Shown: one piece after another, positions 1 through 64,000 of the stretch
How positions within the stretch are numbered: the stretch's first letter is position 1
Layout: every line of letters starts with the position of its first letter
Assembly (NCBI RefSeq): GCF_009765785.1
Contig: NZ_LMUT01000003.1
Coordinates: 421,570 to 485,569, forward strand
DNA length: 64,000 nucleotides
Origin: Granulicella sp. L46
GTDB taxonomy: Bacteria > Acidobacteriota > Terriglobia > Terriglobales > Acidobacteriaceae
Reading direction: 5' to 3'
The notes under the pieces: model-generated
Databases searched by the model: none
The model's input: only the letters and a program-made list of their open reading frames with translations
Told to the model about the DNA's origin: nothing
Translations under genes and position numbers: made by a program

Positions 1-567
1 GAACCCAACGATGAGATGCGTTCCCTCTGCAAGCAACTCCTCCCCACCTGGCCCCTCCTCGAAGTCCATAGCGCCATAGCCGAAGCCACCGGGCTCCTCG
101 ACGCTTCCGTCGACATGGTTGCCGCCGGCCGCGCCTTTCATTGGTTCGATATCCCGCGCGCGCTGACGGAATTCCGCCGCGTCCTCAAGCCCGATGGCTG
201 GTTAGTCCTCGTCTCACTAGGCCGCGACAAAGGTGAAGACCCGCAGTCACGCGACTTCGAACACTTGCTAACCCATCACGGCATCGATGACCACTACGCT
301 CGCGCCAGCTTCCGCGTCCACGAAAATCTTCACGAGTTCTTCGCCGCCGACCACCACCACTTCGAGATCGACGGACAACAGCAGCTCAATTGGGAAACAT
401 TTCTAGGCCAGACGATGTCCCTCTCCATCGTCCCCCAACCCGGCCACCCTCGCTCCGAAGACTTCCACCGCCTCCTGCGCGACTACTTCAACACCCACGC
501 CTCCAACGGCATCCTCACCGCACCCACCAAATGCTGGATCGACGCCGGCCGCCTCAGCACTCAATAA
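1..567 (+). CDS. Class I SAM-dependent methyltransferase, 5' end cut by window
   Basis: The frame is open from the first base of the window and runs 188 codons to the stop. The first residues read EPNDEMR, which in class I methyltransferases lies just after the glycine-rich SAM motif, so motif I and the start are outside the window. What remains shows the later parts of the fold: AGRAFHWFD (position about 40) and the FRRVLKPDGWLVLVS strand-turn-strand, both typical of Methyltransf_11/25-type enzymes. The substrate cannot be told. Its last 14 bases overlap the end of the convergent serine dehydratase gene. An ATG at position 16 is internal and unlikely to be the start. Family call sure, function unknown. 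Confidence 0.8.
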   Translation, partial: EPNDEMRSLCKQLLPTWPLLEVHSAIAEATGLLDASVDMVAAGRAFHWFDIPRALTEFRRVLKPDGWLVLVSLGRDKGEDPQSRDFEHLLTHHGIDDHYARASFRVHENLHEFFAADHHHFEIDGQQQLNWETFLGQTMSLSIVPQPGHPRSEDFHRLLRDYFNTHASNGILTAPTKCWIDAGRLSTQ

Positions 568-2050
568 TATTCAGCGCCAACCCCGCCAGACTCGTCTCCT
601 TATACCGCGACTGCATATCCATCCCCGTCCGGTACATCGTCTCAATCACCTGATCCAGCGACACCTTATGCACGCCCTGGTCATTCATCGCCAGCCGCGC
701 CGCATTCACCGCCTTCACCGCGCCCATCCCATTCCTCTCGATGCAAGGAATCTGCACCAACCCTCCAATCGGATCGCAGGTCATCCCAAGGTTATGCTCC
801 ATCGCAATCTCAGCGGCACCCTCGACCGCAGCATTGTCTCCGCCCAGCGCCGCCACTAACCCACCCGCAGCCATCGAGCACGCCACACCCACCTCGCCCT
901 GGCATCCCACTTCCGCGCCCGAGATGCTCGCATTCTCTTTGTACAAAATCCCAATCGCCGCCGCGGTCAAAAAATACCGCAGCAGCCCCGCCTCGCGTTC
1001 CGCATCCGAAATCTCGCTAGCTGCGTGGTGAACATAGTAATACGCAATCGCCGGAATCACTCCCGCCGCACCATTCGTAGGAGCCGTCACCACCCGCCCC
1101 CCCGCGGCATTCTCCTCATTCACCGCCATCGCCACCAACGTCACAGAATCCAACGGAGCCAGCGGATCTCTCGTCTTCCCATCCGCCTCCATCTTCGCCA
1201 ATCGTCGCGCCAACCCCGGAGCCCGACGCCGCACATTCAATCCTCCCGGCAGCGTTCCTTCGGTCGCGATCCCGCGCTCAATGCAATCCGACATCGCCTG
1301 CCACAACGTAAAAATCGCAGCCTTCACCCGACCCTCGCCCGTCAGCAACGCCTCCATTTGCGTCATCTTATTCCCTGGCCGCAGCGGCGACACAATCCGA
1401 TCGATCCGTCGCACAATCGTCGGGTCAGCGAGCAACGCCACCTCATTCGCCAACACCATCTCGGCAATCGAAAGCCCGCGCGCCTCTCCCAGCTTTAACA
1501 ACTCGTCCCCACTCGAAAACATGTAGGGCACATCGCGCTTCTTCGCGCCGCCATCTGCAGACGCAAACTCCTCCGCCGACAGAATGAATCCGCCGCCCAC
1601 CGAGTAGTACACCTGCGCAAACAAAGCCTTGCCACCCTTATCCAGCAACGTAAACCGCATCCCATTCGGATGCGTCACCACGCCAGCATCTGGATACATC
1701 TGCTCTCGATGAAATCTCAAATCCGCCGCCGGATCGAACCGCACTGCATGCTCGCCCAACAACTTCAACTCACCCGTAGCGCGCAGCCTCTCAATGCGCC
1801 CATCAATCGCATCCAGGTCCACCGTGTCAGGCGACTCCTCCAGCAGCCCCATCATTACCGCCCGGTCTGTCCCATGCCCAATCCCGGTCAGCGCCAGTGA
1901 CCCATACAAGTCGACCGTGATCGCCGCGCCAAACTCCCCCCTCGCCGCCAGCTCCCGCACAAACCGCAGCGAGGCCCGCATCGGTCCCACTGTATGCGAA
2001 CTCGAAGGCCCAATCCCAATCTTGAACAGCTCAAACAAACTCGTATGCAT
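554..2050 (-). CDS. sdaA: L-serine ammonia-lyase (iron-sulfur L-serine dehydratase), single chain
   Basis: Converts L-serine to pyruvate and ammonia with a [4Fe-4S] cluster. The 498 residues contain both halves of the enzyme: the N-terminal beta domain begins SLFELFKIGIGPSSSHTVGP (the typical SSSHT motif) and the C-terminal alpha domain has APTNGAAG and the cluster region with CQGEVG, CDPIGG and CIERNGMG, which supply the cysteine ligands. The protein ends in ...NIIEC; in type 2 serine dehydratases the C-terminal cysteine folds back into the active site and blocks it until serine displaces it, so this end residue is probably functional. A GGTGG-like sequence precedes the ATG. It converges on the methyltransferase. 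Confidence 0.95.
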   Translation of the reverse strand: MHTSLFELFKIGIGPSSSHTVGPMRASLRFVRELAARGEFGAAITVDLYGSLALTGIGHGTDRAVMMGLLEESPDTVDLDAIDGRIERLRATGELKLLGEHAVRFDPAADLRFHREQMYPDAGVVTHPNGMRFTLLDKGGKALFAQVYYSVGGGFILSAEEFASADGGAKKRDVPYMFSSGDELLKLGEARGLSIAEMVLANEVALLADPTIVRRIDRIVSPLRPGNKMTQMEALLTGEGRVKAAIFTLWQAMSDCIERGIATEGTLPGGLNVRRRAPGLARRLAKMEADGKTRDPLAPLDSVTLVAMAVNEENAAGGRVVTAPTNGAAGVIPAIAYYYVHHAASEISDAEREAGLLRYFLTAAAIGILYKENASISGAEVGCQGEVGVACSMAAGGLVAALGGDNAAVEGAAEIAMEHNLGMTCDPIGGLVQIPCIERNGMGAVKAVNAARLAMNDQGVHKVSLDQVIETMYRTGMDMQSRYKETSLAGLALNIIEC

Positions 2051-2083
2051 CGTCCACCCAGCCTGACATCCCGATTGTAGTCG

Positions 2084-2485
2084 TCACGCTTTCTTCCCCG
2101 CAGCCACCCGTTTTTTCCCCACACTCTTCTTCACAGCCTGCTCCGCCAGAACAGTATGAAACGCAGTCGACAGCGCACCCGCCAGCACACTTTCCGGCGC
2201 ATCCGCGCGCACCAGCGTCCCCCTCCGTCCCCATCCCCCTGGTGCGGCAGAGAAATACTCCGGAGCCTCCGCAAGAAACATCGCCTGCTGCTCCACACTC
2301 AGCTTCAGCGTACCCAACCCTTTCTGCCCATAGGCAAGCGTCGCAAAGATCTTCCCATTGATCCGAAAATCCGGCGCACCCATATGCGACGACTCCACTG
2401 CTCCCGGCATCGCAAGCGCCAGCCGCCGATACGCACTTACATCATGCAAAACCTCCTCGCTCTCCGCGCCCGCTCGTATCTTCAT
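2084..2485 (-). CDS. MmcQ/YjbR-family protein
   Basis: A 133-residue protein of the MmcQ/YjbR (DUF419) family, small single-domain proteins with a CyaY-like or double-wing fold of uncertain function. Visible family features are the ALAMPGAVESSHMGAPDFRINGKIFATL segment (positions about 26-54, the 'P...E...H..PDFRV.GKIFA' pattern) and a second strand region with GWGRRGTLVRAD. The tail is lysine-rich (KKSVGKKRVAAGKKA), which could contact nucleic acid. A GGAGG motif lies four bases before the ATG. It lies just upstream of sdaA on the same strand (33-base gap) and could share its transcript. Family call fairly sure, molecular role unknown. Confidence 0.8.
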   Translation of the reverse strand: MKIRAGAESEEVLHDVSAYRRLALAMPGAVESSHMGAPDFRINGKIFATLAYGQKGLGTLKLSVEQQAMFLAEAPEYFSAAPGGWGRRGTLVRADAPESVLAGALSTAFHTVLAEQAVKKSVGKKRVAAGKKA

Positions 2486-2560
2486 GCGTCCTCCATCACC
2501 GCAATCATTCTAAGACCGGTGCTACACTGACCGCATTCCTGCCTCAAGGATTCACCAGGC

Positions 2561-4153
2561 ATGCTCTTCAAGGCTCGCAGCGCCGCCGTTTACGGCATCG
2601 ACGCACACATCATCGACGTGGAAGTCGACTTCTCCGGCATCAAAACCCAGGAAGAAACCTTCGCCACCGTCGGCCTCCCCGACGCCGCTGTCCGCGAGTC
2701 GCGCGACCGCGTCCGCTCGGCCATCAAAAACTCCGGCTTCGACCTCCCTCCCACCCGCATCACCATCAACCTCGCCCCCGCCGACCTCAAGAAAGAAGGT
2801 TCCGGCTTCGATCTCCCCATCGCCATCGGCATCCTCGGTGCCTACGGCGCGCTCTCCATCAAAGACATCTCCGACTTCGTCCTCGTCGGCGAACTAGGCC
2901 TCGACGGCTCCCTCCGCGCCGTCCAGGGCATGCTGCCCATCGCCATCGCCGCCCGCGCCGCCGGCATCCACAATCTCGTCATCCCCGCCGCCAACGCGCG
3001 CGAAGCCGCCGTTGTCTCCGGAGTCAACGTCTACCCCGTCACCTCGCTCCTCGAAGTCCGCGAGCTGCTCAACTCCGCCGCTAACGGCAACATCTTCGCC
3101 CAGCCCCTCGTCGTCGACACCACCATCCTCCTCAACGAAGCCGTCGAGTATCAAGCCGACTTCCGCGACGTCCGCGGCCAGCACGTAGCCAAGCGCGCCC
3201 TCGAAGTCGCCGCCGCCGGTGGCCACAACATCCTCATGATCGGCCCGCCTGGCTCCGGCAAAACCATGCTCGCCAAGCGCCTCCCGTCGATCCTCACACC
3301 GCTGCGTTTCGAAGAAGCCCTCGAAACCACCAAGATCCACTCCGTAGCCGGCATCCTCAACCGCGACGAAGGCCTCGTCACCCACCGCCCCTTCCGCTCC
3401 CCCCACCACACCGTATCCGATGCCGGCCTCATCGGCGGTGGCATGATCCCGCGCCCCGGCGAAGTCTCTCTCGCGCACAACGGCCTCCTCTTCCTCGACG
3501 AGCTCCCCGAGTTCCCCCGCAACGTCCTCGAAGTCCTACGCCAGCCCCTCGAGGACGGTATGGTCACCATCTCCCGCGCCGCCATGTCCCTCTCCTTCCC
3601 GGCGCGCTTCATGCTAGCCGCCGCCATGAACCCCTGCCCTTGCGGCTACTTCAACGACAAGTCCCGCGAATGCATGTGCACCCCGCCCATGATCCAGCGC
3701 TACGTCAGCAAAGTCAGTGGCCCCCTCCTCGATCGCATCGACATCCACATCGAAGTCCCCGCGGTCCAATATAAAGAGCTCCGCAGCAACACTCCCGCTG
3801 AAGGCTCCGCCCAGATCCGCGCCCGCGTCCTCGCCGCTCGTGAGCTCCAGCACGCCCGGTTCTTGGAAACCCCCATTCGCACCAAGGGCTCCTCGCGCGC
3901 CCCCAGCCGCGCCATCTTTGCCAACGCCCAGATGTCCACCCAACAAATTCGCACCTTCTGCGAGCTCTCCACCGACGCCGAGCGCCTCCTCGAACGTGCC
4001 ATGCAGCAACAGGGCCTCAGCGCCCGCGCCCACGACCGCATCCTCAAGGTCGCCCGCACCATCGCCGACCTCGAAGCCGCCCCTTCCATCACCGTCCCCC
4101 ACATCGCCGAGGCCATCCAATACCGCACTCTCGACCGCAGTTACTGGTCCTGA
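2561..4153 (+). CDS. comM: YifB/ComM family Mg-chelatase-like AAA+ ATPase
   Basis: A hexameric branch-migration helicase that in naturally competent bacteria widens recombination tracts during transformation. The 530 residues show the N-terminal ChlI domain (1-190), Walker A GPPGSGKT (228-235), Walker B FLDE (311-314), a cysteine set CPCGYF...CMC (C359, C361, C371, C373) and the C-terminal Mg_chelatase_C domain (about 430-530). The length matches the family. A short AAGGA-like sequence lies before the ATG. It is divergent from the MmcQ gene. Whether this organism is competent cannot be judged here. Confidence 0.95.
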
Positions 4154-4622
4154 ATAACCGTTGAGAATTCCCAAAGCCGAACATAATCCCATTTTCGGTA
4201 ACAATTTCACCGCGTGTCCCAAAAAAAGGATTGACCCGGTACCACGCACGCAGTATCGTTCAAGTTGTAGTAAATCAGGGCCTGCTGTTCCCCTTCGAGA
4301 GCGAAAATGTTCCATTTTCCTGCTCGATTTACGGGTTCGGCCAGCGTCAATCCGCATATTCCTCCCAAATGTGGTGTTTCCCGTCGTTGTGAGGAATTTC
4401 GCGGTCTCCCGGACGTGGAGCGCCCTTGCATCAGCCGGCTAAGTCATTGTGCGGCAAGAACTTCCAGCAGGCTGAGTCCTGCGCCACTTTTGATGCGCCA
4501 TTTGTCCTCGTGCGCGCGTCTAATCAATAACCCCGGTTTGCTTTCGCGTCACTGCCCAGCAAGCCACGAAGCATCCGACCACCGGACGCCCGGAGCTTCG
4601 CATACCCCAGGAGACTCATTCC
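4154..4622. other. Intergenic stretch upstream of rpoZ
   Basis: About 470 bases separate comM from rpoZ. Short open frames exist on both strands but none has a ribosome-binding site, family motif or codon bias like the neighbours. No convincing terminator hairpin with a T-run follows comM. The region may contain the rpoZ promoter and a long leader, but I cannot place it. Confidence 0.4.
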
Positions 4623-4835
4623 ATGCGCTCAGATTTGATCTTTGGTGCTCTCACGCACGTGAATAACCGATATAAGCTCTGTCAACTTGCCTCCAAAGCA
4701 ACGCGCAAGCTGCACAAGCCCAATACCCGCCTGCAGGACACCACGAATGAGGTTCTAGATCGCTTCAAGGACACGGTTCCAATGGACCTGACAGTCGAAG
4801 ACGGCGTTCCCGCGCCGGAGCGCCGCGCCGCATAA
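4623..4835 (+). CDS. rpoZ: DNA-directed RNA polymerase subunit omega
   Basis: A 70-residue protein matching the conserved core of RNA polymerase omega, which helps fold and assemble the beta-prime subunit. The segment NRYKLCQLASKATRKL (positions 15-30) is the omega signature (NRY..v..aakrAR.l), and the following PNTRLQDTTNEVLDRF corresponds to the second helix. Acidobacterial omegas are short and diverge from the E. coli form. It lies 216 bases upstream of rho. The ATG follows a GGAGAC-like site 6 bases away. The small size means the call rests mainly on this one motif. Confidence 0.8.
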   Translation: MRSDLIFGALTHVNNRYKLCQLASKATRKLHKPNTRLQDTTNEVLDRFKDTVPMDLTVEDGVPAPERRAA

Positions 4836-5051
4836 TCTTTGCCGTCGCGCGGCTCTGGTCGCGTGACGGTAGTTTTCCTCACCCCGTTCTGATACGCTGT
4901 ACCGAATCCAACATCTCACTCCGCAACAGGCATATCACTCCCATTCGCAGTAGCTCCCCCGCTCAATCTTTCTGCTCGTCCGCTCCTCGGCACCCCCGTT
5001 CTAGCGTGATTCCGCACCACCCCCCTCGCCACATCCCATCCCGCAAAAAAT

Positions 5052-6323
<1,272 letters not shown>

Positions 6324-6351
6324 TTTCCTCAGGGTGGAAATAGCAGACGAA

Positions 6352-6378
6352 AAGGGCGCAGCCAAAAGCTGCGCCCTT
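6352..6378 (+). terminator. Intrinsic terminator after rho
   Basis: A perfect 11-bp stem (6352-6362 pairing with 6368-6378, core gggcgcagc/gctgcgccc) with a five-base loop CAAAA, followed by CGCTTTTGC. It lies 28 bases after the rho stop codon. The T-run is short, so termination may be partial. Because it lies between rho and the next signal peptide, it also argues against starting the next gene further upstream at 6334. Confidence 0.8.
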
Positions 6379-6435
6379 CGCTTTTGCATTTTGCGCCAAG
6401 CTTCTTCCTGCGGCTCACCTGATAGTCTGTCCCAA

Positions 6436-8160
6436 ATGACTCGAGCACTGCTGTTTGCCCTTGCCCTCACCACGTCCGTCGCCGCCCAAACACCGCTGCG
6501 CATCGAAGTCACCGTCCCCAGCGCGACCCCGCTCAACGGCCACCTCATCCTCGTCGTCGCCAAACTCCCCAAGCCTGGCGAAGAAGCAGAAGAACCGCGC
6601 AACCAGCTCCACGAAACCTACACCTCCGCAGAGGGCTTCGGCGTCGACGCCGACAACCTCGCCCCCAACACGCCCCTCGTCATCAACGCCTCGACCATCG
6701 GCTACCCGCTACCCAACCTCGCCGCTCTCGCTCCTGGCGACTATCTAGTCCAGGCCGTCTTCAACAAGTACGAAGCCTTCCACATGGCCAGCGGCAAAAC
6801 CCTCATGCTCCCGCCCGATCAGGGCGAAGGCCAGCACTGGAACCGAAAGCCCGGCAACCCCTACAGCGCTCCGGTCAAGCTCCACATCGACCCCACCTCT
6901 TTGACACCCATCAAGCTCACGCTCGACAAAATAATTCCCCCACTCCCCACGCCCGAAGACGATCTAGCTGCTCTCCAGAAATCCGATCCCGACGCGGCCC
7001 GCTACCTTCGCTTCATCCGGTTCCGCAGCGACAAGCTCAGCCGCTTCTACGGCCGCGACATGTACCTCGGCGCCTGGCTCATGCTGCCCGCCGGCTTCGA
7101 CGAGCACCCCGACGCCCACTACCCTCTCATCGTCTACCAGGACCACTTCCACAAAGGCATACTCAGTTTCAACAGCAAGCCCGCGCCCAACCCACACCCC
7201 GGCACCGGACCTCGCCCAGACCGCGGCCTCATCCTCTACCAAGCCTGGGCCAACGGCACCCTCCCGCACGTCCTCTTGCTCTACGTCCAGAACGCCAACC
7301 CCTACTACGACGACTCATACGCCGTCGACTCCGCCAACGTCGGCCCCTACGGCTCCGCGATTAACGACGAGCTCATCCCCGCGATAGAAAAGCAATTCCG
7401 CGGGATCGCCCAGGGCTGGGCCCGCGCCACTTACGGCGGCTCCACCGGCGGCTGGGAATCCCTGGCCACCCAGGTCTTTTACCCCGACATGTACAACGGC
7501 ACCTGGACCGCCTGCCCCGATCCCGTCGACTTCCACGCATACCAGAACATCAACCTCTACGACGACCCCAATGCCTTTGTCCGCAAGGGAGACTTCGGCG
7601 AAGTCCCCGTCGGCGGCGACCGCAAGACCGACGGCTCACTCATCGCCACCGCCGAGCAGGAATTCCGCTACGAGTATGTCCTCGGCACGCACGGCCGCAG
7701 CACCGACCAATGGGGCATATGGCAAGCCGTCTTTTCTCCCATCGGCCCCGACGGCTACCCTGCCCAGCCCCTCGACTCCCTCACCGGCCAGATCGACCCC
7801 AAAGTCGTCGCCTACTGGCATGACCATTACGACATCAATTCCATCCTCCAGCGTGACTGGCCCACCCTCGGCCCCAAGCTTGAGGGCAAACTCCACATCG
7901 CGGTAGGCGACGCCGATACCTACTTCCTCAACAACGCCGTCCACCTTCTGCAGAACTCCCTCGACGCCACCCGCAACCCCCACTCCGACGCCCAGTTCCA
8001 GTACGGTCCCGGCCAACCGCACTGCTATACCGGCGGCCCCTCCGAGTACACCATGCAGCAGAACAACGCCAACTGGCTGCAGCGCATTCTCCCCCAGATG
8101 ACCGCCCACATGTTAGCCACCGCTCCCGCCGGCGCCGACACGAAAAGCTGGATCTACTAA
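6436..8160 (+). CDS. Secreted alpha/beta-hydrolase-like (putative esterase) protein
   Basis: A 574-residue exported protein. I start it at 6436 because this ATG opens a clear signal peptide (MTRALLFALALTTSVAA, cleavage about residue 18-19); the frame stays open further upstream, but that part would overlap the rho terminator. The central and C-terminal part has alpha/beta-hydrolase features: YPLIVYQDHF strand, a nucleophile-elbow-like GGSTGGW (Ser about 336), and a late histidine in GQPHCYTGG. The N-terminal 200 residues look like a beta-sandwich accessory domain. This resembles esterase-D-like proteins of soil bacteria; the substrate is unknown. The hexamer GATAGT, nine bases before the ATG, could be a promoter -10 element. 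Confidence 0.65.
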   Translation: MTRALLFALALTTSVAAQTPLRIEVTVPSATPLNGHLILVVAKLPKPGEEAEEPRNQLHETYTSAEGFGVDADNLAPNTPLVINASTIGYPLPNLAALAPGDYLVQAVFNKYEAFHMASGKTLMLPPDQGEGQHWNRKPGNPYSAPVKLHIDPTSLTPIKLTLDKIIPPLPTPEDDLAALQKSDPDAARYLRFIRFRSDKLSRFYGRDMYLGAWLMLPAGFDEHPDAHYPLIVYQDHFHKGILSFNSKPAPNPHPGTGPRPDRGLILYQAWANGTLPHVLLLYVQNANPYYDDSYAVDSANVGPYGSAINDELIPAIEKQFRGIAQGWARATYGGSTGGWESLATQVFYPDMYNGTWTACPDPVDFHAYQNINLYDDPNAFVRKGDFGEVPVGGDRKTDGSLIATAEQEFRYEYVLGTHGRSTDQWGIWQAVFSPIGPDGYPAQPLDSLTGQIDPKVVAYWHDHYDINSILQRDWPTLGPKLEGKLHIAVGDADTYFLNNAVHLLQNSLDATRNPHSDAQFQYGPGQPHCYTGGPSEYTMQQNNANWLQRILPQMTAHMLATAPAGADTKSWIY

Positions 8161-8200
8161 CCAATTTTCTTAACCAACGCCTCGCCATCGTTCTTGCGTT

Positions 8201-9334
8201 TTACCCCCGCAGGGGATCCGCCTTCCCCACCTGCTCTCCCGAAGGAGCCGGCAAACTACCCTCCCCCGCCTGCGTCGACGACTCCCCCACCGCCCGATAC
8301 CGCATGTTCGGAAACGCCTCTGGATACTTCGCTTTCACCCACTCCATCATCTCTTCCCTCACCAAACATTGCAGGTTAAACGCCGTAGCCGAATCCTTCG
8401 CACTCATCAAACACCGCACCTCCATCGCCTGCGGAGTCAGGTTCGTCACCTGGCACGCCAACGCCACCTCATTCCACAGCTCCGACCCCTTCACCACCAC
8501 CTCCAGCTGCGCCCGCAGCTCCTTCACCGGCACCATGTAATCCAGGTACAAAAACACGTACGTAAGAATCGCCGAGCTCTCCCGAGTCCAGTTCGCAAAC
8601 GCATTCTCGATGAACCAACTCAGCGGCACAATCAGCCGCCGCAAGTCCCATATCTTGATCACCACATACGACGACGTGATCTCCTCAATCCGTCCCCACT
8701 CCCCCTGCACCACCACCACATCGTCAATTCGTATCGGCTCGCTGATCGCAATCTGCAACCCCGCTAGAAAGTTCGAGGCGGTAGACTTCGCCGCGGTCGC
8801 CAAAATCAGCGAGGCAATTCCCGCCGACGCCAGCAACCCGCTCCCGTACTCCCAGAGGCGCCGGTCGTCAAACGTCCACAGCAGCGCTGCAGCTGTCAGC
8901 ACCATCACAAATACAATCGCAATTCGCCGAAACACCTGGAACTGCGTATGAACCTTCCGCGCCCGCATATTATCCGCAGCCGTCAGGTCGTACTTGCGCA
9001 GCAGAAAGTCCTGCGCCACATACACCAGTCCAGTGCAGAACCACCCCAACGCCACTATCACCAACATGAACAGGCTATGCATGATCATGTGCCGAAATTT
9101 CCCCGACATAGTCGGCACAAACGGCAGTGCAATCCATACGCACGTCAGCAAAAAGATCGCGCGCGCCGGTCGTCCCAGGTGCCGCTGCAGTCCCCACCCC
9201 AGCTTCTTGCCCACCGCCGCGTCGCGTTTCAGCAAACGAAACAGCAAATAATGCACCAGGTTTGCCAGCACCAGCGCGCCGCAAAAGAGAAAGATCACGA
9301 CAAACCAAGGATGGTGGTGATACATCATCTTCAT
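8201..9334 (-). CDS. MscS-family mechanosensitive ion channel
   Basis: A 377-residue membrane protein that should open under hypo-osmotic stress. It has hydrophobic helices at about 10-32, 55-75, 80-105 and 135-160, then the pore helix and beta domain: ASAGIASLILATAAKSTASNFLAGLQIAISEPIRIDDVV followed by GEWGRIEEITSSYVVIKIWD and RLIVPLSWF, the best conserved MscS region. The C-terminus after about 350 is a low-complexity tail. AAGGAG lies eight bases before the ATG. It stands alone on the minus strand between two plus-strand genes. Confidence 0.93.
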   Translation of the reverse strand: MKMMYHHHPWFVVIFLFCGALVLANLVHYLLFRLLKRDAAVGKKLGWGLQRHLGRPARAIFLLTCVWIALPFVPTMSGKFRHMIMHSLFMLVIVALGWFCTGLVYVAQDFLLRKYDLTAADNMRARKVHTQFQVFRRIAIVFVMVLTAAALLWTFDDRRLWEYGSGLLASAGIASLILATAAKSTASNFLAGLQIAISEPIRIDDVVVVQGEWGRIEEITSSYVVIKIWDLRRLIVPLSWFIENAFANWTRESSAILTYVFLYLDYMVPVKELRAQLEVVVKGSELWNEVALACQVTNLTPQAMEVRCLMSAKDSATAFNLQCLVREEMMEWVKAKYPEAFPNMRYRAVGESSTQAGEGSLPAPSGEQVGKADPLRG

Positions 9335-9468
9335 AAGCCGAACTCCTTCACGGATGGGTTCATCCTTGCATAGTCAAATCGTTAGACGCCATCTTTCACT
9401 GCCCCGAAAATCCCTTCCTACGAATTCCCTCCCCTCCGAACCCGAATCCTCCGTCCCCGCGAAACATC

Positions 9469-9480
9469 TATACTTAAACG
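9469..9480 (+). promoter_or_regulatory. Candidate -10 element for a leaderless mRNA
   Basis: TATACT at 9469-9474 is a near-perfect -10 hexamer with only six bases between it and the ATG at 9481, so transcription would start at or next to the start codon. No Shine-Dalgarno motif is present and no convincing -35 box is seen. Confidence 0.45.
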
Positions 9481-11058
9481 ATGCCGCAGACTCAACTACC
9501 GCGTACACTAGGCCAGCTTCGCTCCTCTGAATTCACCCCCGAACGCGTCGGTCGCAGCGTCAAGGACGAGCTCCGCGACAACCTCATCGTGCGTCTCCGC
9601 GAGATCGCCCCCGGCGGCAAGCGCGAAGGCGAGTCCCTCTTCCCCCGCATCATCGGCTTCGACGACACCGTCGTCCCTCAAATCGTCAACGCCGTCCTCT
9701 CCCGCCACAACTTCATCCTCCTCGGCCTCCGCGGCCAGGCCAAGTCGCGCATCCTTCGCTCCCTCACCACCCTCCTCGACCCCCACTGCCCCTACGTCGC
9801 CGGTTCTGAACTCCGCGACAACCCGTACGCCCCGCTCAGCAAATTCTCCCGCGACCTCATCGCCTCGCTAGGCGACGACACCCCCATCGCCTGGATGACC
9901 CCGCGCGAGCGCTACGTAGAAAAGCTAGCCACACCCGACGTAACCGTTGCCGACCTCATCGGCGACGTCGACCCCATCAAGGCCGCCCGCTCCGGCCACG
10001 AGCTCGGCTCCGAGCTCACCATGCACTACGGCCTCCTTCCCCGCGCCAACCGGGGCATCTTCGCCATCAACGAAGTCCCCGACCTCGCCGGCAAAATTCA
10101 AGTCGCCCTCTTCAACATCATGCAGGAAGGCGACGTCCAGATTAAGGGTTACCCCGTCCGCCTCGAGCTCGACGTAGCCATCGTCTTCTCCGCCAACCCA
10201 GAGGACTACACAGCGCGCGGCAAAATCGTCACCCCCCTCAAGGACCGCATCGGCAGCGAAATCCGCACCCACTACCCCGAGTCCATCGACGAAGCCATCA
10301 GCATCACCGAGCAGGAAGCCTGGACTGAGCGCTCCTACGACCCCAGCAACAACGCCATCCAGAACATCATCATCCCGCACTACATCCGCCAGATCGTCGA
10401 GCAGGTAGCCTTCATCGCCCGCGAAGACAAGAAGGTCGACAAGCGCAGCGGCGTCTCGCAGCGCCTCCCGATCTCCACCATGGAACTGGTAGTCTCGAAC
10501 GCCGAACGCCGCGCATTAATCCACGGCGAGTCCCTCGTAGTCCCTCGCGTAGGCGACATCTTCGCCGCACTCCCCGGCATCACCGGCAAGATCGAACTGG
10601 AGTACGAAGGCGAGATGAAGGGTGCTGACATCGTCATCCGCGAGCTCATCCGCCAATCCGTCGCGAACATCTACGACACCTACTTCGCCGACGCCAACAC
10701 CCAGCAGATCGAGCAGTGGTTCAACCTAGGTGGCGCCGTCGAGCTCAACGACAAGCAGCCCGCACAATCCGTCTTCACCGAGCTCCACACCATCCAGGGC
10801 CTCTTCGAAAAACTCACACCCCTCAAGATCAACTCGCGCACCCCGGTAGAAGTAGCTGTCTCCGCAGCCGAGTTCCTCCTCGAAGGCATGACAGCCCACA
10901 AGAAAATCTCCCGTTCCGAAGCCCGCACCTTCACCGCTGGCGAAAAGCGCAAGCGCAACGAAGACGCCGCCAACTTAGGCGAGCGAGCCCGCGAACGCCT
11001 CCAGGACCGCGACATCGACGACATAGCCCGCAACCGCACACGCCGCGGTTTCAACTAG
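9481..11058 (+). CDS. MoxR/Mg-chelatase-like AAA+ ATPase
   Basis: A 525-residue AAA+ protein of the magnesium-chelatase I/MoxR type, thought to act as a chaperone working with a VWA protein. Its nucleotide site is atypical: the P-loop reads GLRGQAKS (82-89), with Ala where Gly is usual, and the Walker B stretch reads FAINE (194-198), with Asn in place of Asp. The sensor 1 region SANPEDYTARGKIVTPLKDR is intact, so the protein may still bind ATP. Its likely partner is the VWA protein at 14511-15737. No ribosome-binding site is seen; TATACT ends six bases before the ATG, suggesting a leaderless message. Confidence 0.85.
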   Translation: MPQTQLPRTLGQLRSSEFTPERVGRSVKDELRDNLIVRLREIAPGGKREGESLFPRIIGFDDTVVPQIVNAVLSRHNFILLGLRGQAKSRILRSLTTLLDPHCPYVAGSELRDNPYAPLSKFSRDLIASLGDDTPIAWMTPRERYVEKLATPDVTVADLIGDVDPIKAARSGHELGSELTMHYGLLPRANRGIFAINEVPDLAGKIQVALFNIMQEGDVQIKGYPVRLELDVAIVFSANPEDYTARGKIVTPLKDRIGSEIRTHYPESIDEAISITEQEAWTERSYDPSNNAIQNIIIPHYIRQIVEQVAFIAREDKKVDKRSGVSQRLPISTMELVVSNAERRALIHGESLVVPRVGDIFAALPGITGKIELEYEGEMKGADIVIRELIRQSVANIYDTYFADANTQQIEQWFNLGGAVELNDKQPAQSVFTELHTIQGLFEKLTPLKINSRTPVEVAVSAAEFLLEGMTAHKKISRSEARTFTAGEKRKRNEDAANLGERARERLQDRDIDDIARNRTRRGFN

Positions 11059-11067
11059 AGGCCTTCT

Positions 11068-11313
11068 GTGCAGTATCCATTCCCGGTGCACGACCAGAAC
11101 GAGCGGCCATTGAAGGGCCCAGGCATGAGCGATCGCGAGGCCCTGCGTCGTATCCGCCCGCGAACCCTGCGCGACAAAAATTCCCTTCTCTGGTCGTTTG
11201 TCTGTTTTGTTCTTATCGTTTTGTTCGTGCTCTTTGTCGGCAGTGTGATTCATATCTCTCCTTTAAGCGGGAAAGACTTGCGCGTCACGCAAACACCCGA
11301 CTCCCACCGTTAG
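11068..11313 (+). CDS. Small single-pass membrane protein, unknown
   Basis: An 81-residue hypothetical protein starting at GTG. AGAGG, which overlaps the stop codon of the upstream ATPase gene, lies six bases before the GTG, a good ribosome-binding site, so the two genes are probably co-translated. Residues about 40-62 (LLWSFVCFVLIVLFVLFVGSV) form one transmembrane helix after a basic stretch RRIRPRTLRDK, predicting the N-terminus inside. An ATG at 11125 is an alternative start. No family recognised. Confidence 0.55.
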   Translation: MQYPFPVHDQNERPLKGPGMSDREALRRIRPRTLRDKNSLLWSFVCFVLIVLFVLFVGSVIHISPLSGKDLRVTQTPDSHR

Positions 11314-11417
11314 CGAGAGCAACCGCCGGGTGCCCCATTCATACGCGCACTTGCGGATGAGTGGGATGTACGATGTCCGGAGTATCACCGCTGTCGCCTT
11401 CTCTATCCCCTGTCGCC

Positions 11418-12332
11418 ATGCCCGAACTCCCCGACATCACGGCCTATCTAACCGCCCTCGCCCCGCGCGTCCTCAACCAGCCCCTCGAGCACCTCCGCAT
11501 CGCCTCGCCCCTCCTCCTCCGCACGGCCATCCCACCCATCGCCTCCATCGAAGGCCAACCGATCCGCGCCCTCCGCCGCATCGGCAAGCGCATCGTCTTC
11601 GCCTTCGACGACGAACTCTTCCTGGTCCTCCACCTGATGATCGCCGGCCGCCTCCACTGGCGCGATCTCGACCCGAAAAAACCCCGTCCCACCCTAGGTG
11701 GCCGCAACAACCTAGCCGCCTTCGACTTCCCCAACGGCACCCTCACCCTCACCGAAGCCGGTACCAAGCGTCGCGCCGCCCTCCACCTGGTCCGTGGCGA
11801 ATCCGCATTAGCCGACCTCGACCCCGGCGGCCTCGACCCCCTGGCCCTCACCCTCGAAACTTTCCAGCAAACCCTCACCGCAGAAAACCGCACCCTCAAG
11901 CGTGCCCTCACCGACCCCCGCATCCTCTCCGGCATCGGCAACGCCTACTCCGACGAGATCCTCCACGCCGCCCAACTCTCCCCGCTCGCCCAAACCCGCA
12001 AGCTAACCCTCGAAGAATTCCAACGCCTCTACACCGCCACACGCGACACCCTGGAAACATGGGTAGCCCGATTCAACGCCGAAGCCCAAACAAAATTCCC
12101 CGAAAAAGTCACCGCCTTCCGCCCCGACATGGCAGCGCACGGCCGCTACCTCCAGCCCTGCCCCCGCTGCGGCTCGCCCATCCAACGTATCCGCTACGCC
12201 GACAACGAGACCAACTACTGCCCCGCCTGCCAGACCAACGGCAAGGTCCTCGCCGACCGCAGCCTCTCCCGCCTCCTAGGCTCCGACTGGCCCCGCACCC
12301 TCGACGAGCTCGAAGCCCTCAAGCGTAAGTGA
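11418..12332 (+). CDS. Fpg/Nei-family DNA glycosylase
   Basis: A 304-residue base-excision repair enzyme that removes oxidised bases and nicks the abasic site. The start at 11418 gives the mature N-terminus PELPDI after Met removal; Pro2 and Glu3 are the catalytic residues of the family, and the usual Glu6 is Asp here. GKRIVFAF (about 53-60) is the conserved lysine loop, RILSGIGNAYSDEILHAA the helix-two-turn-helix, and CPRC...CPAC near residues 252-274 the zinc finger. An upstream in-frame ATG at 11361 would bury Pro2 and is rejected. Fpg (8-oxoguanine) or Nei-like specificity cannot be fixed. Confidence 0.93.
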   Translation: MPELPDITAYLTALAPRVLNQPLEHLRIASPLLLRTAIPPIASIEGQPIRALRRIGKRIVFAFDDELFLVLHLMIAGRLHWRDLDPKKPRPTLGGRNNLAAFDFPNGTLTLTEAGTKRRAALHLVRGESALADLDPGGLDPLALTLETFQQTLTAENRTLKRALTDPRILSGIGNAYSDEILHAAQLSPLAQTRKLTLEEFQRLYTATRDTLETWVARFNAEAQTKFPEKVTAFRPDMAAHGRYLQPCPRCGSPIQRIRYADNETNYCPACQTNGKVLADRSLSRLLGSDWPRTLDELEALKRK

Positions 12333-12352
12333 CGCAGCATCCGCGCCTCCAC

Positions 12353-12364
12353 TAAACTTCCTCC
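12353..12364 (+). promoter_or_regulatory. Candidate -10 element for a leaderless mRNA
   Basis: TAAACT at 12353-12358 lies exactly six bases before the ATG at 12365, the same spacing as for the AAA+ gene at 9481. The intervening TCCTCC is not a Shine-Dalgarno sequence. Confidence 0.35.
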
Positions 12365-13444
12365 ATGCGCCTTCCCGCCCTCTTCCTGCTCGCGCTACTC
12401 ACCTCGTCCCTCGCTCTCGCCCAGCACCTCAACCCCCGCGCCTCCTTCCTCGACGTCCCAGCCCGCCAACAGGCCCTAGCCCCCACCACCAACCCTCTCC
12501 TCCTCGCCGCCATCAAGAGCCTCCACTCCTGCGTCGCCACGCCCACAGTCCCCGCGCCACCCGTCCCCATGGACATCCCGCACCACTACCTCTCCGGCTC
12601 CAGCGGCCCCATCAACCCCGCCGAAGCCGTCGCCACGCGCCCTTACTCTGACTTCGAGCACCGCATCACGGACGGCATGAACCAGTACGTCGCCACCAAC
12701 AACCACGCCGAATCCGCCTGCGCCCTCGCCCAGCTAGACACCTGGGCCCAGGCCCACGCCCTACTCGACTACCCGCCCCGCTCCCAGTCCTGGTACCAAG
12801 TCGAGTGGACCCTAGGCGCCGCCGCCATCACCACCTCCGTCCTCGTCAACGACCCCACCCTCAACCCCGCGCAGCTCCACCGCGTCATAACCTGGCTCGA
12901 CGCGGTCTCCCGCAAAGACCTCACCTTCGAGCGCCCCGAAGACATGAACAACCACCACTACTGGCGCGCCCTCGCAGCCACCGCCACCGGCGTCGTCGCC
13001 TCCGACGACACCCTCTTCCACTACGGCATCACCGCCTACAAAGATGCCATCAAAGAAATCGACCCCGCCGGCGCCTTCCCCCGCGAGATGGCCCGCCACG
13101 AAAACGCGATCCACTACCAGGGTTTCGCGCTACCCCCCCTCATCCTCATCGCCGAGTTCGCCTCCCGCCAAGGCATCGACCTCTACGCCTACCAATCCCA
13201 CAACCGCTCTATCCGAGACGCCATCCTCTTCTACGGCCGCGCTGTCGCCGACCCCAACCTCGTCAAGCCCTACACCTCCGACGCCCAGAAGGTCGACTTC
13301 CACGCCAACGACTTCGCCGCCTTCAACTTCTACGTCGCACACTACGGCACCGACGGCCTCCCACCTTCCATCACCGAAGCCCTCCAACAACCCACCACCG
13401 AAACCCGCATCGGCGGCAACACCACAGTTCTCGCCGCTAAATAA
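12365..13444 (+). CDS. Alginate lyase-like periplasmic protein (PL5/AlgL fold)
   Basis: A 359-residue exported protein that resembles AlgL, which cleaves poly-mannuronate by beta-elimination. It has a signal peptide (MRLPALFLLALLTSSLALAQ) and an alpha/alpha-barrel lyase domain. The catalytic motif NNHHYW (195-200) matches the AlgL NNHxYW motif, and FPREMARHENAIHYQGFALPPLI (about 238-260) matches the second active-site segment, with Arg244, His250 and Tyr251. Tandem aromatic and Asn residues suggest an active enzyme. No alginate synthesis gene is nearby, so it may act on environmental or another uronic polymer. Specificity is inferred. Confidence 0.8.
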   Translation: MRLPALFLLALLTSSLALAQHLNPRASFLDVPARQQALAPTTNPLLLAAIKSLHSCVATPTVPAPPVPMDIPHHYLSGSSGPINPAEAVATRPYSDFEHRITDGMNQYVATNNHAESACALAQLDTWAQAHALLDYPPRSQSWYQVEWTLGAAAITTSVLVNDPTLNPAQLHRVITWLDAVSRKDLTFERPEDMNNHHYWRALAATATGVVASDDTLFHYGITAYKDAIKEIDPAGAFPREMARHENAIHYQGFALPPLILIAEFASRQGIDLYAYQSHNRSIRDAILFYGRAVADPNLVKPYTSDAQKVDFHANDFAAFNFYVAHYGTDGLPPSITEALQQPTTETRIGGNTTVLAAK

Positions 13445-13523
13445 CGCGAATACCGCGATGACTTCTGCTTATCCCTCCCATACCGCATCACATGCCGCTG
13501 TATCCTGAAACCAGAGGGTTCCC

Positions 13524-14195
13524 ATGTCCACTACCCAAACCATCTTCGACATCACCGCCCCCACCTACGACGCCGACCGCGCCAAGCTCATCCCCTGCTT
13601 CGACGCCTTCTACCGCCGCACCACCGATCTTATCGCCCACGACGCCAAGAACATCCTCGACCTCGGTGCCGGCACCGGCCTGCTCTCGCAGTTCGTTCGT
13701 CAGTGGTACCCCGACGCCCACATCGTCCTCGCCGACCTCTCGGAACCCATGATCGCGAAGGCGCGCGAGCGCTTCGCCAACGATAACAACGTCACCTTCG
13801 AGGTCACCGACTACACCACCGCGCCCATCAACGGCACCTACGACTCCATCGTCTCCGCGCTCTCCATCCATCACATCGACCACGATGCCAAGCGCGCCCT
13901 CTTCGCCAAGATCTTCCGCGCGCTCCGCCCCGGCGGCACCTTCGTCAACGCCGAGCAAGTCGCCGGCCCCACTCCCGCCCTCGACGCCGTCTACAAATCC
14001 CTCTGGCTCCAGCAAGTCCGCGAAGGTGGAGCCACCCCCCAACAAATCGCCGACTCCCTCTACCGCCAGCAGGATGACCGCTGCGCCTCCGTCGAAGAGC
14101 AGCTTCACTGGATGCGCGAAGCCGGCTTCACCGACGCAGACTGCTGGTTCAAAGACAACCGTTTCGCCGTCTTAGCCGGTACCCGCCCCGCCTAG
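13524..14195 (+). CDS. Class I SAM-dependent methyltransferase
   Basis: A 223-residue methyltransferase. Motif I NILDLGAGTGLLSQ (about 43-56) binds SAM, VLADLSEPMIAKAR follows as motif post-I, and YDSIVSALSIHHI and IFRALRPGGTFVNAEQV are the later conserved strands. The pattern is that of Methyltransf_25/UbiE-like small-molecule enzymes. AGAGG is near the ATG. It stands alone between the lyase-like gene and the VWA gene. Substrate unknown. Confidence 0.9.
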   Translation: MSTTQTIFDITAPTYDADRAKLIPCFDAFYRRTTDLIAHDAKNILDLGAGTGLLSQFVRQWYPDAHIVLADLSEPMIAKARERFANDNNVTFEVTDYTTAPINGTYDSIVSALSIHHIDHDAKRALFAKIFRALRPGGTFVNAEQVAGPTPALDAVYKSLWLQQVREGGATPQQIADSLYRQQDDRCASVEEQLHWMREAGFTDADCWFKDNRFAVLAGTRPA

Positions 14196-14510
14196 TTTCC
14201 CCCTCGGCTGCGCTCTTCCCACCGCGACATCCTCTCAAGAGCGTTCAGCGCCCGCACGTTCACGCTGTCATCCTGAGCGAAGCGCAGAGCGCGCAGCCGA
14301 AGGACCCGCCACCAATCCGATCCAGACCCGCGGCCCGCGCCTTCCACCCATAAACCCCGCCGTTGCCCTTGCCTTTCTTTCTGTCATTCCCTCTGGGAAT
14401 CTGCTGTGTCGCCCGCCCCGAATCCACAACCCCCGCCAAGCGTCTAATCTATAACCAGCGCGGATTCGTCTTTCCCTATCCTCTATCCCTTACCCTCTAC
14501 CCACTGCCTT
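14196..14510. repeat. Intergenic stretch with two dispersed repeat types
   Basis: The 315 bases between the methyltransferase and VWA genes carry one copy of the repeat starting GTCATCCTGAGCGAAGCGCA (about 14266-14308, ending CGAAGGACCC) and one copy of the repeat with TTTCTTTCTGTCATTCCCTC (about 14375-14405, ending GGGAATCTGCT). Both recur at 40.8, 41.7-41.9 and 46.3-47.2 kb, always between genes. No gene seen. Confidence 0.75.
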
Positions 14511-15737
14511 ATGAAACTCACCCGCTACACCAAGTTCACCGGCGACCTCTCCTCGAGCGTAGGCCTCGAAGACCTCCTGCAGGCCCTCTCCGACTTCCTC
14601 CTCGACTCCGGCTTTCAGGACCCCTATTCCCCCTTCCAAAACGCAGACGACTCCATGGAGAGCCTCCGCGAGGCCATCCGCCAGGCCCTCGAATCCGGCG
14701 AGCTCCTCGATGAAGACGCCCAGGAGCAGTTCGAAAAACTCGACGCCGCGCAAGTCGAAGAACTCATCGACAAGATCATCCAGCGCATGAAGGACGAGTC
14801 CTACCTCAACGCCGAAGAACCCTCCGAAGGCCAGGGCGCCGCCGGCGAGGGCAACGACACGGACGCCAAATTCGAAGTCACCGACAAGGGCATGGACTTC
14901 CTCGGCTACAAAGCCCTCCGCGACCTCCTCGGCCCCATCGGCAAATCCTCCCTCGGCCGCCACGACACGCGCCACGAAGCCGCCGGCGTCGAAACCAACG
15001 GCTCCTCCAAGCTCTACGAGTTCGGCGACTCTCTCAACCTCGACATCCCGGCCACCCTCAACAGCGTCTTCGCTCGCGAAGGCCCCCCCGACGGCTCCGG
15101 CGTCCTCAACCTCGAGTATGGCGACCTGCAAGTCCAGCAAGCCGACTACCAGTCTTCCTGCGCCACAGTAGTTCTCCTCGACTGCTCGCACTCGATGATC
15201 CTCTACGGCGAAGACCGCTTCACCCCGGCCAAACGCGTAGCGATGGCGCTAGCCCACCTCATCCGCACCCAATACCCCGGCGACTCCATCGACCTCGTCC
15301 TCTTCCACGACTCCGCCGAGCACATACCCATCTCGCAACTCCCCCGAGTCAAAGTCGGTCCCCACTACACCAACACCCGCGAAGGCCTGCGTGTAGCCCA
15401 ACGCGTCCTCCGCGGCTCCGGCAAAGACATGAAACAGATCGTCATGATCACCGACGGCAAACCCTCCGCCCTCACCCTCGACGACGGCCGCATCTACAAA
15501 AACGCCTTCGGCCTCGACCCCATCGTCATCGCCGAAACCCTCGAAGAGGTCAGCCGCTGCAAACGCGCCGGCATCATGATCAACACCTTCATGCTAGCCA
15601 ACGAATTCCAGCTCATCCAGTTCGTCCAGAAGATGTCCGCGATGTGCCGCGGCAAAGCCTACTTCACCACCCCGCAAACACTAGGCAACTATCTCCTGAT
15701 GGACTTTATGTCCCGCCGCTCCAAGCAGGTAAATTAG
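14511..15737 (+). CDS. VWA-domain protein, probable partner of the MoxR-like ATPase
   Basis: A 408-residue protein with an acidic, helical N-terminal half (about 15-110, with [15 protein letters not shown] and a Glu-rich stretch) and a C-terminal von Willebrand A domain. The metal-ion-dependent adhesion site is complete: D224-C-S226-H-S228, Thr in HYTNT (about 287-289), and Asp315 in MITDGK. In MoxR and Mg-chelatase systems the VWA protein binds substrate and is remodelled by the AAA+ partner; here the likely partner is the ATPase at 9481-11058. The target is unknown. Cytoplasmic, no signal peptide. Confidence 0.85.
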
Positions 15738-15787
15738 CGGCACCGAAAGAATTCATCCGCTCGCTCTGCATCATGCAAGCAAGTCAA

Positions 15788-16459
15788 CTAGGCAGCTCCA
15801 CCAGCCGCAAGCGCCTTGATATCCTTCACCTCAAGCACCTGCTTCGGATACCCCGCCAGCACGCTGTTGATCATAGCCAGCCCAACCTCGCGCATCGTGC
15901 ACCCCTGGTTCGGCAGCACTCGATACAGCACCGGAATTATCCAAGCAAAATATTTGTAGTACGACGGAACATTCCGCTGCCCCGCAGTCGCCCCAATGTA
16001 TCCCGGCCGAAAGTTATACACCCCCCGAAACCCAATCCTCATCAGCGCATTCTCCGTCCGCCCCTTCACCCGCGCCCACATCACGCGCCCCTTCTCCGAA
16101 CTATCCGTCCCCGCACCCGAAACATAATCAAACACCATCCCCGGGTTCAACCCCGCCAGCACCTCGGCAAAGTGCAGCGTCACGTCATACGTAACGCGCG
16201 TGTACTCGTCTTCCTTCATCCCCACCGAGCTAACGCCCGCACAATAGAAGCACCCGTCATATCCACTCAACTGATCCTTCACGCCGTCCAGTTCCATGAA
16301 GTCCGGCACCAGCAACTCCTTTAGCTTCGGATGCGCTCGCCCGAACGCCTTGCGCCCCACCAGTAGCACCTCCTCAACCTCCGGATGCGTCAGGCACTCC
16401 AGCAGCACACCCTCACCCACCATTCCCGTAGCGCCCGTAATGATCACCTTGATCGCCAT
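15788..16459 (-). CDS. NAD(P)-binding Rossmann-fold protein (SDR, HTATIP2-like)
   Basis: A 223-residue atypical short-chain dehydrogenase. The N-terminal IITGATGMVGEGVL gives the GATGxxG dinucleotide motif (8-14), followed by VLLVGRKAF. The catalytic Tyr-Lys pair of classical SDRs is not obvious; a YVSGAGTDSSEKG segment and an RPGYIGA segment match the HTATIP2/NmrA-like subgroup. GGAGG is a few bases before the ATG. It lies 11 bases after the MetX-like gene and is the last gene of the minus-strand trehalose transcription unit. Role unknown. Confidence 0.82.
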   Translation of the reverse strand: MAIKVIITGATGMVGEGVLLECLTHPEVEEVLLVGRKAFGRAHPKLKELLVPDFMELDGVKDQLSGYDGCFYCAGVSSVGMKEDEYTRVTYDVTLHFAEVLAGLNPGMVFDYVSGAGTDSSEKGRVMWARVKGRTENALMRIGFRGVYNFRPGYIGATAGQRNVPSYYKYFAWIIPVLYRVLPNQGCTMREVGLAMINSVLAGYPKQVLEVKDIKALAAGGAA

Positions 16460-16470
16460 CAGCCCTCCAT

Positions 16471-17613
16471 CTATTTCGCGTCCATAAACGCAGCAATGTG
16501 TTCGTTCAAAAACTTCTCATCCGCAGGACTAGCCCCCGCTCCCGCCGGATGTCCCCACAAGCTCGGTATCGGCAGCAGCGTAACCCGCGGAATAAACTGC
16601 GCTTCATACTGCGCATCCGTCACCGGAAAATACAAATCCGTAGCCGACGGCATAAACAACACCGGCACCTTAATCGACGCCAGCGCCTTCTTCTCATCCC
16701 CGCCAAACCCCGGCGTCGCGCCCACATCGTTCTTCTCCCAAGTCCGCATCTGCAGAATCAAATTGTTAGCATCCGCCCCGGGAATAAAATCGGTCTTGTA
16801 CTGCTGCACCACCTGCTCAAACGTCGTACCCTTCGGCGAATCCGTCCGCCACAGCTCCTGCCTCCACCACTCCTGCGAGTAGAGCCACCCCGTCCACATC
16901 AACGAGAACTCCTCAATCCCCTTCTTCGGCTCGACCGTATAGTCCCCACCCTTGAACGCATCATCCGTCTCGATCGCCCCAATCTCCCCCTCGTTCCGCA
17001 CAATGCCGTGCCCATACGTTTTGGCCGTCCCACTCGTCGCCACAATCCGGTCCATGAAATCCGGATAGCTCACCGCCCACTGAAACGCCTGCTGCGCCCC
17101 CATCGAAAACCCAATCACCGCCCGCAGATGCTTCACCCCAAGTTGTTCCGTCAGCATCTGATGCACAGCGTTCACGTTGTCCCGTATCGTCATCACCGGA
17201 AACCGCGGCCCATGGAACGGCTCCGGCGTATTGCTCGGCGAGCTCGACCGTCCATTCCCAAACAACTCACTCGTAATCAGAAACAGCTTCGTCGGATCGA
17301 GCGCCTTCCCCTTCGCAATTCCGCCCTCCCCGATCAACCATCCATACCCATGCATCTCCGCCATGTAGTGCGAAGGCAGCAGCACCGCATTATCCCCCGC
17401 GGCATCCAGCTTCCCATACGTGCCATACACAATCTTCGCCTCGGGCAGCACCACGCCACTCTCGGTCTTAAAGTTCTTGATCACGAACTCATGCTGCACC
17501 GGCTCCTTCGACTCCACCTTCGCCTGCGCCCGCACCACCCCACCTGCACACCCCACCACCACACACAGCCACATCATCCGCTTCCAAACCATCGCGCTCC
17601 TCCATTCACCCAC
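16471..17613 (-). CDS. Secreted MetX-like alpha/beta hydrolase
   Basis: A 380-residue protein of the homoserine O-acetyltransferase/MetX-like alpha/beta-hydrolase group. It has a signal peptide (WKRMMWLCVVVGCAGGVVRAQA), unlike cytoplasmic MetX, so methionine synthesis is unlikely. The nucleophile elbow is GFSMGAQQ (about 170), and late Asp (PSATDLYFP) and His (LWGHPAGAG) residues complete a triad. The MetX-type segment FPVMTIRDNV is present. A second ATG six codons in is an alternative start. It sits 39 bases after the NUDIX gene and 11 before the SDR gene. Probably an exported esterase or acyltransferase. Confidence 0.75.
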   Translation of the reverse strand: MGEWRSAMVWKRMMWLCVVVGCAGGVVRAQAKVESKEPVQHEFVIKNFKTESGVVLPEAKIVYGTYGKLDAAGDNAVLLPSHYMAEMHGYGWLIGEGGIAKGKALDPTKLFLITSELFGNGRSSSPSNTPEPFHGPRFPVMTIRDNVNAVHQMLTEQLGVKHLRAVIGFSMGAQQAFQWAVSYPDFMDRIVATSGTAKTYGHGIVRNEGEIGAIETDDAFKGGDYTVEPKKGIEEFSLMWTGWLYSQEWWRQELWRTDSPKGTTFEQVVQQYKTDFIPGADANNLILQMRTWEKNDVGATPGFGGDEKKALASIKVPVLFMPSATDLYFPVTDAQYEAQFIPRVTLLPIPSLWGHPAGAGASPADEKFLNEHIAAFMDAK

Positions 17614-17652
17614 AACGAGCCCAGCCTACACCAACGCCCCAATCCCTATCCC

Positions 17653-18246
17653 CTATCTCCTGCTCTTCTCCCACACGCGATACACGCCCCACGCTGCCGC
17701 CGTGCAGTTATCCATCACGCGCCCATCCAACAGCATCGCCTCAAACTCACTCACGGCCACGCGATGCACCGTCATGTCATCTTCTTCCGGATCGCGCGCA
17801 GTCTCTCCCGACGTCAGCCCCTCGGCCAGGAACACATGATGAATCTGCCGCATCGCTCCATAGGCAATCCACAAATCGGCCAGCGGAGTCATCGTCTCCA
17901 CACGCAACCCAGTCTCCTCCGCCAACTCCCCCCGCGCCAACTCCTCCGCATTCACTTCCGCGGTCTCCCACCCACCCTGCGGCAGCTCGTAATACGTCCC
18001 ACCCACCGTGTAGCGGAACTGGCGCACCAGCCACACAAACTCCCCATCCTCCGTCCTCTCCAGCGGAATCACAATGCAAGCCGGGTCTTTATCCATCACC
18101 CCATAGATCCCGCGCGTCCCCCTGCCGCCCGGACCCACGCCCCGCTCAATCACATCCTCCCTCACCCTGCACCAAGGATTCCGATATACCTCGCGGCTAC
18201 TAATCGTCTTAATCGACACCTTATCCCCCTCTGTGGATGTCGCCAT
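17653..18246 (-). CDS. NUDIX hydrolase, ADP-sugar pyrophosphatase-like
   Basis: A 197-residue NUDIX enzyme. The box runs from GGWETAE to GELAEETGL (about 92-117). It deviates in two ways: the spacing between the first Glu and the core is one residue longer than the consensus, and the usual Arg-Glu is Gly-Glu (ARGELAEE). The catalytic EExG core is intact. The FVWLVRQFRYTVGGTYYELP segment is typical of ADP-ribose/ADP-glucose pyrophosphatases. It starts 11 bases after treZ and is probably in the same transcript; hydrolysis of an ADP- or other nucleoside-diphosphate sugar would suit that setting. Substrate is inferred. Confidence 0.85.
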   Translation of the reverse strand: MATSTEGDKVSIKTISSREVYRNPWCRVREDVIERGVGPGGRGTRGIYGVMDKDPACIVIPLERTEDGEFVWLVRQFRYTVGGTYYELPQGGWETAEVNAEELARGELAEETGLRVETMTPLADLWIAYGAMRQIHHVFLAEGLTSGETARDPEEDDMTVHRVAVSEFEAMLLDGRVMDNCTAAAWGVYRVWEKSRR

Positions 18247-18257
18247 TATCGCAGCGT

Positions 18258-20027
18258 CTAATGCACCTCGCGGTCTTCCGCCTGCTCGGTCGTCGACATC
18301 AACACCGCGATCGTCATCCCGGGCAACTCAATCTTCCCCTCCGCAACCGCCACCCCGTCGCGCGAAACCAGCGTCAGCTTCTCCCCCTCCAGCAAATCAA
18401 AAGGGTAAGGCTCCTCCCCCAGATTCACTACGATCCGCGCTTCATCCCTCACGATCACCAGCGTCCGCCGCGCCTCGTCACTCGACACCAGCAGATGTTG
18501 CATACTCCCATCATTCAACGCCACCGTGCATCGCCGCAGCTTGATCAGCGACTTCGTCCACGCCAGCATCTCCCCATGCTTACCCTCGCCAATCTCACTC
18601 CAATTCAACTTCGATCGCTCGAACGTCTCGATCTCCTCGGGATTCGGAACCTCGTCGCCAAATCCAAACACCGCAAAGTCGCGCTTTCGCCCCTCTGCCA
18701 CCAACTTACGCATCTCGTCATCTTCATGATCCGCAAAATACTGGAACGGCGTCGACGCAGCGAACTCCTCGCCCATAAACAGCATGGGAACATACGGCGC
18801 CATCAACACCAATCCAATCGCGACCTTCGCAGCATCCAACCCGCACAGCTGCTCCAGCCGCTCACCCTTTGCCCGATTCCCCACCTGGTCATGGTTCTGA
18901 TCGAAGTGCACAAAATGGTGCGCCGACAAACCCTCCGCCAATCTCCCATGCTTACTCTTCCTGTAACTCGAATACTGTCCGTCATACACATACGCATGCT
19001 TCAACGCCTTGTGTAGATCCGACAGCTTCCCGAAATCTCCGTAATACCCCCGATCCATCTCCTTCGTGTACAGCAGCGAAAACAGCGCATGATGGAAGTC
19101 ATCGCTCCACTGCGAATCCATCCCATACCCATGCGCCTCGCGCGGACGAATCACTCGCGGATCATTCAGATCGCTCTCCGCAATCAAATAAAATTCTTTC
19201 CCCACCGTCGAACTCAACCGCTCCACTTCAGTCGACAACTGCTCCATAAAATGCACCGCCGACCGATCGATATACTCGTGCACCGCATCGAACCTCAATC
19301 CATCACAGTGATAATCCTTCAGCCACATCAGCGCGTTGTCGACGAAGAATCGCCGCACCTCGTCGCTACCACCCTCATCCAGATTCACCGCATCGCCCCA
19401 CGGCGTCTTATGCTTCTTCGTCAGGTACGGCCCAAACTTGTTCGCATAACTCCCCACCGGCCCAAAGTGGTTGTACACCACATCCAGAATCACGCTCAGC
19501 CCTCGCGCATGGCTCGCGTCTACAAATCGCTTCAATCCATCGGGCCCACCATACGGCTCGTGCGTCGCGAACAGTGCGACACCGTCATACCCCCAACCCC
19601 TCTGCCCGGCAAATTCCGCCACCGGCATCAGTTCAATATGCGTGATCCCAAGCTCGGCAAGATAATCCAGGTGCTCAATCGCTCCATCGAACGTTCCAGC
19701 CTCGCTAAACGTCCCAATATGCAGCTCGTACAACACTGCCCCCGTCTTCGGAGACCCCCGCCACAACTGGTCATGCCAAACAAAGTCCTCATGGTTGTAA
19801 AGCCGCGACGGCCCATGCACACCATCCCTCTGGCATAGACTGCGCGGGTCCGGATATGCCATCGGATCATCATCGACCAGAAATGCATACGTGTCACCAC
19901 ACTGCGCATCCTCCACCACAAGCGTCCACCACCCCCGCTTGTTCGGCCCCTTCATTGGCAACACCTGGTCGCGCCACTTCACCGACATTGTTTTCGCCCG
20001 CGGTGCCCACACTCCAAACTTGTGCAT
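18258..20027 (-). CDS. treZ: Malto-oligosyltrehalose trehalohydrolase
   Basis: Releases free trehalose from maltooligosyl-trehalose made by TreY. The 589 residues contain an N-terminal CBM48-like domain (FGVWAPRAKTMSVKW), then a GH13 barrel: ILDVVYNHFGPVG (region I), GLRFDAVHEYID with the nucleophile Asp, FYLIAESDLNDPRV with the acid Glu, and VHFDQNHDQVGNRAKGERL (region IV, the TreZ-specific 'QNHDQVGNRA'). Usual family length. AGGTAGGAG directly precedes the ATG. 48 bases separate it from treY. Confidence 0.96.
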   Translation of the reverse strand: MHKFGVWAPRAKTMSVKWRDQVLPMKGPNKRGWWTLVVEDAQCGDTYAFLVDDDPMAYPDPRSLCQRDGVHGPSRLYNHEDFVWHDQLWRGSPKTGAVLYELHIGTFSEAGTFDGAIEHLDYLAELGITHIELMPVAEFAGQRGWGYDGVALFATHEPYGGPDGLKRFVDASHARGLSVILDVVYNHFGPVGSYANKFGPYLTKKHKTPWGDAVNLDEGGSDEVRRFFVDNALMWLKDYHCDGLRFDAVHEYIDRSAVHFMEQLSTEVERLSSTVGKEFYLIAESDLNDPRVIRPREAHGYGMDSQWSDDFHHALFSLLYTKEMDRGYYGDFGKLSDLHKALKHAYVYDGQYSSYRKSKHGRLAEGLSAHHFVHFDQNHDQVGNRAKGERLEQLCGLDAAKVAIGLVLMAPYVPMLFMGEEFAASTPFQYFADHEDDEMRKLVAEGRKRDFAVFGFGDEVPNPEEIETFERSKLNWSEIGEGKHGEMLAWTKSLIKLRRCTVALNDGSMQHLLVSSDEARRTLVIVRDEARIVVNLGEEPYPFDLLEGEKLTLVSRDGVAVAEGKIELPGMTIAVLMSTTEQAEDREVH

Positions 20028-20075
20028 CTCCTACCTCTCGTTCTCAATTTTGTAATCCGCGCGTGAGCGCAACAC

Positions 20076-22721
20076 TCAGCCTTCGCGCGTCAATAATGCC
20101 ACCGGAAAATCCCTTAGCAACTCGCCCACCGGCACTTTTCCGCCCTCAACCACCGCACACGTAAGCCGGTTCTTCCACCGCCCCTCCGGAACATCTACGG
20201 CCGTCTCCCCCCAAGCCCTCCCCTCATGCGACCACCGCGGCACCACCGCCAACACACGCTCCCCGCGCCGATACGCAACCACCCGCTCACGCTCCGTCCC
20301 CTCCACGTCCAGCGACGCATACTCCGCCGCCGGTCCAAACCAATCCGGATGCTCCTTCCGCAACAGCAGCGCCTTATGCACCACCCAAAGCTTTGGCAAT
20401 CCCTCGTCTCCGCGCTCCAACACCTGCCCCACCTTCAACAACTGCATCTCCTTCAGCAGTCCAGCACGCCGCTCATAATCCACCGGCCTCCGATTGTCCG
20501 GGTCCACCAGCGAAAAATCCCACAGCTCCCCGCCCTGGTACAGATCGGGAACCCCCGGAGCCGTGTACTTCATCAACGTCTGTGCCAGCGAGTTGGTACG
20601 TCCCGCCGTCGCAATCTCACCGACAAATTTCTCCAGCTCCGCGACAAACTCCTGGTCTCCAAGGATCGCGTCAATATATCCGCTCAATGCATTCTCATAC
20701 TCCGCATTATTCGCGACCCAGCTCGTTCGCACCTTCGCTTCCCGCATCGCCTTCTGCATGTACTCCCGCAGCCGCTCCTCGCTGATCGGCCACACGCCAA
20801 CCAGCGTCTGATAAAGAAACCACTCCGTGCCGGTGTCAATTTGATCGCCACTTCTAAACTTCGCATTGTGCGTGCTCCACCGCCGCACCACCTCTGCAAA
20901 CGTATCCGGCATCTCGGTGAGTACGATCATCCGCGCCCGCACATCATCACTGCGCTTCGTATCATGCGTGCTCAACGCCGTCATCGTCGTCGGAAACGTC
21001 TGCTGCATCCTCACCTGGTAGTTATGAAAATGCTCCAAAGTAAATCCATCACAGTCCGGATCGCCGCCAACCTCATTCATCGCCGCCAACCGGTTCCAGC
21101 AGTAATACGCCGTGTCCTCCACGCCCTTCGCCATCACCGGAGCGGTGAACTGCTGAAAGCGATTGACGAACTCCGTCTCTGTTTTCCCAATCACTTTCAG
21201 CGTCAACACGTCGCGCATAAAGTCGAACAGCCCCCCGTCAATGTCCGCTCGATTTCCCTTCGCGCTCTCGATCGCCCGACGAATTCGCTTGCGATCCTCT
21301 TCTCCAATCTCGTTTCGCTCCGGCACCACGTACGTTCGATACACCGAGAAGCAAGCCGCCACCTCACGAATCGCCCGCCGTATCTCCGCCCGCGTAAAAT
21401 CCCGCTGGTCTCGATTGCTCTCGCAAATATCCACAAACAGCGTCGTCAGCCGATTCACATCGCTGCCCAGCGCCTCCTGCTCCACCGCAATCTTCTTATC
21501 GTGCGCCACCCCAGGAAAATCCGAGTCGTCCCCCGTGAACGCCGTGTAGTGCTCGCCCAGCTTCTTCAGTCCTTCGCGATTCACAAGCACGCCCATCGCG
21601 ATGTTCAGGAAGTCATACCCGCTCGTCCCCTCGATCGGCCAATCCTCGCGCAGCCACTCGCCCGGCTCCAAGATCTTCTCCCCAACAATCCAAGCCTCCG
21701 GCGCGCGCTCCCGCAGCCGCTCAAAGTATTGCTTCGGATCCCTCAATCCATCGGGATGATCCACACGCACACCATCCAGCAGGCCCTGCTTCAACCACTT
21801 CAAAATCAGCGCATGCGTCTCATCAAACACAAACTCGCGCTCCACCCTCAGCCCGATCAGCGTATTCACATCAAAGAAGCGCCGATACCCCAACTGCTGG
21901 TCCGCTGTCCTCCAATACGCCAGCCGATAGAACTGCTGCGACAAAAACTCATCCAGCGCGTCAACACTGCTATTCACCTCGCTCACCACGCGATCGATCG
22001 CCTCCGACACATCCGCGTCCTCACGGCACAAGCGATCCAGCAACCCAACCACCACTTTCTTATCCCGATGCCGTGCCAATATCGTCCGGCGATCCCAGAA
22101 GTCAGGCGACGGCAATCGCGCAAAGCTCGCACTCGCAAAACTCAACGCATCACTCTTTGCATACTCCGCGGCCTTTCCCAAAATAATCGACAGGCTTGCC
22201 GGCGAAACCGGAAATGTCTGCCCCGCCGCCTCCACCGTAAACCGTGCGCCTTTGCGCTTCACCACCACTTTCCCCGCGCTCAACGCCCGCCCATACTGCT
22301 CCGCCAGGATCGGCACCAACACCTTGTCCCGCAACCGTTCTTCAGACGAATTCCAATCGATATCAAAGAAGCTCGCATAGCGGCTGTTCGTGCCGTTCTC
22401 CAGCACATCCCACCAATACTTATTCTCCGCGCCTAGACTCATGTGATTCGGAACAATATCCAGCACCTGTCCCAGCCCGCACTTCTCCAGCCGCTTGCAG
22501 AAGCGCTCATGCGCCTGCGCGCCGCCCAGTTCCTCATTCACCCTGCGATGATCCACCACGTCATAGCCGTGCATGCTTCCCGGCGCCGCCTGCAGATACG
22601 GCGAGCAGTACACGTGCGTCACCCCAAGCGTCTTCAAATACTCCACAATCGCCGCAGCATCGTCGAACGTAAACTCTCGATGCAGTTGCAGACGGTAGGT
22701 CGAACCCGGCACACGCCTCAT
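20076..22721 (-). CDS. treY: Malto-oligosyltrehalose synthase
   Basis: Isomerises the reducing-end alpha-1,4 bond of maltodextrins to the alpha,alpha-1,1 bond. The 881 residues begin with the TreY hallmark PGSTYRLQLHREFTFDDA and HVYCSPYLQAAPGSMHGYDVVDH. GVRVDHPDGLRDP carries the nucleophile, WIVGEKILEPGE the acid/base Glu, and TMTALSTHDTKRSDDVRARM the late motif. A TAPGVPDLYQGGE segment near the end is also typical. AGGAG lies upstream of the ATG. It works directly with the adjacent treZ. Confidence 0.96.
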   Translation of the reverse strand: MRRVPGSTYRLQLHREFTFDDAAAIVEYLKTLGVTHVYCSPYLQAAPGSMHGYDVVDHRRVNEELGGAQAHERFCKRLEKCGLGQVLDIVPNHMSLGAENKYWWDVLENGTNSRYASFFDIDWNSSEERLRDKVLVPILAEQYGRALSAGKVVVKRKGARFTVEAAGQTFPVSPASLSIILGKAAEYAKSDALSFASASFARLPSPDFWDRRTILARHRDKKVVVGLLDRLCREDADVSEAIDRVVSEVNSSVDALDEFLSQQFYRLAYWRTADQQLGYRRFFDVNTLIGLRVEREFVFDETHALILKWLKQGLLDGVRVDHPDGLRDPKQYFERLRERAPEAWIVGEKILEPGEWLREDWPIEGTSGYDFLNIAMGVLVNREGLKKLGEHYTAFTGDDSDFPGVAHDKKIAVEQEALGSDVNRLTTLFVDICESNRDQRDFTRAEIRRAIREVAACFSVYRTYVVPERNEIGEEDRKRIRRAIESAKGNRADIDGGLFDFMRDVLTLKVIGKTETEFVNRFQQFTAPVMAKGVEDTAYYCWNRLAAMNEVGGDPDCDGFTLEHFHNYQVRMQQTFPTTMTALSTHDTKRSDDVRARMIVLTEMPDTFAEVVRRWSTHNAKFRSGDQIDTGTEWFLYQTLVGVWPISEERLREYMQKAMREAKVRTSWVANNAEYENALSGYIDAILGDQEFVAELEKFVGEIATAGRTNSLAQTLMKYTAPGVPDLYQGGELWDFSLVDPDNRRPVDYERRAGLLKEMQLLKVGQVLERGDEGLPKLWVVHKALLLRKEHPDWFGPAAEYASLDVEGTERERVVAYRRGERVLAVVPRWSHEGRAWGETAVDVPEGRWKNRLTCAVVEGGKVPVGELLRDFPVALLTREG

Positions 22722-22814
22722 ACCTTATCTGCTCCTCACATCATGATGAGTTTAGTTCTGTCGGTTAATAGACCCAAAATGCGAGTGTCAGGTTGCACCA
22801 ATCGCAGCCCTGCA

Positions 22815-24626
22815 TCACGCTTTCGCGTTGTACGGCTCCGGCGTCCATTGGCCCGATAGCGTAAACGCTGCGTGCGTAAGAGCAATATGCGATAGCGCTT
22901 GCGGAAAGTTGCCCAGCATGCGCTTATCCTGCACATCGTACTCTTCGCTTAGCAGACCGACATCATTGCGCAGTGCCAGCAGCCGATCAAACATCTCGGT
23001 CGCTTCTTGCTTGCGATTAATCAACCACAAGCAGGTCACCATCCAGAAGCTGCACGCCAGGAAGGTTCCCTCGCCGCCCTTCAATCCATCCGAACTCTTA
23101 CCCGGATCATACCGCTGCACCAGCCCATCCTTCATCAAGCCCTTCTGAATCGCTTCGATCGTCCCCACAATGCGCGGATCGTCCATCGGCAAAAATCCCA
23201 CCAGCGCCAACCGCAGACACGACGCATCCAGCGCCTTCGATCCATAACTCTGCGTAAAGGAGTTCAGCTTCTTGTTAAATCCCTTCGCGCAAATCTCCGT
23301 ATGCAACAAATCGCGATTCTTGCGCCAGCGCTTCACATCACCAACTCCGTCGAAGTGTTCATGCCGCTTCACCGCCCGGTCCAGCGCCATCCACGCCATC
23401 ACCTTGCTATGTACAAAGTGCTTTGCACCTCCGCGCGTCTCCCAAATCCCCTCATCCGGCAGCGTCCATACATGGCAAAGATGATCAATCAACGTTGCCT
23501 CCAACTCCATCGACGAACTACGCAGTTCATTCTCCGCCTCCGGTGTCCTACTCAGCGCCACCGAAACTTCGCCATATACATCCAGCTGGAATTGTTGAGA
23601 GGCCGCATTCCCAATGCGTACTGGCTTCGAGTTCTCGTAGCCCGGCAGCCAATCCAACTCCCACTCCGGCAGTCGTCTCTCGCCCTTGATGCCGTACAGG
23701 CTCTGTATCTGACCCGGCGATCCCGCAATCGCACGCAGCAGCCATACCCTCCACGCCACCGCCTCCTCCGTATACCCAGCACGCATCAATACCAGCAGCG
23801 TGAAAGACGTATCCCGCAGCCAGCAAAACCGATAATCCCAATTTCTTTCCCCACCAATTCTCTCCGGCAGCCCCGCCGTTACCGCGGCCACAACGCCCCC
23901 TGTCGGCCGATACGTCATCGCCTTCAGCGTCATCAGGCTGCGCTTCACTGCCTCCGCATATTGCCCCTTGTACGCGCCGCGGTCCGTCCACTCACACCAG
24001 TAGTCGTGCGTATCCTTGAGCGCGTCCTCTGGATTGATCGGATCAGGCACAGCCTCGAACGAGTTTCCATACGTCAGCGTGAAACAAACTTTATCGCCCG
24101 TACGAACCACAAAGTCGCTCACCGTCTTCAGGTCTTCACCCTTCAACTCAGCCGGTTTGCCGGTCAAGCACTGGCTGCGCAGCACCGCTAGATCCGGCCC
24201 TGCCACTGCATGCAACTCGTCACCATGCTTTGTCACCCACGGAACCGTCAACCCGTAATCAAATCGCAGCACCATGTCCATGTGCATCTTCACCCGGCCG
24301 CTCACCCCGCGCACCATCCGCACCACATCCGAATGCTTTCCCCGCGGCGGCATAAAATCCGTCAGACAAACCTCTCCCTGCTTGGTCACAAACGTGGTTT
24401 CGACAATCATCGTCCCCGGCTGATACTCCCGGCGCACCTCCACCACATCCTCAACCGGGCGAATCCTCCAGAACCCGTTCTCCGCCGTCCCCAGCAGCGC
24501 CGCGAAACACGCCGCCGAAGAAAAGTTCGGCCAGCACAACCAGTCGATCGATCCATCGCGGCTCACCAGGGCTCCGGTCTCGCAATCCCCGATCAAGGCG
24601 TAGTCTTCAATCTGCGCGCCATGCAA
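22815..24626 (-). CDS. GH15 glycosidase (trehalase or glucoamylase type)
   Basis: An about 600-residue cytoplasmic inverting glycosidase. The family start QIEDYALIGDCETGALVSR is followed by DGSIDWLCWPNFSSAACF, and the (alpha/alpha)6 barrel has WDYRFCWLRDTSFTL and the catalytic acid region LPDEGIWETRGG. Bacterial members include true trehalases, which suits this locus, but glucan-1,4-alpha-glucosidase is equally possible. The start is uncertain: I chose TTG at 24626, near the family start. The frame stays open back to 25088, but that part is antisense to glgE and lacks GH15 similarity. GGAGGA at 24651-24656 has no good start at normal spacing. Confidence 0.9.
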   Translation of the reverse strand: MHGAQIEDYALIGDCETGALVSRDGSIDWLCWPNFSSAACFAALLGTAENGFWRIRPVEDVVEVRREYQPGTMIVETTFVTKQGEVCLTDFMPPRGKHSDVVRMVRGVSGRVKMHMDMVLRFDYGLTVPWVTKHGDELHAVAGPDLAVLRSQCLTGKPAELKGEDLKTVSDFVVRTGDKVCFTLTYGNSFEAVPDPINPEDALKDTHDYWCEWTDRGAYKGQYAEAVKRSLMTLKAMTYRPTGGVVAAVTAGLPERIGGERNWDYRFCWLRDTSFTLLVLMRAGYTEEAVAWRVWLLRAIAGSPGQIQSLYGIKGERRLPEWELDWLPGYENSKPVRIGNAASQQFQLDVYGEVSVALSRTPEAENELRSSSMELEATLIDHLCHVWTLPDEGIWETRGGAKHFVHSKVMAWMALDRAVKRHEHFDGVGDVKRWRKNRDLLHTEICAKGFNKKLNSFTQSYGSKALDASCLRLALVGFLPMDDPRIVGTIEAIQKGLMKDGLVQRYDPGKSSDGLKGGEGTFLACSFWMVTCLWLINRKQEATEMFDRLLALRNDVGLLSEEYDVQDKRMLGNFPQALSHIALTHAAFTLSGQWTPEPYNAKA

Positions 24627-24920
24627 TGGCAGCTTCTTCTTGCTGAAAAATCCTCCGGACAAGGTTTCCTCCAAAAATCCTTGAAAAATAAATGAACAAT
24701 TCGTGGCGCAAGCCAGCCCCGTCTTCCACAACGCGTCTACAACCAGTCCCACCCTCACAGCATCCGTCCATCCAGAGACCAACGGGACGGTGGAATCGCT
24801 AGCACCCTCTGCCGAGTACTTCGACGTTGTACGCAATTGGATGCACATCCACCTCCCGGCGTCGTACCCCCGCGCACATCCACTACCATGTGTATAGATC
24901 GCAAAGGAGTTGCACCGCGC
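24627..24920. promoter_or_regulatory. Divergent promoter region of the trehalose/alpha-glucan locus
   Basis: These 294 bases separate the oppositely transcribed GH15 and glgE starts, so both arms of the locus must be driven from here or from sites inside. AAAGGAG at 24903-24909 is the glgE ribosome-binding site. I see no clear -35/-10 pair and no obvious operator palindrome. Confidence 0.5.
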
Positions 24921-26933
24921 ATGAAACCCAGCGAAGGCCGCAAGAGAATCGTCATCGAAGAGATCCAGCCATCCGTGAACGACGGCCGCTATCCCGCCAA
25001 GCGCATCCTCGGCGACCAGGTCGAAGTCACCGCCGCCATCTTCGGCGATGGCCACGATCACGTCGCCGCGCGTCTTCTTTATCGCCACGCCTCGCAGCGC
25101 AAATGGAGCGCCGTCCCCTTCGCCGAAATCAACAACGATCGCTGGACCGCCACATTCCTCGCCGGCTCACCCGACGATCCTTCCAAGTTAGGCCTGTGGT
25201 ACTTCACAATCGAAGCTTGGATAGACCACTTCGACACCTGGATCCACGACCTCGCAAAGCGCCTCGCTGCTCAAACCGATTCCGCGCAAGACATCCCCCT
25301 CGCCTTCCGCATCGGTGCCCTCCACTTCGAAGCCGCAGCCGCCCGTGCCAAAGGTAACGACGCAAAAAAACTCACCGCCGCCGCCGCCAACCTTCGCACC
25401 CTCGCCGACGCCAACCTCGCCCTCTACGACACCCCAATAACGCCCGACCTCATCGCCCTCGTCGCGAAATATCCCGACTTCAGCTTCGCCACCAAACACA
25501 CCCCCGAACTCCCTCTCTGGATCGATCGCGAGCGCGCCCGCTTCTCCTCCTGGTACGAACTCTTCCCCCGCTCCGCAGGCCCAACCGGCCAACACGGCAC
25601 CTTCCGCGACGTAGCCACCCGCGTCCCCGAAATCGCCTCGATGGGCTTCGACGTCCTCTACATGCCGCCCATCCACCCCATCGGCCACGCCTTCCGCAAA
25701 GGCCGCAACAACTCCACCACCCCCGAGCCCAACGACGTCGGCAGTCCCTGGGCAATTGGTTCCGCGGAAGGCGGCCACACCGCCATCCTCCCCGCCCTCG
25801 GCACCTTCGCCGACTTCGATGCCCTCGTCGAAACTGCCCGCAACCACAGCATCGACATCGCCCTTGACATCGCTTTCCAGTGCAGCCCCGACCACCCCTG
25901 GGTCACCGAGCATCCCACGTGGTTCTCGCACCGCCCCGACGGCACCATCCAGTACGCCGAAAATCCTCCAAAAAAATATCAGGACATCTACCCGCTCAAC
26001 TTCGAGTCACCCGACTGGCGCGGCCTTTGGGACGCCCTTCACAACGTCTTCAAGTTCTGGGTCGACCGCGGCGTCCGTGTCTTCCGCGTCGACAACCCCC
26101 ACACCAAGGCCCTCCCCTTCTGGCAGTGGTGCATCGCCGAAGTCCAAAAGACCACCCCTGACGCCCTCTTCCTCGCCGAAGCCTTCACCCGCCCCCACGT
26201 CATGTACTCGCTCGCCAAGGCCGGCTTCACCCAGTCCTACACCTACTTCACCTGGCGCACCACCAAGGCGAACCTCACCGAGTACTTCGAAGAAATCTGC
26301 AACCCACCCGTCTCCGATTTCTTCCGGCCCAACGTCTGGCCCAACACCCCCGACATCCTCCACGCCCAATTTCAAATCGCCGACCTCGCCCAACGCCGCG
26401 CCATCTTCCGGCAGCGCGTCATCCTCGCCACCACGCTCTCAGCCAACTACGGCATCTACGGCCCCGCCTACGAATTGCTGGAAGGCCGCCCAGCGAAACC
26501 CTCACCCGGCAAGACCAGCAGCGAAGAATATCTCGACAGCGAAAAGTATCAACTCCGTACCTGGGACCGCACCGATCCCAACTCCATCGCCCCCCTCATC
26601 GCCGACCTCAACCACATCCGCCGCAACAACCCCGCCCTCCAGCGCAACGAAAACCTCCACTTCCACACCGTCCCGAACGACAACCTCATCGTCTATTCAA
26701 AATCCACCGCCGACCACACCAACACCATCCTCACCGTAGTCAACCTGGACCCCCTCAACACGCAATCCGCAATGATCACCCTGGCCCTCGACAAGCTCAA
26801 CCTCCCCTGGGAGGCCACCTACACCGTAGAAGACCTCCTCACCCAAGCGCACTACACCTGGCACGGCCCCACCAACTACGTCTCCCTAACCCCCACGGCC
26901 ACCGCCCACATCTTCCGCATCCTCCGCACCTGA
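24921..26933 (+). CDS. glgE: Maltosyltransferase GlgE (alpha-1,4-glucan:maltose-1-phosphate)
   Basis: Extends alpha-1,4-glucan by two glucose units from maltose-1-phosphate. Starting at ATG 24921 (AAAGGAG 11 bases upstream) gives 670 residues beginning MKPSEGRKRIVIEEI. GlgE signatures are GFDVLYMPPIHPIGHAFRKGRNN, DNPHTKALPFWQW with the nucleophile Asp, and LFLAEAFTRP with the acid Glu. The N-terminal domain (1-200) is the helical/beta-sandwich dimer region of GH13_3. Its donor comes from the maltokinase domain encoded by the next gene, 88 bases downstream. No glgB or glgM is visible here. Confidence 0.96.
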   Translation: MKPSEGRKRIVIEEIQPSVNDGRYPAKRILGDQVEVTAAIFGDGHDHVAARLLYRHASQRKWSAVPFAEINNDRWTATFLAGSPDDPSKLGLWYFTIEAWIDHFDTWIHDLAKRLAAQTDSAQDIPLAFRIGALHFEAAAARAKGNDAKKLTAAAANLRTLADANLALYDTPITPDLIALVAKYPDFSFATKHTPELPLWIDRERARFSSWYELFPRSAGPTGQHGTFRDVATRVPEIASMGFDVLYMPPIHPIGHAFRKGRNNSTTPEPNDVGSPWAIGSAEGGHTAILPALGTFADFDALVETARNHSIDIALDIAFQCSPDHPWVTEHPTWFSHRPDGTIQYAENPPKKYQDIYPLNFESPDWRGLWDALHNVFKFWVDRGVRVFRVDNPHTKALPFWQWCIAEVQKTTPDALFLAEAFTRPHVMYSLAKAGFTQSYTYFTWRTTKANLTEYFEEICNPPVSDFFRPNVWPNTPDILHAQFQIADLAQRRAIFRQRVILATTLSANYGIYGPAYELLEGRPAKPSPGKTSSEEYLDSEKYQLRTWDRTDPNSIAPLIADLNHIRRNNPALQRNENLHFHTVPNDNLIVYSKSTADHTNTILTVVNLDPLNTQSAMITLALDKLNLPWEATYTVEDLLTQAHYTWHGPTNYVSLTPTATAHIFRILRT

Positions 26934-27021
26934 TAGCTCATACTCGAACCTGCGGCCACCCGAGTAACTCGGCCCTGCATCCAACCGCAAAGATGCCAAT
27001 CACCCAAGAGGCAACCCGCAC

Positions 27022-30000
27022 GTGAAGAAGCCCTGCAGCGCCACCGACCCGCTCTGGTACAAAGACGCGATCATCTACGAGCTCCACGTCCGCGCATTCG
27101 CCGACTCCAACGCCGACGGCATCGGCGACTTCCAGGGCCTCATCTCCAAACTCGACTACCTTCAGGAGCTCGGCGTCACCTGCCTCTGGCTCCTCCCCTT
27201 CTTCCCCTCGCCCCTCCGCGACGACGGCTACGACATCGCCAACTACACCGACGTCAACCCCTCCTACGGCACCATCGCCGACTTTCAGGAATTCCTCAAC
27301 GAAGCCCACGCGCGCAACATGCAGGTCATGATCGAGCTCGTCATCAACCACACCTCCGATCAACATCCCTGGTTTCAGCGCGCCCGCCACGCCCCCAAAG
27401 ATTCACCCGACCGCAACATGTACGTCTGGTCCGACACCGATAAAAAGTTCGACGGCGTTCGCATCATCTTTACCGACACCGAAAAGTCCAACTGGACCTG
27501 GGACGAAGTCGCCCAGCAGTACTACTGGCACCGCTTCTTCGCCCACCAGCCCGACCTCAACTTCGATAACCCCCGCGTCATGGAAGAAGTCCTCAATGCC
27601 ATGCGCTTCTGGATGGACATGGGCGTCGACGGCCTCCGTCTCGACGCGATCCCCTACCTCATCGAACGCGACGGGACGTCCTGCGAAAATGTGCCCGAGA
27701 CCCACCTCCTCATCAAGCACATCCGCTCTGTCATGGAGGCTGAATACGAGAACCGCCTCATCCTCGCCGAAGCCAACATGTGGCCCGCCGACGTTCGCCC
27801 TTACTTCGGTGATGGCGACGAATGCAACATGGCCTTCCACTTCCCGTTGATGCCGCGCATCTACATGGCGCTCCGCCAGGAAGACCGTCTTCCCATCACC
27901 GACATCATGGCACAGACACCCGCCATCCCCGACAACTGCCAGTGGGGCCTCTTCCTCCGCAATCACGACGAGCTCACCCTCGAGATGGTCACCGACGACG
28001 AGCGCGACTACATGAACCTCGCCTACGCCGCAGACACCCGCATGCGCATCAACGTCGGAATCCGCCGCCGCCTCGCCCCACTCGTCGACAACAACCGCCG
28101 CCGCATCGAGCTCCTCAACTCCCTCCTTCTCAGCTTCCCCGGCACGCCCATCATGTACTACGGCGACGAAATCGGTATGGGCGACAACATCTATCTCGGC
28201 GACCGCAACGGCGTCCGCACGCCCATGCAGTGGAACTCCGACCGCAACGCCGGCTTCAGCAAAGCCGTCCCCGCCAAGCTCTACTTCCCCGTCATCATGG
28301 ACCCCATCTGGGGCTATCAGGCGATTAATGTAGAAGCCCAACAAAGCGACGCGTCCTCCCTCCTCCACTGGACGCGCAACATGATCGCGCTGCGCAAAAT
28401 CTTCCAGGTCTTCGGCCGCGGCACCCTCGAATTCCTCCACCCCGAAAACCGAAAAGTCCTCGCCTACATCCGCGAATATAAAGAGACCACCGAACTCGGT
28501 GAAGAACTTGCCGGCGGCCACAGTGAAACCGTCCTCTGCGTAGCCAACCTCTCCCGCTTCGCCCAGCCCGTAGCCCTGGACCTCGCTAAGTACAACGGCC
28601 GCCAGCCCGTCGAGATGCTCGGCTACGTCCCTTTCCCCATCGTCAACGAAACGCCCTACGCCATCACGCTCGCCCCCTACAGCTTCTTCTGGCTCGAGCT
28701 CCAGCCCGCCCCCGCCCGTCCCTCCGACCCCATCGTCGACCTCCTCCAGGAATCCGTCGCAACCCCCTCAACTCCCGCCACACCCGAAAAGCCGCGCACC
28801 CTCGTCTCCGTCCTCAAAGACTTCGGCGCCAACCTCGACAGCGCCCTCCCCGTCTACATCGCGAAGCAGCGCTGGTTCGGCGGCAAGTCTCGCACCATCC
28901 GTTCTGCGCGCATCGCCTCCACCACCTCCATCGACGCCGCCTCCCTCATCGCTCTCGTCGAAATCACCTACACCGACGCCTCCACCGACCTCTATCAACT
29001 CCCTCTCGCGCTGGCAACCGAAGCCGACGCCGCCACCCTCCAAACCTCCTCCCCCAACGCCGTCATCACCTCCCTCGACAACGCCGCGCTCATCGACGCC
29101 TCCGCCAGCCCCACGTTCCGCGCCGCCCTCCTCAACACCATCATCAACACGGCCAGAACTCCGGGTGCCTCATCTTCGTCGATAGTTTCATCATCGACGA
29201 AGGCGGGTGAACCACCACAACCCTCCATCCCCAACATCACCGCCAACCACTCCGCAGCACTCGACCCCGCGCGCCTAGCCGACCTTCCCTCCCGTCTCGG
29301 TGCCGCCGAGCAATCCAACACCAGCATCCTCTACGACGACCTCGCCATCCTCAAGATCTTCCGCCGCGTAACCAACGGCGAAAACCCCGACGTAGAAATC
29401 GGCCGCTTCCTTACCGAAGTCGCCCACTTCGACCACATCCCCGCCTACCTCGGCGACCTCCACCTCACCACCGACTCCACCACCCTCGCCTTCCTCCAAA
29501 CCTTCGCCCCCAACCTCGGCGACGGCTGGGCCTGGACCCTAGCCGACCTTGACCGCTTCTTCACCGAAATCGCCACCCTCCCCGCCCCCGCTCCCGAAGC
29601 CATCCGCCAACACGCCGCCAGCTATCTCGACGCCGCCGCCCTCCTGGGCCAACGCACCGCAGAACTTCACCTAGCCCTCGCCACCCCGACAAACGACCCC
29701 GCATTCGCCGCCGTCCCCACCACCCCCGAAGACCTGGCCAGCGACCGCGAGCGCATTCACCACCAAGTCACCACCGCGCTCGACGCCCTCCAATCCGCTC
29801 TAAAATCCTCCACCACGCTAACCCCCGAAGTCGCCGCCCTCGCCACCGAACTCCTCGCCCACCGCGACGACCTCCTCGCCCGCGTAGCCTCCCTCAATGG
29901 CGACCCCGACCGCTTCGGCCAGCGCATCCGCATCCACGGCGACTACCATCTCGGCCAAATCCTTCGCACCCAATCCAAAACCTCCGCCGACTTCCTCATC

Positions 30001-30378
30001 ATCGACTTCGAAGGAGAGCCCGCGCGCTCCCTCGCCGACCGCCGCAAGAAACAATCCCCCCTCCGCGACGTAGCCGGCGTGCTCCGCAGCTTCAGCTACG
30101 CCGCCCGCACCGCCCTCCAAACCGCCAACCCCGCCAACCCCAATCTCAAAGCCTGGGCCTCCGCCTGGGAGACAGCTGTCACCGCCGCCTTCCTCCACGC
30201 CTACACCTCCACTATCGCGACCAACCCCGCGCTCCTCCCGCAAGACACCACCACCGCCATCAACGCGCTCCTACTAGAAAAAGCCTCCTACGAAGTTCTC
30301 TACGAGCTCAACAATCGCCCCACCTGGCTGGCCATACCCCTGGAAGGTCTTCTCGCCATCGCACGCAGCGGCGCATAA
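27022..30378 (+). CDS. treS: Trehalose synthase/maltokinase fusion (TreS-Mak)
   Basis: A 1118-residue bifunctional protein. Residues about 1-565 are TreS (GH13_16), interconverting trehalose and maltose: [66 protein letters not shown]. After a Pro-rich linker (about 565-605) comes maltokinase/Pep2, which phosphorylates maltose to maltose-1-phosphate: [15 protein letters not shown] at its start, the Brenner-like HGDYHLGQI near residue 975, then [28 protein letters not shown] start with weak upstream signal. Fusing the two directs trehalose into GlgE. Confidence 0.96.
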
Positions 30379-30420
30379 TCACTGCAGCGTCTCATATCTT
30401 TAATACTCGGCTCCCAATCC

Positions 30421-31698
30421 ATGTCCTCGACCCCACTCACCGCCGACGCCACGCAGCCAACCGCTTACCCGGAATCCGGCCCCACTCCCGCGCCCGCCCG
30501 CCGCTCCACCGCGGAACTCCTCATCTGCCTCCCCGCGCTCGCACCCGACGCGCTCCCCCACGCGCTCCAAGCCATCGCCACCGCCTTCCCCACCGAGTCC
30601 GTCCTCGTCGCCTGCGCCCACGCGCCCGAAAGCCCCACTGACTTTCCCTCCCTCGATCTCATCCCCTACTCCAGCGCCCGTTCCGACGTCGGCTGGATCC
30701 TAGCCGCCGGAGATTATGCCGCCGCCGCCCAGCTAGCCCTCGAGCACAACGCCCGCGCCATCATTCTTCTCGGTGGCGACACCGCCGCCCTCTCTGCTCC
30801 CAACGCCCTCGACCCCACGCTCCTCCGCAGCCTCATCGACTGCCTGCGCAGCAAGAACATCGACCTCGTCCTTCCCCGCTTCGCCGTCGGCCCCAACGAC
30901 GCCCTCGTCAACTCCGCTCTGCTCTACCCACTCTCCCGCGCTCTCTTCGGCGCCGACATTCGCTTTCCCCTCCCCATCGACGCCGCCCTGTCCGCGCGCC
31001 TCGCCCAACGCCTCGGCACCTCCACCCAGCGCCTCATGGCCCTCAACCAGGGCTCCACCCTCCTCTGGCCCGTCGCCGAATCCGCCGCCGCCGGCTTCTC
31101 CGTCCGCGAAGTCTCCGCCGGCGATGCCGTCCCACCCACCCCGCCGCCGCCGCAAACCCAGGCAGACTTCAACGCCCTCTTCACCTCCGTCGCCGGCTCT
31201 CTCTTCAACGACATCGAAACCAAGTCTTCCTTCTGGCAGCGCGCACGCGGCATGTACGCCCCCTCCGTCCAGCCATCGTCCCCGCCCCCCATCGCCGAGC
31301 TCGCCGCCTCCCCCGAAATCCACTCCATGATCGAGACCTTCCGTCTCGCCCAGGACAACCTCCAGGAGATCTGGTCGCTCGTCCTCCCACCCCAATCGCG
31401 TCTCGCCCTCAAAAAACTTTCCGTCCTCTCCCCCGACGCCTTCACCATGGAGCCCGACCTCTGGGCCCGTGTCGTTTACGACTTCGCTCTCGCCTACCAT
31501 CTCCGCACGCTCAACCGCAGCCACCTGCTCGGTGCCATGACGCCTCTCTACTTCGCCTGGGTGGCCTCATACCTCCGCTTCGTTGCAGACGACGCCTCCC
31601 GCGCCGCCCACGCCATCGAGCTAACCGCCGCCGCCTTCGAAAACGAAAAGTCCTACATCGTCTCCCGCTGGCGTTGGCCCGACCGCTTCAATCCCTAA
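30421..31698 (+). CDS. GT-A glycosyltransferase-like protein, DxD apparently lost
   Basis: A 425-residue protein of unproven function. DLVLPRFAVGPNDALVNSAL followed by YPLSRALFGADIRFPLPIDAALS (about 140-185) resembles glucosylglycerate/glucosyl-3-phosphoglycerate synthases, whose segment reads YPLTRALYGKRIRQPIGGDF. Upstream, a strand ending ILLGGDTAALS sits where those enzymes have the metal-binding VDADL motif, and only one Asp remains. The C-terminal 200 residues are helical. It lies 42 bases after treS-mak in the same direction. It may be a divergent enzyme or a non-catalytic regulator or glucan-binding protein. AATACT sits 13 bases before the ATG. Confidence 0.6.
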   Translation: MSSTPLTADATQPTAYPESGPTPAPARRSTAELLICLPALAPDALPHALQAIATAFPTESVLVACAHAPESPTDFPSLDLIPYSSARSDVGWILAAGDYAAAAQLALEHNARAIILLGGDTAALSAPNALDPTLLRSLIDCLRSKNIDLVLPRFAVGPNDALVNSALLYPLSRALFGADIRFPLPIDAALSARLAQRLGTSTQRLMALNQGSTLLWPVAESAAAGFSVREVSAGDAVPPTPPPPQTQADFNALFTSVAGSLFNDIETKSSFWQRARGMYAPSVQPSSPPPIAELAASPEIHSMIETFRLAQDNLQEIWSLVLPPQSRLALKKLSVLSPDAFTMEPDLWARVVYDFALAYHLRTLNRSHLLGAMTPLYFAWVASYLRFVADDASRAAHAIELTAAAFENEKSYIVSRWRWPDRFNP

Positions 31699-31773
31699 GC
31701 CGCCCAACTGAGAACTGACAACTAAGAACTGAGTACCAAGCGCAAACTCCACCGCCCCGGAAAGGAACCAACC

Positions 31774-32541
31774 ATGGGACACCAAATGGCTCAGCAAATC
31801 TCAGCCGCCCTTCGCCAGTCCATCCACCGCATCGTCCTTGTCCTGGCCAGCTTCCTTCCTGGAATCCTCGCCTTCCTGCTCGCGGTCATCGTCTTCGCAC
31901 TCATCGGCTGGGGCCTCTCCGCGCTCATCCGCCGTCTGCTCATCGCCGTTCGTTTTGACGAACGCCTCGCCTCCCGCGAAGCTCCCGGCTCCACCGGCAT
32001 CATCACCGAGTGGTCACCCTCCAACTCCCCCACTGTGCTCGCCCAACGCACGACCTTCTGGCTCCTGGTCCTCGCCGGCATCGCCGTCGGCATCTCCGCA
32101 TTCGACGCCTCCTACGCCGAAGACTCCCGCTATTCCATCTTCCTTCTCCCCTACGTCGCCCACGTTGCCGGAGCCATCCTCATCCTGCTCATCGGCACCC
32201 TCGTCGCCCGCTTCCTCGCCCGCTCAGTCCTCATCGGCGCCGTCAACGCCCAGCTTCAATACGCGCGTTTCCTCTCTCTCGGCATCAAGTGGCTCGTCCT
32301 CGTCCTCACCGCAGCCATGGTCCTCGATCACCTCAACATCGGTAGCGGCGTCGTCGAGCTAGCCTTCGGCATCCTCTTCGGCGGCATCGTCCTCACCCTC
32401 TCCCTCGCCATCGGCCTGGGCTCTCGCGACCTTGTCAGCCGCTCCATCGAAAAAACCATGGAGAAACCAGCCGCCCCCCGCCCCACCGAAATCCCCACCC
32501 GCACCGACACCGACACACCTCCCCGCCTCCGCCACTTCTAA
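31774..32541 (+). CDS. Membrane protein with MscS-like conserved TM helices
   Basis: A 255-residue inner-membrane protein with about five helices: 20-50, 92-112, 128-152, 165-187 and 194-220. FGILFGGIVLTLSLAIGLGSRDLVSR near the end matches the conserved TM helix repeat (PF05552 type) seen in MscS relatives, but the beta domain that should follow is absent, and a Pro/Thr-rich tail takes its place. It is therefore not a normal MscS channel. GGAAAGGA lies close before the ATG. It is at the end of the glgE arm, 75 bases after the glycosyltransferase-like gene. Function unknown. Confidence 0.7.
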   Translation: MGHQMAQQISAALRQSIHRIVLVLASFLPGILAFLLAVIVFALIGWGLSALIRRLLIAVRFDERLASREAPGSTGIITEWSPSNSPTVLAQRTTFWLLVLAGIAVGISAFDASYAEDSRYSIFLLPYVAHVAGAILILLIGTLVARFLARSVLIGAVNAQLQYARFLSLGIKWLVLVLTAAMVLDHLNIGSGVVELAFGILFGGIVLTLSLAIGLGSRDLVSRSIEKTMEKPAAPRPTEIPTRTDTDTPPRLRHF

Positions 32542-32596
32542 CCGCAGCATCTCCCCATTGCAGACGCGTGCCGACAACACAGCACCTGTCCGTCGA

Positions 32597-32989
32597 TTAG
32601 CCCTGCGCCAGTTGAATCAAATCCGCGAGTTCCTTTTCGAGGACCGTCGCTACCTCCGCTTCAACCGCATTGGGCGCGATTGGCACCGTCATGCAGATCG
32701 TGCTTCCACCAAGTGGTCGCGGCGTCACCCGTATGTACGCACCGCCGCGCCTGCCACCCGGCATCTCCCGCACATAGTCGACGGCGCCTGCTGACGGATG
32801 CAAATGAACATCAATATCGAACCTTTCGCCATTCTTCTTCACGCGATAGCGCAGGTCGCCGATAGGTTCAAGCGTGTCAGCGAAAACAGGAGCCCACCTC
32901 GGAATGTTGTTCGCCTCAGAAAGAACGCAGTAAATCCTGCCAGGCTCTAAATCGGTTTCGACAGCACGCGTCAATGTTTGCTTTGCCAT
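32597..32989 (-). CDS. SRPBCC/START-like small protein
   Basis: A 130-residue protein with the look of the SRPBCC ligand-binding fold: an N-terminal strand, an SEANNIPRWAPVFADTLEPIG segment (the 'I..WhP.ha' region after the first helices), alternating strands, and a long C-terminal helix EAEVATVLEKELADLIQLA. I start at Met 32989 (MAKQTLTRAVE); 27 more residues upstream are possible but look non-native. Ligand unknown. Convergent with the membrane protein of the glgE arm. Confidence 0.65.
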   Translation of the reverse strand: MAKQTLTRAVETDLEPGRIYCVLSEANNIPRWAPVFADTLEPIGDLRYRVKKNGERFDIDVHLHPSAGAVDYVREMPGGRRGGAYIRVTPRPLGGSTICMTVPIAPNAVEAEVATVLEKELADLIQLAQG

Positions 32990-33112
32990 AGGACAATTCG
33001 ATGCGGACAATGCTAAAAAAGTAGCGCTCTCCGATTCCTGCCCGGCATAGCATGGGGCCACCGAATTCAAATAGAATTCAACCTCGAGCCTCTAGCTCCA
33101 TCCAATCTCCCG

Positions 33113-34387
33113 ATGCCCACGACCGAAAAGCAAATCAACACCACCCGCCAAGTCCTCTTCGCCTCCCTGGTCGGCACCTCAGTCGAGTTCTTCGACTTCT
33201 ACATCTACGCCACCGCCGCCGTCCTCGTCTTTCCCAAACTCTTCTTCCCCAGCTCCGACCCCACCACCTCCACCCTGGCCTCGCTCGCCACCTTCGCAGT
33301 CGCCTTCATTGCGCGCCCCATCGGCTCCACGCTCTTCGGACACTTCGGCGATCGCATCGGCCGCAAGCGAACCCTCGTCATCGCCCTCGCCACCATGGGC
33401 CTCTCTACCTTCATCATCGGAGTCCTTCCCGGCTACGCCACCTTCGGCATCGCCGCCCCCCTCCTTCTCGCCCTCTGCCGCTTCGGCCAGGGCATCGGCC
33501 TCGGAGGCGAATGGGGCGGCGCCGTTCTCCTCGCCGTCGAAAACGCTCCCCCCAACAAGCGCGCCCTCTATGGTATGTTTCCCCAGCTAGGCGCGCCCAT
33601 CGGCTTCGCCCTCTCCAGCACCACCTTCCTGCTTCTGTCTCACTTCCTCACCGACAAACAATTCTTCAACTACGGCTGGCGTCTACCCTTCCTAGCCTCT
33701 GCCGTCCTCGTCATCCTTGGCCTCTGGGTCCGCCTCACCATCACCGAAACCCCCGTCTTCGCCGAGCTAGCCCGCCGCTCCGAGCAAGTCGCCGTCCCCA
33801 TCTTCACCGTCTTCCGCAACCACACCCGCGCACTCATAGGAGGCATCCTCGCCTCCCTCTCCACCTTCGTCCTCTTCTACCTAATGATCGTCTTCGCTCT
33901 CTCCTGGGGCACGACGGCCCTACACTACAGCCGCTCCAGCTTCCTGCTAATCCAAATGCTCGGCATCGTCTTCTTCGCCGCCGCCATCCCTCTCTCCGCA
34001 TGGCTCGCCGAACACGGCCGCCGCCGCATCATGTTCATCATCACCACCCTCATCGGTCTCTTCGGCTTCGCCCTCGCCCCACTCTTCACTTCGGGCATCC
34101 ACGGAGCCATCGTCATGATGACCGTAGGTCTCACCCTCATGGGCCTCAGCTACGGCCCACTCGGCACCATCATCTCCGAACTCTTTCCCACCCCGGTTCG
34201 CTACACCGGCAGTTCGCTAGCCTTTAGCACCGCCGGCATTCTCGGAGCCTCCCTAACCCCCTACATCGCCACCTGGCTAGCCAAAACCTACGGCCTCCCG
34301 TTCGTCGGCTATTACGTAACCCTCTCCGCAGTCCTCACCACCCTGGGCCTCCTCCTCATCCGCGAAACCAAAGACCAATCCCTCTAG
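33113..34387 (+). CDS. MFS transporter, metabolite:H+ symporter (MHS) family
   Basis: A 424-residue 12-helix secondary transporter. The signatures are FASLVGTSVEFFDFYIYATAAV in helix 1, then FIARPIGSTLFGHFGDRIGRKRTLV (loop 2-3 motif GHFGDRIGRK, about 85-94), and CRFGQGIGLGGEWGGAVLLAVENAP, which is diagnostic for the MHS group (shikimate, alpha-ketoglutarate, proline/betaine and citrate permeases). LFPTPVRYTGSSLAFSTAGILG is the second conserved block. Monocistronic by layout. Substrate cannot be told from sequence. Confidence 0.92.
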   Translation: MPTTEKQINTTRQVLFASLVGTSVEFFDFYIYATAAVLVFPKLFFPSSDPTTSTLASLATFAVAFIARPIGSTLFGHFGDRIGRKRTLVIALATMGLSTFIIGVLPGYATFGIAAPLLLALCRFGQGIGLGGEWGGAVLLAVENAPPNKRALYGMFPQLGAPIGFALSSTTFLLLSHFLTDKQFFNYGWRLPFLASAVLVILGLWVRLTITETPVFAELARRSEQVAVPIFTVFRNHTRALIGGILASLSTFVLFYLMIVFALSWGTTALHYSRSSFLLIQMLGIVFFAAAIPLSAWLAEHGRRRIMFIITTLIGLFGFALAPLFTSGIHGAIVMMTVGLTLMGLSYGPLGTIISELFPTPVRYTGSSLAFSTAGILGASLTPYIATWLAKTYGLPFVGYYVTLSAVLTTLGLLLIRETKDQSL

Positions 34388-34549
34388 CGCCCCTCTGAGG
34401 ATGAATCTTTGCCCAGCCGCCCGCTCAGTGAGCCAACCGGCTCCTGCGCAACTACCGAGAATCGTAGTTGCCGAAACCCGGCTTTCGAGGAACCAACGAG
34501 GCTCGGAATACAATTCAGCGGTAGCGTCATGACACTTTTTTGAGGACCC

Positions 34550-35068
34550 ATGAAAAAACTTCTCCTTTGCTTTTTCCTGATGGTGACCGTCTCTAAGTGT
34601 GCCGCTGCTCAAACAAAGGCCGATGAAGCTGCGGTTCAGCAGATCCCGAACGCCTTCGTAACCGCGTGGGCCACGCACAACGGACATCAACTCGCCAAGC
34701 TGATGTCAGATGACGTTGACTTTGTGAATGTCGGCGGCGACTGGATGCACGGCAGACCGGATTTCGAGCTCTATCACACCCGCTTGCTTGCGGGTCCATT
34801 CAAAGCTTCGACTCTAACAGCGCTCGATGCGGCCGTTCATTTCATCCGTCCGGACCTCGCGGTACTTCACTGGACCTGGAGCATTAAGGGGGACGGAGAA
34901 GAAGATCCAAAGACGCACGTCCCCCGACGTGGCATCTTTACCATGCTCGTTGAAAAGCGAGGAGACGCGTGGCTCATCGCCGTCGCCCAAAACACCAATG
35001 AGATGCCCGGACCCAACCCGGAACTTGACGGCATCAAGCCGCCAATCGCCTTCCCACCGACTAGGTAA
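34550..35068 (+). CDS. Secreted SnoaL-like/SgcJ-EcaC family protein
   Basis: A 172-residue exported protein. The signal peptide is MKKLLLCFFLMVTVSKCAAA. The mature part has the NTF2-like pattern of SgcJ/EcaC and DUF4440 proteins: IPNAFVTAWATHNGHQLAKLMSDDVDFVNVGGDWMHGR with the W and Asp residues at their usual places, then a C-terminal FTMLVEKRGDAWLIAVAQNT strand pair. GAGGA precedes the ATG. Such proteins bind small hydrophobic ligands or are catalytically inert; role unknown. Codon bias is weaker than in neighbours. Confidence 0.8.
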   Translation: MKKLLLCFFLMVTVSKCAAAQTKADEAAVQQIPNAFVTAWATHNGHQLAKLMSDDVDFVNVGGDWMHGRPDFELYHTRLLAGPFKASTLTALDAAVHFIRPDLAVLHWTWSIKGDGEEDPKTHVPRRGIFTMLVEKRGDAWLIAVAQNTNEMPGPNPELDGIKPPIAFPPTR

Positions 35069-35186
35069 ATCCAACACACTTCCTCGTTGGCAACGAAGGC
35101 ACCGGTGCGGATTCCGTCGCCAATAAGATTACCCGTCTCAATGCTACGAGCCACGCGTGTACCCTTGCCGTAGCACAACCATCTAG

Positions 35187-37373
35187 TTGCGCACACAATT
35201 TGCTCGCCGCGCACAGGGAGAGACTCCCATTCCGACGATTCCTTTCTCGCATTCCTCCACCCCTTCATCAGCGGCCGCGCGGGTCTGGGTTTATGTCGAA
35301 TGGGTCCTGCTCGTTGTCTGCGCCGGCATCTTCGCCTTCCAGACGCTGCCAGCCGCCTTTGCAACGCTCCAAACAGATTTTCCGAACTACTACATCACCG
35401 CCAAGCTGGCCACCGAAGGCACTGATACAGCGCATGTCTACGAATGGCGCTGGCTGGCCCGCCAAAAAGACCATCATCAGATCGATCGTTCCGTCATCGG
35501 GCTCGTTCCGATCACGCCTTTCTCGACGCTGGTCATCACGCCGCTCGTTCGTTTCAACCCGCTGACAGCCAAACGCATCTGGCTTGTATTTCAGATAGCG
35601 CTCCTGTTTCTCATTGCATTCGGACTTCGCGAGATCACAGGGCAACCCCTGCGTCGAATTTCAATTCTTCTCCTGGCCTATCCGCCGCTCCACCGCAACC
35701 TTCAATTCGGTCAGTTCTATGTCTTAGTCGCAGCTCTGCTGATCGGTGCCTGCTGGGCTCAACAGCGCAAACGCAATGGCTTGGCCGGAGTGCTGGTGGC
35801 CCTGGCGACAGCCATCAAGCTCTTCCCATTCATCTTCTTCATCTATTTCGCACGCAAGCGCCAATGGCGCGCCTTGTTCTCAGCCGCCATAGCCGGCGCA
35901 GCCTGCGTTGCAGTGTCGGTAAGCGTCTTCGGTTGGGAAGTTCACCGCACGTATCTCCGCCAGATCCTGCCATGGACTCTTCGTGGCGACGGTTTTCCTC
36001 CCTTCGCACTCGCCAGCGGTTCTCTCTCCACGCTGTTGCATTGCCTTTTCCTTTACGAACCCCAGTGGAACCCTCATCCCTGGCATCTCTCACCACTCAT
36101 CTATGCCGTTCTTCAGGCTGTTCTGCCGATGCTTATCCTCGCGCCGGCCCTTTTACTTTGCGACGAAAGCGATCAGTCTCCAAGCCGCATCGCGCTCGAG
36201 TGGTCCGCGCTTACCGTCGCGACACTGACCGTCTCCACGATCCCCGCTTCCTATAACTTCACGCTACTAATATTCCCTATCACAGTACTCATCGCCGCGC
36301 TCCTGAAGAAGCGACCTATCCTGGCTTGGCTTGCGGTCGCTCTCTACATTGGCATCGGCTATCCGAGCGGCTGGCACGTTGGATCGGCTTCCGGCCTCGG
36401 TGCCGTGCTGCAGATGTCGCGCCTCTATATGTTGATCCTCTTTGCCGTTCTGTTTTATGTAACGATGGGCGTCGTTGCATTTCGCAATCCTGGTCAACGG
36501 AAAATAACTCTTGCTCTTGCTGTCGGATTGATCCTTGTAGTCGCCTTCCAGGCCACCTCCGGCATCCGCCACCAGCGCGGTTTGTATGACGACTTCGCCT
36601 ACCGGCTGCCGGATGCTAATGGAGCCCTGATCAGCGCCGCGCCCGAATGGCACGACGGAAACATCCTGCGTATTGCTATGCAGCCCGTCGGGTATCGTCT
36701 GCTTCCCAGCATGAACACGCCGCCCTTGAACGTACCCTTTTCCGAGTCTTACGTCGGTCCAGACGAGATTGCCTTCGCATCAACCAAAGACAGCTTGTTT
36801 GTCGAAGAAGCTGGCGCGCACTCCATCATCACATCGCGTACGGACAGAACCTTCCCGGCCATCGCTGACGCTGAGTCCCCAGTGCTCTCCCCGGACGGGC
36901 AACACCTCGCCTACCTTCGCGTCGATCATGGCCGCGGCACACTATTTCTTCGATCACTCCACGAGCCCGCAGCTTTGGAGCAGTCCATGACGCCCCCATC
37001 GCTCGATGTGGAACAGGCGACATTTCTTCCGGACGCTTCGCTGATCGTTGCGGGCCTGGTTCATGGCAGCAGTGGCTCCCGCATCTTGCACGTCCGCGCG
37101 GGCCAGCAGCCCGAGCTCCTCCCACTGGGCGAATCCCGATATCCCGCGGTCTCGCCAGACGGCCACTGGTTAGCCTATAGCCGCATGGTTCGCGGTAACT
37201 GGAACCTCGCGCTGCTTGACCTGTCTACCGGCTCTATTCACGCCATCACGGACGCGGAGTGCAACATGATCGAGCCAGCCTGGGAGCCCGACTCAAAAAC
37301 AATCCTCTACAGCAGCGATTGTGGACGAGCCCTATGGTTTACGGCCATATCCAGACGTCGCATCGTGCCCTGA
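35187..37373 (+). CDS. GT87 (DUF2029) membrane glycosyltransferase fused to a PD40 beta-propeller
   Basis: A 728-residue protein. Residues about 35-460 form at least ten helices with GT87-type features: TDFPNYYITAKLATEGTDTAHVYEW (an acidic D-F-x-x-Y after helix 1, typical of polyprenol-phosphate-using GT-C enzymes) and NLQFGQFYVLVAALLIGA with ALATAIKLFPFIFFIY. Residues about 470-728 are extracytoplasmic PD40/TolB-like repeats: ESPVLSPDGQHLAYLR, SRYPAVSPDGHWLAYSR, EPAWEPDSKTILYSSD. I have not seen this fusion commonly. The start is doubtful: TTG at 35187 follows a stop codon and has no ribosome-binding site. Confidence 0.7.
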   Translation: MRTQFARRAQGETPIPTIPFSHSSTPSSAAARVWVYVEWVLLVVCAGIFAFQTLPAAFATLQTDFPNYYITAKLATEGTDTAHVYEWRWLARQKDHHQIDRSVIGLVPITPFSTLVITPLVRFNPLTAKRIWLVFQIALLFLIAFGLREITGQPLRRISILLLAYPPLHRNLQFGQFYVLVAALLIGACWAQQRKRNGLAGVLVALATAIKLFPFIFFIYFARKRQWRALFSAAIAGAACVAVSVSVFGWEVHRTYLRQILPWTLRGDGFPPFALASGSLSTLLHCLFLYEPQWNPHPWHLSPLIYAVLQAVLPMLILAPALLLCDESDQSPSRIALEWSALTVATLTVSTIPASYNFTLLIFPITVLIAALLKKRPILAWLAVALYIGIGYPSGWHVGSASGLGAVLQMSRLYMLILFAVLFYVTMGVVAFRNPGQRKITLALAVGLILVVAFQATSGIRHQRGLYDDFAYRLPDANGALISAAPEWHDGNILRIAMQPVGYRLLPSMNTPPLNVPFSESYVGPDEIAFASTKDSLFVEEAGAHSIITSRTDRTFPAIADAESPVLSPDGQHLAYLRVDHGRGTLFLRSLHEPAALEQSMTPPSLDVEQATFLPDASLIVAGLVHGSSGSRILHVRAGQQPELLPLGESRYPAVSPDGHWLAYSRMVRGNWNLALLDLSTGSIHAITDAECNMIEPAWEPDSKTILYSSDCGRALWFTAISRRRIVP

Positions 37374-37603
37374 TCACGCCGGGTCCACGCTTTCACTTGT
37401 GCATAACAGGATCTAGACGGTCAGCTCCGCCCACTCGCCTAATATCCTTAAGTCTCGTCCCACCAACAATATCCGCCGCCGCGACACTTTTTCGCCAAAC
37501 TCGTGTTTCACATAACAGGAACGGCGCGGTCCCAAGCGCCCCGTTCCCATTGGCCCGCATCAAATAACTAGAACGTTCGGGCAGGGCCAGTCAGGAGCAA
37601 CAC

Positions 37604-38158
37604 ATGCGCAGTCTCAAATATTTAGCACTCCTCGCAACAATCTTCGGATTCCTCGTCATCGCCACTCCCCCTGCGCACGCCCAGGTCTCCGTTGGCATCG
37701 GTGTTGGCGGCGGCTATCCCGACGGCTATGTTGCAGGCCCACCCGTATGTCAGTGGGGCTACTACAACTATGCGCCCTATGCCTGCGCGCCCTACGGCTA
37801 CTATGGCCCGCAATGGTTCAATAACGGCATATTCCTTGGCGTCGGCCCATGGTACGGCTGGGGCTGGGGCTATCGTGGCGGCTACTATCGCGGTGGCTAT
37901 GGCTATCGTGGCGGATACTACCGCGGCGGCTATGGCTATCGTGGCGGGTACGGCTACCGCGGTGGATACGGTGGCGCCGGCTACCATGGTGGCGGCTACG
38001 GTGGTGGCGGATACCATGGCGGTGGCTATGGTGGCGGCGGATACCACGGCGGTGGCGGCGGTGGTTACCACGGCGGTGGCGGCGGCGGCTTCCACGGCGG
38101 CGGTGGTGGCGGCTTCCACGGTGGCGGCGGTGGTCACGGCGGCGGCGGACACCGCTAA
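37604..38158 (+). CDS. Secreted Gly/Tyr/His-rich repeat protein
   Basis: A 184-residue exported low-complexity protein. The signal peptide is about residues 1-26 (ends PAHAQ). Then come a Tyr/Pro/Trp-rich block (about 30-85, CQWGYYNYAPYACAPYGYYG), a YRGGY repeat block (about 88-125) and a YHGGGYGGG-to-FHGGGGG block to the end. Similar glycine-rich exported proteins occur in soil and stress-exposed bacteria, with proposed cell-surface or metal-binding roles; here His content would allow metal binding, but this is inference. CAGGAG is before the ATG. A strong terminator follows. Confidence 0.85.
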   Translation: MRSLKYLALLATIFGFLVIATPPAHAQVSVGIGVGGGYPDGYVAGPPVCQWGYYNYAPYACAPYGYYGPQWFNNGIFLGVGPWYGWGWGYRGGYYRGGYGYRGGYYRGGYGYRGGYGYRGGYGGAGYHGGGYGGGGYHGGGYGGGGYHGGGGGGYHGGGGGGFHGGGGGGFHGGGGGHGGGGHR

Positions 38159-38179
38159 GCCTCACCAATTCCCAATTTC

Positions 38180-38209
38180 AAAACGGCTGCCCAACCAGGC
38201 AGCCGTTTT
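38180..38209 (+). terminator. Intrinsic terminator after the Gly-rich gene
   Basis: Twelve-bp perfect stem (38180-38191 with 38198-38209; aaaacggctgcc/ggcagccgtttt), loop CAACCA, and a T-rich run CTTTTCTCCC. Twenty-two bases after the stop codon. Confidence 0.9.
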
Positions 38210-38345
38210 CTTTTCTCCCTTAGGCCATCCCCGGAGTGCCTGACCAACTGCCCACTCCGAAACCGACTTTCCTCGCTAACTACCCGCGCACCCCCCGCTC
38301 GTACTATCCTCATCGGATATCCGAAACCCCGCGCGCACGAGGTCT

Positions 38346-40787
38346 ATGACCCAAGGCACCCCCATCATCGGCACCTCTCCTCTCCGTAAGGAGGGCCGCG
38401 CCAAGGTCCTGGGCGCCGCCCAATACATCGACGACCAAACCCTCCCCGACATGTGGCACGGCTGCACCATCCGCTCCACCATAGCTCGAGGCCGCATCCG
38501 CAACATCACCTTCGCCCCGCACATCAACTGGTCCGACTACGCCATCGTCCACGCCGCCGACATCCCCGGCGAGAACACCATCGTCCACCTAACAAAAGAC
38601 CACCCCTGCCTGGCCGCGCACCAAATAAACCACGTAGCCGAGCCCATCCTCCTCCTCGCCCATCCCGACAAGTCCGCCCTCCTCGCCGCCAAAGCCGCCA
38701 TCACCATCGACTACGAAGAGCTCCCCGGAATCTTCACTATCGAAGCCTCCGAGTCCGCAGCCGACAACGACGACACCGCCAACATCATCTGGCCCGGCTC
38801 CTCCGAAGGTGGCACCCCCAACTGCTTCAAGACCTACCAGATGTACACCGGAGAAGCCGCCGCCACCGAAGACGCAATCGCCGCAGCCTTCGAATCCGCC
38901 GACCACATCATCGAAGGCGAGTACACCACCGGCGCCCAGGAGCAGCTCTACATCGAACCCAACGGCGTCATCGCCGAATGCGATTTAGACCCCGCGACAG
39001 GTCACGTTCGTGGAGTAACGGTTCGCGGCTCCATGCAATGCCCTTTCTACCTCGTCCACGCGCTAACCCTCGTCTTCAACCTCCCCGAAGAAAAGTGTCG
39101 CGTCATCCAGGTAGAAACCGGCGGAGCCTTCGGCGGCAAAGAAGACTTCCCCTCCGTCATCGGCTCGCACGCCGCGCTCCTCGCAATGAAGTCCGGCCAC
39201 CCCGTAAAAATTATCTACGACCGCGGCGAAGACATGGCCGCCACCACCAAGCGCCACCCCTCCCGCACTCGCCTCCGCACGGCAGTCTCTCGCGACGGCA
39301 AACTCCTCGCCGGCACTATCGACATCGCCATCGACGGCGGCGCCTACGCCACGCTCTCCCCCGTCGTCCTCTCGCGCGCAACCATCCACGCCCCCGGCCC
39401 GTACAAGTGGCCAGCCCTTCGAGTCCGCTCCAAAGCAATGGCCACCAACATCCCACCCCACGGTGCCTTCCGAGGCTTCGGCGCACCGCAGTCCCTCTTC
39501 GCGCTAGAGCGCCACATGGACAAGATCGCCCACACGCTCAACCTCTCCCCCGAAGAAATCCGCCGCCAAAACTTCCTCGCCACCGGAGACACGACAGCCA
39601 CAGGTCAAACGTTGGTTGAGAAAATGGATATGCAGCACCTCCTAACGCGCGCGCTGTCCGACTCCGACTACCACGCCAAGCGCGCCCGCTTCCGCACCTC
39701 CAATCCCACATCCCAAATCAAGCGCGGAGTAGGCATCGCCACCTTCATGCACGGCACCGGCTTCACCGGCTCCGGCGAGCGCCGCCTCAACTCGCTAGTC
39801 CACCTAGACATCCTTCCCGACGGCCGCCCCCAAATCCTCGTCTCCTCCACCGAATTCGGCCAGGGCACCAACACCATCCTCTGCCAGGTCGCCGCCGAAA
39901 CCCTCCACCTCCCCTACGACGACATCCTCATCCACGAAGTCGACACCGCCGTCGTCCCCAACTCCGGCCCCACTGTAGCCTCCCGCACCGCCATGATCGT
40001 AGGCAAGCTAGTAGAGCGCGCAGCCCTCGAAATCTTAACCACCCTCCGCGACCACGAGCACCTCCCCACCCCGCACACTCGCGCCGACTTCATCGCCGCC
40101 GCTAAGTGCTACCACGCGAAGCACGCCCGCCTCCACGACCCCCATGCGAAGCACGGCCCTCTATGCGCCTCCGTCCGCTACGAACCCGCCACCAAAATCT
40201 TTTGGGACGACGACGTCTATCGCGGCGACGCCTATCCCGGCTACGCCTGGGCCGTCTACGTAGCCGAAGTAGCCGTAGACCTCGACACCTACATGGCCAC
40301 GGTCACCCGCTTCGACGCCCTGCAAGAAGTAGGCCGCGTCCTCCACCCCATCCTCGCGCGCGGCCAAATCGAAGGTGGAGTAGCCCAAGGCATCGGCTAC
40401 GCCCTCTACGAAAAGTGCGTCTACAAAGACGGCCACCTGATGAACAACCAGATGACCAACTACATCATGCCCACCAGCGCGGACCTCCCCACCATCCACG
40501 TCCACTTCGAAGAAGTCCCCAGCCCCCACGGCCCTGGCGGCGCCAAAGGCATTGGCGAGCTCCCCATGGACGGCCCCGCCCCCGCAATCCTAAACGCCAT
40601 CGAAGACGCCACCGGCATCGCCTTCAACAACATCCCCCTTCTCCCCGAAGACATCTTCGAACGCCTAACCGCGTTCACCACCCACCCCCACGGCGGCACC
40701 GAAGACCTCGACCCATCAAAAGACAGAGATACCCGCGTAGAAGAAGTCCAGGCCACCCGCACCGAGTCCCCCGAGGTGCCCGCATGA
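38346..40787 (+). CDS. xdhB: Molybdenum hydroxylase large subunit, xanthine dehydrogenase type
   Basis: The molybdopterin-binding subunit of a three-part XDH-family enzyme that hydroxylates purines or aldehydes. It has 813 residues. The Mo-site loops are GGAFGGKED (259-267), GAFRGFGAPQ (373-382) and GGAKGIGELPM near 740, whose Glu is the catalytic base. By eye, Glu266 and Arg344 (SRATIHAPGPYKWP) occupy the places of the two residues that hold purine in xanthine oxidase, which favours a purine substrate over aldehydes. The partners are the FeS subunit at 41177 and the FAD subunit at 42416. The symbol follows the E. coli-like scheme only loosely. Confidence 0.92.
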   Translation: MTQGTPIIGTSPLRKEGRAKVLGAAQYIDDQTLPDMWHGCTIRSTIARGRIRNITFAPHINWSDYAIVHAADIPGENTIVHLTKDHPCLAAHQINHVAEPILLLAHPDKSALLAAKAAITIDYEELPGIFTIEASESAADNDDTANIIWPGSSEGGTPNCFKTYQMYTGEAAATEDAIAAAFESADHIIEGEYTTGAQEQLYIEPNGVIAECDLDPATGHVRGVTVRGSMQCPFYLVHALTLVFNLPEEKCRVIQVETGGAFGGKEDFPSVIGSHAALLAMKSGHPVKIIYDRGEDMAATTKRHPSRTRLRTAVSRDGKLLAGTIDIAIDGGAYATLSPVVLSRATIHAPGPYKWPALRVRSKAMATNIPPHGAFRGFGAPQSLFALERHMDKIAHTLNLSPEEIRRQNFLATGDTTATGQTLVEKMDMQHLLTRALSDSDYHAKRARFRTSNPTSQIKRGVGIATFMHGTGFTGSGERRLNSLVHLDILPDGRPQILVSSTEFGQGTNTILCQVAAETLHLPYDDILIHEVDTAVVPNSGPTVASRTAMIVGKLVERAALEILTTLRDHEHLPTPHTRADFIAAAKCYHAKHARLHDPHAKHGPLCASVRYEPATKIFWDDDVYRGDAYPGYAWAVYVAEVAVDLDTYMATVTRFDALQEVGRVLHPILARGQIEGGVAQGIGYALYEKCVYKDGHLMNNQMTNYIMPTSADLPTIHVHFEEVPSPHGPGGAKGIGELPMDGPAPAILNAIEDATGIAFNNIPLLPEDIFERLTAFTTHPHGGTEDLDPSKDRDTRVEEVQATRTESPEVPA

Positions 40788-40814
40788 GCCTTTGCGCTCA
40801 CATCTCCTGCAGTC

Positions 40815-40940
40815 TTTGTTTTTCTTTCTGTCATTCCCTCTGGGGATCTGCTTCTGCACTCGCCTCTAGGTACCCCAAGGCTTCAGCCTTGGGTCTCATA
40901 TCCGCCCCAACGAGGAGGGCTTTAGCCCCTGGGGTATGCC
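40815..40940. repeat. Compound intergenic repeat (type 1 plus palindromic type)
   Basis: A TTTCTTTCTGTCATTCCCTC copy (about 40821-40856) is followed by a paired palindrome: GTACCCCAAGGCTTCAGCCT then, about 40 bases later, GGGCTTTAGCCCCTGGGGTA (about 40869-40938). An almost identical arrangement occurs at 46662-46780. It separates xdhB from the 66-codon gene and would fold into stem-loops in RNA. Confidence 0.8.
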
Positions 40941-40976
40941 TTCCTCCATCTATGCACTTCACCTTAAGGCGAACCC

Positions 40977-41177
40977 ATGGAACGCATAATTCGTATTGCG
41001 GTCGGCACAGTACTGCTTCTTCTTTCCTATAAGGTCGTGAGTCTTCTTTATGAACCGACTAAGAAAAAAGCCTTGGAAGATAAGTTTCCAATGTTCGCTG
41101 CTCACCCCAGGTTGTTCGGATGGGGCATCGTATGCGTCTTCCTTTTCCTGTATCTGACGTGGACCGTCGTATCGTAA
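40977..41177 (+). CDS. Small two-helix membrane protein within the xdh operon
   Basis: A 66-residue hypothetical protein with helices at about 5-24 (IRIAVGTVLLLLSYKVVSLL) and 45-65, linked by a charged segment EPTKKKALEDKF. AAGGCGAACC lies just before the ATG. Its stop codon TAA overlaps the ATG of the next gene by one base (TAATG at 41175-41179), so translation is likely coupled to the FeS subunit, which supports its reality. No family recognised. A role in membrane tethering of the dehydrogenase would be a guess. Confidence 0.65.
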   Translation: MERIIRIAVGTVLLLLSYKVVSLLYEPTKKKALEDKFPMFAAHPRLFGWGIVCVFLFLYLTWTVVS

Positions 41178-41704
41178 TGAAAAATTTAACCACCATCACG
41201 CTAACCATCAACAACACGCCAACAACCCTAACCGTCCCACCCATGAAGCGTCTCCTCGACGTCCTCCGCGAAGACCTCCATCTAACCGGCACGAAAGAAG
41301 GCTGCGGCGAAGGCGAATGCGGAGCCTGCGCCATCCTCTTCAACGGCGAGCTAGCCAACTCCTGCCTAATCCCCGCTCTGCAAGCCAACAACGCCACCCT
41401 AACCACCATCGAAGGCCTCGCGCCGAACGCCGCGCACCTCCACCCCATCCAGCAATGTTTCCTCGAGCAAGGCGGAGCCCAATGCGGCATCTGCACCCCC
41501 GGCATGATCCTCGCCACCCACCATCTCTTAGCCCAACACCCCAACCCCACCGACACCGAAATCCACGAAGGCCTCTCCGGCAACCTCTGCCGCTGCACGG
41601 GCTACATGCGCATCTTCGAGTCCGTAAAGCAAGCCGCCATCGCATCCGCGCAGTCAATCGCTGCCCATGCCCCTCAATCCCCACCCCATAACCTGTCATC
41701 CTGA
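41177..41704 (+). CDS. xdhC: Molybdenum hydroxylase [2Fe-2S] subunit
   Basis: The 175-residue electron-transfer subunit with two [2Fe-2S] clusters. The plant-type cluster lies in GCGEGECGACAILFNG with a later Cys (about 40-65), and the second in CGICTPGM...CRCTGY (about 100-140). The start MKNLTTITL at 41177 is chosen because of the TAATG overlap with the small membrane gene; longer alternatives upstream lack similarity. It hands electrons from the Mo subunit (38346-40787) to the FAD subunit (42416-43291). Note the symbol clashes with the unrelated XdhC maturation protein below. Confidence 0.93.
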   Translation: MKNLTTITLTINNTPTTLTVPPMKRLLDVLREDLHLTGTKEGCGEGECGACAILFNGELANSCLIPALQANNATLTTIEGLAPNAAHLHPIQQCFLEQGGAQCGICTPGMILATHHLLAQHPNPTDTEIHEGLSGNLCRCTGYMRIFESVKQAAIASAQSIAAHAPQSPPHNLSS

Positions 41705-42044
41705 GCGAAGCGCAGCGCAGCCGAAGGACCCCGATACATTCAACTGACCGCGACTCTCCAGACGTTTCTCACCCGACCACCCTATGCATGGCGGCTCAAA
41801 TCGCTAACTCCCGAACTTGTCCTCCTTCGCGACGCGGAAGATCTGCTTTTTCTTTTATCGCTGCCGATGCTCTTCCCTTTCTTTCTGTCATTCCCTTTGG
41901 AAATCTGCTCTTCCCTTCGGCTTCGAGTCAACGGGCCGACGATCCAGGATCCATTCAATACCTCGCTGCATCCCGAATCGCCGGCCCATCACCGCAGGCG
42001 AATGTCTGGTGCGAGGCCACACCTCGCAACCGCGACAAAACCAG
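41705..42044. repeat. Intergenic stretch with repeats
   Basis: The sequence after the FeS subunit holds a GTCATCCTGAGCGAAGCGCA-type repeat (41696-41731, beginning inside the end of the FeS gene) and a TTTCTTTCTGTCATTCCCTT-type repeat (41878-41914). The rest has open frames that are made of these repeats and look non-coding. Nothing else seen. Confidence 0.65.
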
Positions 42045-42239
42045 CTACTTCTTCAAAGCACTCAAAATCTCTTTCTGATTGGAAAGAATCTCTTTCTGAT
42101 TTGTCAGAATTTGATCGAGAGCTTTTTGGTTCTTCTGAATATCCCCTTGGTTATTGAGAATTGCCGCTTGATTCTTAAGAATCGTCTCTTGATTGTGGAG
42201 AATCGTCTTCTGATTTGCTAAAACTTCTTGGTCCGGCAT
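42045..42239 (-). CDS. Small coiled-coil protein of ILxNQ heptads
   Basis: A 64-residue protein made almost wholly of seven-residue units: VLANQKT, ILHNQET, ILKNQAA, ILNNQGD, IQKNQKA, then after a three-residue shift ILTNQKE, ILSNQKE, ILSALKK. The consensus is ILxNQxx, which predicts one continuous coiled coil with Asn at regular core or flanking positions, a pattern that often sets oligomer order and register. A GAGGAAC ribosome-binding site lies just before the ATG. It is read opposite to the xdh genes, between the FeS and FAD subunits. Function unknown. Confidence 0.8.
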   Translation of the reverse strand: MPDQEVLANQKTILHNQETILKNQAAILNNQGDIQKNQKALDQILTNQKEILSNQKEILSALKK

Positions 42240-42415
42240 AGTTCCTCGTTTCTCCTAACGCAGGCATCCAGATTGGGCGTGGCGTCGATTGTGTAGTTCG
42301 CATCTCAGCGAACGTCTCGACTTAGCCTATGCCCTTGAAATTTGCTCCGCCAGTGACAACTGTCACCGCTGATTCACCTACACTATCGATTCCACTACGC
42401 TCTGCCCTCTACCTC

Positions 42416-43291
42416 ATGCACTCCGACCCCACCCAATTCGCCCTAACCGCCCCAGCCACCCTCGCCGAGGCCCTAACCCTCCTTGCCGAAAACCCCGGCC
42501 AACACACCCCCATTGCCGGAGGCACCGAGCTAATGGTCGCCGTCGCCGCCGGCCGCCTCAACCAAAAATCCCTCCTCTCCATCAGCCACCTCCCCGAGCT
42601 CCGCTTCATCCACGCCACCCCCAACGCCATCGCCATCGGCGCCAACACCACCTTCACCGACATCCGCCGCAACCCCACCATCGCGCGCGACCTTCCCCTC
42701 CTCACCCAATCCGCCTCCTGGACCGGCTCCATCGCCAACCAGAACCGCGCCACCCTCGGCGGCAACCTCTGCAACGCCTCTCCCGCGGCCGACACCCCAC
42801 CAGCCCTCCTCGCCTACAACGCCACCGTTACCCTCATCTCCTCAACCACCACCCGCATCATCCCCTACACCGACTTCCACCAAGCCTACAAACGCACCGC
42901 CCTACGCCCCGACGAGCTCCTCCATAGCGTAACCATCCCCCGCATCTACGCCCACCACCAACACTTCATCCGCAAAGTAGGCACCCGCAACGCGCAAGCC
43001 ATCTCCAAGACAGCGTTAGCCGCCATCGCCCTCCTCCAAAACCAAACCATCCAGGAAATCCGCCTGGCCGCCGCGTCCTTAGCCGACCGCCCCATCCGCC
43101 TCTACGCCACCGAAGCCGCCCTCACCCAAGCCTCCCTAGCCCCCGCCGACTTCCCCACCACCCTCCGCCAAGCCCGCGCCGCCTTGGCCTCCGAATCCCA
43201 CCCCATCGACGACATCCGCTCCACCGCCCGCTACCGCTCCGCCGTAGCCGCCAACCTCCTCGAGCAATTTCTCCGCTCCCTCACGCCTTAG
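42416..43291 (+). CDS. xdhA: Molybdenum hydroxylase FAD-binding subunit
   Basis: The 291-residue FAD subunit of the CoxM/XdhB type, which passes electrons to NAD+ or another acceptor. The FAD-binding motifs are PIAGGTELMV (about 40-49) and ATLGGNLCNASPAADTPPALLA (about 105-126). The start at 42416 (MHSDPTQFALTAP) is preferred; a longer form from 42329 adds 29 atypical residues. RKVGTRNAQAISK is the conserved C-terminal-domain segment. It completes the three-subunit enzyme with the upstream genes but is separated from them by repeats and by the reverse-strand heptad gene. Confidence 0.92.
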   Translation: MHSDPTQFALTAPATLAEALTLLAENPGQHTPIAGGTELMVAVAAGRLNQKSLLSISHLPELRFIHATPNAIAIGANTTFTDIRRNPTIARDLPLLTQSASWTGSIANQNRATLGGNLCNASPAADTPPALLAYNATVTLISSTTTRIIPYTDFHQAYKRTALRPDELLHSVTIPRIYAHHQHFIRKVGTRNAQAISKTALAAIALLQNQTIQEIRLAAASLADRPIRLYATEAALTQASLAPADFPTTLRQARAALASESHPIDDIRSTARYRSAVAANLLEQFLRSLTP

Positions 43292-43358
43292 GCCACCACG
43301 GAAACGGGTGCCCCAGGTCCCGCTTTTGGGACCTGGGAGAGAACAGAGTCCGAACCCG

Positions 43359-44447
43359 CTACCCCGCCGCAACCAGCGAAGCCCAAGCCGCCAGCGCCCC
43401 ATTAAAACTCGTATAAAACCCATAAGCGTCATACACCGCGCTCCCCCAACTTCCCTGCACCTCTGCCGACAGCGCCGCACTCTGCACCGGGTCCGACACA
43501 TTCCTCACAAACCCAAACGCCACCCCCGCCGCCTTGCACACGTCCCCCAACACCGCATCATCCATCTCGATGCACGCGTACGTCGCATACGTCCCAGCCG
43601 TAGTCCCCACCACAAACGTAGGCGTAGTCAGCAACGACACGGCACCGCCCGTAGCATCCACCACCTTCGGCTGCGTGTCCCCCGCATTCAACCCATCCGG
43701 ATCCAAATCAAAGATCGAATACTTCGTCCCGTAATACGAATTAAACTGAGTCACCAACCCCTGCAGATCGCTCTCCGTAGTCGGCACCGGAAACAGCAAG
43801 CTCCCAAGCCCCGCCTTATGCAACACCGTCTCCTTAGCCGACCACCCATTCGCATACATCGGCCAACTCCCCTGCGCCTTCCCCTTCTCATACAGCGTCC
43901 CCGCACTCACCGCCCGCACCGTCCCCACATGATCCCCCACCATCGCCCCACCAGCCGTCCCAATCGACACCACCAGCCCCGGCTTCACCTCCTTAATCAA
44001 CATCTTCATCATCGCCGTCAGCTGCGTCTCTCCCGGAAAATCCAGATGCGTATTCGACTTCCACAGCAGCACCCGCTTCCCCCCAACCTCCACCAGTCGC
44101 CACTCCCCCCAATAGCTCCACCCGCTCACCGCAGTTGACGGCATGCCCACCGCATACTTCGTCCACCCACCCCAGCTCCCCGAGTTCCTATCCGAATAGG
44201 GCATCGCCGTCCCACTCGCGCAGAACACATGCTGCATCGCCGCCCACTCAGCCTCTGCCCAGGTAATCACCACCGCATCCGCCGCCGGCAGCCCACTTCC
44301 GCTGCTAGTCACCAGCGTAGGAGCAACCTGCCCCACCGCGCTCCAATCAATCACCGGCAGCTCCGGCGTCGACGAAATCACCGGCTCAAACCTCTTCTGC
44401 TTCTCCGTGACAAATAAACGCGCAGGCCGATACGGGGGGACACTCAT
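43359..44447 (-). CDS. Nucleoside phosphorylase/nucleosidase-like protein (PNP_UDP type)
   Basis: A 362-residue protein with a phosphorylase-fold core: ADAVVITWAEAEWAAM (about 57-72), PGLVVSIGTAGGAMVGDHVG (about 156, the phosphate/ribose loop), ACIEMDDAVLGDVCKAAGVAF (about 293, where Glu-Met-Asp binds ribose in nucleosidases) and VRNVSDPV near 317 with the catalytic Asp. It is longer than MTAN or DeoD owing to an N-terminal extension and an inserted middle. GAGGTG precedes the ATG. It converges on the xdh operon; release of hypoxanthine or xanthine would fit, but that is inference. Confidence 0.78.
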   Translation of the reverse strand: MSVPPYRPARLFVTEKQKRFEPVISSTPELPVIDWSAVGQVAPTLVTSSGSGLPAADAVVITWAEAEWAAMQHVFCASGTAMPYSDRNSGSWGGWTKYAVGMPSTAVSGWSYWGEWRLVEVGGKRVLLWKSNTHLDFPGETQLTAMMKMLIKEVKPGLVVSIGTAGGAMVGDHVGTVRAVSAGTLYEKGKAQGSWPMYANGWSAKETVLHKAGLGSLLFPVPTTESDLQGLVTQFNSYYGTKYSIFDLDPDGLNAGDTQPKVVDATGGAVSLLTTPTFVVGTTAGTYATYACIEMDDAVLGDVCKAAGVAFGFVRNVSDPVQSAALSAEVQGSWGSAVYDAYGFYTSFNGALAAWASLVAAG

Positions 44448-44559
44448 GGATTCACCTCAGCTCTCTTGGACGGCAATCCCACCCCATCCGTCTACTCCGC
44501 CGTCGCAGCCGAAGCCGGCCCCCCAAACGGTCAACCCTTCCAGCACCATCGTGCGTTCA

Positions 44560-44604
44560 GACGTCAGTGGCTCCTCATCCCGGGGATGAGGAGCCACTGG
44601 CGTC
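44560..44604. terminator. Long near-perfect hairpin between two minus-strand genes
   Basis: A 21-bp stem with a single mismatch (44560-44580 pairing with 44584-44604; arms centred on cagtggctcctcatcc) and a three-base loop. It lies 29 bases after the stop codon of the lipoprotein gene as read on the minus strand, so it is placed to end that transcript. No T-run follows in either direction, so Rho-dependent pausing, a transcript-protecting stem or another role is possible. Confidence 0.7.
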
Positions 44605-44632
44605 ACGACAAATTCAGATCCGGCGACCAGCT

Positions 44633-45208
44633 CTACTCAGCCAGCGCAATCGTATGTTGTTCTCCCGCACGCAGCCGCACCATCTGGCCCGGCAGCGCTA
44701 CCGCCCGGAACAACGCAACGTTCCCCAACATTTTGTCCGGTCCGGGCTCCGACGCAATCGCCCATCCCTCGGGCACCGGCTGCTCCACCACGAACACTAC
44801 CGGCCGCTCGAACTGGTTCTTCATCAGGTAGTCCTTCTCCTTAACCACCACGACACTCCGCTGCACGGTCCCATTCACGAGCTCGCCCTTCACATGGTCC
44901 GCCGTAAACTGGCTATCCAGGTGGCACACCGACAAATCCAGCTGCGCGACCGACCTCTCCCCGCTCGCACCTGGCGCGCCCCCTCCCACCGGCTTTCCCT
45001 GCGGCACGCTCACTCCGACGATCCCATCCACCTGATCCTGCAGGATCAAGCAGTCCTGGTTCACATGAATTTCCTGAAAGTCCGGGGCCGTCGCCATCGC
45101 CACGGTCTCCCGAACACCCGAATGCCGGCATCCGACCAGTCCAAACAAGCTAACCAGTCCCAGCATTCCCGCTCCGACCCATTTAGATCCAACTGTTTTG
45201 GTCATCAT
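44633..45208 (-). CDS. Putative lipoprotein, unknown
   Basis: A 191-residue hypothetical protein with a lipoprotein signal peptide; the lipobox is LVGC (about 25-28). The mature part has no recognised domain. Notable segments are APDFQEIHVNQDCLILQDQ, GERSVAQLDLSVCHLDSQF and the late LFRAVALPGQMVRLRAGEQH, all beta-like; two further cysteines (C54 region and C96 region) could pair. AAGGTG is seven bases before the ATG. It would be anchored to a membrane on the periplasmic side. Its neighbours give no clue. Confidence 0.7.
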   Translation of the reverse strand: MMTKTVGSKWVGAGMLGLVSLFGLVGCRHSGVRETVAMATAPDFQEIHVNQDCLILQDQVDGIVGVSVPQGKPVGGGAPGASGERSVAQLDLSVCHLDSQFTADHVKGELVNGTVQRSVVVVKEKDYLMKNQFERPVVFVVEQPVPEGWAIASEPGPDKMLGNVALFRAVALPGQMVRLRAGEQHTIALAE

Positions 45209-45483
45209 GTGCGTTCACCTTGCGCATCATTCTTATCCACCTATGGTGCCACTGCAAGAGCCCGAAAGGTGTACAACCCCCAACCAAAGGTCCTATAACC
45301 CATGGTCACTAAAGTTGCTAGTGAAAAATCGCGAAGCGGAATCTCCTGTGGTTCACTTGCGCGATTTTGTCCTGTCATGGCAAAGCTAGCAGCTAGCCCT
45401 AGCCGAGAAAAGCCTAAAGAAAACAGGCGTACCTCCTCGAATACCCTAAAATAAACGCAACAGCGCCTCCACGGAGCAGCCGC

Positions 45484-45822
45484 ATGTTAGAGCTCGCCAA
45501 AGCCGCCACCTTCTTCGCCTGCATCCTCTCCCTCTACTGGACAGCCATCAGCGCCTTCTTCATCCCCGGCCTCCACTGGCAGGACCGCCTCTTCCTTGCC
45601 CTCGCCCGCCTCACCCTCGCCGCGGCCATCTGCGTGCTCAGCGGCCTCATCTTCCGCCTCCCCACCCGCACCAATCCCGACGCCCACCTGCCCCTCACCT
45701 CCACCCTCCCCATGCAACTCTTCTTCTGGGCCGCCCCCATCCTGACGCTCCTCTTCCTAGCCTCCTGGTACCTAACCTGCGGAGCCCCCACCTTCACCAC
45801 CCACTACCCCGCTTGCAGCTAA
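45484..45822 (+). CDS. Small membrane protein, unknown
   Basis: A 112-residue hypothetical protein with three hydrophobic helices at about 5-27, 35-57 and 78-98, joined by a PTRTNPDAH loop. A short ACGGAG ribosome-binding site lies seven bases before the ATG. Two cysteines near the end (C100 region and C111). Convergent with the next gene at 45837. No family recognised. Confidence 0.6.
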   Translation: MLELAKAATFFACILSLYWTAISAFFIPGLHWQDRLFLALARLTLAAAICVLSGLIFRLPTRTNPDAHLPLTSTLPMQLFFWAAPILTLLFLASWYLTCGAPTFTTHYPACS

Positions 45823-45836
45823 CCCACCACCCGCCG

Positions 45837-46298
45837 CTAAACCAAACTCCTCACCACAAACCATCCGAGCACCCCTGCGGCAAACCAATCGGAAACCAGC
45901 GCGGTGTACTCCTTGGCATTCCTGTTCTTTCCCGGAAGATGCACAAACCCCGCAAGCCCGTAATACAACCCTCCAACCATCGCAGCAGGAACCACCCACC
46001 CCGGCCGCACCACGCTAAAGATCCCCAGCGCCCCCATCGACAGGTTCGCGAAACCAATCTCCCGAACAATCGGCAACGCACTCGCGTCACGAATCCCGAA
46101 GATCTCCTCAGTGGTAAACCGAGGCTGAACCACCTGCCGAATCCCAGCAATAAACAGCCGCACCCCGACAGCCCAGAAAGTCCACCACCGCCCAATCAAC
46201 GCGAGGCTAGTAAAGCTCTCATGCAACCGCACCGCATCGATCGCAACCGAAGCCACCGGACAAACCAACAGCAACAGGACGACGCTAGCGAAATACAT
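45837..46298 (-). CDS. Four-helix membrane protein, unknown
   Basis: A 153-residue hypothetical integral membrane protein with helices at about 2-20, 36-55, 82-104 and 125-150. A charged central stretch VQPRFTTEEIFGIRDASALPIVREIGFANLSMG resembles those of small DUF6790/DUF4345-like proteins, but I am not certain. I chose ATG 46298 because GGGAGG lies six bases before it; GTG at 46304 is an in-frame alternative. Function unknown. Confidence 0.65.
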   Translation of the reverse strand: MYFASVVLLLLVCPVASVAIDAVRLHESFTSLALIGRWWTFWAVGVRLFIAGIRQVVQPRFTTEEIFGIRDASALPIVREIGFANLSMGALGIFSVVRPGWVVPAAMVGGLYYGLAGFVHLPGKNRNAKEYTALVSDWFAAGVLGWFVVRSLV

Positions 46299-46603
46299 AT
46301 CCACCCTCCCGCCAACCAGCCTAAAGCACTTGCCTCAGCCTTCGCGTTGCCGTCGCTCGTTTTTCGCCGTCATTCTGAGCCGCAGGCGAAGGACCCCCGC
46401 ATTGGCACTTGCCGTTGCCCTTGCAGTTGCCTCTCTTTCTGTCATTCCCTCCAGGAATCTGCTTCTTCCTCCGCCCCAACATTTGTCATCCTTTGCCTTC
46501 CCCAACGTTTGTCATCCTTCGCCATAGGCGGAGGATCTGCTTCTGCCCTTGCCGTTGCTTGTTTTACGCCGTCATCCTAGAGCGAAGCGAAGGATCCCTG
46601 TAT

Positions 46604-46668
46604 TGGTTTTCGCTTTTGCTTTTGCCCTTGCTTTTGCCCTTGCTTTTGCTTTTGCTTTTGCTTTTCTT
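46604..46668. repeat. Hexanucleotide simple-sequence tract (CTTTTG)n
   Basis: About 65 bases of six-base units TTTTGC alternating with TTGCCC variants. It abuts a dispersed repeat unit and lies in no gene. Such tracts can change length by slippage. Confidence 0.75.
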
Positions 46669-47384
46669 TCTGTCATCCCTCCGGGAATCTGCTTCTTCCT
46701 TCGCTTCTAGGTACCCCAAGGCTTCAGCCTTGGGTCTCATATCTCTCCCAAAGAAGCGGGCTTTAGCCCCTGGGGTATGCTTTCCCTTCTCCACTCCACC
46801 GAGGCCGGAGCTCTCCACATGAGCCCTTGCCTTTCTTCTGTCATTCCCTCAGGGAATCTCTTCTTCCTTCGCTCTTGCCTTTGCCGTTGCTCCTGAGATA
46901 GGTCCGGGCTTCAGCCCGGACATCAAGCAATCCACCCCATCGGGCTTTAGCCCCTGGGATATTCTCCCCCTCACCACTCCATCGAGGCCGAAGCTCTCCG
47001 CATGAGCCCTCGCCCTTCTTTCTGCCCTTCTGACCCTGAACCGATCCGAAGGAAAGGAACCCGCTTTCCAACCACCAACCCCGTCATCTCGACCGAAGCG
47101 CGCAGCGCGTAGCGGAGAGACCCCTGTATTGGCCTTTGCCCTTGCATTTTTCTACCGTCATCCTGAGCGAGCAGCGCGTAGCCGAAGGACCCGCCACCAG
47201 GCCAGTATCCCCGACTAGCCCCCGCCTTCCGGCCACAAACGTTGCCCGCCCTTACCCTCCCGGATTAGCAGCGGGCTTCAGCCCGCTGAAAAATCCCCGG
47301 CCATGATCAAGGGCTTTAGCTCTGGCCCCTGCTGCCGGACGCGCACCCGTTACATTCGCTTTGCCTCTTGTCCCAAACCTGTAT

Positions 47385-47419
47385 ATGTTTGGACTCTAAT
47401 AAATGTTTGGACCCTAATA
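47385..47419. repeat. Tandem 18-base repeat upstream of a membrane gene
   Basis: ATGTTTGGACTCTAATA (47385-47401) is repeated as ATGTTTGGACCCTAATA (47403-47419), differing by one base. It lies 28-62 bases before the ATG at 47447, where it could be a direct-repeat operator or overlap a promoter (TAATAA/TAATAATT). Confidence 0.55.
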
Positions 47420-47446
47420 ATTTCCGCGACGACGAGGTCGACTTAG

Positions 47447-48100
47447 ATGGACTCAAATGAATCAGAGTTTTCGAGGCCAGAAGCCGAAGCTAATATAAAT
47501 CGCATCAAGACCAGCGGGGACTTTTTGCAATGGGAGAGGGAAAGCAACGAAAGGCTCTACTACGCCCTTTGGATCTTATTCATGGGTGGCTTTGTACTTT
47601 CACTCCAATTCTCCAACCGGCCAGATTTCTACGCGGCGCCAATGATGAAACCAGCCCTAAGGCTGTTCCGTATTGTCGCTGTAGTCGGCTCTGCACTCAA
47701 CTTCGCAATGCAAGGCTTGACGATTGAGCTAGTCAACTGTTCACGACTCCTTTCGCTCGAAATGAGCGGGGTCGTGGTATCGATCGATGCGAAAAATGCG
47801 CATGCGGGCCGGAAGGGCGTCGACGAGCTGAAAAGGCTTTGGGCTCGACTAGAGAAAATGGGGCGTTCGGTTTCGATGATAGAGAACGGCATACGTATAT
47901 GCGGAGTTCTTTTCCTAGCCTGCGCGTTGTTCATTAGCTGGAATGTCTTCCCTGTGACTACTGGAAAGCGAAGCCCCTCGCCGTCCGCGCAGGACCTAAC
48001 TCACCCGCCCGACAACGGGCTGCCCCAAAATGCCCTTGAATCGGTCGAGAGTCCACCCAAGGCACTCGTGTTTTTTTTCGCTCACCTGGGCAAGCGCTAA
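47447..48100 (+). CDS. Membrane protein, unknown
   Basis: A 217-residue hypothetical protein. A charged N-terminal region (1-35) precedes helices at about 40-55 and 72-95, a cytoplasmic helical stretch (100-142, KGVDELKRLWARLEKMGRSVSMIENG) and a third helix near 150-166, followed by a Pro/Ser-rich tail. GAGG lies nine bases before the ATG. Its codon use is less C/G-biased than the surrounding genes, and it is flanked by repeat DNA, which suggests a more recent acquisition. No family recognised. Confidence 0.65.
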   Translation: MDSNESEFSRPEAEANINRIKTSGDFLQWERESNERLYYALWILFMGGFVLSLQFSNRPDFYAAPMMKPALRLFRIVAVVGSALNFAMQGLTIELVNCSRLLSLEMSGVVVSIDAKNAHAGRKGVDELKRLWARLEKMGRSVSMIENGIRICGVLFLACALFISWNVFPVTTGKRSPSPSAQDLTHPPDNGLPQNALESVESPPKALVFFFAHLGKR

Positions 48101-48733
48101 GGACGGCTCATTGCAAACCGTCAAGCCACAAGCGCAGCATATCGACTCGATTGTCTTGTTCGGGTTCCACCGATGAATAAAGTACGGTTCAGAAGCAATC
48201 ATATTTTCACCGCAGTTCGTGTGCGGCGAGTATACGCCGATTCCCTATACGGGACAGCCTACGGCGCGTCTGAGCAAGTTTGCTCACTCCACGAACGTTT
48301 CCGGCCGAGTACCCATCCGTACGCGCACTCGCCGACGGGTGCGCTCCATTCTGCCGAAGGCCTGAATCGCCTTCCTCCACACTACCCAAATCCCCACTCA
48401 GACACCGAAGCCCCTTGCCCCCCTCGCAAAACTTGTCAAGCCCCCAAACCCACCGAAACTCCGCTAACCCACTGAAACCAAACCAAATAAAACATTCCAA
48501 AACTTGGCATAGTTACCCCACCCAACTTGCTACACTTGAAGTAGAGCCCAAATCAAAGCTGCAGCGGCAACAGCCGCTGCAGCTTTCACTTTTAGCCCCT
48601 AACTCCAATAGAAAGAAAATCATACGTGTAACCCGCTTAGAATGAGCCGTTTGAAACTAGTCTTTACCATCTAACCATAACATTCCAAACGACTTCGCTA
48701 AGGAAAAGTGAAACCAGGGGGGAGGGGGGTACC
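48101..48733. other. Intergenic stretch with a strong hairpin
   Basis: About 630 bases with no convincing gene; short open frames here lack start signals and resemble non-coding sequence. The only clear feature is the hairpin at 48555-48586. A G-rich run (48717-48730) lies next to the mocA stop codon. Confidence 0.5.
48555..48586 (+). terminator. 14-bp perfect stem-loop
   Basis: Arms aaagctgcagcggc (48555-48568) and gccgctgcagcttt (48573-48586) with loop AACA, followed by CACTTTTAG. It lies about 450 bases after the nearest plus-strand gene, so it may end a small RNA. TTGCTACACTTGAAGTAG just upstream contains a possible -10 hexamer (TACACT). The same stem could act on the minus strand but lies beyond mocA by about 150 bases. 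Confidence 0.6.
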
Positions 48734-49285
48734 CTACCCCAGCATCCCCCGAGCACGTTGAAAATCCGCTTCCGTATCCACATCCAACCCCAACCCCTCA
48801 TCGATAATCGCCGCCGCTCCCCGCAGCAGCTCCCGAGCCCCCACATCGCCCCGCAACTCCATCAACTCCCCAAAATTTTCCTTGGGAAAATAAGCCGGAA
48901 TCCCAACCTTCCCCGCATACCCCGAACCCGTAACCCGACCAACCTCGCCACACAACTCCCGCAGATGTTCCGCCCGTAGCGCAACCTGGTCGCAAGCCAT
49001 CACCACCACTCCAACTACACCCAACTCCCGAGCCCGCGCAACGCCAACACGGATCGAACTCGCCATCCCTTCATCCGCAAGCTCATTCACCACCAACTTG
49101 CAACCGCGCAGCGACTTCCCCACTTCCGCATCGCGAACCACGACTATCACCGGCTCCAACCCAGCCTCGACCGCCACCCGAACCGCCCGCTCCAGCAGCG
49201 TCTTTCCGCCAATCTCCACACTCTGCTTCGCCCGACCCAACCGCCGCGAAGCCCCAGCAGCCAACACAACAGCCGCAACCGTCAC
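48734..49285 (-). CDS. mocA: MobA-like NTP transferase (molybdenum cofactor nucleotidyltransferase)
   Basis: A 183-residue nucleotidyltransferase that adds a nucleotide (CMP in MocA) to molybdopterin. The start VTVAAVVLAAGASRRLGRAKQ gives the NTP-binding LAAGxSxRxGxxK motif (8-20); ACDQ near residue 98 is the metal-binding Asp segment; GIPAYFPKENF is typical of MocA/MobA relatives. GTG at 49285 overlaps the stop of the upstream maturation gene by four bases (GTGA), so the two are translationally coupled. The frame extends further upstream but only as antisense-like sequence. It should serve the molybdenum hydroxylase at 38-43 kb. Confidence 0.87.
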   Translation of the reverse strand: MTVAAVVLAAGASRRLGRAKQSVEIGGKTLLERAVRVAVEAGLEPVIVVVRDAEVGKSLRGCKLVVNELADEGMASSIRVGVARARELGVVGVVVMACDQVALRAEHLRELCGEVGRVTGSGYAGKVGIPAYFPKENFGELMELRGDVGARELLRGAAAIIDEGLGLDVDTEADFQRARGMLG

Positions 49286-50307
49286 AACGCACACTGCGCC
49301 TGCAGATACCGCGAAGCTCCACCCTGCGCAATCTGCTCTTCCACCATCTCGGCAGTCATCCGCCGCGAGCTCCCCAGCTTCCCCTCGCAACAAGCCTGGA
49401 TCTCCGCAACGACAGCCAGCGCAATCGCCTCCGCGCCATCGCCGCCAAGGTCCAACCCAACCGGCGCGAACAGCCCTTCGCAAGCCCGCTCCACGCTCCA
49501 TCCCAGCAGCGCAGCCGTCTCGCTCACCAGCAACGCGCTTCGGTGCCGAGCACCCAGCAACCCCAGATACCGCGGCTCACACCGCAACGCTCCCGCGAAC
49601 CACACCCGATCCTGCTCATAGCTATGCGTCATCACCACCACTGCATCCCGAGCCCCAATCCCCAACGCCTCCAACTGCCCAAACCCCTCCGCAACCACCA
49701 CCAGCGTCGCCTCCGGGAACCGCTCCGCCCGCGCCCACTGCGCTCGTCCATCCACCACCACCACGTTCCATCCCATCAGCGCCGCCATCTGCACCAACGG
49801 CCGAGCATCGTCTCCCGCACCAAACACCACCAACCGCTGTGGAGCCCCAATCCTCTCCTCAAACCCACCTTCCGTCTCCACCTCGCCGACAACCCGTCGC
49901 AGCAACGCCCCATTCTCCGGCAGCCAAGTCACCACCCGACTCTCGACACCCTCCAACGATGCCTCCAGCGCCTCCATCAAACCCTCAAACTCCACTGTCC
50001 CCGCAGGCTCCACCAGCAGATCCACCGTCCCGCCACAACCCAACCCATACGGAATCTCCGCCGTGTCGTCGAACAGCGTAGAGTACCTCTCCACCACCGC
50101 GCCGTCGCGCACCATCCACGCAGCCTTCCGCACCACCTCGGCCTCCAGACACCCTCCCGAGATCGACCCCGCATATTCCCCGTCCGACGCCACCAGTAAC
50201 CGCGCCCCCACCTCCCGATAACTAGACCCCTCCACTCGCACCAGCGTAACCAGCGCCACCGCATCCCCGCGCCGCCACAGCTCCACAATCCTCCGCCGCT
50301 CGCGCAT
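49282..50307 (-). CDS. XdhC/CoxI-family molybdenum cofactor insertion and sulfuration protein
   Basis: A 341-residue maturation factor. XdhC of Rhodobacter binds Moco, protects it, and brings about its sulfuration before insertion into XDH. The two family domains are visible: XdhC_CoxI (about 10-90, GSSYREVGARLLV and SISGGCLEAEVVR) and the C-terminal Rossmann XdhC_C (about 170-320, VVFGAGDDARPLVQMAALMGW, VVMTHSYEQDR, YLGLLGARHR). GGGAGG is before the ATG. It begins nine bases after cysH and overlaps mocA by four bases. Confidence 0.9.
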   Translation of the reverse strand: MRERRRIVELWRRGDAVALVTLVRVEGSSYREVGARLLVASDGEYAGSISGGCLEAEVVRKAAWMVRDGAVVERYSTLFDDTAEIPYGLGCGGTVDLLVEPAGTVEFEGLMEALEASLEGVESRVVTWLPENGALLRRVVGEVETEGGFEERIGAPQRLVVFGAGDDARPLVQMAALMGWNVVVVDGRAQWARAERFPEATLVVVAEGFGQLEALGIGARDAVVVMTHSYEQDRVWFAGALRCEPRYLGLLGARHRSALLVSETAALLGWSVERACEGLFAPVGLDLGGDGAEAIALAVVAEIQACCEGKLGSSRRMTAEMVEEQIAQGGASRYLQAQCAL

Positions 50308-50316
50308 GCTGCCTCC

Positions 50317-51030
50317 CTACACCTTCTCGCTAAACGTATGGATGCCACACTCCAACTTCGTGCCGCCCCAACGCCCACTCCGAGGATCAGCCCCCGCCGC
50401 CGGCACAGCCGTGCAAGGCTCACACCCAATACTGGTGTACCCCTGGTCATACAGCTCCAGCCGAGGAATCCCATGCTCGCGCGCATACCCCTCCACCCGG
50501 GCCCAGTCCCAATCCGCCAACACACTCACCTTCTTCAAGCTCTTGCCCGTCGGTAGACGATGGTCCTCAACCTTCCTCAACCCCACCCGGGTAGGCGACT
50601 GCTCCCGCCGCAACCCCGTAAACCACCACGAGTACGGCTCCAGCGAGCGCATCAGCGGTTCCACCTTGCGAATCGCGCAGCACTTCGTCGGCTCCACAAT
50701 ATGCAGCAATCCAAACTCACGCTCATGCTCTTCCAAAGTCGTCTTCGGGAGCGCGTTCACAAGGTTCAGGTCCCACTCAACAACCATCCGGTCACGATAG
50801 GCGATCAACTCAGGAAAGTGATATCCCGTCTCCAGGAAGATCACCGGAACCCACGGCAAGTGCTCGCGCAACATATGCAGCACCACCATGTCTTCCGTCT
50901 GAAAGCTGCTCGTCAGACATACGCTCGCTAAGGCATTCTCCCGCTCAGCGTCCCGCACTACCTTGGCGACCAGCTCTTCTGCTGAAAGTGTCTCACTCAC
51001 ACCGAGCAATGCAATCCCATCGTTGCTCAC
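50317..51030 (-). CDS. cysH: Adenylyl-sulfate (APS) reductase, assimilatory
   Basis: Reduces APS to sulfite. Of its 237 residues the cluster cysteines are CC (117-118, EPTKCCAIRK) and C203/C206 (GCEPCT), which mark the [4Fe-4S] plant/bacterial APS-type enzyme rather than the PAPS reductase of E. coli. The catalytic Cys228 is in the C-terminal ECGIHTF. GTG at 51030 overlaps the cysN stop (GTGA) and has AGGAG upstream, so I prefer it to an ATG 36 bases further upstream. Using APS, not PAPS, fits the loss of an APS kinase activity proposed for cysN. Confidence 0.93.
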   Translation of the reverse strand: MSNDGIALLGVSETLSAEELVAKVVRDAERENALASVCLTSSFQTEDMVVLHMLREHLPWVPVIFLETGYHFPELIAYRDRMVVEWDLNLVNALPKTTLEEHEREFGLLHIVEPTKCCAIRKVEPLMRSLEPYSWWFTGLRREQSPTRVGLRKVEDHRLPTGKSLKKVSVLADWDWARVEGYAREHGIPRLELYDQGYTSIGCEPCTAVPAAGADPRSGRWGGTKLECGIHTFSEKV

Positions 51031-52688
51031 GGCATCTCCTCTGCATTGGATGAGGCATCCATCCATCTCGAAGCATCCACAAACGACTCAAAGTAGCTGT
51101 CTCCAGCCGCCTTCCTCACTGCTTCGATGGTCGAATCGCTCAGCGCAGCGCGTGCCGATATCGCACTAACCTCAGCCAGCTGCAAAGCGCGCACGACACC
51201 CGCGAGCGCAACCTCCGGAATCAACGCGTCATCTACGATTACCGCAGCCCGGCCCCGCGCCTGCAAAGCATCCCGAAACGCAGCCGCTTCTGCTGGCCGA
51301 TCCCGCAACCAAACAAACGCAGCACCCTTTCCAGCTTCCGTCTCTCTCCGAAGCGGTTCGACCGCATCAATGATCATCGCTGCGCCCACCGTAGCGTTCG
51401 TCACCGGCTCAATCAGGATCAACGCGCCCATCTCGCGATTCGTTGCATAAGCGTCGAAAAACAGAGGCAAGCTCGTATCGAATTCGACTTCCGCGATATC
51501 GTTCATCTGCAACCGCGAAGACTCGCGCTGCTCGGCCGATTGAATATCGACCCCATAGAGAATCTTTCTCACCGTGGCCCGAACCGTTCGCGTCGTATGT
51601 TTTGCTAGATACGTTTGCCCCGCAATCAGCGGTTGCTCGTGCATCCACACCACCATCGCGCGAAACGCGCTGCTCACCCGCGGAGCATTCTGATTCTCCC
51701 CGATCAGCATCTCCCCACGACTGAGATCGATCTCGTCCTCGAGCTCGAGTGTCACGCTCAGCGGAAAACTTGCAACCGAAAGCTCTCCATCATAGGTGAT
51801 AATGCTCTTCACTGTCGTAACCCGGCCACTCGGCAACGCCTTCACCCGCATGCCGGGCCGCACCTCGCCGCGTTCAACGCGCCCTGCAAACCCCCTGAAC
51901 TCCGCGTCCGGTCGCACCACCAGTTGCACCGGAAAACGCAAAGGCCCATCCGCCGTCTCACGAATCGTCAACGGCACAGTCTCCAGGTACTCCAACAGGG
52001 TTGGCCCCGTGTACCACCCCATGTTCGTGCTGTGCTCGACGACGTTATCGCCCGCCAGCGCACTCACTGGAATTACCTCGACGCTCTTCAGCCCAAGCCG
52101 CTTTGCGAGCGCAGCAAACTCCGCGGACACCTTCTCAAAGATCTCCGCGCTGTAGTCCACCAGATCCATCTTGTTAATGGCCGCCACCACATGCGGAATC
52201 CGCAACAGGCTCGCAATGTAAGTATGCCTCCGGGACTGCGGCAGCAACTCCCCAGCCCGCTGAAATGCCTTCGCATCAATCAGCACAATCGCAACATCCG
52301 CTGTGGATGCACCCGTCGCCATATTGCGCGTGTACTGCTCATGCCCGGGCGTGTCGGCAATGATGAACTTGCGCTTCGCCGTGGAGAAGTACCGATAGGC
52401 CACGTCGATCGTAATGCCCTGCTCGCGTTCCGCCTTCAAACCATCAGTCAACAGCGACAGGTCCACCGCGCCGCCCGAGCGATTCACCCTGCTCGCACGG
52501 ATCGAAGCAAGCTGATCCTCATACACACTCTTGGTGTCGTGCAACAGCCGTCCAATTAACGTGCTCTTGCCGTCGTCGACGCTGCCAGCCGTAGTAAACC
52601 GCAGCATCTCCTGTTCCAGATGGCTATCGAGAAACGCACGGAAGCTCATCTTATTCACAGATCTCTCAGCTGAAGGCAGTGTGCTCAT
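51027..52688 (-). CDS. cysN: Sulfate adenylyltransferase subunit 1 (GTPase) with a degenerate C-terminal APS-kinase-like domain
   Basis: The GTPase that drives APS formation with CysD. The 553 residues have GSVDDGKST (35-43), DTPGHEQYT (112-120) and NKMD (172-175), then two beta-barrel domains ending about residue 435 (PVTNATVGAAMI). CysN usually ends near there. The last 100 residues (454-553) start AAFVWL, as APS kinases do, but the P-loop that should follow is replaced by RDRPAEAAAFRDA, while ALQARGRAAVIVDD and the later FESFVDAS still look like CysC. It overlaps cysD by one base (TAATG) and cysH by four. Confidence 0.93.
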   Translation of the reverse strand: MSTLPSAERSVNKMSFRAFLDSHLEQEMLRFTTAGSVDDGKSTLIGRLLHDTKSVYEDQLASIRASRVNRSGGAVDLSLLTDGLKAEREQGITIDVAYRYFSTAKRKFIIADTPGHEQYTRNMATGASTADVAIVLIDAKAFQRAGELLPQSRRHTYIASLLRIPHVVAAINKMDLVDYSAEIFEKVSAEFAALAKRLGLKSVEVIPVSALAGDNVVEHSTNMGWYTGPTLLEYLETVPLTIRETADGPLRFPVQLVVRPDAEFRGFAGRVERGEVRPGMRVKALPSGRVTTVKSIITYDGELSVASFPLSVTLELEDEIDLSRGEMLIGENQNAPRVSSAFRAMVVWMHEQPLIAGQTYLAKHTTRTVRATVRKILYGVDIQSAEQRESSRLQMNDIAEVEFDTSLPLFFDAYATNREMGALILIEPVTNATVGAAMIIDAVEPLRRETEAGKGAAFVWLRDRPAEAAAFRDALQARGRAAVIVDDALIPEVALAGVVRALQLAEVSAISARAALSDSTIEAVRKAAGDSYFESFVDASRWMDASSNAEEMP

Positions 52689-53632
52689 TAGAAGTAGCCC
52701 TCCCGCTTCTTCAACTCCATCGATCCCTCTTCATCGTGATCAATTGCGCGACCCTCGCGCTCACTGCGGCGGAAGCCAATCAACTCCTCGATGATCTCCG
52801 GCAAAGTTTCTGCCTCACTACGGATCGCACCTGTGCATGGCGCGCATCCCAATGACCGCATCCGAACCTTCATCAACTCGGGCTTCTCCCCCGGCAGTAA
52901 ATGCATACCCTCGTGCACCAGCGTAATCATGCCACCGCGGATCACCGCCAGCCGATCCTCCGCGTAATACAACGGCACGATCGGGATCTGCTCGGCATAC
53001 AAATAAAGCCACACGTCCAGCTCCGTCCAATTCGAAAGTGGAAATACTCGTATGCTCTCGCCCTTGCGCAGACGCGAGTTATACAGACTCCACAGCTCGG
53101 GCCTTTGATTCTTCGGGTCCCACTGCCCCGCTGCATCGCGAAAGCTGTAAACCCTCTCCTTCGCCCGGCTCTTCTCTTCGTCGCGTCGCGCCCCACCAAA
53201 CGCCGCATCAAACCCGCCTTCTTCCAGCGCGTCCAGCAGAGACCGAGTTTTAAGTGCCCCGCAACAGTTCTGCGTTCCCAGCTTCCAAGGGCTCGCCCCA
53301 TCCGCGATGGCCGCCTCATTGCGATGCACGATCAACTCCGCGCCGATCTCCTTCGCATAGTTATCGCGAAAGGAAATCATCTCGGGAAACTTGTAACTCG
53401 TATCGACATGCAGCAGCGGAAACGGGATCTTGCCCGGGTAGAATGCCTTCTGCGCCAACCGCAGCATGACGCTCGAATCCTTTCCAATGGAGTAGAGCAT
53501 CACCGGGCGCGCAAATTCAGCAACAGCCTCGCGCAAGATATAAAGGCTTTCCGCCTCCAATGCCTCAAGATGATTCAACCGCTTCTGATGAAGTTTCGCG
53601 ATACCTTCGCCAGTGGCTCTGTCAGTAAGCAA
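52688..53632 (-). CDS. cysD: Sulfate adenylyltransferase subunit 2
   Basis: Makes APS from sulfate and ATP with CysN. The 314 residues show the PP-loop motif [16 protein letters not shown] (about 44-59), [16 protein letters not shown], and the late [19 protein letters not shown] and [14 protein letters not shown] segments typical of CysD. TTG at 53632 is the start; AAGGAG lies seven bases before it. Last base of the stop codon is shared with cysN. First gene of the operon cysD-cysN-cysH-xdhC-mocA. Confidence 0.95.
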
Positions 53633-54034
53633 GCAACCTCTCCTTGCAGATCTCGAACGGCCTGCTTTGTCACAGATGAAGTGCCCCGCAAAAGGCCTAT
53701 AGGGTTACTATGTGTTCACCAGAAGTTTTTAGATGAAGCCGTTCACGGGATAAGATCGAGTACGCGCGCGCTCATTAGCAAAATCGACTTTGCCGTGGAC
53801 ATCGCGTAATCCGTAAACTGAAGACTTCCATCCTATTGAGCTTATTCGCTTCGAAGCCGAGCATCAAGCTTGAGTCAGCCGTTAAACCACGTTTTCCTTC
53901 ATACGTTCGATGCCTTCTAGGGGATACTACAGAAGTGAATCTGGCGCACCCGCCTCATTCCATGCAGCTTCTCGAAACCTCTGCTCCATGAAATACCTTT
54001 CACTCTGTCCGGGTTCTTTGGAGGAATCGCCGCA
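53633..54034. promoter_or_regulatory. Divergent promoter region between cysD and the OmpA-like gene
   Basis: About 400 bases between two diverging genes. TTGGAGGAA at about 54019 is the ribosome-binding site of the plus-strand gene. No SAM-riboswitch-like fold or clear CysB-type site could be recognised by eye. Promoters for both genes must lie here. Confidence 0.45.
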
Positions 54035-55951
54035 ATGCAACGCTTGACTCAATGGGCTTCGCTTCTTTTAGTTGTCGTCGGTCTTGGTGCTGCTGCGGCA
54101 GTCTCCTCTGCGCAGGCGTCAAAAGGTGGCGAACAGCATATTGATTCGCGCGTCGACATCTATGGCGGCTACGGCTACTTCCATCCCTTCAATAGCAGCG
54201 TCGCCGGCTATGAGTTTCAGAGTGTCTACAATCCCAACGCCACCGTCGGCGTCTCCACCTGGTTCAATCGCTACTTCGGCGTTGAACTCGAGGGCGGCTA
54301 CTTCTCTGGCACCAACGAGCATAAGCAATATATTCCGTCGTGCACCGGCGAAACCTGCAGTCAACTGGTATACACCGCCGAAGGCGGTCCCATCTTCCGA
54401 TACCCGTTAGGACGCTGGGTGCCTTTCGCCCACATACTCGGCGGCGGCGAGCGCACCAATGGCCCAGCCGCTCAGTCCTTGATGTGGGGATGGGGAGTCA
54501 CCGGCGGTGTTGGTCTCGATTACGTTCTGCCCTTCTGGGGTCAGCACCTCGCCATCCGTCCCATTCAAGCCGACTATCAACGTTCCCAGGTCGTTTACGG
54601 TCCACTGCTCCTTCCTGCTGGACAGGAGGGCGGCTTCAGCTCGCTCAGCAATCTGAAACTCTCTGCCGGCCTTGTCGTTCGGATGGGCGACGTCGAACCG
54701 CCGGTGCCCGTCATGCTCGGCTGCGGCGCTCAGCCCGCGAGCGTCTTTCCTGGCGATCCCGTTAAAGTCGAAGCCAACGCCCTGCACCTGAATCCGAAGA
54801 AAACTCCGGTCTACACCTGGGCTGCCAATGGCGGCAAGATCAACGCCTCCGGCCCGGAAGCGACGATCGATACCACCGGCCTCGCACCTGGTGACTACGT
54901 CGTCACCGGACATGTAGAGGAAGGCCCCAAACCTCGCCAGCAGGCATCCTGCGCCGCGCCCTTTTCCATCCAGGCCTTCCAGGCGCCCACCCTCACCTGC
55001 AGCGCCAACCCCAGCACTGCGGTTTCCGGTACCGACATCGCCATCAGCACCGTCGGCGTCAGCCCGCAGAATCGTCCGCTCACGTATTCCTACAGCGCCA
55101 CGGCAGGCGTAATCGGAAGCTCTGGACCCACCGCAGTCCTCACCACCGCGGGCTTGAGTCCAATGACCATCACCGTCACCTGCAACCTGGTCGACGATCT
55201 CGGACAGACCGCCAAAGCGACCACCGACGTCATCATCACTGCGCCAGTCGTTACCGTCCCGCAGACTCAGCCGCTCTGCAGCCTGAGCTTCACACGCGAT
55301 CGCCGTCGGCCCGTGCGCGTCGACAACGAAGCCAAGGGCTGCCTTGACGACATCGCTCTCACGCTTTCGCAGCAGACCGACGCCCACCTCGTCATGGTCG
55401 GTAACTCGACGCCGGATGAGAAGCCCGAGGCCGCCGCAGAGCGTGCCCTCAACGCACGTCAATACCTGGTTGACGAAAAGGGTATTGATCCCACCCGCAT
55501 CGAACTCCGCGTCGGGCCACCCACCGGGATGGTCGTGACAGACACGCTGGTTCCTGCAGGCGCAACCTTCAGCGATCAAGACACCCACAAATTCGACGAA
55601 AAAACCATCATCCGTCACGGACAGGCATACGGCGTCACTCGCTCCGGGGGAACGTCGAGGCCTCGCGGAGCGGCTTTCCAAAGGCCAGCGCCTGCTCCTG
55701 CCCCTCCTGCGAACACAGCTCCGGCAACAGCGACACCCACACCAACCGCGCCGGCTGATCAACCCGCAGCACCGACCACACCCGCGGCTGCACCCGCAAC
55801 TTCTGCGCCTGGAGCACCCGCAGTGCCGGTAGCGGCTCCAGTGTCGCCTGCTGCTCTTGCTCCCGCCCCCGGATCAACCCCACCGGTGACGGCTACCCCT
55901 GAGACGCAGACAACACAGCCTGCCCCAACCAGCAGTCCGGCCCCACAGTAG
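54035..55951 (+). CDS. Outer-membrane beta-barrel protein with Ig-like repeats and OmpA-like domain
   Basis: A 638-residue exported protein. The signal peptide ends about residue 27 (SSAQA). Residues 35-230 form a beta-barrel with alternating aromatic strands (VDIYGGYGYFHPF, FGVELEGGYF, LKLSAGLVVRMGD). Residues 240-400 hold Ig/PKD-like repeats with conserved Cys (LGCGAQPASVFPGDPV, LTCSANPSTAVSGTDI). Residues 415-500 resemble an OmpA C-terminal domain (AAAERALNARQYLVDEKGI), which would bind peptidoglycan. The last 90 residues are Pro/Ala/Thr-rich. GGAGG precedes the ATG. Confidence 0.85.
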   Translation: MQRLTQWASLLLVVVGLGAAAAVSSAQASKGGEQHIDSRVDIYGGYGYFHPFNSSVAGYEFQSVYNPNATVGVSTWFNRYFGVELEGGYFSGTNEHKQYIPSCTGETCSQLVYTAEGGPIFRYPLGRWVPFAHILGGGERTNGPAAQSLMWGWGVTGGVGLDYVLPFWGQHLAIRPIQADYQRSQVVYGPLLLPAGQEGGFSSLSNLKLSAGLVVRMGDVEPPVPVMLGCGAQPASVFPGDPVKVEANALHLNPKKTPVYTWAANGGKINASGPEATIDTTGLAPGDYVVTGHVEEGPKPRQQASCAAPFSIQAFQAPTLTCSANPSTAVSGTDIAISTVGVSPQNRPLTYSYSATAGVIGSSGPTAVLTTAGLSPMTITVTCNLVDDLGQTAKATTDVIITAPVVTVPQTQPLCSLSFTRDRRRPVRVDNEAKGCLDDIALTLSQQTDAHLVMVGNSTPDEKPEAAAERALNARQYLVDEKGIDPTRIELRVGPPTGMVVTDTLVPAGATFSDQDTHKFDEKTIIRHGQAYGVTRSGGTSRPRGAAFQRPAPAPAPPANTAPATATPTPTAPADQPAAPTTPAAAPATSAPGAPAVPVAAPVSPAALAPAPGSTPPVTATPETQTTQPAPTSSPAPQ

Positions 55952-56121
55952 ACGGCATAGCAGTGGATCACAGGATCCCGGAGCGCGCCCTCCCTCCCAT
56001 CGTGGCCGCTCCCAACTTCTGCTAAAATCAAAAGGTTGGTCAGTGGTTGTTGCAGCTCATGCTGTTTCCCGGAGTTTTGCGTTCATCCACAAACGACCAG
56101 CCACTCACCTATTCCATTGTT

Positions 56122-56198
<77 letters not shown>

Positions 56199-56666
56199 TT
56201 TTTAGAATCAATGAGTTACAAGCAATCTCTCCGTGCTGAATAGTATGACCCAAGGGGTCATTTTTCGCAAGTATTTCGTGCGCAGTAGTGCGGTAGTATG
56301 GCTGACGTGAGCCGCATAGCATGGATAGCCGGACTAGTTTTCGCCTTATGCGTGTGGGGAGGCGTTGCTCTGCTATGTCTTATCGCACTTATCACGCGAC
56401 ATCACCTCAACACCTCGGGGGTGGACTGTTCTTGGGGGAAGCGTAGCTATTTGTTGGGTTACCCTCGCTTATCTCCGCACTAAAATCTCCTCCAATCTGA
56501 GGCCACTCAAGAAACGCTTTGGCACCTAATTTCAAGGTGAGGCATTGCCCGCGCGCCACATTGACACATCGGACACACGGTTTTCGCCTTATCTCTTCGA
56601 CCCCCTTTCTTATTTATTGGAGGGGTCAATCCGATAAGTTAAAACACGTGTGTCCTGTGTGTCCGT
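56199..56666. other. Stretch between tRNA-Pro and the primase gene
   Basis: About 470 bases of lower G/C content. A 61-codon open frame at 56298-56483 (plus strand) could encode a one-helix membrane peptide (IAGLVFALCVWGGVALLCLIALI) but has no clear ribosome-binding site. The minus-strand primase gene ends toward the tRNA. No integrase is present. Confidence 0.5.
56298..56483 (+). CDS. Possible small membrane peptide
   Basis: Sixty-one residues with a single hydrophobic helix at about 8-33. ATG at 56298, no Shine-Dalgarno motif. It might be a real small gene at the island edge, or chance; I give it low weight. Confidence 0.3.
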   Translation: MADVSRIAWIAGLVFALCVWGGVALLCLIALITRHHLNTSGVDCSWGKRSYLLGYPRLSPH

Positions 56667-59069
56667 TCAAGCTGCGGACGCTATCACTCCGGTGCGCGCG
56701 ACGGGAAGCGAATCGCGCAAGTGGACACCTACTAAGACGCGGACACTCTTGCCCTCAACCTTGCGGAAGGCGTACCTCTTCCCGAACCTTTTCCGCAGTT
56801 CGCTCATGATGCACCGCGCATCAGTGTCCAAGCCCTCGCGTTGCGCCCATAGGATTGCCGCCGTGCTCACATCTGCAACGGCTACGGCTTCATCAGGCGC
56901 GGGCACGAGGCAGTCTCCTTGAAACCGGGCCGCTATATCCAGCTCTGCAAACAGTTCATCCGTTGAGTCCTTCACCGTCGCTGGTTTCCGAAGCCCGTCC
57001 CGAATGACAGACGGGCACAGCGCAATCAGCTCAGCCAAGATGCCCGGCAACTCCGCGTGCAGTGTGGCGTCAATGGTCGTCTCGGGTGCTTCGCTAAAGT
57101 CCGCACGGAATGGCACCAGATGAACGCGCCCACGGAACGCAGCATCAGCAGGAAAGATGGGCTGCTCATTGGTGGTGAGGAACAGCTTCCACGTCGGCCT
57201 AATCTGCCGTGCATTTTCCCTCATGGCCGCCGCGCTCACGGTATCTCCACCACTCAAGACTTTCAGCAGCGGGAAATCTAGGTTGTCCGTCTTGGCCTCT
57301 TGGACACACACCAGCCTCGCGCCCTCCAGCGTTGAAAGAGTCCGTTTGTTCGCGTCATCTGCAAACTTGCTCTCAGCCAGCTCACGCGGACGGAGTAGGA
57401 CTGCCATGTTGCCAAGGATGCCTTCCAGTACACGGATGAATGAGCCTTTGCCATTTCTGCCGCTACCGTACAAAGCAAAAATTGCCTGCTCAGGGTGAGC
57501 TGCCAGACACAGGGCGCACAACCTCCGTAGGTACTCCGCAAGGTCACGATCCCCGCAAGCAAGCTCCATGAGGAATCGTGCCCACCTCGGAGTTGGATGG
57601 GTTGCGTCTGGTGCTATGGTCAAACTCCGTGAGATGTAATCTTCACGTTGCATCAGACGCACCGCTCCCTCACGTAGATCGGCCACCAAGCCGCCCGGCA
57701 ACCCTAGAAGATACTCATCAGTATCAAACTGCTCCCGCCGCTTCTCAGGCAAGTCCAGCCACACATAGGACGTGACACCTCCCAGCGTATCGCTTGCCTT
57801 CAGCATCCCACGCCTGTCCCGGCCTTCAACTGGAGGCGGGTACAGGGCATAGAGGTGTTTCAAGTGAGCATTGACCGCTTTGCTCAGCAGCCGCCTATCC
57901 GGACGCAGCTCCCATGCTTTCCCGGTCCATGCAGCAAGCAGCGGCGGGTTCACATCGGTAATGAGGGCAAAGTCTTGATTATCCCGGCGGAAGTCATCTC
58001 CCAAATCTGCTTGTAAAAGCGGAGGGAGTGGCCGCGTCCTCCGTACTGTTCCGAAGACAATCCCCGCGTCTTGTCCAGGTTCAGGTAGGTACGGGATGGG
58101 CTTGCGGTTGGCCATCTCTTGTTTGAACACAGTCGTTTTCCTCTCTTGCTTTTCGCATGTGTGATGCGAGCACTTGAACGCGAGCTTGCCGTTGATGATT
58201 TGCAGGATGGTGCTTGTTTCATCGCGCTCATCATGTGGCTGTGCGTCCGCCTCCGTGAGCGGGCAGAAGATGCCGATTTTCCAGCCGCCAGTGATACGCC
58301 GTGCCTCCGTCCGTGACACCAGCTCATAATGCTCCAGGTAGCCAAGCAGCCATGTCCGCGCGGCTTTGGCTTCATCGCTGGTGACCTCTTGGGGCGCTCC
58401 GTACTCAACAGTGGTCACGTCCCCAGCGATAGGTTGTAGCTGTGCCTCTGTGACCCTCCCTGAGCCTTCTGAGAGCACTGCACTAACGCGGTGTGGTCGC
58501 TCAATTGAGTGTTCGCCTTTCCGCGTCCACGTTCCCGGCAATTTGGCCACCCGCGCCGCGTTGTGGTTGGTGGTGTCCAGCATCGGATAACGCTCCGCCA
58601 GTGAGTGAAGCAGCGACCGCACCAGTCCATGCGCCGCCGCATCGTTCGGCAGGTTGAGGCGATAGCGCAAGTGGAAGCCATTGCCGCTGTCAATCACCGT
58701 AGGCACGGGCCAACCCATCGCGGTTAGCTCACCACGGCACTCTTCCGCTTGCTGGTGCGCCGCTGCTTTCTCCGTGTCCGTGCTGTTGGTGTCGGTTGGG
58801 CGCGGAGGATCAAAGTCCAGGAGCAGCCATTCACGGCGGGCAATGTGCGCGTCCGCCGCTGTCTTGTACGACCGCACCAGCTCTGCGGGGTTGATGGTGG
58901 TGTCAGCGGTCAACGCATCGGCACTGAGCGGGTTGAGGGTCGCCCACGCCGCCTTGTAGTTGCCCAGCCGCTCCACGGCGGACAGGGCGGCTGCTTCGCT
59001 GTCAAAGTAGCCAGCAAATATCCCTGTTTCCGTCTTGCTCCGTACCTCATGCGTCCCTGCAAAATTCAT
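56667..59069 (-). CDS. Primase-polymerase/SF3 helicase (P4-alpha-type replication protein)
   Basis: An 800-residue phage/satellite-type protein. The N-terminal 210 residues look like an archaeo-eukaryotic primase: DFD (85-87) with SGNGFHLRY (128-136) and Asp165 before NAARVAKLPGT. A zinc-binding FCP...CSHHTC set is at about 269-305. The C-terminal half is a D5-like superfamily 3 helicase with Walker A GSGRNGKGS (535-543), and the segment KLFLTTNEQPIF is the SF3 motif C. It would initiate replication of the element. It overlaps the upstream gene by four bases and follows the excisionase-like gene, so all three form one operon. Confidence 0.9.
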   Translation of the reverse strand: MNFAGTHEVRSKTETGIFAGYFDSEAAALSAVERLGNYKAAWATLNPLSADALTADTTINPAELVRSYKTAADAHIARREWLLLDFDPPRPTDTNSTDTEKAAAHQQAEECRGELTAMGWPVPTVIDSGNGFHLRYRLNLPNDAAAHGLVRSLLHSLAERYPMLDTTNHNAARVAKLPGTWTRKGEHSIERPHRVSAVLSEGSGRVTEAQLQPIAGDVTTVEYGAPQEVTSDEAKAARTWLLGYLEHYELVSRTEARRITGGWKIGIFCPLTEADAQPHDERDETSTILQIINGKLAFKCSHHTCEKQERKTTVFKQEMANRKPIPYLPEPGQDAGIVFGTVRRTRPLPPLLQADLGDDFRRDNQDFALITDVNPPLLAAWTGKAWELRPDRRLLSKAVNAHLKHLYALYPPPVEGRDRRGMLKASDTLGGVTSYVWLDLPEKRREQFDTDEYLLGLPGGLVADLREGAVRLMQREDYISRSLTIAPDATHPTPRWARFLMELACGDRDLAEYLRRLCALCLAAHPEQAIFALYGSGRNGKGSFIRVLEGILGNMAVLLRPRELAESKFADDANKRTLSTLEGARLVCVQEAKTDNLDFPLLKVLSGGDTVSAAAMRENARQIRPTWKLFLTTNEQPIFPADAAFRGRVHLVPFRADFSEAPETTIDATLHAELPGILAELIALCPSVIRDGLRKPATVKDSTDELFAELDIAARFQGDCLVPAPDEAVAVADVSTAAILWAQREGLDTDARCIMSELRKRFGKRYAFRKVEGKSVRVLVGVHLRDSLPVARTGVIASAA

Positions 59070-59542
59070 CCTGCCACCTCAAAGAGTTCGGCTTGTGCGG
59101 GCCGAACTGACCGCGCTGCTTTCTTCATTACCTGTGTGGGTGCGTCTGTGAGTGGCCGCCCGTCACGCCACTCCAGCCGCCGCGCATAGTCACCCGGCAG
59201 TTTCTTTTCAGAGACGCGCATCCCCAATGCCTCATCCAAGGGCACCGAGTTGAGTTGCACCATTCCGTTCAAATCGGGATGTGCATACAGCAGCGCGCGG
59301 CCCATCAGCGGCACAAGGTCATTGCTCATGCGTATGCGGATGTCCCAACGCAAACGCTCAAAAGCCTCACGCACTGAGGCGGCGCGATTGTTTGTCTCAA
59401 GCCTGGAGTACACCAGCTGAGCCAGTTGTTCAGTGAGTCCAGCGTGATGGTGCGTGAGTTGGCTGAAGTCAAGCAGCAACCGCGCTTGCTTCACTCCGGT
59501 TGGCGTGCCCATGCGGATGAGGTCATCTGTGGTTCGCATCAT
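59066..59542 (-). CDS. Hypothetical protein of the primase operon
   Basis: A 158-residue protein. The ATG at 59542 overlaps the stop codon of the upstream HTH gene (ATGA) and has GAGGTG eight bases before it; a longer upstream start is unlikely. Residues include DLIRMGTPTGVKQARLLLDFSQLTH and FERLRWDIRIRMSNDLVPLM, mostly helical; no family recognised. It lies between the excisionase-like gene and the primase with overlaps on both sides, so it probably serves replication or packaging of the element. Confidence 0.75.
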   Translation of the reverse strand: MMRTTDDLIRMGTPTGVKQARLLLDFSQLTHHHAGLTEQLAQLVYSRLETNNRAASVREAFERLRWDIRIRMSNDLVPLMGRALLYAHPDLNGMVQLNSVPLDEALGMRVSEKKLPGDYARRLEWRDGRPLTDAPTQVMKKAARSVRPAQAELFEVAG

Positions 59543-59742
59543 TTCACCTCCGTCTGTGAGGCAAGCAGCCACCCGGCTACTGCTTGCGGGTTGAAGCGGA
59601 TGCGCCCGCCTAAGCGCAGATGAGGTATCCGGTTTTCTCGCGCCATCCGCGCAATGGTCTTTCTGTCCAGCCCAAGCAATCGCGCCAAGCGTGATCCGCT
59701 CAGCAATCCAGGCTGATGTGCAACTGTCTGAATGATGTCCAT
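59539..59742 (-). CDS. Excisionase-like helix-turn-helix protein
   Basis: A 67-residue protein. GSRLARLLGLDRKTIARMARENRIPHLRLGGRIRFNPQAVAGWL is the AlpA/excisionase winged-helix pattern: a turn-helix, then IPHLRLGGRIRF strands and a final helix. ATG at 59742 is chosen because AAAGGA lies five bases before it. It should bind DNA near an attachment site, origin or its own promoter; the repeat array upstream is an obvious candidate. First gene of the primase operon. Confidence 0.88.
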   Translation of the reverse strand: MDIIQTVAHQPGLLSGSRLARLLGLDRKTIARMARENRIPHLRLGGRIRFNPQAVAGWLLASQTEVK

Positions 59743-60319
59743 GTGTTCCTTTCTTGTGGGATTCACCATGTTTGGAATGAATCACCCTACATATAGCGCC
59801 TTTTATGGCTTATGTGGTTGAATGCATTACACTTATCTAGTACGCAACGCACTCCAATTCACCCCATCGCGGAGCAATTGGCCCTACATATAGGGGGTTT
59901 TGAGGCTTATATCATTGATTCCATGAATCTTACCCTCGCAGCAAAATTCCGCTGTTCGCTTCATTGAACCAATTGGCCCTACATATAGGGTGGTAAGCCT
60001 TGTAAGTTGTTGATTCCATTGAAAACGCTCACGGTGGAACCCCCGTCGTACGCCCCATTGGACCAACAGCGCCTACACTATATGCGTTTCTGGCATGATG
60101 TGATTGATTGCGAAGCACTTAGGCGCACAGCGATACATTGCAGCGCGGTTGACGCAATGAGCATCTATGGAATCAACGTAACGACAATAGAATGAATTAC
60201 ATAGGGGGTGGGTAATAATGTTGCCAATACACCATCCATAGAGCTCCGCCATCCACAAATAACGGCACACAAACAATTCTGAGAATGTGGACGATTTACC
60301 ACACTTTGGGACGCTCTGA
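59743..60319. other. Non-coding region of the island with a repeat array
   Basis: About 580 bases with no gene that I can support. It contains the four-site array described separately (59785-60083) and then A/T-rich sequence. It lies directly upstream of the excisionase-like/primase operon. Confidence 0.7.
59785..60130. repeat. Array of four related sites with about 95-base spacing
   Basis: The core CCCTACATATAG occurs at 59785, 59882 and 59977, with a degenerate form GCCTACACTATATG at about 60071. Spacings are 97, 95 and about 95 bases. CCCTA and TAGGG form an inverted repeat around CATA in copies two and three. Similarity continues for about 40 bases (TTTTxxxGGCTTATxx then TTGATTCCAT) and extends about 6 bases upstream (AATTGG). 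It is probably an iteron-like origin or an operator array. Confidence 0.75.
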
Positions 60320-60592
60320 CTACAGGTGAGAATCGTTCGAGTGGTCCAGGCAGACGATGCCGAACCGACCACCGGGAAGCTCCTCAACCGTGAAGCTGCA
60401 AATGTGGAAGCCGAGTTTGACGAGTGCCCCATTCAGATACGCGCATTCATACTGAGCTTCCATGCGCGAAGGCCAAGTGTGAGTTGGTGAGCCGCTATAT
60501 TCAACTTGCAGATCGCCCGCGACTTGCTTGGTAGAGCCGTCCTGGTTCGCCACCTCGGTCATGTTTGAATATCGGTGCAAATACGCTTTCAT
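60320..60592 (-). CDS. Small hypothetical protein
   Basis: A 90-residue protein with no recognised family. It has a polar N-terminus, a PTHTWPSRMEAQYECAYLNGAL segment and a beta-like C-terminus (HICSFTVEELPGGRFGIVCLDHS). The ATG at 60592 has only a distant GAGG before it. It is read toward the array and the primase operon from the opposite side of the 60788 gene. Plausible island gene, function unknown. Confidence 0.55.
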   Translation of the reverse strand: MKAYLHRYSNMTEVANQDGSTKQVAGDLQVEYSGSPTHTWPSRMEAQYECAYLNGALVKLGFHICSFTVEELPGGRFGIVCLDHSNDSHL

Positions 60593-60731
60593 GCTGCCAT
60601 AGTACCTCGCGCGTCAAGCCGACACCTGCGCGCATGTGGATGGCCCACCAACGCGCCCACGTGCCCGTGGCGGCACCGTGCAGCGGAGTTGACCTAGTGC
60701 AGAGGGGCTTTTTGCCTAGGACCAATCCCAC

Positions 60732-60770
60732 CTTTGTTCGGAATTTGGGTGCTATGCTTTTCGAACAAAG
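60732..60770. promoter_or_regulatory. Inverted repeat, probable operator
   Basis: CTTTGTTCG (60732-60740) and CGAACAAAG (60762-60770) form a perfect nine-bp inverted repeat separated by 21 bases. The spacer contains TATGCT, which could be a -10 box. It lies 18 bases before the ATG at 60788 and just before the ribosome-binding site, a good place for an autoregulator. Confidence 0.6.
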
Positions 60771-60787
60771 CTGAGGAGGCCAACGCT

Positions 60788-61222
60788 ATGCGACCAAACG
60801 CTCCAGAGTATTCCGAAAGCGAGGTAGCTATCCTGATTTACCTCTTCAACCACCCCGATGAAACACACTCAACCCAGAGTTTGACGACCGTGGTGGAGGA
60901 ACCAACGCTCCAACAAAAGGTCGCGCGACTACAGGTAATGTTGGGTTTTCTCGGGACAGGAAGAACTGAATCCGAAAGAAGCGAGACTTCAGATGTCAAA
61001 CCGACGCGCAACATTGAGGAGGTTGAGAAGGACGTTGAGAATCTAATCGCGGGCGGCCTAGTCCGTGGCAAGCGCAAGGGCGCACTGGGCAATATCACGT
61101 ACGCAGAAATAAAGTTGACCTACAAAGGCGAACAACAAGCAATCATGGCAAAGAAACGGTTCGCTGAATTGGATAGCGTACTAAAAGCGGCGAACTTACG
61201 AGCGGCGAATTTTCCATCCTGA
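60788..61222 (+). CDS. Hypothetical winged-helix-like protein
   Basis: A 144-residue protein of the island. ATG 60788 follows GAGGAGG by about nine bases. ESEVAILIYLFNHPDETHSTQSLTTVV looks like the first helices of a winged-helix DNA-binding domain, and VEKDVENLIAGGLVRGKRKGALGNITYAEIKLTYKGEQQAIM like the recognition helix and wing. An inverted repeat in front suggests that it represses its own gene. This is a pattern-based reading; no known family. Confidence 0.65.
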   Translation: MRPNAPEYSESEVAILIYLFNHPDETHSTQSLTTVVEEPTLQQKVARLQVMLGFLGTGRTESERSETSDVKPTRNIEEVEKDVENLIAGGLVRGKRKGALGNITYAEIKLTYKGEQQAIMAKKRFAELDSVLKAANLRAANFPS

Positions 61223-61232
61223 ATTACGAAAA

Positions 61233-61391
61233 TCAAGTCCGCTCAACACGACTCTCCACACGGTCCTGCCTCACCTTGCTCCACTTGGCATAGCTATACT
61301 CCGTCGTGGCGTGCTTGCCGCACCCACTTAGTCTGTTCTGTTTCACAAACATCATTTGGTCAGCCGCCGCATAAAGGCTGGTGGGTTTCAC
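61233..61391 (-). CDS. Small 52-residue protein coupled to the MltR-like gene
   Basis: A short frame from GTG 61391 to TGA 61233. Its GTG overlaps the stop codon of the MltR-like gene by four bases (GTGA), the usual sign of translational coupling. The peptide has a Lys/Arg/Tyr-rich core, VKQNRLSGCGKHATTEYSYA, then KWSKVRQDRVESR, basic enough to bind nucleic acid. No family recognised. It ends 10 bases from the convergent 60788 gene. Confidence 0.5.
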   Translation of the reverse strand: MKPTSLYAAADQMMFVKQNRLSGCGKHATTEYSYAKWSKVRQDRVESRVERT

Positions 61392-61975
61392 GGCATAGGT
61401 TCGGGGTATTCCTCAGTCCACCACTTTCGCACTTTATAAATGGGCGTTCGCTTCGGTGTCGCATACCTAGGTGTCTGAATGGCTCTTTCCCGGAGTATCA
61501 GGAATAGTCCGATAGCACAGAAAGTGAACTGGTCTTTCGGTGTGCGCTCAGATTCAGGCGTTTGTGGAATTCCGGGCCAGTAGACAACGGTGAGGCTCCT
61601 GCATAGTTGCGCCACGGGCAAGTTGTCGAAAGTGATCTGTCTGTGACAATGAGCGAAGTCATTCCTGATTGCCTTGATCGTGTCGAGGTCATGACGAGTT
61701 TTGGGGCCAATGATTCGCATCGCCTCTGCCATCCGGATTTTGCTCGCAAAAGTGGCAAGGGGACCACCTAAGCCGGTTAGTTCAGCGTCCGCCTGCCCCT
61801 TGTTTCTCCACAACCGGCTCAGCAGAGATTCTGTGAGAGAAAGCTCAACCAACGCCGAAGCCCTGAGTGCTACTGAAGGGTCATCTTTGCTTTCAAGGAG
61901 TGCATCAACAATGCCTTTGATCTCACTGCTTTCTAGTTCTGACTTTAGGAAAGCCTTCCACTCAGTCTTGGTCAT
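61388..61975 (-). CDS. MltR-like protein
   Basis: A 195-residue protein resembling the mannitol operon repressor MltR family. The hallmark is GPLATFASKIRMAEAMRIIG with KTRHDLDTIKAIRNDFAHC (about 80-118), matching the MltR core GPLxxFSxRIxLAxxLGLI...DLxxIRxIRNxFAH. MltR relatives occur widely in islands without mannitol genes, so a direct role in mannitol control is unlikely here. AGGAG precedes the ATG. It lies 28 bases after the Rap1a-like gene. Confidence 0.8.
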   Translation of the reverse strand: MTKTEWKAFLKSELESSEIKGIVDALLESKDDPSVALRASALVELSLTESLLSRLWRNKGQADAELTGLGGPLATFASKIRMAEAMRIIGPKTRHDLDTIKAIRNDFAHCHRQITFDNLPVAQLCRSLTVVYWPGIPQTPESERTPKDQFTFCAIGLFLILRERAIQTPRYATPKRTPIYKVRKWWTEEYPEPMP

Positions 61976-62003
61976 CGAACGCTCCTAATCCTGAGCATCA
62001 TCC

Positions 62004-62366
62004 TCATTGGCCACACGGATATGCGGACTGTAGAGCTTGCAACACAAAGAATCCCGCCGCACGATGTAGTTTTTCTGGATGGTCCTCGCCATATTTGACA
62101 ACCACCAAAACCAGCTCCTTGCGGGTCGCTGCCGTCGGTATACAGGCAGGAAAATCGTCTGGGTGAGTGTGTGTCGCAAACGTTGCGCCATCAACCACCC
62201 CCATAACGAATCCGATGCACGTACCGGCGTCGATCTCGTCGACCGACACCTTTGTTCCGGCTTCTGTGACGTTTTTGCACATATTTACTAACGCTTCTCC
62301 AGATTCGAGATAGATAGTGTTGGGCTTCGAAAGAACCATGGCGGCAGCCAGCAGAGGGATGAGCAT
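62004..62366 (-). CDS. Rap1a/Tai-like exported protein
   Basis: A 120-residue protein. A hydrophobic start (MLIPLLAAAMVLS) suggests export. The mature part fits the Rap1a/Tai immunity fold: SGEALVNMCKN, AGTCIGFVMGVVDGATFA, ACIPTAATRKELVLVVVKYGEDHPEKL and FFVLQALQSAYPC. Four Cys (about 30, 50, 75, 118) would form two disulfides. In Serratia, Rap proteins protect from type VI amidase toxins; no toxin gene is seen here, so this is an orphan homologue. No clear ribosome-binding site. Confidence 0.8.
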   Translation of the reverse strand: MLIPLLAAAMVLSKPNTIYLESGEALVNMCKNVTEAGTKVSVDEIDAGTCIGFVMGVVDGATFATHTHPDDFPACIPTAATRKELVLVVVKYGEDHPEKLHRAAGFFVLQALQSAYPCGQ

Positions 62367-62618
62367 GGTCGCTAGTTTCGCACATGAAGGGGTGGTGCGG
62401 GCACCAATCTTACCGCTACCAGCAACTGCCAGCCCGACGACTGGAGTGCTTATGACGCGCTGATGGTTCGCTTTTGCTTCGATCTATCGCTTGTCAGAAG
62501 CAACGCCTAGCTAAGCGTGGTCATTCCAGCAAAACCGGGTTATCGGCAAGTTCGCGCGCGCAGTTTTTATACCCAACTAGTAACGATGAGCTTGACCAAG
62601 ATCGAAAGCCTCTGAAGT

Positions 62619-63587
62619 TCAAGGCGTTACTTGCAATCTCACCCACCCAAGAGAGGCGTCCGCGTTTCTCAAACACAAATACGGCCTATCAGCGTTTCCG
62701 CCGCTGCCCTTTTCCACGTAAATGGTGCCCCTGGTCGTAATCGTGCAAGCCGGTTTTGGTGCAATGGAAGCGTCTTGGAATCCGACAGGGGACACGCTGG
62801 CGATTGGCATCACATCCCCGTTGGGACTTCTCTGTGAAAAAAACACAAACGGCCGGGATGCTGACTTCTCTGCGCATAGCGCTATCGAGTGATTTGCATT
62901 CAGAGTTGATGGCCCACAACCTAGGTTCCCCAACATAAGGGATGACGGCCACGCTATTCCATTCTCGTCGGTGCCGGATGACTCGAAAGAGCCCGCCTTG
63001 AATTTCTTATTGCCGATGTCTACGACCTGTCCCTGCACCGCAGTAAGTTGCTTCTGTAAGAGTTCAACTTTTTCATCGATTCGGCTATATCGTTCCAAAT
63101 TCGACTGGAGCCGCGCGTACTGCTGCACTATCTGGCTGGATGAAGCTTGTAGCCCAGAGACTTGACCCTCAGCGGACTGCACATGCGATTGGAGAGTGGC
63201 GAGTTGCGCTGAGACAGCCGAGTCCTTACTAACTGCCGCTTGAGACACATCTTGCACCTTGGTCGTCGCTTCAGCGACCTTAGCGGTGAAGTCGCTATAG
63301 CTGTGGAACCCCAACACTCCGAGGATAATCACAAGAACAGCCAAAGGGATTGCAGCCCAATAGAGGAAAAGCTTGAACCAGTCCGTGAGTTTGCTCGCGA
63401 CGTCAACCGATGTCTTCATGGTGACGTAATCCCGGTCCTTAAATCTGGACTCCAAAGCTTCGTTAATCAAAGCCACGATCCGGAAGGAGTCATTATTGAG
63501 AGGGGCACCACAGTTCGCGCAAAAAGCTTTGCCGGGTATAGTGGGCTCTTTGCATCCTGGGCACGGATTGCTACTCGGTTCGCTCAT
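62619..63587 (-). CDS. Zinc-ribbon membrane protein with coiled coil
   Basis: A 322-residue protein. An N-terminal zinc ribbon CPGC...CANC (about 9-27) is followed by a helix at about 74-97 (FLYWAAIPLAVLVIILGVLGF), a long coiled coil (about 105-195, with VSKDSAVSAQLATLQSHV and LQSNLERYSRIDEKVELLQ) and a C-terminal domain with GTIYVEKGSGG and PYLCLRNADASLGWVRL, a motif seen in phage-related surface proteins. ATG 63587 has GGAG nine bases upstream. The topology puts the zinc ribbon inside and the coiled coil outside. Function unknown. Confidence 0.75.
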   Translation of the reverse strand: MSEPSSNPCPGCKEPTIPGKAFCANCGAPLNNDSFRIVALINEALESRFKDRDYVTMKTSVDVASKLTDWFKLFLYWAAIPLAVLVIILGVLGFHSYSDFTAKVAEATTKVQDVSQAAVSKDSAVSAQLATLQSHVQSAEGQVSGLQASSSQIVQQYARLQSNLERYSRIDEKVELLQKQLTAVQGQVVDIGNKKFKAGSFESSGTDENGIAWPSSLMLGNLGCGPSTLNANHSIALCAEKSASRPFVFFSQRSPNGDVMPIASVSPVGFQDASIAPKPACTITTRGTIYVEKGSGGNADRPYLCLRNADASLGWVRLQVTP

Positions 63588-63686
63588 AGTTTGAGTCTCC
63601 ATCATGTGACATCTCACTCTATCAACGCGCGGGCGCGTGAGGGCAACGAATAGCGAATAACGTCAGGCGCGCGCTACGCTAGGGGC

Positions 63687-64000
63687 ATGGGTTATTGGAA
63701 ACGATTCGGAGCGGTGCTTTGGCGGGATGCAATGCTGTGGGTGCGCGATAACATCCTGTGGGCGGTGGTGGTCTTGGTTGTACCGCCTGCTGCAGTCTAT
63801 TTTCATGACCCCAACCACTCTATCGATTGGTCGCTCATCCGCACAACACTATGGCTATACGTTGCTGCATTCGTTATGTATGCCATCTACCAAAGCGCGC
63901 ACGCCGCTGTGACGCTAGATGCAGAGCGATACGCGCATGTTCTAGAGGCCGAACGTAGAGCCACAGAGGCAGAAGCCCTGAATACACGTCCGAAGATTGT
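63687..64000 (+). CDS. Membrane protein, 3' end cut by window
   Basis: An open frame from ATG 63687 to the window end (104 codons seen). AGGGG lies just before the ATG. Two hydrophobic helices are at about 26-42 (ILWAVVVLVVPPAAVYF) and 58-76 (TTLWLYVAAFVMYAIYQ), followed by an acidic-basic helical stretch with ALDAERYAHVLEAERRATEAEA that looks like a coiled coil. Read away from the zinc-ribbon gene, divergently. No family recognised. Confidence 0.65.
   Translation, partial: MGYWKRFGAVLWRDAMLWVRDNILWAVVVLVVPPAAVYFHDPNHSIDWSLIRTTLWLYVAAFVMYAIYQSAHAAVTLDAERYAHVLEAERRATEAEALNTRPKI

Follow-up and report, generated by a model that had tools for sequence, protein, structure and literature searches.

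What is the function of four related sites that are repeated immediately upstream of a primase operon? The sites are located in the window (the whole 64 kb stretch of DNA analyzed here, which corresponds to positions 421570-485569 of a 744 kb contig in a genome of 5.48 Mb), and three possible answers were proposed in the first-pass annotation: origin, partition site or operator array.

The host of these sites is like a small integrated phage satellite of a soil-type bacterium. A tRNA-Pro(CGG) gene identified with ARAGORN (56122..56198, plus strand) constitutes the attachment site. A blastn search of the adjoining contig stretches revealed a perfect second copy of the 79-nt segment 56123-56201 outside the window, at 65498-65576 in window coordinates, and this repeat of the tRNA-Pro end thus delimits an integrated element of about 9.4 kb. 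The element comprises, in left-to-right order, a primase-helicase, the protein P0001, an HTH_17 protein, the array, a conserved block, cargo and a tyrosine integrase (PF00589) that sits just beyond the window. The primase-helicase (56667..59069, minus strand, 800 amino acids) contains D5_N and DUF5906 domains, and its N-terminus is of the AEP type, as judged from motifs known for such enzymes. P0001 (59066..59542, minus strand) has 158 amino acids and the C-terminal end QAELFEVAG. The HTH_17/AlpA-like protein (PF12728), with 76 amino acids when taken as the open reading frame 59539..59769 (minus strand), has as its best PHROG 'excisionase and transcriptional regulator', and by eye position 59742, preceded by GAAAGGAACAC, seems a likelier start than that of the reading frame. 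The gene context proposed earlier, upstream of excisionase-like and primase/helicase genes, was confirmed by these domain assignments. One cargo gene (62004-62366) encodes a Rap1a immunity domain (PF18602, E 3.5e-19). Database relatives of the primase and P0001 proteins were named Acidobacteriaceae or Terracidiphilus, in agreement with the Acidobacteriota of the first-pass annotation.

As annotated before, the exact core CCCTACATATAG was found at 59785, 59882 and 59977, and a fourth core at 60071 is the variant GCCTACACTATATG, which is two bases longer. For the exact 12-mer, simple arithmetic gives about 0.008 expected matches in 64 kb, both strands included. The distances between cores were 97, 95 and 94, which agrees with the regular period claimed earlier and corrects its range of 95-97. 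The units are direct, lie on the plus strand and are separated by unique spacers: unit 1 (59778..59828) has TTGAATGCAT at offset +33, units 2 (59875..59925) and 3 (59970..60020) have CAATTGG followed by the core and TTGATTCCAT at +33, and unit 4 (60064..60114) has TTGATTGCGA at +33, so that TTGA occurs at this offset in all four units of the array (59778-60114). The similarity said to extend beyond the core was also borne out. Mean pairwise identity at offsets +14 to +46 was 0.53 versus 0.30 in shuffled units (none of 5000 as high); it was 0.38 versus 0.27 at +46 to +76 (5 of 5000 as high) and 0.54 versus 0.29 at -14 to -1 (1 of 5000). The halves CCCTA and TAGGG, which had been described as inverted repeats, form an exact inverted repeat in units 2 and 3 only.

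Just beyond unit 4, the accessory motif is present in inverse orientation as GAATCAAC (60170..60177, plus strand), and an AT-rich block (60190..60276), found on one side of the array only, is 74% identical to positions 5952-6035 of a related locus, L067. This block may hold the promoter of the operon on the minus strand, since a promoter-like sequence recognized in it by eye would transcribe the array; no excess of sigma-70 promoters was detected within the array units. Unit 1 is 43 bp from the probable start of the HTH gene, and the second least stable 60 bp of the 9.4 kb element, at 60163, adjoin the array.

The related locus belongs to the genome G618, the one among 398 family genomes with a primase 77% identical over nearly its full length (next best 46, 44 and 42%). 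Its element is 4.67 kb long, is inserted in a tRNA-Val gene and appears to hold only an integrase, a P0001 homologue (70% identical) and the primase, with no HTH gene detectable by tblastn. In the 628-nt leader upstream of its P0001-primase genes, array cores were located at L067 5606, 5676, 5773 and 5854. The spacing of 70, 97 and 81 has no even period; the spacing of about nine helical turns suggested by the first-pass annotation is not kept there, and the helical-phase idea was accordingly rejected or lowered. A scoring matrix classified two of these cores as strong, one as a longer variant comparable to unit 4 at 60071 and one as degenerate, the latter being recognized mainly by the DNA that follows it, which repeats that of the fourth unit (48 nt, 90%). 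The same two-base core insertion (CCTACACTATAT) occurs once per array, at 60071 and at L067 5606, at opposite array ends. Identity among the G618 units was 0.37 at +14 to +46 versus 0.24 in shuffled units (0/5000 as high) and did not exceed that of shuffles at +46 to +60; the CCCTA..TAGGG inverted repeat is exact in none of the four. The least stable 60 bp of the G618 element, at L067 6013, lie beside the array. In both elements the array fills the 5' leader of co-directional genes.

We conclude that the array is real and constitutes a cis region specific to these elements. The 17-mer core AATTGNCCCTACATATA has four sites in 2 of the 398 family genomes, all inside the two arrays, and the reversed-pattern control yielded none among the matches listed. 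Scanning both elements with the scoring matrix revealed no site comparably strong outside the arrays, and the core was found neither in the prophage stretches examined nor as spaced pairs in viral contigs. Of 11 upstream intervals, selected by hand and in some cases partly coding or cut off by the end of the contig, only the two leaders had a direct-repeat excess (0/300 shuffles each); no such excess was seen at three loci carrying distant P0001-like genes. It had been proposed that the idea would depend on whether homologous primase islands carry the repeats, and here the outcome was divided: the nearest island keeps them, and five islands with more distant primases showed no upstream repeat excess in the stretches examined.

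From sequence comparisons, the candidate replication origin is probably on the far side of the primase gene, where an origin-like module (56570..56665) consists of the 9-nt inverted arms CGGACACAC (56570-56578) and GTGTGTCCG (56657-56665) and a 78-nt loop with 44% GC. At this single locus the indication is modest, 3 of 100 shuffles giving arms as long, and the weight would come from the whole set. A similar module was found at the primase stop codon in 7 of the 8 inspected loci (all except G251), with arms of 9-16 nt and loops of 78-96 nt, and the arm sequences differ between loci and lineages. The analysis of primase 3' ends in a wider set (L008-L063), which includes five of the eight loci, revealed the module in 22 of 39 related loci when the arms had to reach 9 nt or more and no more than 3/60 shuffles were allowed to equal them; from 53 candidate loci, these 39 were tested, 3 were skipped because the stop codon was outside the locus and 11 had no primase C-terminal match. 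Among the 22 positives, the loops of the L009, L048 and L056 modules are not AT-rich.

The primase C-terminus appears to have been exchanged between relatives, as expected if it sets origin specificity. The protein P0003 is 81-99% identical to the primase of the window in each 80-residue segment up to residue 720 and 29% identical over residues 735-795, and the G618 primase, for which P0036 was taken, shows 34% identity over 735-795 in comparison with its overall value of 77%. The two array-bearing elements have different primase C-termini and different 3' iterons together with the same array core, and the primase C-terminus is therefore unlikely to be the binder of the array. The 3' iterons are absent from the arrays, with no GGACAC in 59743-60319 and no GGTTAC in the G618 array.

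We favor the reading that the array is a control (operator) array of the early operon HTH-P0001-primase, perhaps bound by P0001, over a second replication site, the main origin, integration control, an RNA or a packaging/partition site, and we hold it as a leading, still tentative explanation. It is preferred because the array lies in the leader and depends neither on the primase C-terminus nor on the HTH gene, and because the 3' module is present. Among the roles offered initially, the operator gives the best fit, and the origin is disfavored, given that the 3' module lies elsewhere and its iterons are absent from the array. The HTH protein, previously suggested as the binder, is weakened as a candidate, since the 77% identical relative keeps the array without an HTH gene. 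According to the operator reading, the array would provide multiple protein-binding sites along the operon's long 5' leader, and each unit would be a composite site formed by the asymmetric core CAATTGNCCCTACA(CT)TATA and a second motif 33 bp away, about three helical turns. A factor encoded by the element would bind these sites cooperatively and would set the strength of the early operon and, through it, excision and replication. P0001 is the leading candidate for this factor. P0001 matches were detected in 5 of 397 genomes, one at 70% and four weak, and close homologues were found only in the two array-bearing elements.

P0001 has no Pfam family and only weakly matches phrog_13625; 81 P0001-like proteins were found in databases. 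The longest contig had the same size as that of a P0001-like cluster for 17 of 54 primase clusters in these databases, compared by hand, which suggests that P0001 and the primase are a fixed gene pair. One database member, P0133, keeps both ends and has an unrelated-looking middle. Another small element lies at a comparable site, a tRNA-Pro CGG beside cysND (L160 3176-6992); its integrase is related, its P0001-like gene is a distant one, and a helicase-like ATPase replaces the primase.

The C-terminal QxxLF of P0001 resembles a sliding-clamp-binding motif, and the array could then be a second cis-acting replication site, apart from the 3' module, at which P0001 would assemble and its QxxLF would recruit the host sliding clamp or polymerase. 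We regard this alternative as possible, if doubtful. The pattern Q..[LFM]F, which was chosen after viewing the alignment, is present within the last 25 residues of 77 of the 81 P0001-like proteins, themselves not independent, versus 0.45% of shuffled sequences, and the P0001 tail is predicted to be disordered. The weak relatives gp63 of TM4 and gp53 of Quesadilla are encoded in replication gene clusters of two mycobacteriophages, and DNA of low stability borders on both arrays. However, position 2 of the motif is mostly Gly or Ala in the P0001-like proteins, the clamp-binding form being Q-aliphatic-x-[LM]-[FL], and these residues at position 2 are described as lowering the affinity (PMC11139829). 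Furthermore, P0001 has no clear DNA-binding fold, and in two apparent Acidobacteriota prophages (L158 and L159) a tail-less P0001-like gene directly follows a tape-measure-like gene, a name given here to a long gene with no family hit. Both prophages carry a related integrase, and L158 also encodes a zinc-ribbon coiled-coil protein similar to the one at 62619-63617. In a broader proposal, which we consider unlikely, the satellite replicon would have two separate cis modules. Its 3' origin could be exchanged and would match the primase C-terminus, and the upstream array would stay fixed; P0001, as a small clamp-binding adaptor, would assemble on this array and couple the early operon or the replication fork to the host sliding clamp.

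In P4, one protein binds the same iterons at ori and crr, and by comparison the array could be the main replication origin, the first role offered, in which the cores would act as iterons for the primase. The direct-repeat array adjoins the primase operon, and the strongest argument for a role of the origin type is the low-stability DNA beside it in both elements (L067 6013; 60163), an argument that still stands. This reading is nevertheless disfavored because the primase family has the 3' inverted-iteron module, whose iterons the array lacks; in addition, primase C-termini differ while the cores agree, and the five more distant primases had no upstream array in the stretches examined. We find it improbable. 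A crr-like site was also rejected or lowered, the 3' iterons being absent from the array.

The motif GAATCAA occurs four times in the 9.4 kb element (1.2 expected) and three times in the G618 element (0.6 expected), with one copy per element just inside attL (56205; L067 2363) and the other copies in the array. The copy inside attL in both elements therefore leaves room for a link to integration, and the motif and the array could serve integration/excision control, with the integrase or a directionality factor as the binder. Against this, roughly 1 kb or more separates the array from the attachment sites, a long distance for integrase arm sites, and the core was not found near att, so that such a role seems quite improbable.

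It is very improbable that the leader acts as an RNA, either as four repeated small RNAs or as an attenuator of the kind that acts in P4 immunity. The minus strand of unit 1 (59770-59866, in the leader of the HTH gene) folds with a z of -4.5, with 0/200 shuffles as good, and the promoter-like sequence in 60190-60276 would transcribe the array. Nevertheless, the other seven of the eight folds have z values from -1.6 to +0.8, no consensus structure was found over eight units, the tRNA is the sole Rfam match at E<=1 in 55900-64000, and there is no terminator-like site. The small structured RNAs mentioned as an alternative in the first-pass annotation are thus not supported by folds, consensus or Rfam, with unit 1 as the exception. 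Finally, satellites often carry helper packaging sites and repeated sites would suit packaging or partition, but a site of either kind derived from a helper phage or plasmid is scarcely credible, as the core is present nowhere else in its own genome, in the other family genomes or in the prophage stretches examined, nor as spaced pairs in viral contigs.

For the favored operator reading, the array offers a defined, element-specific DNA target before an early operon, with a candidate binder encoded in the same operon. The 3' module is a clear origin candidate, which makes control and replication separable for testing. Exchange of the primase C-terminus and 3' iterons with a constant array, if true, would allow replicons to change their origin specificity without rewiring control.

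The PICMI satellites of Vibrionaceae have an early operon alpA-up1-prim, often with an uncharacterized gene between alpA and prim; the activator of this regulon is named as unknown, and the induction of early genes in small satellites by their helper phages is given as an open question (PMC10803314). Like PICMI, the element described here is small and combines a tyrosine integrase, an AlpA-type HTH protein (PF12728) and a DUF5906 primase (PMC10803314). Unlike PICMI, it is located at a tRNA-Pro gene and not beside fis, is not in Vibrionaceae and carries its integrase at the end opposite the early operon, and its 4.7 kb relative has no HTH gene. The sections of the PICMI description used here mention no upstream site array (PMC10803314). 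With P4, it shares a P4-family primase, the small satellite nature and cis sites outside the primase gene; P4 ori and crr are both named in PMC6092414, and the array differs from crr in lacking the iterons of the 3' origin-like module. In PICI, two iteron sets around an AT-rich region, immediately 3' of rep, are described as the origin, which Rep binds through its C-terminal domain (PMC6092414, PMC7581432). The upstream array is unlike PICI/SaPI origins, being 5' of the operon and made of direct composite units with different sequences, whereas the module at 56570-56665 matches them, with inverted iterons flanking an AT-rich loop directly 3' of the primase gene. In the archaeal plasmid pRN1, whose description as used here contains nothing comparable to the upstream array, the origin is an inverted repeat of about 100 bp with a loop, 3' of the gene for a primase-SF3 helicase-winged-helix protein (PMC4234260), and the 56570-56665 module resembles it in having inverted arms and a loop 3' of a primase gene.
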